A stretch of DNA of 39,715 nucleotides, taken from positions 1 through 39,715 of the forward strand of contig CAMZLM010000008.1 of NCBI GenBank assembly GCA_947311485.1, in the 5' to 3' direction. The notes under the pieces are model-generated. The model worked only from the letters and a program-made list of their open reading frames with translations. It did no database searches and was not told where the DNA came from. A program made the position numbers and the translations under genes. Origin of the DNA: an uncultured Paracoccaceae bacterium (GTDB lineage: Bacteria; Pseudomonadota; Alphaproteobacteria; Rhodobacterales; Rhodobacteraceae). This document shows, piece by piece, positions 1-39,715 of this stretch (position 1 is its first letter; each line of letters begins with the position of its first letter).

Positions 1-510
1 AAGGGAGACCTACCTCCAGTAGAAGCTGCCTTAAGGTTGCTGTCAAGCGAATCGGTCAAAATTTTAGGCCAAAGCCCGCTGTATAAATCCAAAGCCTTTC
101 CGGAGGGGTCAGGATCCGATTTCACGAATGGAGCTGTATTGTGCGAAACAACCCTTTCCGCGCAAGGGGTTCTGGCACATCTCCATGCAATAGAAAGCCG
201 GCTAGGCCGCACCAGAGCCCACCGTTGGGAGCCACGTATAATTGATTTGGATTTGATCGATTTTGACGGTGAAATCGCGCCGGACCCCGCCGGCTATCGT
301 AAATGGCGGGATTTGCCGTTGGAAAGCCAGATGAATCAGGCCCCTGAATCGCTGATTCTCCCGCATCCACGACTTCAGGATCGGGTCTTTGTATTGGTGC
401 CGATGCGCGATGTCGCCCCCGATTGGCTGCATCCGGTCAGCGGCGAAACACTGGACCAGATGCTATCCCGCTTCAACAAGGCACAACTGGCAGAAGTCTG
501 GCTCGCCTAA
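1..510 (+). CDS. folK: 2-amino-4-hydroxy-6-hydroxymethyldihydropteridine pyrophosphokinase (5' end missing)
   Basis: FolK transfers pyrophosphate from ATP to 6-hydroxymethyl-7,8-dihydropterin in cytosolic folate synthesis. The frame is open from base 1 (reading KGDLPPVEAALRLL), so the true start and the N-terminal glycine-rich strand lie outside the window; the TTG at 37 is only an internal codon. The HPPK signature is clear at bases 220-270 (RAHRWEPRIIDLDLIDF), where the acidic residues bind Mg-ATP and the Arg/Trp face the pterin. The family's LPHPRL element follows near 358-375. An inserted stretch between them makes this copy somewhat longer than E. coli FolK. It lies 79 bases upstream of rpoZ on the same strand, a usual order in Rhodobacterales. 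Family call is secure; only the N-terminus is unknown. Confidence 0.95.
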   Translation, partial: KGDLPPVEAALRLLSSESVKILGQSPLYKSKAFPEGSGSDFTNGAVLCETTLSAQGVLAHLHAIESRLGRTRAHRWEPRIIDLDLIDFDGEIAPDPAGYRKWRDLPLESQMNQAPESLILPHPRLQDRVFVLVPMRDVAPDWLHPVSGETLDQMLSRFNKAQLAEVWLA

Positions 511-589
511 AACGCATTAGCCCTTGCCATTTGGCGGCAAACCCCCTATTTGCTGCTATTCTGATATCCCGCATCCTTGGAGTCGCCCT

Positions 590-940
590 ATGGCCCGTGT
601 AACTGTCGAAGATTGTGTAGACAAAGTGGCAAACCATTTCGAGCTGGTGATGCTCGCGGCACATCGTGCCCGTGAAATCGCATCCGGTTCCGAATTGACC
701 GTACCACGTGACAACGACAAAAATCCGGTTGTTGCCCTGCGCGAAATTGCAGAGGAAACCCTGACAGCCGAACAGCTGCGCGAAGCCGCGATCCAGAGCC
801 ACCAGACCCAGATCGAAGTTGACGAACCCGAGGAAGACCAGATGGCCTTGCTCATGGGAGCCGAAAACGACAAGCCCGAGGACAATATGTCCGAGGAAAA
901 CCTGCTGCGCGCGCTGATGGAAGCACAGGAAATGAAATAA
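590..940 (+). CDS. rpoZ: RNA polymerase omega subunit
   Basis: Omega is the small RNA polymerase subunit that helps beta' fold and, in proteobacteria, contributes to a ppGpp binding site. The 116-residue protein opens [20 protein letters not shown], matching the omega N-terminus that packs on beta'. The acidic C-terminal tail ([12 protein letters not shown]) is typical of alphaproteobacterial omega. I chose ATG at 590 rather than the in-frame upstream codon at 524 because it restores the family N-terminus and has a GGAG Shine-Dalgarno at 579-582. The (p)ppGpp enzyme follows after 56 bases, the same rpoZ-spoT pairing seen across proteobacteria, so the ppGpp maker and part of its target are adjacent. 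Confidence 0.97.
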
Positions 941-996
941 CCTGCGGCGCGTCGCTATTTGGCGGCACCGCATAGAGCCGTCAGGACAAAGCCGAA

Positions 997-3114
997 ATGA
1001 TCGCCGTTGAAGAGCTGATCAATCAGGTCAAAGGGTACAATCCCGAGGCCAACACGGAACGCCTCGCGGCGGCATATCAATACGGGTTTGACAAACATGA
1101 TGGCCAGACCCGCCATTCCGGCGAACCCTATTTCACCCATCCTGTTGCCGTTGCCAGCCTGATGGCGGAACAGCGGCTGGATGACGACACCATCATCACC
1201 GCCCTGCTGCATGACACGGTCGAAGACACGGACGCCACCTATAACGAGGTGGCCGAACTGTTTGGCACCGAAGTTGCGCAGCTGGTGGATGGCGTAACCA
1301 AGCTGACCAATCTGGAGTTAAGCTCCAAAGACGACAAACAGGCCGAAAATTTTCGCAAACTTCTGTTGGCCATGTCCAAGGACGTGCGGGTGATCCTGGT
1401 CAAACTGGGCGACCGTCTGCACAACATGCGCACGATCAAACACATGCGTCCGGACAAACAACAGCAAAAAGCCCGCGAAACCATGGATATTTATGCCCCT
1501 CTTGCCGGGCGCATGGGGATGCAGTGGATGCGCGACGAGCTGGAAGACCTGTGCTTCAAGGTGCTGAACCCCGAAGCCCGCAATTCCATCATGCGCCGCT
1601 TTGTCAGCCTGCGCAATGAAACCGGTGATGTGGTCACCAAGATCACCGACGACATCGAAGAGGTCCTGTTCAAAGCCAGCATCAAGGCCACTGTTTTCGG
1701 GCGCGAGAAAAAGCCTTATTCGATCTGGCGCAAGATGGAGGAAAAGAAAGAAGGTTTTTCCCGCTTGTCCGACATTTACGGTTTTCGCATCATCACCCAC
1801 AGCGAAGACGACGTTTACAAGGCTTTGGGCAAGGTACATCGCCGCTGGATGGCGGTGCCGGGGCGGTTCAAGGATTACATTAGCCAGCCGAAATCAAACG
1901 GCTATCGTTCCCTACACACCACAGTTTCCGGTCGTGATGGCAAACGGGTCGAAATTCAGATCCGCACACAGGCCATGCATGACGTGGCCGAATCCGGTGT
2001 TGCGGCGCATTGGTCCTATAAAGACGGCGAGCGCGTGGAAAACCGTTTTGCCGTGGACCCGTTCAAATGGCTGGCCAGTCTGACCGAACGGTTTGCCAGC
2101 GAGGACCACACCAACGACGAATTTCTGGAACATGTCAAACTGGAAATGTTCGCGGATCAGGTGTTCTGCTTTACCCCCAAAGGCGACGTGATCCGCCTGC
2201 CACGGGGGGCTACGCCGATCGACTTCGCCTATGCCATTCACACCCGTATCGGGTCTGCCTGTGTCGGGGCCAAGGTAGATGGGCGGCGCGTGCCGCTCTG
2301 GACCCGCTTGCGCAATGGGCAATCCATCCAGATCACCACCGCACAGGGGCAAAAGCCACAGGCGACATGGTTGGACATTGTCGTCACCGGACGGGCAAAA
2401 TCCGCCATCCGGCGGGCGCTGCGGGCCGAACAACAAGAAAGCAAAATCAAACTGGGCCGTGAATTGGCACGGGTTGCATTGGAACATGTGGGCAAAAAAG
2501 CCACCGACAAGGCGCTGGAAACTGCTGCAGACCGGCTGGGATTGGGCAATGCGGATGCATTACTTGCCAAGATCGGAGCAGCGGAAATCACCGGTTCCGA
2601 ATTGGTCGAGGTGCTCTATCCCGAACTGACCCGCCAAACCGAAGATCAACTGGACCTGCCACCGGAACGCATTTTGGGGTTGGAGGCCGATCAATTTGCC
2701 ACCCCGGCCAGCTGCTGTCAGCCCTTGCCCGGCGAACGCATTGTCGGCATTGCAACGCCGGGTCAGGGTGTGTTGGTCCACACCATCCATTGCGATAAAT
2801 TACAGGAATACGATTCAGAGCCGGAACGCTGGATTGATCTGCATTGGTCGCAGGGCCGGCGCGAACCGACCCGTCGGGCGACGTTGCAGATCACCATGGC
2901 CAACGGATCCGGCGTGCTCGGGCGTATTTGCACATTGATCGGTGAACAGAATGCCAATATCTCGGACCTGAAAATCACCGACCGCAAACAGGATTTTTAC
3001 CGGATGACGATTGATATCGATGTGCGGGATGTGGAACACCTGATCCATGTTATCACCGCAATTCAGGCCGATTCGGATGTCGCGGATTGTGAACGCAAAA
3101 ACAAAGAAACCTAG
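997..3114 (+). CDS. rsh: Bifunctional (p)ppGpp synthetase/hydrolase (RelA/SpoT homologue)
   Basis: This 705-residue protein makes and degrades the alarmone (p)ppGpp. The N-terminal HD hydrolase domain keeps its metal-binding motif (His72-Asp73, Glu76-Asp77 in LLHDTVEDT). The synthetase domain carries RFKD at 290-293, the RXKD form of bifunctional Rel/SpoT enzymes rather than the EXDD form of monofunctional RelA, followed by NGYRSLHT and EIQIRT. A TGS domain follows at about 389-450 (FTPKGDVIRLPRGATPIDFAY) and a C-terminal ACT domain at about 630-700. Both activities therefore look intact, as expected for the single long RSH of most alphaproteobacteria. The start has no strong Shine-Dalgarno, but the N-terminus aligns well with the family. 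Confidence 0.96.
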   Translation: MIAVEELINQVKGYNPEANTERLAAAYQYGFDKHDGQTRHSGEPYFTHPVAVASLMAEQRLDDDTIITALLHDTVEDTDATYNEVAELFGTEVAQLVDGVTKLTNLELSSKDDKQAENFRKLLLAMSKDVRVILVKLGDRLHNMRTIKHMRPDKQQQKARETMDIYAPLAGRMGMQWMRDELEDLCFKVLNPEARNSIMRRFVSLRNETGDVVTKITDDIEEVLFKASIKATVFGREKKPYSIWRKMEEKKEGFSRLSDIYGFRIITHSEDDVYKALGKVHRRWMAVPGRFKDYISQPKSNGYRSLHTTVSGRDGKRVEIQIRTQAMHDVAESGVAAHWSYKDGERVENRFAVDPFKWLASLTERFASEDHTNDEFLEHVKLEMFADQVFCFTPKGDVIRLPRGATPIDFAYAIHTRIGSACVGAKVDGRRVPLWTRLRNGQSIQITTAQGQKPQATWLDIVVTGRAKSAIRRALRAEQQESKIKLGRELARVALEHVGKKATDKALETAADRLGLGNADALLAKIGAAEITGSELVEVLYPELTRQTEDQLDLPPERILGLEADQFATPASCCQPLPGERIVGIATPGQGVLVHTIHCDKLQEYDSEPERWIDLHWSQGRREPTRRATLQITMANGSGVLGRICTLIGEQNANISDLKITDRKQDFYRMTIDIDVRDVEHLIHVITAIQADSDVADCERKNKET

Positions 3115-3134
3115 CCGGAAAAACAGGAGCAAGC

Positions 3135-3788
3135 GTGTTCAAACGCCGTAAACCACGTACCTATTGGGAATCTGTTGTCGAGGCAGTATATCCCCGTGCC
3201 GGCTGGGCCCGAGTGATCAGCTATCTGGGTCATCGCATCAAACGTCTGCCCGATTCCCCCCATAAAATCGCGATTGGTTTTGCCTGCGGGGCGTTTGTTT
3301 CATTTACCCCGCTTTACGGTTTTCATTTTGTTTCCGCGATGGCGCTGGCCTATTTACTGCGGGGAAATCTGGTGGCTTCGCTGCTGGGCACATGGGTCGG
3401 CAATCCGCTGACCTTTCCGTTCATTGCCACAACCAGCTATCAACTGGGCCTGCGCCTGCTGGGAATGTCCTCCGAGGAAACCGTCTGGCACAAGCTCAAG
3501 AGCAGCTTTACCGAGGCCTCTGCCACGCTCTGGGCCAACACCAAGGCGCTGTTCGGGGCGGAACCCAGCCCCTGGACCGGATTTTACGAGTTTTTTCACG
3601 ATATTTTCCTGCCTTATCTGGTCGGGGGAATCGTGCCCGGAATTATTTGTGGTATCGTGTGTTATTACATTGTGCGCCCGTTGGTGGCCGCCTATCAACA
3701 CCGCCGCAAGGGCCAGTTGATGGCCAAGTTCAAAGAACTCAAGGCAAAACGCAAAGCAACTACTGACGAGACCAAAGAATCACGCTAG
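3135..3788 (+). CDS. DUF2062 family membrane protein
   Basis: A 217-residue protein starting at GTG 3135 behind an AGGAG at 3125-3129. A basic N-terminus is followed by hydrophobic segments around residues 45-95 and 150-185, then a strongly basic C-terminal tail rich in Lys. The segment after [21 protein letters not shown], with GNPLTFPF shortly behind, is characteristic of DUF2062, an inner-membrane family of unknown function. It lies 20 bases after rsh and 31 before pdxJ, so is probably co-transcribed, but position alone does not reveal its role. Confidence 0.85.
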
Positions 3789-3819
3789 GCTCGGAACAGT
3801 TCTACCGAGGAGACGTGAC

Positions 3820-4608
3820 ATGACCGGATCACTGACACAGCCCATTGGCCGTTTGCGGCTGGGCATCAACATTGACCACGTGGCCACTGTGCGTAATGCA
3901 CGTGGTGGCAATTATCCCGATCCGCTGCGCGCGGCATTGCTGGCGGAACAGGCCGGAGCCGACGGCATCACCGCACACCTGCGCGAAGACCGGCGCCACA
4001 TCACCGACACCGATATTGACGGATTGATGGATGGCTTGAATGTGCCGTTGAATTTCGAAATGGCCGCCACTGACGAAATGCAGGCGATTGCTCTGCGTCA
4101 CAAACCCCATGCCGTTTGTATCGTGCCGGAAAAACGGCAGGAACTGACCACCGAAGGCGGGCTGGAAGTGGCGCGTCAGGAAAACAAACTGGCGCATTTC
4201 ATCGCCCCCTTGCGCGATGCCGGTTGCCGCGTGTCGATCTTTATCGCCGCCGACAAACCCCAGATCGACGCAGCCGCCCGTATTGGTGCGCCGGTGATTG
4301 AACTGCACACCGGTGCCTATTGCGATTACCACGCCGAGGAAAAATTCGACAAACGCGACAGCGAACTGGAACGCCTGCGCGACATGACAGCCTATGCCAC
4401 CGATCTGGGCCTCGAGGTCCACGCCGGCCACGGGCTGACCTATGAAACCGTGAAACCCATCGCAGCCTTTCCCGAAATAATGGAACTGAACATCGGCCAC
4501 TTCCTGATTGGCGAGGCAATTTTTTCCGGCCTCGACAGCGCCGTACGCCGCATGCGCGCCCTGATGGATGAAGCCCGCAACGAAACATTCGGTTCCGGCG
4601 TCGCATGA
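3820..4608 (+). CDS. pdxJ: Pyridoxine 5'-phosphate synthase
   Basis: PdxJ condenses 1-deoxy-D-xylulose 5-phosphate with 3-amino-2-oxopropyl phosphate, the last step of the DXP-dependent vitamin B6 pathway, as a cytosolic (beta/alpha)8 barrel. The 262-residue protein shows the family blocks [17 protein letters not shown] (14-30), HLREDRRHI (53-61), a VHAGHGL motif and [16 protein letters not shown] near the C-terminus. These hold the active-site His and Arg residues and the phosphate site. ATG 3820 is preceded by GAGGAG at 3809-3814. The stop overlaps the next start (ATGA at 4605-4608), implying coupling to the LysE gene. acpS further on keeps the widespread pdxJ-acpS association. Confidence 0.97.
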
Positions 4609-5225
4609 ATGGTTTTGAACTCTTCATGCTAACGTTGGTTTGGTTTTTGGGTGGCATTAGCCCCGGGCCGGCCACCATGGCCATTGCCGGCACGTCGATG
4701 GCCCAAGGCCGCACGCACGGCGTCTTGCTGGCACTGGGCGTATTCACCGGATCTGCGTTTTGGGGTCTTGCAGCAGCCTTTGGCTTGGGAGCTGTGATGA
4801 TGGCAAATGGCTGGGTTATCGAGGTTTTACGCTATATCGCGGCGATCTATCTGATGTGGCTTGGTTATAAATCACTGAAATCCGCATTTGGGAACAAACC
4901 CCTAATTGCCGGAGATACAGCCGGACAATCGTTGTGGGGTTCCTACCGTAAAGGACTGTTTATTCACCTTACCAATCCTAAGCCCGTCTTTGGCTGGGGT
5001 GCCGTATTCAGTGTTGCCGTTCCTGCCGGATCAGGCGTGGCGGAATTGATGCAGGTCGGATTTACCTTGGGCCTGTGCTCCTTGTTGACATTTCCGGCCT
5101 ACGCATGGGTTTTATCTACTGGCAAGGCCTTGGCCCTGTATCAGAGATTTGGCCGCTGGATCACGGGAACGTTTGGTGTGTTGTTCGGTGCCGCTGGCAT
5201 TAGTTTTCTGGCTGCACGGCAATGA
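4605..5225 (+). CDS. LysE family translocator
   Basis: A 206-residue, very hydrophobic protein with about six predicted membrane helices. It opens with the LysE/RhtB hallmark helix ending in [12 protein letters not shown], and has a second conserved element [14 protein letters not shown] mid-protein. LysE-family proteins export amino acids or related small molecules; the substrate cannot be told from sequence. It overlaps pdxJ at its start and acpS at its end, each by ATGA, so it is translationally embedded in the pdxJ-acpS operon. That placement is uncommon enough to suggest either a chance insertion or export of a B6-linked metabolite; the second idea is only inference. Confidence 0.88.
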
Positions 5226-5638
5226 TCCTTGGCGTTGGCACCGATATGGCCAATATCGACCGGATTAGCGGCACGCTGGACCGGTTTGGCGACAGGTTCC
5301 GCAATCGGGTGTTTACCGAAGCAGAGCAAGAAAAAGCCGCGCGCCGCAAGGATGTTGCCGGCACCTATGCCAAACGCTGGGCCGCCAAGGAGGCTTGCTC
5401 CAAGGCGCTTGGCACCGGTCTGGCGATGGGAATCAGCTGGAAGGACATGTCGGTCAAAAATCTGCACACCGGCCAGCCGGTGATGGAACTGACCGGCTGG
5501 GCGGCAAAACGGCTGGCCGAAATGACTCCAGAGGGGCACAAGGCCGTTGTGCATGTGTCGCTAACAGACGATCACCCTTGGGCACAGGCATTTGTGATCA
5601 TTGATGCCGTGCCGCTGACCGGCGCACAGGTTGACTAA
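5222..5638 (+). CDS. acpS: Holo-[acyl-carrier-protein] synthase
   Basis: AcpS moves 4'-phosphopantetheine from CoA to a serine of apo-ACP, activating fatty acid synthesis. The 138-residue protein has the family's opening [12 protein letters not shown] with Mg ligand Asp8. The second signature, [16 protein letters not shown], contains Glu57 and the CoA-contacting Lys. The C-terminus ([18 protein letters not shown]) is the usual final strand pair. ATG 5222 overlaps the LysE stop (ATGA). The length is normal for proteobacterial AcpS, and lepB follows after 54 bases as in many Rhodobacterales. Confidence 0.96.
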
Positions 5639-5692
5639 TCCCGCACAAAACGCCATGTAGCTTGGAAAACGCAATCCCAAAAGGCAAAGCAC

Positions 5693-6499
5693 ATGGCGAG
5701 CAAAGAAAATTCTTCAGGCGGTATCGCCGAAACCTTTAAAACGGTCTTTTGGGCGTTGTTTCTAGCCGGCATCATCCGCACTATTCTGTTTCAACCATTC
5801 TGGATCCCGTCAGGATCAATGAAACCCACCTTGTTGATCGGGGACTTCCTGTTTGTAAACAAGTTGTCCTACGGTTATTCTTGGGCCTCTTGTCCCACCA
5901 TCGGCAAATTTAACCTCTGTGGTTTTGCCAAGGGCTGGGATGGGCGCCTGTTGGGCAGTGAACCCGAACGCGGTGACATTATCGTGTTCAAACACCCCAG
6001 CAATGAATCCGATTTCATCAAACGTTTGATTGGTCTGCCCGGCGATAAAATTCAGGTCATCAAGGGCCGCCTGCATATCAACGGTCAGCCGGTAGAAATG
6101 GTAAAGACAGCCGATTTCATCGAGGAATACGGCCCGCAAGGTCCGCTTGGAAATCGCCCGCGTTGTGCCAACGGGGCCGTTGGCGTAGGCGGCGATTGTA
6201 TCAAACAGGCCTTTACCGAAACCTTGCCCAATGGCGTCAAACACGCGATCCTGAATATCGGCACCACGCAGGCGGATAATACCAGTGTGTTTACGGTTCC
6301 CGAGGGGCATTATTTTTTCATGGGTGACAATCGTGACAATTCCACCGACAGCCGCTTTAAACAACCCTATGGCGTTGGCATGGTGCCGGCATCCTATCTG
6401 GTGGGACGCGCGGATCGGGTGATATTCTCCTCTGCCGGTTCATCCATTATGGCCTTCTGGACATGGCGCAGTGACCGTTTCTTTAAGGGGCTGGAGTGA
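5693..6499 (+). CDS. lepB: Signal peptidase I
   Basis: LepB cleaves signal peptides from secreted proteins at the outer face of the inner membrane. The 268-residue protein has a single N-terminal membrane helix at about residues 14-36. Box [15 protein letters not shown], follows with nucleophile Ser42; general base Lys110 lies in [13 protein letters not shown]; and the box E motif [12 protein letters not shown] comes near residue 210. Serine and lysine form the catalytic dyad. Start ATG 5693 gives the short cytoplasmic N-terminus typical of alphaproteobacteria. The stop overlaps the GTG start of rnc (GTGA at 6496-6499), a conserved lepB-rnc-era order. Confidence 0.97.
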
Positions 6500-7182
6500 A
6501 ACTCGCCGCCGAATTAAAGGCCTTCGAGGTCCGGCTCGGGCATCGGTTTAAACAGCCCGCGTTGCTGATTGAGGCCATGACCCACTCGTCGCTGTCCTCT
6601 GCCACACGCAACGACAACCAGCGGCTCGAATTTCTGGGCGATCGGGTGTTGGGGCTGGTGATGAGCGAAGCATTACTGGATCACGATACCGATGCCGCAG
6701 AGGGGCTGTTGGCCCCGCGCTTTAATGCCATGGTCCGCAAGGAAACCTGTGCAGAGGTCGCGCGCGAAATTGATCTGGGTGCCGCGCTGAAAATGGGACG
6801 GTCCGAAATGTTGTCCGGCGGACGGCGCAAACAGGCGCTGTTGGCGGATGCGCTGGAAGCGGTGATCGCAGCTGTTTATCGGGATGCCGGCTATGATGTG
6901 GCCCGCAAACTGGTGCTGAACCTTTGGGGAAAACGGATTGCCAGCGCACAGAAAGACGCGCGCGACGCCAAGACCAGCCTGCAAGAATGGGCGCAATCGC
7001 GCGGGATGCCACCACCAAAATATGTCGAGGTCGGCCGCTCTGGTCCGGACCACGCGCCGGTGTTCGAGATTGAGGCCCGTCTGGAAGATGGCCATGTCAC
7101 CAAGGCCAGCGCCACATCGAAACGACAGGCCCAGCAAGTCGCTGCGGCAGAAATGCTTGAAAAACTGGAAGCCGGAAAATGA
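6496..7182 (+). CDS. rnc: Ribonuclease III
   Basis: RNase III cuts double-stranded RNA in rRNA and mRNA processing. The 228-residue protein has the nuclease signature [13 protein letters not shown] (41-53) with Glu45 and Asp49, and the second acidic pair Asp118/Glu121 in [14 protein letters not shown]; these are the Mg ligands. A C-terminal double-stranded RNA-binding domain starts at about residue 160 ([11 protein letters not shown]) and ends in the [16 protein letters not shown] helix. Start is GTG 6496, overlapping the lepB stop; ATGA at 7179-7182 joins it to era. All catalytic residues are present. Confidence 0.97.
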
Positions 7183-8093
7183 CTGAAACACGCTGTGGAT
7201 TTGTAGCTTTGATCGGGGAGCCCAACGCGGGAAAATCGACCCTGATGAACCGCATTGTCGGGGCCAAAGTGTCGATCGTAACCCACAAGGTACAAACCAC
7301 CCGTGCCCGAATTCGTGGCATCGCCATCAAGGACCAGACCCAGATCGTGTTCGTCGATACACCCGGCCTGTTCCGCACGCGGCGCAATCTGGACAAGGCC
7401 ATGGTTGCCGCTGCCTGGGCCGGTGCCGCCGACGGGGATATCACCGTGCTGTTGATCGAAGCCCATCGCGGCGTCACCGAAGGCGTGAAGATGATCCTCG
7501 AGGGGCTGAAAGAACGGGTCAGTGAAAAAACCCGACTGGTTCTGGCGATCAACAAGATCGACAAAGTGAAGGCGGATCAGCTGCTGGCCCTGACACAGGA
7601 ATTGAATGAGGCATTCGATTTTGCCAAAACCTTCATGATTTCGGCGGAAAAGGGCCACGGCGTTGATGCTCTGACCGGTTATCTGGCGGAAAACCTGCCC
7701 AAGGGACCGTGGCTCTATCCGGAAGACCAGATCGCAGATGTGCCGATGCGGATGATTGCCTCTGAAATCACCCGCGAAAAACTGATGCTGCGCTTGCATC
7801 AGGAACTGCCGTATTTCCTGACCGTGGAAACCGAAAACTGGGACAACCGCAAGGACGGCACCGTGCGGATTGATCAAGTGATCTATGTCACCCGCGACGG
7901 ACACAAGGGGATCACCCTTGGCCCGCGTGGCCAGACCATCAAAGCCGTCAGCATGGCGGCCCGGGCCGAACTGAAGGAAATAATCGGTACTGAAGTGCAT
8001 CTGTTTTTGCAGGTGAAGGTCCGCCCGAAATGGGAACAAGAGGCCGAACGGTTCACCGAAATGGGGTTGGATTTTTCCGACACCAAGGGATAG
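7179..8093 (+). CDS. era: GTPase Era, 30S ribosome maturation factor
   Basis: Era is a GTPase that binds the 3' end of 16S rRNA and the 30S subunit during assembly. The 304-residue protein has G1 GEPNAGKS (13-20), G3 DTPG (60-63) and G4 NKID (125-128), then a C-terminal KH domain at about 205-290 with the motif [16 protein letters not shown]2 lies near the TTRARIRG stretch at 40-47. The start overlaps rnc by ATGA and the DUF1491 gene begins 3 bases after its stop, so the lepB-rnc-era group is clearly one transcription unit. Confidence 0.97.
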
Positions 8094-8096
8094 CCC

Positions 8097-8426
8097 ATGT
8101 CCCGCCTGACCGCTGAATTCTGGGTAAGCGCCTATTTGCGGCGACTGTCTCTGGCGGGAATTGCGGCATTTGTCACGGCCAAGGGCGATGCAACAGCAGG
8201 GGCTATTTTGGTAAAACAGGCCCCGTTGGATCGCACAGCTACGCTGTTTCAACGCAGTTATGACATCGACGGAACGCGCATTTGGGTTGTGCTGGCCAAG
8301 GGGGCCGAACCGGATGTGGACGCCGTGATTGCCAAACAGCGCAGCTTTGATCCGGATCTTTGGGTGATCGAGGTCGAAGACCGCGACGGGCGGCATTTGC
8401 TGGATGAGGAAGGCTTGGCGCATTGA
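8097..8426 (+). CDS. DUF1491 family protein
   Basis: A 109-residue protein opening MSRLTAEFWVSAYLRRL, a form I recognise as DUF1491, a small alphaproteobacterial family of unknown function often found near era and recO. It has no signal peptide, membrane helix or obvious catalytic motif. Alternating beta-like segments (GAILVKQAPLD, TRIWVVLAKG, LWVIEVED) suggest a small alpha/beta fold. It starts 3 bases after era and is probably part of that operon. Confidence 0.82.
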   Translation: MSRLTAEFWVSAYLRRLSLAGIAAFVTAKGDATAGAILVKQAPLDRTATLFQRSYDIDGTRIWVVLAKGAEPDVDAVIAKQRSFDPDLWVIEVEDRDGRHLLDEEGLAH

Positions 8427-8456
8427 ATTGTGCGGACTGTCCCGATTTACGGGGGC

Positions 8457-8471
8457 GGAGCCTCCGGCAAA
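8457..8471. repeat. GGAGCCTCCGGC-type intergenic element
   Basis: The 15-mer GGAGCCTCCGGCAAA recurs exactly at 27316-27330, and its CCTCCGGC core is shared with the hairpin at 21311-21344. Here it follows GGGGGC and can form a short stem. Resembles the G+C-rich repeats common between genes in Roseobacter-group genomes; its function is unknown and could be termination after the era-DUF1491 unit. Confidence 0.4.
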
Positions 8472-8486
8472 GGAATTTTCAGGAAA

Positions 8487-8531
8487 ATGAAACTGTTTGG
8501 TGGTCTGTTCGGTCAGACCGCTTTAGGCTGA
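8487..8531 (+). CDS. Possible 14-residue leader peptide before recO
   Basis: An AGGA at 8481-8484 precedes ATG 8487, opening a 14-codon frame (MKLFGGLFGQTALG) that stops 4 bases before the recO start. A small GGTCTG/CAGACC stem-loop (8502-8507 with 8514-8519) lies inside it. It could be a translated leader that couples ribosomes to recO, or chance. No homology can be claimed for so short a peptide. Confidence 0.25.
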   Translation: MKLFGGLFGQTALG

Positions 8532-8535
8532 GCAT

Positions 8536-9264
8536 ATGGAATGGCGGGATCAGGGGGTTGTGATTTCTGTGCGCAAGCATGGCGAGACCTCGGTAATACT
8601 GGATGTGTTGACCATGGCGCACGGGCGTCATGCCGGTGTGGTGCGCGGGGGCGTGTCGCGGCGGTTGGCACCTGTGTTGCAACCCGGCAACCAGATCAGC
8701 GTAGAATGGCACGCGCGGCTGGAGGAGCATCTAGGCAGCTATCGGGTGGAATTGCTGCGGTCGCGGAGCCGGATCATGGGGGATCGCGGTGCATTGGCGG
8801 CGCTAGCGTCGGTTTGTGCCATGGTCGGGTTCGGATTTCCCGAACGGATGGTATTTCCCGATCTGTATGACAGCACCACCGCGGTTCTGGATGCGCTGGA
8901 GGTCGGAGCAGATTGGCCACGGGCCTATGCGCTCTGGGAATTGCAATTATTGGATGAATTGGGCTACGGGCTGGATTTGTCCTGCTGCGCGGTCACAGGG
9001 CAGCAGGATGATCTGGTGTTTGTGTCGCCCCGATCCGGGCGCGCCGTAAGCCGCACCGGAGCAGGGAACTGGGCGCAAAAATTATTGCCGCTGCCCGCAT
9101 TTTTACGGGATCGTGGCGACGCGAGCAGCGCGCAGGTGTTGGATGCCCTGCACACCACCGGCTATTTTCTGGAACGGCGTTTGGCGGCGGGTCTGGGAAA
9201 ACGGTCCGTTCCTGCCGCACGGGAACGGTTGGTGTCGGTGCTGGAGCGGATCAGTTCCGTGTAA
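8536..9264 (+). CDS. recO: DNA repair protein RecO
   Basis: RecO works with RecR (and RecF) to load RecA on SSB-coated single-stranded DNA in recombinational repair. The 242-residue protein begins MEWRDQGVVISVRKHGETS, the N-terminal OB-fold strand pair of the family, continuing LDVLTMAHGRHAGVVRGGVSRR. The helical middle domain follows, then a C-terminal part with PAFLRD and TGYFLERRL. Length is typical. It sits downstream of era, its common neighbour in bacteria. Its 3' end overlaps the convergent META-domain gene by 14 bases. Confidence 0.94.
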   Translation: MEWRDQGVVISVRKHGETSVILDVLTMAHGRHAGVVRGGVSRRLAPVLQPGNQISVEWHARLEEHLGSYRVELLRSRSRIMGDRGALAALASVCAMVGFGFPERMVFPDLYDSTTAVLDALEVGADWPRAYALWELQLLDELGYGLDLSCCAVTGQQDDLVFVSPRSGRAVSRTGAGNWAQKLLPLPAFLRDRGDASSAQVLDALHTTGYFLERRLAAGLGKRSVPAARERLVSVLERISSV

Positions 9265-9634
9265 ACAGCAGGGATTGGCCCGCATCATTTGTCAGCAGCA
9301 GCGATTCTGCCTTGCGTTCAATCAAGGTCATATCAGCCAGCATTTCAAAGTAACGTTGTTCCAGTGCCAATGCAGCACATGCCATCCGCGTTGCCCGTAC
9401 AGGGCCGATTTCAAACCACGGCAACGGGGCTTTTTGCGAGGCGCTGTATCGATTGCAGGGCGCTTGCCCGGCTATTTCGCCTTTTTGCGGGAAGGTCAGG
9501 GTGATATTTTCCGTCACCGGTTCGGCATTCATGCTCTGCAATTTCCAGATATCGGTCGTGTCCACCTGACCCGAAATGGTTTCATCCGCGCATGCAGATA
9601 ACAAAAGGCTTGCGATCAAGAGTGTTTTTTTCAT
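9251..9634 (-). CDS. META domain-containing lipoprotein
   Basis: A 127-residue protein with a lipoprotein signal peptide: MKKT, a hydrophobic core, then lipobox LSAC with Cys15 as the lipidation site. The mature part resembles the META/HslJ fold: W-K-L-Q near its start, a GEIAGQAPCNRYSASQ block (the family has G-x-x-G-C-N-x-Y/F) and MACAALALEQRYFEML (family T-x-M-A-C), so two conserved Cys may pair. Such proteins are exported and of unclear function. It converges on recO and lies 27 bases after the transporter remnant on the same strand. Confidence 0.8.
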   Translation of the reverse strand: MKKTLLIASLLLSACADETISGQVDTTDIWKLQSMNAEPVTENITLTFPQKGEIAGQAPCNRYSASQKAPLPWFEIGPVRATRMACAALALEQRYFEMLADMTLIERKAESLLLTNDAGQSLLFTRN

Positions 9635-9661
9635 TCCACCACCCTTGCAAATTCAATGCGG

Positions 9662-9902
9662 TCAGGCAAGGGTTAGAAAACTGAAAAGTGACGTCCAAAT
9701 GATGATTTGCGACAGGGTTCCGGTTCGCACGCCGTAAAGTAGCGCAAGGCTGGAGGCCATGGTCCCGCCGCGCCAGCAGATAACCAATTCTGAACACGAC
9801 GGCCTCCACCCCCAGCGCGCCTTGCCGCCCGAGTAAATACCCCAGAACCGCAATCGCTGCGACCGGCAAAACCGGATCAAACAGAACGCTGATAATTTCC
9901 AT
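9662..9902 (-). pseudogene. Remnant of an AEC-family (auxin efflux carrier-like) transporter
   Basis: Two AEC-like pieces in different frames lie back to back. From ATG 9902, behind a GGGGG Shine-Dalgarno, one frame reads MEIISVLFDPVLPVAAIAVLGYLLGRQGAL; such AEC permeases open with a helix of this kind. The neighbouring frame then reads TMASSLALLYGVRTGTLS and a final hydrophobic helix ending FSFLTLA at 9662, which fits an AEC last helix. A full carrier is about 300 residues and this region can hold about 80, so the middle was lost and the frame broken. The resemblance is judged by eye; substrate unknown. Confidence 0.6.
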
Positions 9903-9944
9903 GCTACCCCCTGTTGCGGTGGTAACAGAGCAGCGTAGCCATTT

Positions 9945-11651
9945 CTAGCTATCCAGCAGGCGGCGCGCGATGACGGTGGCCTGAATTTCGGCGGCCCCTT
10001 CAAAAATATTCAGAATACGCGCATCACACAGAATGCGGCTGATCGGGTATTCCATTGCAAACCCGTTGCCCCCGTGGATTTGCAAGCCATTGTCGGCGGC
10101 TGCCCATGCGACGCGCGCGCCCAATAGTTTGGCCATGCCTGCCTCCAGATCGCAGCGGCGGTCGTGGTCTTTTTCATAGGCAGAATGATAGGTCAGCTGA
10201 CGGGCAATCATGATTTCCACTGCCATCATGGCAATTTTGCCGGAAATACGCGGGAACTCGATCAGGGATTTGCCGAATTGTTTGCGTTCCTGCGCATAAC
10301 GCAGCGCGGTTTCCATGGCGTTTTGCGCCACACCGATGGCACGGGCCGCGGTCTGGATACGAGCCGATTCAAAGGTCTGCATCAACTGTTTGAAGCCTTT
10401 GTTTTCTTCGCCGCCAAGCAGGTTTTCCGCCTTTACCTTGAACCCGTCAAACGCCAGTTCGTATTCCTTCATCCCGCGATAACCCAAGACTTCGATTTCA
10501 CCGCCGGTCATGCCCTCTGTCGGGAAGGGGTTTTCGTCGGTGCCCCGTTGCTTTTCTGCCAGAAACATCGACAAGCCGGCATAATTGGACGTGTCCGGAT
10601 CGGTACGGGCCAGCAAGGTCATCACATCGGTGCGCGCCGCGTGGGTAATCCATGTTTTATTGCCGGTAATGGTGTAGCTATCCCCATCCTGGACCGCGCG
10701 GGTGCGCAATGAGCCAAGATCGGAACCGGTGTTGGGTTCGGTAAACACCGCCGTTGGCAGCTTCTCACCCGAAGCAATCAACGGCAGCCATTTTTGTTTC
10801 TGCTCTTCGGTGCCACCGCACAGGATCAGTTCAGCTGCAATTTCGGAACGGGTTCCAAGCGAGCCAACCCCGATGTAACCGCGTGATAATTCCTCTGACA
10901 CCACACACATGGTGGCCTTGGACATACCAAAACCGCCGTATTCTTCGGGGATGGTCAGGCCGAACACACCCAGTTCGGACATTTGTTCGATGATCTCCAT
11001 CGGGATCAATTCATCCTTCAGATGCCATTCATGGGCGTGGGGGATCACCTGTTCATCGGCAAAGCGTCGGAATTGGTCGCGGACCATTTCCAGTTCTTCA
11101 TCAAGGCCCGTACGCCCGACCGTGGCCGCGCCATCACGTTCCAGCATCAGATCGATCAACCGTGAGCGCGCCGCCTGTGTGTTCCCTTTCTGAGTCAGGA
11201 TTTGCACGGATTCGGCAGCAATCGCCATTTGGTCTTCTTGTGACAGGCCCAGATCCTGCAAGCGCGCGATTTCACCCTGCGACATGGGAATACCGCCCCA
11301 GATTTGCCAGAGGTACTCGCCAAAGGAAATTTGCAGGATCAGCTTTTCCAGATCGCCGAACTGGCCTTCCTTGTCCAGCGCAGTCGCCCAGCGGTGCATC
11401 TGGCGCAGGGATTCCAGATAGGTGGAAAACCACGACAAAGCATGCGCCGCGACCTGGTTTTCCTCAATTAGACCACTGCTGATGCGGTCATTGGCTGTCA
11501 CCATGGAACGCAGGTTTTCCTTGGCTTTGGCGACCACATTTTCCACAGCAGGGATAGAGGCAGCACAGAGATTGAGCAGGTCAGGCAGGATCATGGCAAA
11601 GGCTCGCTTTTGGACTTTGAACAGAAACCCCTTGTGGATATCAAAGGGCAT
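9945..11651 (-). CDS. mcd: Long-form acyl-CoA dehydrogenase, probable (2S)-methylsuccinyl-CoA dehydrogenase
   Basis: A FAD-dependent acyl-CoA dehydrogenase with about 180 extra N-terminal residues before the usual domain, which starts near LDEELEMVRDQFRRFADE. Typical blocks follow: TIPEEYGGFG, AVFTEPNTGSDLGSLRTRA (substrate and FAD contacts), NKTWITHAA, QTFESARIQTAARAIGVA, and a final IFEGAAEIQ segment. This long architecture is known for methylsuccinyl-CoA dehydrogenase of the ethylmalonyl-CoA pathway in Rhodobacterales, hence the name. ATG 11651 (568 residues) has AAGGG just upstream; ATG 11594 would also suit, and the frame stays open to 11723. The gap after paaX suggests its own promoter. 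Acetyl-CoA from phenylacetate could feed its pathway. Confidence 0.78.
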   Translation of the reverse strand: MPFDIHKGFLFKVQKRAFAMILPDLLNLCAASIPAVENVVAKAKENLRSMVTANDRISSGLIEENQVAAHALSWFSTYLESLRQMHRWATALDKEGQFGDLEKLILQISFGEYLWQIWGGIPMSQGEIARLQDLGLSQEDQMAIAAESVQILTQKGNTQAARSRLIDLMLERDGAATVGRTGLDEELEMVRDQFRRFADEQVIPHAHEWHLKDELIPMEIIEQMSELGVFGLTIPEEYGGFGMSKATMCVVSEELSRGYIGVGSLGTRSEIAAELILCGGTEEQKQKWLPLIASGEKLPTAVFTEPNTGSDLGSLRTRAVQDGDSYTITGNKTWITHAARTDVMTLLARTDPDTSNYAGLSMFLAEKQRGTDENPFPTEGMTGGEIEVLGYRGMKEYELAFDGFKVKAENLLGGEENKGFKQLMQTFESARIQTAARAIGVAQNAMETALRYAQERKQFGKSLIEFPRISGKIAMMAVEIMIARQLTYHSAYEKDHDRRCDLEAGMAKLLGARVAWAAADNGLQIHGGNGFAMEYPISRILCDARILNIFEGAAEIQATVIARRLLDS

Positions 11652-11756
11652 GGGTTGCCCTTGCGGTGTATGCTGCAGTTGCACAAAGGTCAATGCTGCA
11701 ACGCAACAAAACACTAAAAACATGCATCGTTCGGTAATTTTATTGCGGATTGGATT

Positions 11757-12542
11757 CTAGGGGGCTGTCTTGCCCTGACCCACGGCTTTCGGACGTGGTA
11801 ACAGTTCCAGCAAGGCCATCACCTGTTGGCGGCAAGTGTTTTCCCGCCAGTCTGACGGAAAGAAAGCGGCGGGCAGGTCGGGGTGTTTCAACAGGTTGCG
11901 CCGCCAGTAATGCACGATTAGCATACGTAAACAGGAAACTTGTGGCGGGGACAGGACCGGCTGTGCCTCCAAAGATTGCCCAACCGTCTGCAAGGCGCGC
12001 GCAAGATCTTCATACCCTTGCACCAGCGGCTCCGGTCCCAGTTGTCCGCGCAGCCAGTCCGGCACCTTTGGCTGTGCGCCGCTAAGACATAGAAATCCCT
12101 CGGCGGCGGGTTTTGCCCCCTGCCCAAGATACACCCCGCGCCCCAGTTTGATCGCACCGGCAGGCGGGCTTCCCGCGTGTTCGGGATTGGCCCAGAACAA
12201 ATGCCAAGGACCGTCATAAACCGGTGCAGGCGCATAAATGCGCGGGGCGGCGGCGCGGGTCTGTGCCAGCCCCGATGTGGTCAGGCTGTGATGGCTGGTG
12301 CGCCCCTGTTTGTCGCTGTGGATCCAGCCATCCTTGCGCAACCGGTGCAGCGCCACGCGCAGCGCCTCTGGCCGCACCCCGACAGGGGCTAGAATTTCTG
12401 CAAGGCAAGCCCCGGAAATAGCCACGCCCGGGGCCGCTGCCATATCCCCCATCACCGTCACAATCAGCGACCAAACCTTGGCGCTGCCCAGATCTGTCAG
12501 GGCCGTACGGGCAGTATCAAAAGCAGAGTCATCCATGCCCAT
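11757..12542 (-). CDS. paaX: PaaX family transcriptional repressor
   Basis: PaaX proteins repress phenylacetate genes and release DNA on binding phenylacetyl-CoA. The 261-residue protein has an N-terminal winged-helix region (about 20-95) with GVRPEALRVALHRLRKDGWI and the following wing. Its C-terminal PaaX domain includes LRMLIVHYWRRNLLKHPDLP and FFPSDWRE, characteristic of the family. It is about 55 residues shorter than E. coli PaaX. Starts at 12542 or 12536 (two codons apart) are equally likely. It begins 18 bases after paaZ and so is likely the third gene of the P450-paaZ-paaX unit. A second, TetR-type regulator lies in the same locus. Confidence 0.87.
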   Translation of the reverse strand: MGMDDSAFDTARTALTDLGSAKVWSLIVTVMGDMAAAPGVAISGACLAEILAPVGVRPEALRVALHRLRKDGWIHSDKQGRTSHHSLTTSGLAQTRAAAPRIYAPAPVYDGPWHLFWANPEHAGSPPAGAIKLGRGVYLGQGAKPAAEGFLCLSGAQPKVPDWLRGQLGPEPLVQGYEDLARALQTVGQSLEAQPVLSPPQVSCLRMLIVHYWRRNLLKHPDLPAAFFPSDWRENTCRQQVMALLELLPRPKAVGQGKTAP

Positions 12543-12560
12543 ACTTTGGCCAATGCCGGA

Positions 12561-14591
12561 TCAATAGGCAACCATTGTCAGCAGTTCATATTCCGCCACC
12601 AGCTCATCCGACTGGTTGGTCAGGGTCACGTGCCAGCGCACCTCGCCGTATTCATCGTTGCGTTTGGTTTTCTTTTTCACGGTCAGGCGTACCTTGATGC
12701 TGTCACCGGCGGAAACCGGCTGCATGAAGCGCAGATTATCAAGACCGGTATTGGCCAGAACCGGCCCTTCGTTGGGTTCCACAAACAGACCGGCAGCAAA
12801 GGACAACAACAAATACCCATGCGCCACGCGCCCCGGAAAGAACGGGTTTCGCTTGGCAGCGGCATCGTCCATATGGGCGTAGAAGGTATCGCCGGTGAAG
12901 GTGGCAAAATGTTCGATGTCGTCAAGCGTCACCTCGCGCGGGGCGGTATACAGGGTTTGGCCGATGTGCAGATCATTGAAATTCTGGGTAAACGGATGCG
13001 CCTTTGACACCCGTTCTTCCGCGCCCGGAACCCATGTACCGCCAATCGCGGTCAGCATGTCCGGACTGCCCTGAATCGCGGTACGTTGCATATAGTGCTT
13101 CACCCCGCGAATCCCGCCCAGTTCCTCACCGCCGCCGGCGCGACCCGGGCCACCGTGGGTCATGTGCGGCAAGGGTGAACCGTGGCCGGTGGATTCCTTC
13201 ATACTGTCGCGATTGTTGATATACAGACGGCCGTGATAGGCCCCCGCACCAATCGCCACCTCCTGCGCCACATCCGGGTCGCGGGTAATAACAGAAGCCA
13301 CCAACGAGCCTTGGCCCTTGTTCGCCAGCGCTATCGCATGGGACAAATCGCGGTACCCCATGACGGTTGAAACCGGACCAAAGGCCTCGGTGTCATGCAC
13401 CCGTTCGGCGCTGTCAGGATTGGCGCAGTGAAACAGCATCGGCGGCAAAAACGCGCCTTTGGCGGCGTCCGCACCGGAAACGGTGAAATTGTCAGGATCG
13501 CCGAACACCCGCTCGGCCTCGGTGCCGATGATCGCGGCTTTTTCCAGAACATCCCGTTTCTGGCCACTGTTGACCAGCGCCCCCATGCGGGTTTCGGCCT
13601 GATCCGGCGCACCGATCACGGTTTTTGCCAAACGGGCGGACAAGGCCTCTATCACCGGCTGCACCAGCGGTTCGGGAGCGATGATGCGGCGGATGGCCGT
13701 ACATTTCTGCCCCGCTTTGGTGGTTATTTCACGGCAGACCTCTTTGACAAACAAATCAAATTCCGGCGTGTCGGGCCGGGCATCAGGGCCAAGGATAGAA
13801 CCGTTCAGGCTGTCTTGTTCCGCAGTAAACCGGATGGAGTTTTCAAGGATATGCGGTGCCGAACGCAATTTCAGCGCCGTATAGGCAGAACCGGTAAAGG
13901 CCACGGTATCTTGAAGCGTCAGCCGATCCAGCATATCGCCAAGACCACCGGACACCAGTTGCAGTGCACCGGCAGGCAGAATGCCACTGTCGAGCATCAA
14001 CCGCACGCAAAGTTCGGTCACATAACAGGTGGCCGTGGCCGGTTTTACAATCGCGGGCACGCCGGCCAGCAATGTCGGAGCCAGTTTTTCCAGCATCCCC
14101 CAGACAGGGAAATTGAACGCGTTGATGTGGACAGCAACACCTTGTAGCGGGGTGTAAATATGCTGACCAAGAAAGCTGCCGTTGCGCGACAGTTGTTCAA
14201 TATCGCCATCGATGTACACTTGGCTATCCGGCATTTCGCGCCGCCCTTTGGAGGCAAAGACAAAGGTCGTCCCGATACCGCCATCCACGTCGATCATGTG
14301 ATCCGACTGGGTGGCACCGGTTTTAAACGACAGATCATAGAGCGCCTGCTTGTGTTTTCCCAGATGCAGCGCCAGCGCCTTGAGCATCCGCGCACGGTCA
14401 TGAAAAGTCATGGCACGCAGGGCGGGACCGCCCACGTTACGGGCGTAATCCAGCATTCCTTGCACATCCAGCGCGCTATTGCCGGCCTGTGCGAAAATGA
14501 TGCCGGTGGCGGCTTCCTCTATCGGGCGAGCGGCGCTGTCGGGGGCAACCCATTCACCGGCGGCAAAGCTGTTGATTTGCAAGATTGTCAT
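12561..14591 (-). CDS. paaZ: Oxepin-CoA hydrolase / 3-oxo-5,6-dehydrosuberyl-CoA semialdehyde dehydrogenase
   Basis: PaaZ opens the oxepin-CoA ring and oxidises the resulting aldehyde. The 676-residue protein is the full two-domain form. The N-terminal aldehyde dehydrogenase (about 1-520) has catalytic Glu258 in [10 protein letters not shown] and Cys297 in [10 protein letters not shown], two residues off the E. coli numbering. The C-terminal MaoC-like hydratase (about 540-676) has [33 protein letters not shown] lies just before ATG 14591. It starts 4 bases after the P450 stop and precedes paaX. Both active sites look intact, so the aldehyde need not escape. Confidence 0.95.
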
Positions 14592-14595
14592 GGTC

Positions 14596-15786
14596 TTATC
14601 CTTGGTTCAGATTGGCAGGCAGGCGTTCAAACCCTCGAAAGCGGATGCGCCCGGCGCGTTTGGCCCCGGGGGTCAGGGCATAATTCGGGAAGCGGTGCAG
14701 GAAACGACCCACGGCGATGCGGCCTTCCATACGGGCAAGCGTCGCCCCGACGCAGGTATGCGCACCACCGGCAAAAGCGAGGTGTTTGTTGGGGCGACGA
14801 TCCAGTTTCAGGGTATCGGGTTCGTCAAACTGTGCCGGATCGCGGTTGGCGGCCCCGATGCACAGGTGCAGGTCGCTGCCGGCCGGAATTCGGGTGCCAT
14901 GCAGGGTTATGTCTTCGGTCGTGAGCCGATTGCCAAACTGGTTCGGGCTTTCCATTCGAAGGAATTCATCAACTGCTGTATTGATCAGATCTGGATTGGC
15001 CCGCAATTCCGCCCGCGCGGTGCGGTCCTGATCCAGCAGGGCAAGGGTATTGCCGATCAGGTTGGTGGTGGTTTCATGGCCTGCATTCAGGATAAAAATA
15101 CAGTTCTGGTACAGCTCCACATCCGTCAATCCGCCATCGTCATCGGCCTGAATCAGACGGGTCAGAACGTCGGTAGCCGGATCAAGCGGGTGGCTACGCC
15201 TGTCCTCGATAATGTCGCGTAGATAGGCAAGGAAATCGATGACAGCTGCGTTGCCGGTGGCCAGTTGCCTATCGGTCAGCGCCGGTTCCAACGCGCCGAG
15301 GATCAACAGGGACCAGTCCCGCAATGGCGCACGCGCGTCCGCCGGAATACCGAGTAGATTGCCGATCAATTCAATCGGGATGGCACCGGCGAAATCCATA
15401 ATCAGTTCTGACGTGTCGCCCATCCCGTCCAGCAAACGATCCACCATAACGACCAAACCCGGTTCCATTCGGGCCAGCGCACGCGGGTTCAGCGCCCCCA
15501 CCATCACCTTGCGCACACGGGTGTGCAACGGCGGGTCGTTAAACACCAGTGATGTTGTATGATGTTCATAGAGCGGCGATCCCACACCGTATTTCGGGGC
15601 AAACACCTTTTTCTTGTCCGACAGAAAGCGATCTGTATCACGATAGATCATATCCAGATCCGCATAGCGGGACAGCACAAAAGAGCCATCCGGTTGCGGG
15701 CAAACCGGTGCTTGGTCACGCAGCCATTGATAGGTTGGATAGGGATTTTCATGAAACCCTTGCGGCGGTGCTGTCAAATCGAACAT
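14596..15786 (-). CDS. Cytochrome P450
   Basis: A soluble 396-residue bacterial P450. It has the I-helix oxygen-binding motif AGHETTTN (235-242), ExxR at Glu274-Arg277, and the haem loop FAGGAHTCVGATLARME with axial ligand Cys345. No N-terminal membrane anchor is present, so it needs ferredoxin-type partners not seen next to it; PaaE is the nearest reductase with a 2Fe-2S domain, but a link is speculative. It is the first gene after the divergent paa promoter, only 4 bases from paaZ, so it should be induced with the pathway. Substrate unknown: a phenylacetate derivative or an aromatic precursor are reasonable guesses. The fold is certain, the role is not. Confidence 0.93.
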   Translation of the reverse strand: MFDLTAPPQGFHENPYPTYQWLRDQAPVCPQPDGSFVLSRYADLDMIYRDTDRFLSDKKKVFAPKYGVGSPLYEHHTTSLVFNDPPLHTRVRKVMVGALNPRALARMEPGLVVMVDRLLDGMGDTSELIMDFAGAIPIELIGNLLGIPADARAPLRDWSLLILGALEPALTDRQLATGNAAVIDFLAYLRDIIEDRRSHPLDPATDVLTRLIQADDDGGLTDVELYQNCIFILNAGHETTTNLIGNTLALLDQDRTARAELRANPDLINTAVDEFLRMESPNQFGNRLTTEDITLHGTRIPAGSDLHLCIGAANRDPAQFDEPDTLKLDRRPNKHLAFAGGAHTCVGATLARMEGRIAVGRFLHRFPNYALTPGAKRAGRIRFRGFERLPANLNQG

Positions 15787-15819
15787 GGCAAAATCCCTCC
15801 CTGGATGCTGCGTGGATTT

Positions 15820-15848
15820 ATTATTGACCGACCGTTCGGGTTATGCAA
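15820..15848 (-). promoter_or_regulatory. Promoter of P450-paaZ-paaX with operator in the spacer
   Basis: On the minus strand TTGCAT (15843-15848) and AATAAT (15820-15825) are separated by 17 bases. The spacer holds CCGAACGGTCG, the complement of CGACCGTTCGG at 15829-15839, which differs by one base from CGACCGTCCGG at 32744-32754. A repressor bound here would cover the promoter. The same stretch is upstream of paaG on the plus strand, so one site may serve both directions. Confidence 0.6.
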
Positions 15849-15879
15849 GTCTGATTGCAAGAAATCTCGTGGGGGACGA

Positions 15880-16671
15880 ATGAGCGATACAATTCTGGTG
15901 GAAGACCACGGCAACTGGGTGGAAATCACCCTGAACAGGCCGGACCGGCTGAACAGTTTTACCGATGAAATGCACCTTGCCTTGCGGGCAGCACTGGAAT
16001 CGGCGCGGGACAATGGCGCGCGGGCGGTGTTGTTGACCGGATCGGGGCGGGGTTTTTGTGCCGGGCAGGATCTGGGCGACCGCGACCCGAGCAAAATGGA
16101 TGGCCCGCCGGATCTGGGCCATACCATCGCCACGTTTTACAATCCGTTGATCCGCCTGATCCGGTCGCTGGAATTTCCGGTGATCTGTGCGGTAAACGGG
16201 GTTGCCGCCGGGGCCGGTGCCAATATCGCGCTGGCCTGTGATATCGTTCTGGCCACCAAATCCGCTAAGTTCATTCAGTCCTTTGCCAAGGTCGGCCTGA
16301 TCCCCGACGCCGGTGGCAGCTGGTCGCTGACCCATCTGTTGGGCGAGGCACGCGCCAAAGGACTGGCCCTGACCGCGCAACCGTTAATGGCACAACAGGC
16401 CGCTGACTGGGGGCTGATCTGGCGGGCCGTCGAGGATGGCAAGCTGATGGAGGAAGCCCGCGAGCTGGCCGTTCAATTCGCCAACGGCCCGACACTGGGG
16501 CTGGGCATGACCAAAGAATTGATCCAGCAAGCCGCCACCAACAGTTTTGACGACCATATCGAACTGGAGGCCAAGGCCCAGAAAATGTGCGGTGAATCTG
16601 CGGATTACGCCGAAGGGGTCACCGCCTTTCTGCAAAAACGTAAACCCGAATTCACAGGGACAAAGGAATGA
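15880..16671 (+). CDS. paaG: 1,2-epoxyphenylacetyl-CoA isomerase (enoyl-CoA hydratase family)
   Basis: PaaG isomerises ring-1,2-epoxyphenylacetyl-CoA to oxepin-CoA. The 263-residue crotonase-fold protein has the CoA-binding GRGFCAGQDL (57-65) and oxyanion-hole region AVNGVAAGAGANIALACD (104-121). It also has GLIPDAGGSW with Asp143, the acid expected in PaaG; classical hydratases have Glu there or nearby. I chose ATG 15880, with GGGGGA just before it, over upstream in-frame codons because it gives the family N-terminus. It overlaps paaI by ATGA. No separate paaF or paaH lies in the window, so those steps are encoded elsewhere. Confidence 0.9.
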   Translation: MSDTILVEDHGNWVEITLNRPDRLNSFTDEMHLALRAALESARDNGARAVLLTGSGRGFCAGQDLGDRDPSKMDGPPDLGHTIATFYNPLIRLIRSLEFPVICAVNGVAAGAGANIALACDIVLATKSAKFIQSFAKVGLIPDAGGSWSLTHLLGEARAKGLALTAQPLMAQQAADWGLIWRAVEDGKLMEEARELAVQFANGPTLGLGMTKELIQQAATNSFDDHIELEAKAQKMCGESADYAEGVTAFLQKRKPEFTGTKE

Positions 16672-17093
16672 CCCCGCAAGAGCGCGCGCAAAAGGCTGCC
16701 GATGCCATGTGGGCGGGGGACAAGGCCTCGCAGTGGATGGGGTTGCGCATGGTACATGTGGACGAAGGCCGCGCCGAATTTGCCCTGACAGTCGCAGACC
16801 ACCACGCCAACGGCCACGGAATTTGCCATGGCGGGATCACATTTACCCTTGCCGATACCGCCTTTGCCTTTGCCTGCAACAGTCGCAATCAATCGACCGT
16901 CGCCATGCATAATGTCATCAGCTATTTGGCCCCCGGTCGTATTGGTGACACCCTGACCGCCCGTGCGAGCGAGGTCACGCTGAACGGACGCAACGGCATT
17001 TATGACGTGAAGGTCACCAACCAGAATAACGTGCTGATTGCCGAATTCCGTGGCATGTCCCGCGCCATTCGCGGCCAGCTTTTCGACGAATAA
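16668..17093 (+). CDS. paaI: Hydroxyphenylacetyl-CoA thioesterase PaaI
   Basis: PaaI is a hotdog-fold thioesterase that releases CoA from dead-end phenylacetyl-CoA derivatives, protecting the CoA pool. The 141-residue protein has the signature NGHGICHGGITFTLADTAFA (residues 44-63), where the Asn/His/Gly/Asp residues form the active site at the dimer interface. NVISYLAPGRIGDTLTARA follows. The start overlaps the paaG stop by ATGA and paaK starts 17 bases later, so paaG-paaI-paaK-tetR reads as one operon. Confidence 0.93.
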   Translation: MTPQERAQKAADAMWAGDKASQWMGLRMVHVDEGRAEFALTVADHHANGHGICHGGITFTLADTAFAFACNSRNQSTVAMHNVISYLAPGRIGDTLTARASEVTLNGRNGIYDVKVTNQNNVLIAEFRGMSRAIRGQLFDE

Positions 17094-17110
17094 CCCTTGG
17101 GAGAGAGACT

Positions 17111-18421
17111 ATGAAAGACCTGACACCGGACCGAAAAACCCTTGACCCCATTGAAATTGCCTCTCGCGATGAAATCGCTGCTTTGCAGCTGGAGCGTCTG
17201 AAATGGTCGCTGAAACACGCCTATGACAACGTGCCGATGTACAAGAAACGCTTTGACGAGGCAGGCGTGCATCCGGATGACCTGAAAACACTGGCCGATC
17301 TGGCGAAATTTCCTTTCACCTACAAAAACGATTTGCGGGACAACTATCCTTTTGGCCTGTTTGCGGTGCCGCGCGAACAAATCGTACGCCTGCATGCGTC
17401 ATCGGGCACCACGGGCAAGCCGACAGTGGTGGGCTATACCGCCAAGGATTTGTCAAACTGGGCCGATCTGGGCGCACGCAGCCTGCGGGCATCGGGCGTG
17501 AAACCGGGGGATATCGTACACAACGCCTATGGTTATGGCCTGTTTACCGGCGGTCTGGGGGCGCATGCGGGAATTGAACGGTTGGGGGCAACGGTGGTGC
17601 CAGTATCCGGCGGCCAGACCCAGCGGCAAGTGACCCTGATCAACGATTTCAAACCCAATGCGATCATGGTGACGCCGTCCTATATGCTCAATATTCTGGA
17701 TGCTTTCCACAAACAGGGGTTGGATCCGCGCGACTCCTCTTTGGATGTGGGGATTTTCGGGGCAGAACCCTGGACCAATGCCATGCGTAAAAATGTCGAG
17801 GCAGCCTTTGACATGCATGCGGTGGATATTTACGGCCTGTCGGAAATCATGGGACCGGGGGTGGCCAATGAATGTGTGGAAACCAAGGACGGGCTGCACA
17901 TCTGGGAGGATCATTTCTATCCCGAGGTCATCAACCCCCAAACCGGAGAGGTCGTCGCCGATGGCGAAGAAGGCGAGCTGGTATTTACCACGCTGACCAA
18001 GGAAGGCCTGCCGATGATCCGCTATCGCACCCGCGACCTGACCCGCCTTTTGCCGGGAACCGCACGAACCATGCGGCGGATGCAGAAAATCACCGGCCGG
18101 TCCGACGACATGATGATCCTGCGCGGCGTCAACGTGTTCCCCACCCAGATCGAGGAACAGCTGATGGCCACAGGCGGGCTAACCCCGCATTTCCAGATCG
18201 AACTTTACCGATCCGGCCATATGGACGGCATGCGCGTACATGTGGAGGCCCTGCCAAATGCCGCCGACGGGGCCAGCAAGGCCGCCGCTGCACGGATGCT
18301 GGCCAAACGGATCAAAGATGTGGTAGGCGTCAGCACCGAAATCAACGTCGCCGATCCCGGTGGTATTGCCCGATCCGAAGGCAAGGCCGTGCGGATCATC
18401 GACAACCGGCCCAAGGAATAA
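17111..18421 (+). CDS. paaK: Phenylacetate-CoA ligase
   Basis: PaaK activates phenylacetate to phenylacetyl-CoA with ATP, the entry step of the pathway. The 436-residue adenylate-forming enzyme has the phosphate loop SSGTTGKPT (97-105), the aromatic-binding region YGYGLFTGGLGAHAG, and IYGLSEIMGPG. The C-terminal lid region holds RYRTRDLT and GRSDDMMILRGVNVFPTQIE, typical of PaaK rather than general acyl-CoA ligases. GGGAGAGAG at 17100-17108 serves as ribosome site. The tetR start is only 2 bases after its stop. Confidence 0.95.
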   Translation: MKDLTPDRKTLDPIEIASRDEIAALQLERLKWSLKHAYDNVPMYKKRFDEAGVHPDDLKTLADLAKFPFTYKNDLRDNYPFGLFAVPREQIVRLHASSGTTGKPTVVGYTAKDLSNWADLGARSLRASGVKPGDIVHNAYGYGLFTGGLGAHAGIERLGATVVPVSGGQTQRQVTLINDFKPNAIMVTPSYMLNILDAFHKQGLDPRDSSLDVGIFGAEPWTNAMRKNVEAAFDMHAVDIYGLSEIMGPGVANECVETKDGLHIWEDHFYPEVINPQTGEVVADGEEGELVFTTLTKEGLPMIRYRTRDLTRLLPGTARTMRRMQKITGRSDDMMILRGVNVFPTQIEEQLMATGGLTPHFQIELYRSGHMDGMRVHVEALPNAADGASKAAAARMLAKRIKDVVGVSTEINVADPGGIARSEGKAVRIIDNRPKE

Positions 18422-18423
18422 CA

Positions 18424-19020
18424 ATGGCCCGCACCATCGCCAAAGACCACGACCAGAAACGCACCCATATCCTCAAGGGCGCGGCCAAAGTTTTCGCCAC
18501 CGAAGGCTTTGACCGCGCCTCCATGCGGCAGCTGGCGCAGGAATGTGACGTGTCCAAGGCAACGATTTATCACTATTATGACAGCAAGGATGCCTTGCTG
18601 TTTGATATCCTCGACAGCTACCTGCTTGAATTGCGGAACCGGGTTTGCGAGCTGGATCTCTCGGGGAAACCACCCGCCGAACAGTTGCATGCGGTGGTAT
18701 CGGAAATCCTGCTGGCCTATCGGGGTATGGATCACGAACACCAGATCCAGACCGGCAGCCTATCGGCGTTGCCACCGGAACAACAAAGCATCCTGCGCGG
18801 ATACCAACGCGATCTGGTAAGGTTTGTGTCCGGTGTCATAGCAACACAAGCACCGGAAATCTTCGATGGAAAAGCCCGCAAGCTCCATGCCACCACCATG
18901 TCGGTTTTCGGCATGCTGAACTGGTACTATATGTGGAACAAGAACGCGGATAAGGCTGAACGCGAAGATTACGCAAGGCTGGTTTCCGCCCTTGTCCTGA
19001 AGGGTGTTAACGGCGTTTAA
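18424..19020 (+). CDS. paaR: TetR/AcrR family regulator, probable PaaR-type repressor
   Basis: A 198-residue regulator. The N-terminal HTH spans about 33-52 (MRQLAQECDVSKATIYHYY) after KVFATEGFDRA, and the C-terminal half should bind ligand and dimerise. ATG 18424 is the start; an apparently longer frame upstream runs through paaK in another frame and is not real. Being last gene of the paaK operon, it likely represses the locus through the CGACCGTYCGG sites at 15829 and 32744, with phenylacetyl-CoA as inducer as for PaaR proteins of other bacteria. The family is certain; target and inducer are inferred. Confidence 0.85.
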   Translation: MARTIAKDHDQKRTHILKGAAKVFATEGFDRASMRQLAQECDVSKATIYHYYDSKDALLFDILDSYLLELRNRVCELDLSGKPPAEQLHAVVSEILLAYRGMDHEHQIQTGSLSALPPEQQSILRGYQRDLVRFVSGVIATQAPEIFDGKARKLHATTMSVFGMLNWYYMWNKNADKAEREDYARLVSALVLKGVNGV

Positions 19021-19054
19021 ACCATTTCATGTAAACGACCGGGCGGACTACTCG

Positions 19055-20011
19055 TTACAGCGACTGGCTACCGAGATCCAGATACCGCTTGCGGCGCTGT
19101 TTGCGCAACTGCGACGGTTTTTTTCCGGACAGTTCCACCAACATTTTGGCAATCTCGACCCGCACGCTCTCCATGGTGGCCGCACGGTCGCGCTGGGCAC
19201 CGCCAACAGGTTCGGGGATCACCACATCGGCAATACCCAATTTGTGCAAATCCTGCGCAGTCAGGCGCAGGGCCTCGGCGGCTTTGCGCATTTTACCGGC
19301 ATCTTTCCACAGAATGGAGGCACAGCCCTCGGGCGAGATCACGGAGTAAACCGAATGTTCCAACATCGCCAGACGGTCGGAAGTGGCCAGCGCTACCGCC
19401 CCGCCGGAACCGCCTTCGCCGATAATCACCGAAACCACTGGCACGCCCACCTGCAAGCATTTCTCGGTCGAACGGGCGATGGCCTCGGATTGGCCGCGTT
19501 CCTCGGCACCTTTGCCCGGGAAGGCACCCGTCGTATCAATCAATGTGACAATCGGCAGGCCGAATCGTTCGGCCATATCCATCAATCGGATAGCCTTGCG
19601 GTACCCCTCGGGGCGGGCCATGCCGAAATTGTGGTGTAGGCGGGATTTGGTATCATGACCCTTTTCATGGCCAATCACCATCACCGGCTGGCCATCAAAC
19701 CGTGCCAGCCCGCCCAGAATGGCAAAATCATCAGCAAAGTTACGATCCCCCGCCAGAGGCGTATATTCGGTAAACAATTCATTAATATAATCGCTGCAAT
19801 GGGGGCGATCCGGATGGCGCGCCACCTGACATTTGCGCCACGGCGTCAGGTCAGCGTAAATTTCCACCAGCAGTTCACCGGCTTTTTCATCCAGCGCCGC
19901 GGCCTCTTTTTCGAGGTCGACCTCGTTATTTTGCCGCGCCATGGCCCGCAGTTCTTCAGCCTTGCCTTCGATTTCCGCCAATGGCTTTTCAAACTCGAGA
20001 TAGTTTTGCAT
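19055..20011 (-). CDS. accA: Acetyl-CoA carboxylase carboxyltransferase subunit alpha
   Basis: AccA and AccD transfer the carboxyl group from biotin to acetyl-CoA to make malonyl-CoA, the first committed step of fatty acid synthesis. The 318-residue protein starts [17 protein letters not shown]. It has [39 protein letters not shown], the [12 protein letters not shown] loop that builds the active site and [14 protein letters not shown]. Full length for the family. It converges on the tetR gene with a 34-base gap. As an essential housekeeping gene, its presence between paa segments marks a boundary in the locus. Confidence 0.97.
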
Positions 20012-20146
20012 GGGTGCCCCGTTTTATCGCAAAGTCCAACAGCGCTTATATGGCCAGTAACGCGGCCAATTGCAACGCGGAACGCAAAACGCCCCGCGAA
20101 ATTTCGCCGTGTCTACAAATTACATATGATCTGGCAAATGAGGTGG

Positions 20147-20223
20147 TGGCGGACCGAGGAGGATTCGAACCCCCGACCCCCTGATTCGTAGTCAGGTACT
20201 CTATCCAGCTGAGCTATCGGTCC
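20147..20223 (-). tRNA. tRNA-Arg (anticodon ACG)
   Basis: Read on the minus strand, GGACCGA pairs with TCGGTCC as acceptor stem. AGCTCAGCTGGATAGAGT forms the D arm, CCTGA-CTACGAA-TCAGG the anticodon arm, and GGTTCGAATCC the T arm. Discriminator G and an encoded CCA end the molecule at 20147. The anticodon is ACG (bases 20187-20189), read as ICG after TadA editing, decoding CGU/CGC/CGA. No integrase or repeated tRNA end was found nearby. Confidence 0.97.
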
Positions 20224-20412
20224 GTAGGCTGCGATTTAGCTTCCAGCTTCCGAGAATGCAAGGGACAATTGTCTAATAGCAGAAGTTTATTTTTACTGCC
20301 CGAATTCCACGCCACCAAAACAGCACACAGCCTCACTCTCACATGACAATTATGGGCACCTCGATTTTTGACGTTCTGAGCGCGTAGCGGCTTGTTTCTC
20401 TGTGCTGCGGCC

Positions 20413-20436
20413 ACCTGACACCGCTGGATGTCAGGT
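20413..20436. repeat. 8-bp inverted repeat between tRNA-Arg and the IS remnant
   Basis: ACCTGACA (20413-20420) and TGTCAGGT (20429-20436) form a perfect stem with an 8-base loop. It lies in the roughly 280-base non-coding gap between tRNA-Arg and the IS5-family remnant and could belong to the insertion sequence's end. No coding sequence is otherwise supported in this gap. Confidence 0.35.
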
Positions 20437-20503
20437 AGCAGGGCCCGGATGCTGGTCCAATCCGAGTGTTGACAGCACTGGCCCCGCCCACAACCCGCCG
20501 TTC

Positions 20504-21187
20504 TCATGCCGGGAACGGATTGATGCGCCGCCATTGACCAAGTCGGCGGATGTTGTAGACAAGGGTCTTCATCCCAATCTTGGCTTTCGCTCGCACCAGC
20601 CCAATGGTTTTCACCATGGTGCCGCCCATGTCGTTGCTCTGCGCCCCAAAGACATGCTCTACCACTGCCTGGCAGTGCATGCCCTTGCATGCACGAGAAG
20701 GGCGGCATCGGAGACATGATAGCGTCGGATCAGCTTGGCTGCGGTCGACATTGACGTGGTTCTTGTAGCCGAAATGGCTCTTGCCGTGTTTCTTGGTCCA
20801 GCGAGCGTCGACGTCCTTCTGGCATCGCTTTGCAGGCTTGTTTTCCCGGCCTTCCGGTTCCTCACAGCCTTTGATCGCGGCGTTTTCCTCGCGTGTGTTG
20901 TGGTTGCGCGGTACCGGCACAATGGGTGCATCCAGTATCTGACCGCCCCGCGCAATATAGCCATGCCGTGCCAAGTGCCGATCAAAGAGCTTGAAACGAT
21001 CATCCACCTTGCCCGCCTGCGCCAGCGCCTTGAACATCAGCACCGCATCCATCGGTTTGCGGCCCGCGCGGGATTTCCGCTCACTGTCAGGCTTGCGCCA
21101 GACCCGTTCCAAAAGCGGACGAAACTCTTCCCACGGCACCACCGCGTCAACCTCGACCAGCGGGTCCTTCTTCATATCCAAGCTCAT
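20504..21187 (-). pseudogene. IS5-family transposase remnant with internal deletions
   Basis: The translation follows an IS5-family transposase but lacks pieces. The start (PWEEFRPLLERVW, GRKPMDAVLMFKAL) jumps directly to AQAGKVDDRFKLFDRHLA, missing roughly 45 residues that normally hold the first part of the DDE domain. The middle (GQILDAPIVPVPRN, KPAKRCQKDVDARWTKKHGK, FGYKNHVNVDRS) then shifts frame: the expected AKLIRRYHVSDA is in the neighbouring frame. A second deletion leads to the genuine C-terminus VEHVFGAQSNDMGGTMVKTIGL. The open frame left is therefore not a working transposase. The element's terminal repeats could not be placed. Confidence 0.85.
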
Positions 21188-21310
21188 GCAACGATCCGAA
21201 AGATCAAAAAAACCATCTGTGCCATGACGGCCATCCCTCCACGCATTGCCGTGCGATTCTACAACGCTATCGGGTCAGGCGCAATTTTTAGAGCTGCCCT
21301 TAAGTCTCCT

Positions 21311-21344
21311 CGCCGGAGGCACCATAACTTTTATGCCTCCGGCG
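21311..21344. terminator. Stem-loop of the GCCTCCGGCGGGG repeat type
   Basis: CGCCGGAGGCA (21311-21321) pairs perfectly with TGCCTCCGGCG (21334-21344) around a 12-base loop, followed by GGGATATT. It resembles intergenic hairpins common in Rhodobacterales and could act as a terminator, though no U-run follows. It lies in the roughly 270-base gap between the IS5 remnant and gshA, where no gene is supported. Confidence 0.5.
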
Positions 21345-21453
21345 GGGATATTGGGACGAATTCGAAAGAGGTAATCGTGGTTTCTTGACTTGACAGTGGC
21401 ACATGAAAAAGGCCCTTTCAGGGTAACTGAACCATTCTAGGGGAACCTTCCTT

Positions 21454-22824
21454 ATGTCTATCCCACAATCCGGTGGCGCGTTGATTGAACACCATGATCA
21501 ATTGGCAGCGCTGCTTTCTGACGGGTGTAAACCGAAAGCCGATTGGCGCATTGGTACCGAACACGAGAAATTCGGCTATTTCAAAGATAGCCATTTGCCG
21601 TTGCCATACGAAGGGCCTTGTTCTGTCAAAGCAATGCTCGAAGGGCTGCGTGACGAATTTGGCTGGGCGCCTGTACTGGAGGCCGGCAATATCATCGGTC
21701 TGGAAAAAGACGGCGCGAATGTATCGTTGGAACCGGGCGGGCAACTGGAACTGTCCGGTGCGCCATTGGAAAATATTCATCAAACCTGCGACGAGGCCAA
21801 CGAACATTTGCGCGAGGTAAAACAAGTCGCGGACCGGATCGGGGCGGGATATATCGGGTTGGGGGCCGCGCCGGAATGGACCCATGAACAAATACCGATG
21901 ATGCCCAAAGGGCGTTACCGGTTGATGACCGATTATATGGATCGCGTCGGCACCCACGGCAAACAAATGATGTACCGGACCTGCACCGTGCAGGTGAACC
22001 TCGATTTTGCGTCTGAGGCGGATATGGTGCAGAAGTTCCGTGTGGCGCTGGCCTTGCAGCCGGTGGCGACTGCGTTATTTGCAGATTCACCGTTTTTCGA
22101 GGGCAAGCCTAATGGTCATAAAAGCTGGCGTTCGCGGATTTGGCGCGGGCTGGACAATGACCGCACCGGCATGCTGCCCTTTGTGTTTGAGGACGGCATG
22201 GGATTTGAACGCTATGTGGATTACGTTCTGGATGTACCGATGTATTTTGTCTATCGCGATGGCAAGTACATTGATGCGCTGGGGCAGTCGTTTCGCGATT
22301 TTCTCAAGGGTGAGTTGCCGGCCTTGCCCGGTGAAAAACCGTTGATGTCGGATTGGGCGGACCATTTGACCACCGTTTTCCCCGAGGCGCGGATCAAGCA
22401 GTATATGGAAATGCGCGGCGCAGATGCGGGGCCTTGGCGGCGGATTTGTGCATTACCCGCGCTTTGGGTCGGGTTGATGTATGACCAATCCTCGCTCGAT
22501 GCGGCATGGGATCTGTGCAAGAACTGGGATACGGAAAAACGCGAAGCCCTGCGGGTTGCGGCCTCGGTTGACGGGATTGCGGCCACGGTGGATGGAACAT
22601 CCATGTTGGAACTGTCCAAGGAAGTGTTGAAAATCTCGGAGGCCGGTCTCAAGGCACGCGGACGTGCCGGTGTTGGTGGCATGGTACCGGATGAAACCCA
22701 TTTTCTGAATGCACTGCAAGAGGTGGTGGAAACCGGAAAATCACCGGCCTGTGAATTGTTGGGGAAATACTATGGTGACTGGAACGAGGATTTGTCAAAG
22801 ATCTACGATGAATACAGCTACTGA
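21454..22824 (+). CDS. gshA: Glutamate-cysteine ligase (GCS2/plant-like class)
   Basis: This enzyme joins L-glutamate and L-cysteine with ATP, the first step of glutathione synthesis. The 456-residue protein belongs to the class shared by alphaproteobacteria and plants: DWRIGTEHEKFGY (29-41), VSLEPGGQLELSGAP (91-105), YRTCTVQVNLDFASEADM and GRAGVGGMVPDETHFL near the C-terminus. The conserved Glu residues of the first two blocks coordinate Mg-ATP. Full length. It stands alone on the plus strand and converges on an aminotransferase gene, with a strong hairpin between them. Confidence 0.95.
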   Translation: MSIPQSGGALIEHHDQLAALLSDGCKPKADWRIGTEHEKFGYFKDSHLPLPYEGPCSVKAMLEGLRDEFGWAPVLEAGNIIGLEKDGANVSLEPGGQLELSGAPLENIHQTCDEANEHLREVKQVADRIGAGYIGLGAAPEWTHEQIPMMPKGRYRLMTDYMDRVGTHGKQMMYRTCTVQVNLDFASEADMVQKFRVALALQPVATALFADSPFFEGKPNGHKSWRSRIWRGLDNDRTGMLPFVFEDGMGFERYVDYVLDVPMYFVYRDGKYIDALGQSFRDFLKGELPALPGEKPLMSDWADHLTTVFPEARIKQYMEMRGADAGPWRRICALPALWVGLMYDQSSLDAAWDLCKNWDTEKREALRVAASVDGIAATVDGTSMLELSKEVLKISEAGLKARGRAGVGGMVPDETHFLNALQEVVETGKSPACELLGKYYGDWNEDLSKIYDEYSY

Positions 22825-22832
22825 TTATTTTT

Positions 22833-22857
22833 CGGGCCGCGCGATTTGCGCGGCCCG
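22833..22857. terminator. Strong hairpin between convergent genes
   Basis: A perfect 10-bp G+C-rich stem, CGGGCCGCGC (22833-22842) with GCGCGGCCCG (22848-22857) and a 5-base loop, begins 9 bases after the gshA stop and ends 7 bases from the aminotransferase stop. Its place between convergent genes suggests a two-way terminator, although neither strand has a good U-tract. Confidence 0.65.
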
Positions 22858-22863
22858 ATTGCG

Positions 22864-24240
22864 TTACAGGGTTTTGACGTAACCGACAGCATCATCCAAC
22901 GCACGTTCGATGGCGTCAAACATATCGTTGATCTGTGGTTCCGTAATAATCAGCGGCGGGCAAAAGGCCACCGTGTCATTCACCAGCGGCCGCACGATCA
23001 ACCCGTAATCAAGCGCCTTGTTCGCCACCCACGCGCCCAGCTTTACCGCCGGATCAAAATGTTTTCGGGTTTCCTTGTCCTGCACCATTTCCAGCGCACC
23101 AATCAACCCCAGCCCGCGTGTTTCGCCCACCAACGGGTGGTCACCAAGCGCGTGCAAACGTTTCAGGAAGGTGGGAGAAACCGCCTGAACATGGCCCCCC
23201 GTATTGCGCTCCTGATAGATTTTCTGGGTCTCCAGCGCCACAGCTGCCGGGACCGGATGGCCGGAATAGGTGTACCCGGTGCCAAACACACCGTATTTGC
23301 GGCTGCCTTCGACCAGCGCGTCATGCACTTTGTCGTTTATCATCACCGCACCGATGGGTTGATAGGCAGCGGAAAGCTGTTTCGCCATGGTCATCATGTC
23401 CGGCATGAGGTTGTATGTTTCCGTGCCGAACATATTGCCGGTACGATAAAAACCTGAAATCACCTCGTCCACGATAAACAGGATATCGTAGTGTTTCAGG
23501 ATCGGCTGGATTTTTTCAAAGTAACCCTTGGGCGGTTCAATCACCCCACCGGCCCCCAGAAACGGTTCCGCGATAAATGCGGCGATTGTGTCAGGGCCTT
23601 CGCGCTGGATCAGCTGTTCGAGGTTATCGGCAAGGCGGGTGGCGTATTGCTCCTCGCTCTCGCCGTTTTCACCGTAGTTGTAATAATGCGGGCAATCCGT
23701 GTGCATGATGTTGTTGATCGGCACATCAAAGGCATTCTGCGCATAGGCAAGGCCAGTCATAGAAGCCGCCGCCACGGTGATACCGTGATAGGCGCCTTGC
23801 CGCGCGATGATTTTCTTTTTCTCGGGGCGACCAAGGATGTTGTTGTAGTACCAAACCAGTTTGACCTGCGTGTCGTTGGCCTCTGAACCGGAGTTGGTAA
23901 AGAACACCTTTGACATCGGTACAGGCGCGTTGTTGACCAGAAAATCAGCCAGCTCGATTGCCGGCTCCACTGCTTTGGACGCGAAATTATGGTAAAATGG
24001 CAGGGTTTGCAGCTGTTTGGTCGCAGCATCTACCAGCCGTTGTTCGGAAAATCCAAGCGAGGCACACCAGAGACCGGACAGCCCTTCAATGAATTTCTTG
24101 CCGGTGTCGTCATAGACATAGATACCCTCGCCGCGTGAAATAACATGCGGGCCGGTTTCCGGATGAACCGCTAAATTTGTATAAGGGTGGAGATGCGAGG
24201 CGATGTCACGCCCGTGCAGGGAATTGGGTGCTTTGTTCAT
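22864..24240 (-). CDS. Class III aminotransferase (omega-amino acid/diamine type)
   Basis: A PLP-dependent aminotransferase of 458 residues. It has GLSGLWCASLGFSEQRL near the start, FFTNSGSEANDTQVKL (phosphate-binding), AYHG for the PLP ring, FIVDEVISGFYRTG with the pyridine-binding Asp, and MAKQLSAAYQPIGAV with the Schiff-base Lys at about residue 287. This resembles enzymes that use omega-amino acids, putrescine, taurine or beta-alanine with pyruvate; the substrate cannot be fixed by eye. ATG 24240 is preferred over an in-frame GTG at 24252; neither has a clear ribosome site. No partner gene (dehydrogenase or transporter) is adjacent. Confidence 0.88.
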   Translation of the reverse strand: MNKAPNSLHGRDIASHLHPYTNLAVHPETGPHVISRGEGIYVYDDTGKKFIEGLSGLWCASLGFSEQRLVDAATKQLQTLPFYHNFASKAVEPAIELADFLVNNAPVPMSKVFFTNSGSEANDTQVKLVWYYNNILGRPEKKKIIARQGAYHGITVAAASMTGLAYAQNAFDVPINNIMHTDCPHYYNYGENGESEEQYATRLADNLEQLIQREGPDTIAAFIAEPFLGAGGVIEPPKGYFEKIQPILKHYDILFIVDEVISGFYRTGNMFGTETYNLMPDMMTMAKQLSAAYQPIGAVMINDKVHDALVEGSRKYGVFGTGYTYSGHPVPAAVALETQKIYQERNTGGHVQAVSPTFLKRLHALGDHPLVGETRGLGLIGALEMVQDKETRKHFDPAVKLGAWVANKALDYGLIVRPLVNDTVAFCPPLIITEPQINDMFDAIERALDDAVGYVKTL

Positions 24241-24364
24241 GGAGAGACTCACATTTCAGTTTTTGATCAAATTCAGCAGATAACACCCACACGCCTGAGG
24301 CAAGTGTTTTTTCGGGACAATACACCTAAACCGCGACAAGCTAGCGGGTCTATGCCCATGGCTG

Positions 24365-26719
24365 TCATTTTCCGTCTTTTCTATGCTGGCTGGGGGAGCT
24401 GCGCATTTGCAGTTCCACCAGTTTTTCACGGGTTTTCATCTGTTCGCGTACGGCCTGATCGGCACCGGCCAGATATTGCTTGGGCCAAGCCGCAAAATCA
24501 CGCACGCCATACCATGCCGCCGCTTGATGGGTGAAATAAGGGTTCCACATATGCGGTCGCCCAAGGGCCACCAAGTCGGCCCGTCTTGTGTGCAGGATAG
24601 TGTTGACCTGCGAGGCTTCGGTGATCGCCCCAACCGCCATGGTCGCCAGTTTAGGCACGTTACGAATGGCTTCGGAAAACTGGGCTTGATACATCCGGCC
24701 ATAAATCGGTTTTTGATTCGGAACAGTCTGACCGGATGACACATCAATCAGATCACATCCCGCATCGGCAAAGGCCTGCGAGAAGTAGAGGATATCCCCC
24801 TCGTTTATGCCGCCTTCCTTCCAGTCACTTGCTGAAATCCTGACGGACATCGGGCGATCCTGTGGCCAGACGGCGCGCATGGCTTTGAAAACCTCGAGCG
24901 GGTATCGAATGCGGTTTTCGGGGCTTCCGCCATAGTCATCTGTCCGCAGGTTGGTCAAGGGTGACAGGAACGAGGCCAGCAAATACCCGTGCGCGCAATG
25001 CAGTTCCACCATGTCAAATCCGGCACGTGCAGCCCGTTCGGTTGCGGCGATAAAATCATCACGCACACGATCCATTGTCAGGCGGTCTATTTCGGCAGGA
25101 ATAGCGCTGATACCATCCATCCAAGGCAAGGGTGATGCCGACACCAATGGCCAATTCTGCGCCGGATCCGGCAAAGGATAGTCCATCTTTTCCCAGCCAA
25201 CCTGTGTCGACCCTTTGCGCCCCGCATGGCCCAACTGCATACAGATTTTAGCAGGCGTATTGCCATGGATGAAATCGACAACGTCCCTCCATTGGTCCTC
25301 GTGTGCATCGGTCCACATGCCCGGACAGCCGGGCGTAATGCGGGCATCAGCCGAGGGGCAGGTCATTTCGGTGAAAATCAACCCCATGCCACCATTCGCG
25401 TGACCGCCGTAATGGACTTTGTGCCAGTCTGTCAGATTGCCGTTTTCGTCGGCGCTGTATTGCGCCATTGGCGACATGATTACGCGGTTTGGCAGTTCCA
25501 GATCGCGCAGCTTGAAATTGGCAAACATCGGGGTTGGACGGGTTTCACGCAGGTCCTGCCCTGTTTCGCGCAAGTGTCGCGCATACCATTCATCATCGGC
25601 TTTGTTCACAAAACCCTTGTCGCGCAGCATCAGGTTTTCATAGGTCACCGATTTAGCGCGGCACATAACCACCATGGCAAACTGCATCGGCTCCATGTCC
25701 CATGACCGCTCCATGTGCTCAAACCACGCCAGCGACACATCGGCATTATGCTGGATGATCTGAACCGGTGTACGGCGGGTTTCATCATAGACCTGGAATG
25801 CTTTCTGAACATCCGTTTCAGCGTGTTCTATAAGCGCATCGGCAAGGCCAATCGCGCAATCCATTGCCAATTTAGTACCCGAGCCGATTGAAAAATGGGC
25901 CGAAGCCTTGGCGTCGCCCAAAATAACAATGTTACCCGCAGACCAGTTTTCACAGAAAATGCGCGGGAATATCCGCCAGTAGGACCGGTTTAACAGCAAA
26001 GGATGGCCTTGCAGTTCCTCTTTGAAGATTTCCTCGAGCTTGGCTCCTGATCCGGGTTCGTCAAATTCCTCAAATCCATGCCCCTGCCAACAGGCTTCGT
26101 CCATCTCGAATACCCAGGTCGAGCGGCCTTTTTCGTATTGATAGGCATGGCCAATGATAATGCCATGTTCCGTTTCATGGAAAAAGTAATTGAATTCATC
26201 CATCGGGCGGGTTGATCCCATCCAGCAAAACCGGTTGGTTCGCATCGTCAGGGAGGGCTGAAACTGATCTTTGTAATGCTCGCGGATCTGCGATCCAATC
26301 CCGTCAGAGGCCACAACCACATCTGAATCTTTGAAACGTTCGGCGATTTCGGCAGCAGGTATTTGCACACCAAAAGTCATCTCCACACCCAATTCACGGC
26401 AGCGTTTTTGCAGGATTGTCAAAAGAGTTTGCCGCGATGTTCCGCAAAACCCGTTGCCGCCACAGCGAATTTCATGCCCCTTGAAATGGATCGCAACGTC
26501 CTGCCAATAGGCGAATTCGTCTTGAATCATTTTATAGGTTTCAAGGTCTCTCTTTAAAAACTCGTCCAGAGTGTCATCTGAAAATACAACACCGAATCCA
26601 AAAGTATCGTCGGGCTGGTTTTGCTCGAAAACCTCGATTGTCCAATCAGGGTGGGCCTTTTTAACAAGAATTGCAGTGTAAAGACCGCCGGGTCCCGCGC
26701 CGATTATGGTGATTTTCAT
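24365..26719 (-). CDS. Fused FAD monooxygenase / Old Yellow Enzyme reductase (2-aminobenzoyl-CoA or salicylyl-CoA type)
   Basis: A 784-residue two-enzyme fusion. The N-terminal half is a class A flavoprotein monooxygenase: GAGPGG (7-12), VVVASDGIGSQIRE and GDAKASAHFSIGSG near 290-310. The C-terminal half, from about residue 400 (FKLRDLELPNRVIMSPMAQYS), is an Old Yellow Enzyme barrel with QLGHAGRKG and HCAHGYLLASFLSP. This arrangement matches 2-aminobenzoyl-CoA monooxygenase/reductase and proteins annotated salicylyl-CoA 5-hydroxylase/oxidoreductase, which act on aromatic acyl-CoAs. No CoA ligase for such a substrate is adjacent. It stands alone between paa segments, with a palindrome upstream that could be its operator. 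Confidence 0.88.
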   Translation of the reverse strand: MKITIIGAGPGGLYTAILVKKAHPDWTIEVFEQNQPDDTFGFGVVFSDDTLDEFLKRDLETYKMIQDEFAYWQDVAIHFKGHEIRCGGNGFCGTSRQTLLTILQKRCRELGVEMTFGVQIPAAEIAERFKDSDVVVASDGIGSQIREHYKDQFQPSLTMRTNRFCWMGSTRPMDEFNYFFHETEHGIIIGHAYQYEKGRSTWVFEMDEACWQGHGFEEFDEPGSGAKLEEIFKEELQGHPLLLNRSYWRIFPRIFCENWSAGNIVILGDAKASAHFSIGSGTKLAMDCAIGLADALIEHAETDVQKAFQVYDETRRTPVQIIQHNADVSLAWFEHMERSWDMEPMQFAMVVMCRAKSVTYENLMLRDKGFVNKADDEWYARHLRETGQDLRETRPTPMFANFKLRDLELPNRVIMSPMAQYSADENGNLTDWHKVHYGGHANGGMGLIFTEMTCPSADARITPGCPGMWTDAHEDQWRDVVDFIHGNTPAKICMQLGHAGRKGSTQVGWEKMDYPLPDPAQNWPLVSASPLPWMDGISAIPAEIDRLTMDRVRDDFIAATERAARAGFDMVELHCAHGYLLASFLSPLTNLRTDDYGGSPENRIRYPLEVFKAMRAVWPQDRPMSVRISASDWKEGGINEGDILYFSQAFADAGCDLIDVSSGQTVPNQKPIYGRMYQAQFSEAIRNVPKLATMAVGAITEASQVNTILHTRRADLVALGRPHMWNPYFTHQAAAWYGVRDFAAWPKQYLAGADQAVREQMKTREKLVELQMRSSPSQHRKDGK

Positions 26720-26788
26720 AACTGCCCACTTTCAAAGATTGCTTGTTGACCTGTGATACTTGCCAGATGATTAGAACCGTTCCCATTA

Positions 26789-26802
26789 TGTTTACATAAA
26801 CA
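26789..26802. promoter_or_regulatory. Palindrome TGTTTA-CA-TAAACA upstream of the monooxygenase/reductase
   Basis: A perfect 6-bp inverted repeat with a 2-base centre lies 70 bases before the ATG at 26719, in A+T-rich sequence. Size and place fit a dimeric repressor or activator site. No regulator for it is encoded next to the gene, so this is a suggestion. Confidence 0.4.
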
Positions 26803-26902
26803 GATACAGATTTTACTTCAAGCATAAAATATTAGTGCTTGAAATAATGATACCGGCAAATAACCTTGGAAAGGTTCTGTCATTAGGCCACTTTCAGATA
26901 TT

Positions 26903-27220
26903 TCATCCGCCCATAAAAACTGCGATCCAGATGCAACTCCCCGGCAGTGTCTCAAAAGTGGTAGAAATTGTTCTTGCGCACCTCCGGACAGGTTGAGTTT
27001 TGCGACGGTCTCGAATTTCGCGTTCCATCGCTTTGATCTTGGCGCGATCATCTGAAGTCTGACCGTCTTTGCGGTCGCTATTGATATCAGATTGTTTCAC
27101 CCAGCGTCGCAGCGTGCCCCTGCCGCATCCAATTTTTGGCGCAATGGCCATAACCGCCGCTGATTGATTGGCGTATTCATGCTCATGTTCAAAAATCATC
27201 CGAACTGCGCGGGCCCGCAC
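26903..27220 (-). pseudogene. IS3-family orfA remnant
   Basis: The frame reads RARAVRMIFEHEHEYANQSA, APKIGCGRGTLRRWVKQSD and KAMEREIRDRR, matching the helix-turn-helix and leucine-zipper parts of IS3-family OrfA. After that the expected RQANEILRKASAYF block is lost; a degraded version (ending GELHLDRSFYGR) is visible in another frame. No orfB (DDE transposase) is present, so the element cannot move. It occupies most of the 650-base gap between the monooxygenase/reductase gene and paaE. Confidence 0.75.
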
Positions 27221-27224
27221 TTCT

Positions 27225-27257
27225 CCCTCTCATCGATACTGCGTATCGATGAGAGGG
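27225..27257. repeat. Perfect 15-bp inverted repeat
   Basis: CCCTCTCATCGATAC (27225-27239) and its exact complement GTATCGATGAGAGGG (27243-27257) flank a 3-base TGC centre. It lies just outside the IS3 orfA remnant and 113 bases past the paaE stop. It could end paa transcripts, be an IS end, or be a protein site. No U-run follows on either strand. Confidence 0.6.
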
Positions 27258-27315
27258 CAGTGGTCGAATGTCTATTTCTGTTACTTTTTCCATAGGCTCC
27301 ATCCATATTTGCTTT

Positions 27316-27330
27316 GGAGCCTCCGGCAAA
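27316..27330. repeat. Second copy of the GGAGCCTCCGGCAAA element
   Basis: Identical to 8457-8471. Its GGAGCCT also pairs with AGGCTCC at 27294-27300, giving a 7-bp stem with a 15-base loop about 50 bases past the paaE stop, a plausible weak terminator for the paa operon. Confidence 0.4.
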
Positions 27331-27369
27331 CAGGGGGCGGTTCAGAAGTATGGTTTTTGATACGGCAGG

Positions 27370-28431
27370 TTATTCGTATTCCACCACAACCTTGTCGGTG
27401 ACCGGCACGCTCTGGCAGCTCAGCACATAGCCCTGTTCCACCTCGTAATCCTCCAGCGCGTGGTTGGCGCGCATGTCGACTTCGCCTTCCAGCACCTTGC
27501 ATTTGCAGGTGGAACACACGCCGGCACGGCAGGCAAAAGGCGCGTCCATGTCGTTGGCAAGGGCGGCTTCCAGAATGGTCTGGCCCTTGTCCACATGCAC
27601 GCTGCGCGCGGTGCCATCCAGAATGATACTGGCCTCTGCCCCGACAGCGCGGGCGTCGGCCTTGATTGCGGCGGGGGTTTTGGCGCGGCCCGGTTGATCG
27701 GCTCCGAACAATTCGAACTTGATCTGGTCGTCGGTCAGGCCATGCTGCCGGAGTGAATCGCGAATGGTCAGCATCATCGGTTCCGGCCCGCAAATATAGG
27801 CGGTGTCCACGTCGGCAATATCGATCCATTTGTCAAACAGGGTGGTCAGCTTTGCCGCGTCGATCCGGCCTGTGAACAGGTCGATTTCCTGTGCGTCGCT
27901 TTCCAGAATATGAATGACGTTGAACCGCCCCATATAGGTGTTTTTCAGGTCTTCCAGCTCTTCGCGAAACATGATCGAATTCACGCCGCGATTGGCGTAC
28001 ACCAGTGTGAAATGGCTGTCAGGTTCGCGTTTTAGCACGGTTTTCAGGATCGACAGAACCGGTGTGATCCCGGAGCCGCCGGCGAAACCGACATAGGCCT
28101 TGGCCTTGTCCGGTTCGATCGGCGTGTGAAATGTGCCGGTAGGTTCCATCGCTTGCAATGTGTCGCCCACTTGCAAATCCGCGTTGGCCCAGCTGGAGAA
28201 GGTGCCGCCATCCACTCGTTTGATCCCGATTTGCAAAACACCATCGTCCTTGCCCGCGCAAATGGAATAGTTGCGGCGTAGCTCGGTGCCGTCGAAATCG
28301 CGTTTGAAGGTCAGGTATTGACCGGGGATGAAATCGAAATCCTCGGGCGTGTCGGGTTGCAGGGTTACCACCACCGCGTCGCGGATGGTTTTGTGAACAT
28401 CGGTCACAGTCAAATCGTGAAAACGTGCCAT
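27370..28431 (-). CDS. paaE: Phenylacetyl-CoA epoxidase reductase subunit
   Basis: PaaE passes electrons from NADPH to the di-iron PaaA. The 353-residue protein has an FAD domain with RRNYS (52-56), a nicotinamide domain with GFAGGSGITP (115-124) and CGPEPMM (214-220), and a C-terminal plant-type 2Fe-2S ferredoxin domain with Cys301, 306, 309 and 339. All cluster ligands are present. It is last in the operon, 10 bases after paaD. Confidence 0.96.
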   Translation of the reverse strand: MARFHDLTVTDVHKTIRDAVVVTLQPDTPEDFDFIPGQYLTFKRDFDGTELRRNYSICAGKDDGVLQIGIKRVDGGTFSSWANADLQVGDTLQAMEPTGTFHTPIEPDKAKAYVGFAGGSGITPVLSILKTVLKREPDSHFTLVYANRGVNSIMFREELEDLKNTYMGRFNVIHILESDAQEIDLFTGRIDAAKLTTLFDKWIDIADVDTAYICGPEPMMLTIRDSLRQHGLTDDQIKFELFGADQPGRAKTPAAIKADARAVGAEASIILDGTARSVHVDKGQTILEAALANDMDAPFACRAGVCSTCKCKVLEGEVDMRANHALEDYEVEQGYVLSCQSVPVTDKVVVEYE

Positions 28432-28441
28432 TTCAGTCTCC

Positions 28442-28900
28442 CTAAATGCACTTGAAATAGTCGAAAGGCTCCAGACAATCGTTACATCGCCATGCCGCCT
28501 TGCAAGGGGTAGAGCCGAACTGGCTCACTTTGTTCAGGTTGGCGCTGCCGCAATTGGGGCAGGCCGCCGGCCCCCCCGCCGCTGTGGGCGGGGCAATGCC
28601 GTATTTTTGCAGCTTTTCGCGGCCCGTATCCGACAGCCAGTCGGTGGTCCATGGCGGCGACAACTGGCGTTTGATCTCCAGCTTGTCGATGCCATGGCCG
28701 CGCAGGGCGGTTTCGATGTCCAGATTGATGATGCTGGTGGCGGGACAGCCGGAATAGGTGGGGGTGACTGCCACTTCCAGTGTGTCCCCCCGCCATTCCA
28801 CCCCGCGGATAATGCCCAGATCCACCAGCGAGATCACCGGAATTTCCGGGTCCGGCACATCGTCCAGCCATTGCCATATCTGTTTCACCGAGGGCCGCAT
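28442..28900 (-). CDS. paaD: Phenylacetyl-CoA epoxidase maturation protein PaaD
   Basis: PaaD is needed for the epoxidase, probably for metal-cofactor assembly or maturation. The 152-residue protein starts with a DUF59/MIP18 domain: DPEIPVISLVDLGII (17-31) and VTPTYSGCPATS with conserved Cys52. It ends with a zinc-ribbon-like tail, CPNC at 114-117 and CNDC at 139-142, plus a final Cys-Ile. This composition distinguishes paa-type DUF59 proteins from SUF-cluster ones. The paaC stop is 1 base before its start and paaE follows after 10, so translation is tightly coupled. Confidence 0.94.
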   Translation of the reverse strand: MRPSVKQIWQWLDDVPDPEIPVISLVDLGIIRGVEWRGDTLEVAVTPTYSGCPATSIINLDIETALRGHGIDKLEIKRQLSPPWTTDWLSDTGREKLQKYGIAPPTAAGGPAACPNCGSANLNKVSQFGSTPCKAAWRCNDCLEPFDYFKCI

Positions 28901-28901
28901 A

Positions 28902-29663
28902 TTACCAGCTCGCCCCCGGATAGGCGCGTTGCAGCCACTGCATAGAGGTCAGCACATGGCCCAGATGTTCCGTATGCGTCTTGCCGGTTTTGCCGCCCTT
29001 GTGGGTGAACCGGCTGTCCGGGATCGTTAGTGTGGCGCTGTCCATCACCCGCCCGATCAACGCGTCATAGTCATCGCGCAGGCTGGCCGGATCCGGTGCA
29101 ATGCCGGCCTTGACCAGTGTCGCATCCACATCATCGGACAGGAACATTTCGCCCACATAAGGCCACAGGTAATCCAGCGCCTTTTGCATGCGGGCGTGGC
29201 TTTCGTCGGTGCCGTCACCCAGCCCCACCACCGTGTCGCCGGAGCGTTCCACATGATAGGCGGCTTCTTTGCTGGCCTTGGCGGCAATTTCCGCAATGCG
29301 CGGATCCGTGCTGTTCATCAGCCGGCCCAGATTGATGCTCTGCCAAGCGTCAAACAGGAATTGCCGCATCAGGGTCTGGCCGAAATCGCCGTTGGGTAGC
29401 TCGACCAACAGCAGATTGCGGAAATCCCAGATGTCACGCAGCATTGCCAATGTGTCCGCATCGCGGCCCTTGCCCTCCACCTCACCGGCGAGCCCCAGCC
29501 ACAGTTGCGTTTGCCCGATCAGATCCAGCGCCGTATTGGCCAGCGCGATGTCTTCTTCCAGCACGGGGGAATGGCCGCACCATTCCGATACCCGATGCCC
29601 CAGAACCAGCGTATTGTCGCCAAGGCGCAACAGGTATTCAAACAAAGCCTGATCCTGTGCCAT
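28902..29663 (-). CDS. paaC: Phenylacetyl-CoA epoxidase structural subunit PaaC
   Basis: PaaC is the inactive ferritin-like partner of PaaA in the epoxidase core. It has RLGDNTLVLGHRVSEWCGHSP (positions 14-34 here), a helix with LRDIWDFRNLLLVELPNGDF, and SKEAAYHVERSGDTVVGLGDGT typical of PaaC. ATG 29663 overlaps the paaB stop (ATGTGATGG), so I prefer it to the GTG one codon upstream. The normal length of about 250 residues and its order after paaB match the canonical operon. Confidence 0.95.
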   Translation of the reverse strand: MAQDQALFEYLLRLGDNTLVLGHRVSEWCGHSPVLEEDIALANTALDLIGQTQLWLGLAGEVEGKGRDADTLAMLRDIWDFRNLLLVELPNGDFGQTLMRQFLFDAWQSINLGRLMNSTDPRIAEIAAKASKEAAYHVERSGDTVVGLGDGTDESHARMQKALDYLWPYVGEMFLSDDVDATLVKAGIAPDPASLRDDYDALIGRVMDSATLTIPDSRFTHKGGKTGKTHTEHLGHVLTSMQWLQRAYPGASW

Positions 29664-29947
29664 CACATGGACCCCACTTCTTCGGGGATGTCGAAAAACG
29701 TCGGGTGACGATAGACCTTGGAATTGGACGGCTCGTAAAACGCGCCCTTTTCTTCGGGGGAGGAGGCGGTGATGTGGGCGGCTTCCACCACCCAGATGCT
29801 GACGCCTTCGTTGCGTCGGGTGTAGACATCACGTGCGTTTTTCAACGCCATTTCCGCATCCGGTGCGTGTAGTGATCCCACGTGACGGTGGTTCATGCCG
29901 TGCTGGCCGCGAATAAATACTTCCCACAGGGGCCATTCGTTTTTCAT
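29663..29947 (-). CDS. paaB: Phenylacetyl-CoA epoxidase bridging subunit PaaB
   Basis: PaaB joins PaaAC dimers into the larger epoxidase complex. The 94-residue protein opens MKNEWPLWEVFIRGQHGMNH, with HVGSLHAPDAEMALKNARDVYTRR and a SIWVV strand, all typical. Its ATG overlaps the stop of the nuclease-like gene (ATGA at 29944-29947), replacing the usual direct junction with paaA. Translation of paaB therefore probably depends on ribosomes finishing the inserted gene. Confidence 0.96.
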   Translation of the reverse strand: MKNEWPLWEVFIRGQHGMNHRHVGSLHAPDAEMALKNARDVYTRRNEGVSIWVVEAAHITASSPEEKGAFYEPSNSKVYRHPTFFDIPEEVGSM

Positions 29948-30486
29948 GTTATTTCTCCTCTTGAAACAGAGCGTGATTGTTCGATCATTTCCACCCCTTC
30001 GGGCGGTAGTTTTGAAAATTCGGGATAGCCGTGTTCGACGGAAATTTTGCTAACCTCCAGAAACGCCAGCAAGGGCCGACTGCCGCCCTGTAGCAGGTGC
30101 CAGCACAGGGTTTTGACAATGCCGGCGTCGCGTAAAAACAGGTCTTTCTGAATTTGGTTGCGCACAAATTTGCTTAGACAGGTGTAGCCGCTTTTAATCT
30201 CTACCGCGCGCCGGACATGTTTATCCCAAACGTCAATTCGCCGCCGCCCAAAGGGCGTATCAAAGGATTGGGTGTCACGCACGATATCCTGTTCGCGGGA
30301 TTGGCCGGTGGCGGTTAAAGTGATCTCTCCCATCAGCTCGCCAAATTTACCGCGCGTGCTGTTTTGAATTGCTATAACCTTTTGCAGATACCGCTTTTCC
30401 ACCTGGGCAGGCAGTCGCCCGTATTTGGTGTGCAGCTCTGCCATAAAGGACTTGCGGTTATCCCTAAGATCCTGACGATACGACAT
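29944..30486 (-). CDS. Unknown protein with PD-(D/E)XK nuclease-like signature, inserted between paaA and paaB
   Basis: A 180-residue protein I do not recognise as any Paa subunit. It carries elements of the restriction-endonuclease fold in order: a helix GKFGELMGEI with Glu50; a strand with Asp85 (FGRRRIDVWD); Glu96-Ile-Lys98 in RRAVEIKSGY, the E-x-K half of the motif; then a helix with Gln111 and Gln113 before KDLFLRDAG and KTLCWHLL. Such spacing is usual in PD-(D/E)XK families, including toxin REase domains. The N-terminus (MSYRQDLRDNRKSFM) is basic, with no signal peptide or secretion domain. It starts 3 bases after paaA and overlaps paaB by ATGA, so it is co-translated with the epoxidase. 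Nuclease function is inferred only. Confidence 0.7.
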   Translation of the reverse strand: MSYRQDLRDNRKSFMAELHTKYGRLPAQVEKRYLQKVIAIQNSTRGKFGELMGEITLTATGQSREQDIVRDTQSFDTPFGRRRIDVWDKHVRRAVEIKSGYTCLSKFVRNQIQKDLFLRDAGIVKTLCWHLLQGGSRPLLAFLEVSKISVEHGYPEFSKLPPEGVEMIEQSRSVSRGEIT

Positions 30487-30489
30487 TCC

Positions 30490-31482
30490 CTATTCCGCCG
30501 CCGTTTTAGCCGCTGCCTTTTTCTTGGCGTGGGCCATCAGCCCGTCACGAACCCATTTACCATCGTCCCAGGCTTTGTTGCGCGCCGCCAGCCGGTCCAC
30601 GTTGCAGGGGCCGTTGCCTTTGATCACGTCGAAAAACTCCGACCAGTCCGGATCGGCATAGCTGTAATGGCCGGTGTCCTTGTTCAGGGTGATGCCCGGG
30701 TCGGGCAATTCCAGCCCGAGATATTCGATCTGTGGCACGGTCTGGTCGACAAATTTCTGCCGCAGCTCGTCGTTGGTATCCATTTTGATCCGCCAGGCCA
30801 TGGATTGCGCCGTGTGAACGCTGTCCTTGTCCGAGGGTCCAAACATCATCAACGCCGGAAACCACAGCCGATTCAGCGCATCTTGCGCCATGCGTTTCTG
30901 TTCCGGCGTGCCTTTGGCCATTTTCATCATGATGTGAAAACCCTGCCGCGCGTGAAAGCTTTCTTCCTTGCAGATCCGCACCATGGCGCGGGAATAGGGA
31001 CCATAGGAGGTGCGTTGCAAGGCCACCTGATTGATGATCGCCGCGCCATCCACCAGCCAGCCAACCGCGCCCATATCGGCCCAGTTCAGGGTAGGGTAGT
31101 TGAAGATCGATGAATATTTCATCCGTCCGGCCAGCAGATCTTCGGTCAGGTCGTCACGGGTGACGCCCAGCGTTTCCGCCGCGCAATAGAGGTAAAGCCC
31201 GTGGCCGGCCTCGTCCTGTACTTTGGCCAACAGGATCGCCTTGCGTTCCAGTGTGGGCGCGCGGGTGATCCAGTTGCCTTCGGGCAATTGACCAACGATT
31301 TCCGAATGGGCGTGCTGTCCGATTTGCCGGATCAGGGTTTTACGATAATCATCCGGCATCCAGTCTTTGGGTTCGATCTTTTCGCCCCGATCAATCCGGT
31401 CTTGAAAATCGCGTTCCTCCGGTGTCATTTCTTCGGGGGATTTGACGCCGGAACCCGCCGTCTTAACCATTTGTGCATACAT
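30490..31482 (-). CDS. paaA: Phenylacetyl-CoA epoxidase catalytic subunit PaaA
   Basis: PaaA is the di-iron subunit that epoxidises the ring of phenylacetyl-CoA using O2. The 330-residue ferritin-like protein has [19 protein letters not shown] (51-69), the iron-binding [10 protein letters not shown] (Glu91, His94) and [11 protein letters not shown] (Glu173-Glu174, His177), as in other PaaA proteins. The C-terminus is Lys/Ala-rich and variable. It begins 12 bases after the thiolase stop. Downstream, the nuclease-like gene separates it from paaB, unlike the usual paaA-paaB contact. Confidence 0.97.
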
Positions 31483-31494
31483 GATATTCCTCCT

Positions 31495-32709
31495 CTAAAC
31501 CCGTTCCAGTATCAGTGCGGAGCCTTGCCCCACACCGACACACATGGTGCAAAGCGCATAGCGCCCGCCCGTGCGTTGCAATTGATAGGCCGCCGCCAGC
31601 ACCAGCCGTGCGCCCGACATGCCCAGCGGATGCCCCATGGCAATCGCGCCGCCGTTGGGGTTCACATGCGTTGCGTCATCGGCAACCCCCAGCGCCCGCA
31701 ACGTGGCCAACCCTTGCGCGGCAAAAGCTTCGTTCAATTCGATCACATCCATGTCTTCAATGCGCAACCCCGTGCGTTTCAGCAGCTTTTGCGTGGCCGG
31801 CACCGGTCCGATGCCCATGATCCGCGGCTCCACACCGGCAGAACACATGCCGACAATCCGGGCCATGGGTTTCAACCCGTTCTTTTCCGCACTGGCCGCA
31901 TTGGCAATCAGCAACGCCGCCGCCCCGTCATTAACGCCAGAGGCATTGCCTGCCGTCACCGTCAGATCCGGCCCGTTGATACCGCGCAACTTACCCAGCT
32001 TTTCCGCGCTTGTGCCTGGACGGGGGTGTTCGTCTGTGTCCACAATCACCGGATCGGCGCGGCGTTGCGGCACGCTGACGGGGGTGATTTCCTCGGCAAA
32101 TACGCCGGCCTCTTGTGCTGCTGCCCAGCGCGCCTGTGAACGGGCGGCCAGCGCATCCTGATCTGCGCGGCTGATGTTGTAATCGGCGGCCACATTGTCT
32201 GCCGTCTGTGGCATGGAATCGATGCCGTATTTTTCCTTCATCTTGCGGTTCACGAACCGCCAGCCGATGGTGGTGTCAAACATCTCTGCCGCGCGGCTGA
32301 ACGCGCTGGTGGCCTTGGCCAGAACAAAGGGCGCGCGGCTCATGCTTTCCACGCCGCCGGCGATTACCATGTCGCTGTCACCGGCCCGAATAGCGCGGGC
32401 GGCCATGCCCACCGAATCCATACCCGAGGCACAGAGCCGGTTCACCGTGATCCCCGGTACATCCACCGGCAAACCGGCCAAAAGCGCCGCCATACGCGCC
32501 ACGTTGCGATTGTCTTCGCCGGCCTGATTGGCGGAACCGTAAATCACATCGTCGACGCTGGCCCAATCGACCTGCGGATTGCGCGCGATCAGCGCGGCAA
32601 TCGGCAGCGCCGCCAGATCATCGGTGCGAACAGTGGAAAGCGCGCCGCCATAGCGCCCGATCGGGGTGCGTGTCGCATCGCAAATAAAAGCATCCGTGGG
32701 TGAGGACAT
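31495..32709 (-). CDS. pcaF: 3-oxoadipyl-CoA/3-oxo-5,6-dehydrosuberyl-CoA thiolase
   Basis: This thiolase cleaves 3-oxoacyl-CoA intermediates of phenylacetate degradation (PaaJ role) and, in its PcaF-like form, 3-oxoadipyl-CoA to acetyl-CoA and succinyl-CoA. The 404-residue protein has nucleophile Cys93 in [10 protein letters not shown], His360 in [11 protein letters not shown], and base Cys390 in [10 protein letters not shown]. It leads the operon, so is made first after the operator-bearing promoter upstream. PcaF and PaaJ names cannot be separated by sequence alone; location favours paaJ. Confidence 0.93.
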
Positions 32710-32737
32710 TTTTCAGAGCCTTTCAGTTTGGCGTAAA

Positions 32738-32766
32738 ATTATTCGACCGTCCGGTCGGTTGTGTAA
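32738..32766 (-). promoter_or_regulatory. Promoter of the thiolase-paaABCDE operon with palindromic operator
   Basis: On the minus strand TTACAC (32761-32766) and AATAAT (32738-32743) flank a 17-base spacer. The spacer carries the perfect palindrome CGACCG-TC-CGGTCG (32744-32757). The -10 box and spacer length are the same as at 15820-15848, and 10 of 11 core bases match. A TetR-type repressor is the likely ligand. Confidence 0.65.
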
Positions 32767-32831
32767 CGAAATGTGATTCGACGCAAGTAAAATGTTACAA
32801 TTTTTCCAAGTATAAGATAAATCTGTAACGC

Positions 32832-33821
32832 TTATTCTGCGGTACTGTCATCTGTGACTTTGGCGCGGATGGTCGAACTTGTCATGCCGAAATGCGACCT
32901 CAGGGCCTTGCTCATTGCAGAAGTAGACGAAAATCCTGTGGCAATGGCCACATCCAGAATGCTCATCCGGGTATCCCGCAACAGGCTGCGGGCGCGTTTG
33001 GCGCGCAAGGATTTGTAAAACCGCGCTGGCGATGTGCCAAGCTCGGTGTTGAACAGCCGTTCCAGTTGCCGCCCCGACAGGTGGATTTCTTCGGCCAGAT
33101 CAACCAGCGCCACCGGCTCGGCGATGTTTTCTTCCATCATGTGCATCACTTGCAGGATTTTTGGGTTCAACCGTTGTGAGTTTTCGGCCGTGCTGCGGGG
33201 TTGTTGGTGCTCCGGCGGGCGTAATTCCGCGATGAGCAACAGGTTGCACAACTCTGCTATTTCATGGGCGGGCAGGATTTTGGCGATAACGCCCAGGATC
33301 AATTCCGCTGTTGCGCCGCCGCCGGCCGCTGTGGTGATGCCCGCGTGACTGGCGGCAAATTGTGTGGTGAGCTGCGGATAATCACCGCTTTCCGCCAACA
33401 ACACCGCATCGCGCCAGTGGGTGGTGACCGGCCCGCCGATTTTAGGTGTTTCGCGAATAAAGCAGCTGGCCGCATCCGACAGCAACACCACCGGCAGCCC
33501 GTCGCGGCGCATGGATCGCACACGGCGCAGCCACGGGGCCGCATTGCCGCCCTTGGCCCCGATTACCACCATGATATCGGCCATCTCGTAATCGGGAATC
33601 GCCGGATCTGCCCGCACCGAAACCCCACCGGCGCTGTTGATTAACCCGGGTTGGTCCGACACAAACCGCCAGTGGAACTGGTCCCGCGCCCGCAATTCAT
33701 TGGCATACCGTAGCGTGGTAATGACCGAGGCCAGCTCCATATCGCAAAAACCGTTCTGCACGAACAATTCGAACACACAGAGGTTGGACAGCGTGGAATG
33801 CGGTTCGCGCAGAGAGACCAT
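32832..33821 (-). CDS. GlxA-family transcriptional regulator (DJ-1/PfpI domain plus AraC HTH)
   Basis: A 329-residue regulator. The N-terminal class I glutaminase-like domain (about 15-190) has no proven enzyme activity in this family; the nucleophile region reads LLSDAASCFIRET. The C-terminal AraC-type DNA-binding domain (about 225-320) has two HTH motifs, LVDLAEEIHLSGRQLERLF and ILDVAIATGFSSTSAMSKAL. Such proteins often sense quaternary amines or amino acid derivatives. It runs in the same direction as and 122 bases upstream of the thiolase gene, with its own start next to smc, so it may or may not control the paa operon. Confidence 0.9.
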   Translation of the reverse strand: MVSLREPHSTLSNLCVFELFVQNGFCDMELASVITTLRYANELRARDQFHWRFVSDQPGLINSAGGVSVRADPAIPDYEMADIMVVIGAKGGNAAPWLRRVRSMRRDGLPVVLLSDAASCFIRETPKIGGPVTTHWRDAVLLAESGDYPQLTTQFAASHAGITTAAGGGATAELILGVIAKILPAHEIAELCNLLLIAELRPPEHQQPRSTAENSQRLNPKILQVMHMMEENIAEPVALVDLAEEIHLSGRQLERLFNTELGTSPARFYKSLRAKRARSLLRDTRMSILDVAIATGFSSTSAMSKALRSHFGMTSSTIRAKVTDDSTAE

Positions 33822-33852
33822 GTTCAGACCCGTATTTCAGGAGGCAGGAATT

Positions 33853-36800
33853 TTACCCTACCATCCGTTCGGCCTGTGTCAAATCCACAGAAACCAGCTG
33901 GCTCACGCCCATTTCGGCCATGGTCACCCCGAACAGGCGATCCATACGGGACATGGTCACCGCGTGGTGGGTGATGATCAGGAACCGCGTGTCGGTGCGG
34001 CCGGTCATTTCATCCAGCAGATCACAGAACCGCGTCACATTGGCATCATCCAGCGGGGCGTCGACCTCGTCCAGCACGCAAATCGGGCTGGGGTTGGCCA
34101 GAAACACCGCAAAGATCAGCGACATTGCGGTCAGGGTCTGTTCCCCCCCCGACAACAGCGATAGGGTGGACAGCTTTTTGCCCGGTGGCTGACACATGAT
34201 TTCCAGGCCTGCCTCCAACGGATCGTCGCTTTCGACCAGCACCAGATTGGCATCGCCGCCGCCGAACAGGTGTTTGAACAGCAGGGCGAAATTGGTGTTT
34301 ACCTCGTCAAAGGCTGCCAGAAGTCGCGCGCGGCCCTCTTTGTTGAGGCTGGCAATGCCACTGCGCAGGGCACGGATTGCGGCTTCCAGATCGGCCTTTT
34401 CGGTCACCAGCGCGTCGCGTTCTTCTGCGACCTCTTTGGCGTCTTCTTCGGCCCGCAGGTTGACTGCGCCCAGCCCGTCGCGCTGGCGGCGCAGGCGGGC
34501 GACATCGTTTTCAATCATCTGCACGGGGGGCATTTTATCGGGGTCGGTTTCCAGCTGTTCCAGCAGGCTATCCGGCGAAATTTCCATTTCTTCGCGGATC
34601 CGTTCGGCGGCGGCTTCTACCTGTACACGGGCGGCATCGGCCACCGCATCGGCGCGGGCGCGGGCCTCGCGTGCGTCGGAGGCAGCGCGCTCTGCATTGC
34701 GTTCCGCCTGTTCTGCCTGACGCATGGCGGTTTCACCCAGTGCCAGCGCATCACCGGCGGCGCGCAGGCGTTTTTCCGCAACGTCGATCGCCTTGCCCAG
34801 TTCGTCACGTTTGGCGGCAATTTCCGCAGGGGCGGCGGTGGCGGATTTCAACTCGGCTTCGGCCTCGGCCTTGCGCGCGGCCAGTTCCGCAATCCGTTGA
34901 CCGGCTGTTTGCAGGCGATGGCGCCAGCCGCTGACCTCTTTGATGATTTCCTGACGCCGTTTGGTGCGCTGTTCGGCCTCGCGGCGCAATTCGTCATACA
35001 TGGTGCGTTTGGCCAGCAGGGTCATGCGCGCGGCCTCTACCCCCACTTTGCGGGTTTCGATCCCGGCGCGGGCGGCCTCCAGATCGCCCAGATCGCGCAG
35101 GCCTTTTTCGGCCTCGCGCAGGGCATTTTGCGCGGCAAGGGTTTCCTCTTGCAGGCGGGTCTGCGACAGGGTCAGGTTTTCCACCTTGCCCAGTAACGTG
35201 TCGCGCTCGGCTTCGACCCGCGATAGCTGGCGTTGGGCTGCGGTGGCCGCATCATCGGCCTGCTTGCGGGCGCGGCGGGCGTCCTGATCTGCGGCAATCA
35301 CCGCCTGCAAGGCCGCATGGGCGGTATCAAACGCCGCGCGGGCTGTCTTGGCGCGGGTGTCGGCGGCGTCGTGGGCCTCGCGCAATTCTTCCAGCCGGTT
35401 GATCTGTTGCAAACGCAGGGCTGCTGCGCTTGGTGCATCATCGGCACCGGCGCGAAACCCGTCCCAGCGCCACAAATCGCCCTCGCGGCTGACCAGTCGC
35501 TGGCCCGGTTGCAACAGGCGTTGCAAGGCGGCCCCTGCATCCCGCGCCACAAGGCCGGTCTGTTGCAACCGCCGCGCCAACACATCCGGCGCGCTCACAT
35601 GACCGGCGAGCGGCTCACACCCCCCCGGCAGCGCCGCCGCCGCATCATACCCGGGCAAAGCGACCCAGCCGGACGGATCCCCCGCACCGACAACCGGTGC
35701 CTTCAGATCATCGGCCAGCGCGGCCCCCAAAGCAGCCTCGTAACCCTTGGCCGCGCGCACCTTGTCCAGAAGCTGTTCTCCGCCGGACTGATCCCGCGCG
35801 ATGACCTTTTGCAGGGCGCGGACTTCGGCGTTCAGGGCGTTGGCTTCGCCTTCGGCTTCGGACAGGGCGGCGCGGGCCTCGCTGTCACGGTTTTGGGCGT
35901 CGCCGCGCTGGCCCTCGATTGCCAACAAATCCTTGTCGGCCTTGATCGCGGCCGCCTGCGCGGCGATTTGTACATCTTTGGCGGTGGCCAGATTGCGTTC
36001 GGCAACTGCCACGCCATCGCGGGCCTTGGTCACGGCGTCGTTGGCGGCAAGGCTTTGTTCCTCGCGTTTGGCCAGAACCGATTTTGCCTCGCTGAAACGG
36101 CGTTGTGCCGATTGATGCCGTGCGGCCAAACGGGCGACATCCTCGTTCAGCTGGTCCAGCGCGGCCTCTTGTTCCTGCATCACTGCGGCGGCCTCCTGAG
36201 CCGCGCTTTGGGCGGCTTCGGTGCGGTCGTCTTGACCCTTGGCGGCCTTTTCGATGGCCTGTTGTTCCCAGTCCAGCCGCGAAATGGTTTCCTCGGCGTC
36301 CTTGTTCAGGCCGGTTTCGCGGTCAATATCCTTGCCCAGCTGGGCAATCCGTGATTGCAGCGTGTCCACAGTTGCCCGTGCGCGGGCCTCCTGATCGTTC
36401 AACGCGTCGCGCTCCACCTGTAACCGCTGCACCACCGCCCCGGCGATGGTCTCTTCTTCGCGCAGGGGGGGGACTTTGGCCTCGGCATCCTGTCTTGTGC
36501 GCCCGGCCTCGCTCGCGGCTTTCTGCGCCAGACCGGATGCGCGGGTGGCGTCCAGCAGGGCCTCTGCCGCGACCGCACGGGCCTGATCGGCCTCGCGCCA
36601 GCGGCGATAGAGCAACAGGCCTTCGGACTGGCGGAGTTCGTCCAGTATCCGGCGATAGCGCGCGGCCTGCCGTGATTGCCGTGCGAGGCTGGCCAGCTGG
36701 CTGTCGAGCTGTTCGACCACATCGTCGACCCGTTCCAGATTGGTTTCCGCGCCCTTGAGCTTCAACTCGGCCTCGTGGCGGCGCTGATAGAGGCCGGAAA

Positions 36801-37308
36801 TACCGGCGGCCTCCTCCAGCACACGGCGGCGGGATTTGGGTTTGGCGTTGATCAGCTCCGAAATCTGCCCCTGCCGCACCAAGGCGGGCGAATGGGATCC
36901 GGTCGAGGCATCGGCAAACAGCATCTGCACATCGCGCGCGCGGGTGTCCTTGCCGTTTACCTTGAACGCCGATCCGGCGTCGCGTGTGATCCGGCGGATG
37001 ATTTCCAGCTGATCCTGATCATTGAACGCGGCAGGTGCCAGCCGTTCGCTGTTGTCGATATGAAGCGCCACCTCGGCGTAATTGCGCGCAGGACGGGATT
37101 CCGCGCCGGCGAAAATCACGTCCTCCATCCCCCCGCCGCGCATGGCCTTGGGGCGGTTTTCCCCCATCACCCAGCGCAGGGCCTCGAGCAGGTTGGATTT
37201 GCCACAGCCATTCGGCCCCACAACACCGGTCAACCCGTCCGAGATAATCAGCTCGGTCGGGTCAACAAAGCTCTTGAAGCCTGTCAGACGGAGTTTGGAA
37301 AACTTCAA
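33853..37308 (-). CDS. smc: Chromosome segregation protein SMC
   Basis: SMC, with ScpA and ScpB, condenses and organises the chromosome. The 1151-residue protein has Walker A GPNGCGKSNL (31-40) and LVRQGQISELI. Long heptad coiled coils are rich in Ala, Glu, Arg and Gln. A hinge follows around 490-640 (KGYEAALGAALADDLKAPVV), a second coiled coil, and the C-terminal ABC half with LSGGEQTL (1052-1059) and Walker B VLDEVDAPLDD (from 1078). Complete and normal in size. ATG 37308 is the start. It diverges from the ATPase gene on the plus strand. Confidence 0.97.
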   Translation of the reverse strand: MKFSKLRLTGFKSFVDPTELIISDGLTGVVGPNGCGKSNLLEALRWVMGENRPKAMRGGGMEDVIFAGAESRPARNYAEVALHIDNSERLAPAAFNDQDQLEIIRRITRDAGSAFKVNGKDTRARDVQMLFADASTGSHSPALVRQGQISELINAKPKSRRRVLEEAAGISGLYQRRHEAELKLKGAETNLERVDDVVEQLDSQLASLARQSRQAARYRRILDELRQSEGLLLYRRWREADQARAVAAEALLDATRASGLAQKAASEAGRTRQDAEAKVPPLREEETIAGAVVQRLQVERDALNDQEARARATVDTLQSRIAQLGKDIDRETGLNKDAEETISRLDWEQQAIEKAAKGQDDRTEAAQSAAQEAAAVMQEQEAALDQLNEDVARLAARHQSAQRRFSEAKSVLAKREEQSLAANDAVTKARDGVAVAERNLATAKDVQIAAQAAAIKADKDLLAIEGQRGDAQNRDSEARAALSEAEGEANALNAEVRALQKVIARDQSGGEQLLDKVRAAKGYEAALGAALADDLKAPVVGAGDPSGWVALPGYDAAAALPGGCEPLAGHVSAPDVLARRLQQTGLVARDAGAALQRLLQPGQRLVSREGDLWRWDGFRAGADDAPSAAALRLQQINRLEELREAHDAADTRAKTARAAFDTAHAALQAVIAADQDARRARKQADDAATAAQRQLSRVEAERDTLLGKVENLTLSQTRLQEETLAAQNALREAEKGLRDLGDLEAARAGIETRKVGVEAARMTLLAKRTMYDELRREAEQRTKRRQEIIKEVSGWRHRLQTAGQRIAELAARKAEAEAELKSATAAPAEIAAKRDELGKAIDVAEKRLRAAGDALALGETAMRQAEQAERNAERAASDAREARARADAVADAARVQVEAAAERIREEMEISPDSLLEQLETDPDKMPPVQMIENDVARLRRQRDGLGAVNLRAEEDAKEVAEERDALVTEKADLEAAIRALRSGIASLNKEGRARLLAAFDEVNTNFALLFKHLFGGGDANLVLVESDDPLEAGLEIMCQPPGKKLSTLSLLSGGEQTLTAMSLIFAVFLANPSPICVLDEVDAPLDDANVTRFCDLLDEMTGRTDTRFLIITHHAVTMSRMDRLFGVTMAEMGVSQLVSVDLTQAERMVG

Positions 37309-37653
37309 AGCGTGGGCGATCCCGTAGTGATTCCATATGAATGACCAAGTTTCGCAGCCTGCCGGAATGAGTCAACCCATTTCCCCCTTATCTAGCCGCA
37401 GCGGCGATGTAATCCACAAGATGTTGCCAAATTTCCGCTTTCTAAACCCAGGGTGGTGTGGCACACATTCCGTATGAGACTAAACTGGAACGAAATCCGC
37501 ACCCGCGCCGCTGTATTTGCCGAATAAAAACCCGCCGTCTGTAATCTGGACAAAGTGTCGAACAGATCAGCGTGTGCTCCCATCTATTTGATTGAAAAAA
37601 TATCTTTTGCGTGTATTTTTCTGGGCTTATTACAAGGTAAGGTGAGGGATGTT
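37309..37653. other. Divergent intergenic region between smc and the edge ATPase
   Basis: 345 bases without a supported gene. A 63-residue frame on the minus strand (37392-37583) has no ribosome site or recognisable domain. Base composition moves from G+C-rich by smc to A+T-rich after about 37580. A candidate promoter for the ATPase gene lies at 37592-37619. Confidence 0.6.
37592..37619 (+). promoter_or_regulatory. Candidate promoter of the edge ATPase gene
   Basis: TTGAAA (37592-37597) and TATTTT (37614-37619) are 16 bases apart in A+T-rich sequence, 35 bases before ATG 37654. GGTGAGGG at 37641-37648 is a fitting ribosome site. Confidence 0.4.
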
Positions 37654-39715
37654 ATGAATCAACCGGCAAAGAAAAAAGATAATCTAACCATTAAAGCCCA
37701 ACATATCGGGCCCATCATGAAGCTTGATGGATCACTCTCTGATGAAAAACAAAATTTAATATTTGCTCGCAACGGGATAGGGAAATCATTTCTGGCAAGA
37801 GCTCTTAGAATGTTCGATGAAAACGCTTTGCAGGGGGTAGAACCTGAAGACCTTCCTAATCGTTTAGTTTCAGAGGAATCACAGAATCGCAAAGGCTCGT
37901 TCAAATTATTTGAAGGTGATAAATGTATCGGTGGAATTGATCTGAACGCAAAAGACAATACGGTTCAGTTTTCACCCTCGAGCTATATTTTCCACATTTT
38001 TTCTGAAGACTACGTTACGAATGAATTGCGGCAAAACCGTTTCGAATTTAATGGTGAAATTAGCCATGAAATTATAGTGGGCCGAGAAAATATCGAGCTT
38101 GATGAAAAGGAAACTGATAGAGAGACAAAATCCACCAATTTAGAAACGATGCGGCAAGACCTTAGTCAAACATTTAATGAACAAAAAGAAAAATTAAAAA
38201 CGGATTTTGGGATAAATGCAGGGTTAACCGCTTATAAACGTTTGAGCATTGATACCTATCTGGGGGAGCAGCCGTTTAATCCGGAGGCCCCAAAAAAAAC
38301 AAGTTCTGAATTGCTTGCAGACTATAACAAATTTAAATCACTTCCAAATGATCCGGAACTCCCTGATGGCGTATCGCCAGATACTCTTGGATTAGACTTA
38401 GAGAGCATCACCGAAACGCTGAAAAAAACAACATCTCCTTCAAGCGTTGCTGATGAGGTAAAACAGAAAATAGGTAAAAATCCGGATTTCTTTAGGCACG
38501 GCCTAGAGTTGAAGCAATCAAGCGATCCGGATTGCCCATTTTGCACCCAGACTTTAACCGATGCAGCGATTTCAGCGATATCAGTTTATCAAGAATACTT
38601 TGCGGCTGCCGAAGCCAAAGAAAAAGATAACCTGAAAAAACTGGTTCAAAATGTTAAGTCTACATCGCAAAAAATAGATCAATGGAAGTCAGAGTGCTTA
38701 ACTGCAGAATTGCGGTTTGATAATATTCGTGGCTTCTTCCCCAAAATGAAAGATGTGCAGGTAACCGATTATACAAGCCGACTTGATCAGATCAAAGCCG
38801 CTCTTTCTGAAATATCTGCGCAATTGGATGTGAAACGCACAGATCTGACAAAACCGCTGAGTATGCCAAATACGAATTTGGCGCAGTTGTTTCAGGACTT
38901 CCAAGAGACTTGTAGGAAAAATCGAGACAAGTTTGAAGAATTGTCAAAACTTGTTTCCCATTCCAGCAAGGAACGGAAAGCCATACATGCCGAAGCTTGC
39001 ACTACATTTCGTTATGAATTTTTCAATAGCCAAAAGGACAAGATTTTCAAGATCAGGGCGCATGAGGTTGCATTGAACGAGCTGGGAAATGAAATTGAGG
39101 AGCTGCGCAAAACCCATGGTTCCAAAGTAGATGCCAGAGAGCGAGTTGCGGATACACTTGAAATTCTATTGAAAAGATTTTTTGGTGAAAAATATACTTT
39201 GCAGCGTAATGGATTCAAAGTGCTGCGGCGCAACACAGAGATGTTGCGCGGAGTGGATCGAACCCTAAGCGATGGTGAAAAATCAGTTATGGCCTTTTGT
39301 TACTTTCTTGCTCAAAGCCACTACAGGGTCGACAGCAATGAAGACTATGCAAAACTATACTATGTTTTTGACGACCCTGTAACGTCGATGTCGTTTGATT
39401 ATGTGTATACAATTGTGCAAACGTTAAAGTATTTACGGGTCGGCACCGACGGCGAAATTGAATTCAGCCTTTCATCGACAAAAGCACGGCCCAAAATGCT
39501 AATCCTGACCCACAACAACTATTTTTACAATGTTGCCAGCAGTAATAAGGTGGTTAAACCCAAAGGGCTATTTCAATTGGCTGCGGGAACAGATGAGCAC
39601 CAAATCTCCGTTCAAAAAAGTTTTTCCACGTCTCATAAACTGCAATTAAAGCACGTTTTGGATGTTAGTAAGGGAACAACTAAGCCGGATCACACAACCG
39701 CTAACTGCATTCGGT
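37654..39715 (+). CDS. AAA_13/RloC-like ABC-type ATPase with central CxxC (3' end missing)
   Basis: A frame of 687 codons open to the window end. Walker A is FARNGIGKS (37-45). A long polar, partly coiled-coil middle carries Cys294-Pro-Phe-Cys297 (DPDCPFCTQ), placed like a zinc hook. The signature motif TLSDGEKS (537-544), Walker B YYVFDDP (569-575) and the switch His620 in LILTHNNYF complete an ABC ATPase head. This layout fits the AAA_13 group that includes RloC and PrrC anticodon nucleases and other phage-defence ATPases. About 65 residues follow His620 before the edge, so a C-terminal effector domain may be cut off. The A+T-rich codons differ from smc and suggest transfer. Function is inferred. 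Confidence 0.85.
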   Translation, partial: MNQPAKKKDNLTIKAQHIGPIMKLDGSLSDEKQNLIFARNGIGKSFLARALRMFDENALQGVEPEDLPNRLVSEESQNRKGSFKLFEGDKCIGGIDLNAKDNTVQFSPSSYIFHIFSEDYVTNELRQNRFEFNGEISHEIIVGRENIELDEKETDRETKSTNLETMRQDLSQTFNEQKEKLKTDFGINAGLTAYKRLSIDTYLGEQPFNPEAPKKTSSELLADYNKFKSLPNDPELPDGVSPDTLGLDLESITETLKKTTSPSSVADEVKQKIGKNPDFFRHGLELKQSSDPDCPFCTQTLTDAAISAISVYQEYFAAAEAKEKDNLKKLVQNVKSTSQKIDQWKSECLTAELRFDNIRGFFPKMKDVQVTDYTSRLDQIKAALSEISAQLDVKRTDLTKPLSMPNTNLAQLFQDFQETCRKNRDKFEELSKLVSHSSKERKAIHAEACTTFRYEFFNSQKDKIFKIRAHEVALNELGNEIEELRKTHGSKVDARERVADTLEILLKRFFGEKYTLQRNGFKVLRRNTEMLRGVDRTLSDGEKSVMAFCYFLAQSHYRVDSNEDYAKLYYVFDDPVTSMSFDYVYTIVQTLKYLRVGTDGEIEFSLSSTKARPKMLILTHNNYFYNVASSNKVVKPKGLFQLAAGTDEHQISVQKSFSTSHKLQLKHVLDVSKGTTKPDHTTANCIR

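What the first reader, a model, noticed from the sequence alone, without database searches (positions are those of the whole stretch)
29944..30486. Nuclease-like gene locked inside the phenylacetyl-CoA epoxidase operon
Seen: a 180-residue ORF sits between paaA (3-base gap) and paaB (ATGA overlap), where these genes normally touch. Its sequence has Glu50, Asp85 and Glu96-x-Lys98 in the order of the PD-(D/E)XK fold. Known: epoxidase complexes are PaaABCE with PaaD for maturation; a nuclease-like subunit is not part of them. Inference: it could be a domesticated nuclease-fold protein with a new role (regulation, mRNA control, complex assembly) or a toxin-like gene tied to an operon. It may be undescribed.
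Basis: partly seen in the sequence, partly recalled or inferred. Interest (0 to 1): 0.75.

Follow-up and report, generated by a model that had tools for sequence, protein, structure and literature searches.

The report
Stray nuclease gene in phenylacetate operon
One bacterium carries a small gene for a nuclease-like protein, related to the killing tips of bacterial toxins, wedged between two genes for breaking down phenylacetate; its relatives lack it, so it is most likely an acquired passenger and not part of the pathway.

Summary
In detail: a 180-codon ORF (29944-30486, minus strand) lies between paaA (3-base gap) and paaB (ATGA overlap). The fold guess is supported: residues 73-150 are homologous to a family of toxin tips, with Asp85, Glu96-x-Lys98, Gln111, Lys114-Asp115 and Trp129-His130 kept. 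AlphaFold2 gives a confident core whose best (weak) PDB matches are mostly PD-(D/E)XK nucleases. 'Locked inside the operon' is not supported. Of 105 paaA|paaB junctions examined, only this one holds the gene; the two closest relatives have a 10-base spacer. The ORF is lowest of 19 window genes in GC, GC3 and codon fit, and its last residues are read from the old paaB leader. Ten of the 104 other junctions hold something else (VOC/glyoxalase, DUF3291, DUF1877, a putative membrane protein, a relic), so the junction is a recurrent insertion slot. Unlike the toxin tips, this gene has no trunk and no recognised immunity gene. Best reading: a horizontally acquired, probably active solitary nuclease riding in the operon. 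Nothing found supports a role in the epoxidase or its regulation; function was not tested. The related toxin tips and their immunity-like partners have no Pfam model.

The parts
29944..30486 (-). 180-aa solitary nuclease-like ORF; toxin-tip-like PD-(D/E)XK domain at residues 73-150
30490..31482 (-). paaA, upstream neighbour
   Evidence: PF05138, E 1.1e-96
29663..29947 (-). paaB, downstream neighbour, ATGA overlap with the ORF
   Evidence: PF06243, E 2.5e-44
30487..30492 (-). left junction: end of the paaA stop codon and the 3-base spacer before the ORF start
29945..29961 (-). right junction: old paaB leader (AGGAGAAATAACATG), now also read as the last codons of the ORF
   Evidence: alignment with L016 and L017

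Best explanation
The ORF is a solitary PD-(D/E)XK nuclease of the kind found at the tips of RHS/CdiA-type polymorphic toxins. One lineage acquired it and it landed in the short paaA|paaB spacer, a site that has taken other small genes in several relatives. Shown: place, homology, conserved catalytic-type residues, predicted core, absence from relatives, junction anatomy. Inferred: it is transcribed with the paa operon and translated by coupling to the paaA stop; it holds a metal with Asp85 and Glu96 (Glu50 uncertain), uses Lys98, and cuts nucleic acid; it is a passenger (captured toxin domain or solitary defence-type nuclease) with no part in epoxidation. How the cell tolerates it (low activity, changed target, or an unrecognised immunity protein) is open.
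For: Homology to toxin tips: single-genome hit E 5.8e-6, 33-34% identity with 30 invariant columns, hhalign 98.8%, E 1.3e-16. Residues E96, K98, G100-Y101-T102, K114-D115, L118, W129-H130 invariant in 15 of 15 rows, D85 and Q111 nearly so. Core pLDDT 92-97; 13 of the first 20 PDB matches are nucleases by title. Absent from 104 of 104 other junctions; sister rows L016/L017 (100/96 support) have a 10-base spacer and no match elsewhere in their genomes (G010, G018). Lowest GC, GC3 and codon fit of 19 genes. Ten other junctions hold other genes or a relic.
Against: Foldseek E-values are weak (best 0.03) and none passes 0.001; residues 44-68 with Glu50 are not modelled with confidence; the single-sequence model is uninformative. 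Recent transfer rests on one genome, a draft of 222 contigs. The 784-aa ORF at 24365 is nearly as low in GC and GC3, and the codon index was trained on the other 18 genes, which favours them. Activity is untested.
Confidence: 0.62

Rival explanations
1. A solitary anti-phage or anti-mobile-element nuclease whose expression happens to ride on a catabolic operon.
For: A free-standing relative in G642 (243 aa, 40% identity over 72 residues; shared EIKSG form and upstream region) is encoded just after a 1018-aa TIR protein (PF13676, E 3.8e-20), with a recombinase-like gene nearby (by eye).
Against: No PADLOC or PHROGs hit; only one such relative was found; no defence genes were recognised beside the window ORF.
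Confidence: 0.2
2. A stranded toxin tip that is inactive or on its way to decay.
For: No RHS repeat in the own genome (CdiA-type trunks were not searched) and no immunity relative found; the C-terminus runs into the old paaB leader.
Against: Full open frame with start codon, key residues present.
Confidence: 0.12
3. A domesticated nuclease-fold protein that regulates or helps assemble the epoxidase.
For: Tight packing with paaA and paaB.
Against: Absent from 104 of 104 other junctions; other, unrelated genes are packed as tightly there, for example L093 and L112, so packing is no sign of shared function.
Confidence: 0.04

Closest known systems
Toxin tips with the AHESKVGYT motif, without a Pfam model here (L002, L035-L047, L053)
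   Same: Homologous over residues 73-150 with the same catalytic-type residues
   Different: They end larger frames in 11 of 15 cases (226 codons or more; the other 4 frames are 51-101 codons) and all 15 have a related immunity-like ORF just downstream by eye; the window gene stands alone, has EIKSG for ESKVG, and carries about 70 residues before the domain and about 30 after it
Tox-REase-7 (PF15649) and the other Tox-REase families of Zhang et al. 2012 (PMC3482391, passages)
   Same: Same superfamily by motif: GxxxE (46-50), ExK (96-98) and Q (111) are present
   Different: IxD is not met exactly (R83-I84-D85) and the Pfam model does not match in the own genome at E 10 or less
Free-standing nuclease beside a TIR gene in G642 (L055:6070-6801)
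   Same: EIKSG form, related upstream region, no trunk
   Different: About 90 more residues at the N-terminus and a TIR gene as neighbour
Orphan cdiA-CT/rhs-CT modules (PMC4927057, passages)
   Same: Toxin tips displaced from their trunk
   Different: Described with immunity genes and near cdi/rhs loci

Membership tests
PD-(D/E)XK nuclease superfamily | Core strands and helix carrying D and (D/E)xK on neighbouring strands | tested here: met
   Strands 71-77, 80-88 (D85), 93-98 (E96, K98), helix 106-120 (Q111), strand 126-131; pLDDT 92-97. Which residues mark the fold is family knowledge.
PD-(D/E)XK nuclease superfamily | Structural match to solved members | tested here: inconclusive
   First 20 PDB rows: 13 nucleases by title, 4 more members as I recall (AF1548, TseT, SSO0001, FANCM), 3 unrelated; best E 0.03
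PD-(D/E)XK nuclease superfamily | Metal-dependent nuclease activity | not testable with these tools
   Needs an assay
Polymorphic toxin system | Toxin domain homologous to C-terminal toxin tips | tested here: met
Polymorphic toxin system | Trafficking trunk fused to the toxin domain | tested here: not met
   180-aa ORF with its own start, directly after the paaA stop
Polymorphic toxin system | Linked immunity gene | tested here: not met
   Next gene is paaB; immunity profile A5 finds nothing in the own genome at E 10 or less (no positive control; genome 96.7% complete)
Tox-REase-7 (PF15649) | Match to the Pfam model | tested here: not met
   No match at E 10 or less in the own genome (of 14 controls 1 rings, 0 over the cut-off) and none
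Phenylacetyl-CoA epoxidase component | Presence with paaA and paaB across genomes | tested here: not met
   0 of 104 other junctions
Phenylacetyl-CoA epoxidase component | Physical association with PaaABCE | not testable with these tools
   Needs an experiment

The most novel reading that the evidence does not exclude
A nuclease of toxin-tip ancestry works as a solitary conditional weapon or defence enzyme whose dose is set by aromatic-acid catabolism, with tolerance by a means other than the family's usual immunity protein.
Probability: 0.1. Interest if true: 0.7.

Novelty: new variant of a known kind. Interest (0 to 1): 0.36.

Why it matters
It shows a toxin-type nuclease sitting inside a core catabolic operon without its usual partner, and that the paaA|paaB spacer is a recurrent landing site for small genes among relatives of this bacterium. 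If the protein is active, how the cell lives with it is a direct, testable question. The survey also turned up a toxin/immunity pair spread over several phyla that has no Pfam model in the copy searched.

Tried and rejected
Profile libraries with the window protein gave nothing at threshold: Pfam (RmuC E 0.11, below cut-off), NCBIfam, PADLOC, PHROGs. PDB by sequence gave none, and profiles A2 and A3 only rows at E 0.36 or worse. Single-protein scans: genome contigs 0 relatives among 34 stretches, viral contigs 0 of 3 (8), A4 in viral contigs 0 of 31. Phages: one record at E 0.5. L049's protein found nothing in plasmids or phages. A2 in 385 genomes of the class found only the own gene.

Rejected matches: of the 10 other genomes at E 0.1 or less, only G357 stood up. 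L009 lies inside a 231-aa frame of another kind (it still scores 2.8e-5 in the small database), L013 lies in no listed gene frame. L005-L008, L010-L012 and the second place in the own genome (L014) were not opened and were dropped because E was above 0.01. The Cupriavidus match (L003) lies opposite annotated genes. L051 (G590, E 0.003) was dropped as chance; L050 (G672, E 0.001) may be a distant member and was left out of A2. Burkholderia and Aliiroseovarius hits were not fetched.

The single-sequence model (116) is all-helical at pLDDT 38.9 and was set aside. No long inverted ends that would mark a transposon (112). Promoter and terminator scans (95) were close to the shuffled background and were not used.

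Full report
OBSERVATION. On the minus strand the window reads thiolase, paaA, ORF, paaB, paaC, paaD, paaE. The ORF (29944-30486, 180 aa) starts three bases after the paaA stop and ends in an ATGA overlap with paaB. Glu50, Asp85, Glu96 and Lys98 are as described. The first-stage reader saw this correctly.

HOMOLOGY. No library family matched at threshold. With the window protein alone, 1 of 101 relatives (itself) and 11 of 390 genomes of the order at E 0.1 or less had a match; of the latter only G357 is convincing (E 5.8e-6), at the very C-terminus of a 2226-codon frame with RHS-type repeats by eye, followed by a 182-codon ORF. A plasmid search (6 records at E 1 or less, best 2e-4, all under 60% identity) pointed to a similar domain in Rhizobium: in the record fetched it sits in a 236-codon gene just after a hemagglutinin-type frame, and two sister records annotate a hemagglutinin repeat-containing protein there. 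The three-way alignment has 33-34% identity and 30 invariant columns. It brought 13 loci from genome contigs (L037 is the same RHS gene as G357's, judged by equal contig length) and 2 from viral contigs. Set together without the window these make 15 tips: in 11 of 15 the domain ends a frame of 226 codons or more, in 4 (L039, L042, L044, L045) the frame is only 51-101 codons; by eye all 15 have a related ORF just downstream. Eleven of those downstream ORFs align with 9 invariant columns; four were left out (one cut by a contig end). The 15-tip profile against the window plus its free-standing relative gives hhalign probability 98.8, E 1.3e-16, over residues 73-150. In the 15-row alignment that includes the window (14 tips), Ala94, Glu96, Lys98, Gly100-Tyr101-Thr102, Lys114-Asp115, Leu118 and Trp129-His130 are invariant; Arg82, Asp85 and Gln111 are nearly so. 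The window differs at two otherwise near-invariant columns: Ile97 for Ser and Ser99 for Val. The tips match no Pfam or NCBIfam model over a cut-off, the best NCBIfam row being E 0.006; the Rhizobium gene matches DUF6862 in its first 60 residues, outside the tip. The 11 immunity-like proteins match no Pfam model better than E 0.011; only two of them were run against NCBIfam.

FOLD. AlphaFold2 with the 15-row alignment: mean pLDDT 76.6, pTM 0.54; blocks from 71 to 150 at 92-97, with strands 71-77, 80-88, 93-98, helix 106-120, strand 126-131, helix 137-145. Asp85 and Glu96-x-Lys98 lie on neighbouring strands and Gln111 on the next helix, as in PD-(D/E)XK enzymes (family knowledge). Foldseek against the PDB is weak (481 rows at E 10 or less, none at 0.001 or less, best 0.03), but 13 of the first 20 rows are nucleases by title (nine Mus81-Eme1 chains, NucS twice, EcoT38I, T7 endonuclease I), four more are members as I recall, three are unrelated (IF2, ClpP twice). 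Viral models start with a phage endonuclease I at E 0.004. Residues 44-68, with Glu50, are not modelled with confidence. The model without alignment is uninformative and differs.

SURVEY OF THE JUNCTION. paaA was sought in 61 relatives (14 with a match; 12 are paaA at 65% identity or more, own included) and in 218 genomes of the family (98 at E 1e-100 or less, own included). I examined 105 junctions: 12, 29 new loci, and 64 fetched. Of the 98, G034 and G035 were already in hand; G1192 and G1215 (partial matches) were left out. The gap from paaA stop to paaB start is 200 bases or less in 94 of 104 other genomes and over 300 in 10 of 104. None of the 104 has the nuclease by tblastn. The ten hold four VOC/glyoxalase genes over the Pfam cut-off, three DUF3291 genes, one DUF1877 gene, one small protein without a Pfam hit that looks membrane-spanning, and in L021 a stretch without an intact gene that by eye resembles a broken VOC gene. 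On a PaaB+PaaC tree of the 105 the occupied junctions are scattered among empty ones. The tree tool's counts (which ignore empty rows) need two changes each for VOC and DUF3291 but starred branches force only one each, so separate origins within a family are not proven; five different kinds of content do speak for repeated insertion. The window's row groups with L016/L017 (100/96), and L066 lies next (100/95); all three lack the gene. G010 and G018, the genomes of L016 and L017, have no match anywhere (G018 is only 70% complete).

ANATOMY OF THE INSERT. L017 reads paaA TAG, GAGAATTAAC, paaB ATG. The window has 532 more bases (gap 542 against 10). The left flank reads GAATAGG and the right flank AGGAGAAATAACATG, so AGG is shared, which fits a tiny duplication or microhomology (inference). 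The ORF's last residues and stop are read from this old paaB leader. No long inverted ends were found. GC is 51.4% against 52.9-64.8% in 18 other window genes; GC3 0.567 and the codon-fit index 0.589 are the lowest of 19. This suggests recent foreign origin, but the index was trained on those 18 genes and the 784-aa ORF at 24365 is nearly as low in GC and GC3, so composition alone is weak.

IMMUNITY AND TRUNK. The immunity profile finds nothing in the own genome at E 10 or less (the tool warns that an empty answer without a positive control shows little). A single immunity query gave only E 0.34 in a 36-codon frame. No RHS repeat was found (2 of 14 control genomes ring). CdiA-type trunks were not searched. 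The assembly is 96.7% complete in 222 contigs, so absence is likely but not certain.

A FREE-STANDING RELATIVE. In G642 a 243-aa protein shares the EIKSG form and the preceding region with the window protein (40% identity over 72 residues). Its gene follows a 1018-aa TIR protein on the same strand. It was found with the three-row profile (E 3.8e-6; 4 of 398 phylum genomes with a match, own included); the second phylum search (3 of 398) was built from it and adds only G672. This keeps a defence role open.

MECHANISM. Most likely it is a metal-dependent nuclease made when the phenylacetate genes are on, by coupling to paaA. Target, activity and benefit are unknown. I found no evidence for a role in the epoxidase. 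The complex is described as PaaABCE, with PaaD not needed in vitro (PMC7497051, passages), and a 2026 survey reports strong positional conservation of paaA, paaB and paaC (PMC13186573, passages). Library searches joining this epoxidase or operon with nuclease, Rhodobacter or insertion gave 2, 3 and 6 papers (listings), none of which by title or abstract start describes such a gene. Displaced toxin tips are known as orphan modules, but as toxin/immunity pairs beside their trunk genes (PMC4927057, passages).

VERDICT. Real gene, right fold, wrong emphasis: a one-lineage passenger in a recurrent insertion slot.

Noticed in passing
paaA|paaB junction in L083, L089, L143, L108, L093, L111, L112, L116, L086, L021: Ten of 104 other genomes carry another gene or a relic at the same junction (VOC, DUF3291, DUF1877, putative membrane protein), often packed against the paaA stop. 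The recurrence of VOC and DUF3291 may hint at a metabolic link.
   Followed up: partly
L002, L035-L047, L053 and the ORFs just downstream: A toxin-tip family (AHESKVGYT) with its immunity-like partner in Pseudomonadota, Bacillota, Bacteroidota and others (phyla judged from the record titles), without a Pfam model for either part.
   Followed up: partly
L055:2939-6801: A TIR protein gene directly followed by a free-standing nuclease of the window protein's form, with a recombinase-like gene nearby: a possible defence locus.
   Followed up: partly
window 26903-27220 and 20504-21187: Transposase remnants: HTH_Tnp_1 (22.8 bits, cut-off 24.1) downstream of paaE and DDE_Tnp_1 (27.7 bits, cut-off 23).
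   Followed up: no
window 24365-26719: A 784-aa ORF that by eye joins a flavin monooxygenase half to an old-yellow-enzyme-like half; its GC and GC3 are nearly as low as the nuclease gene's.
   Followed up: no
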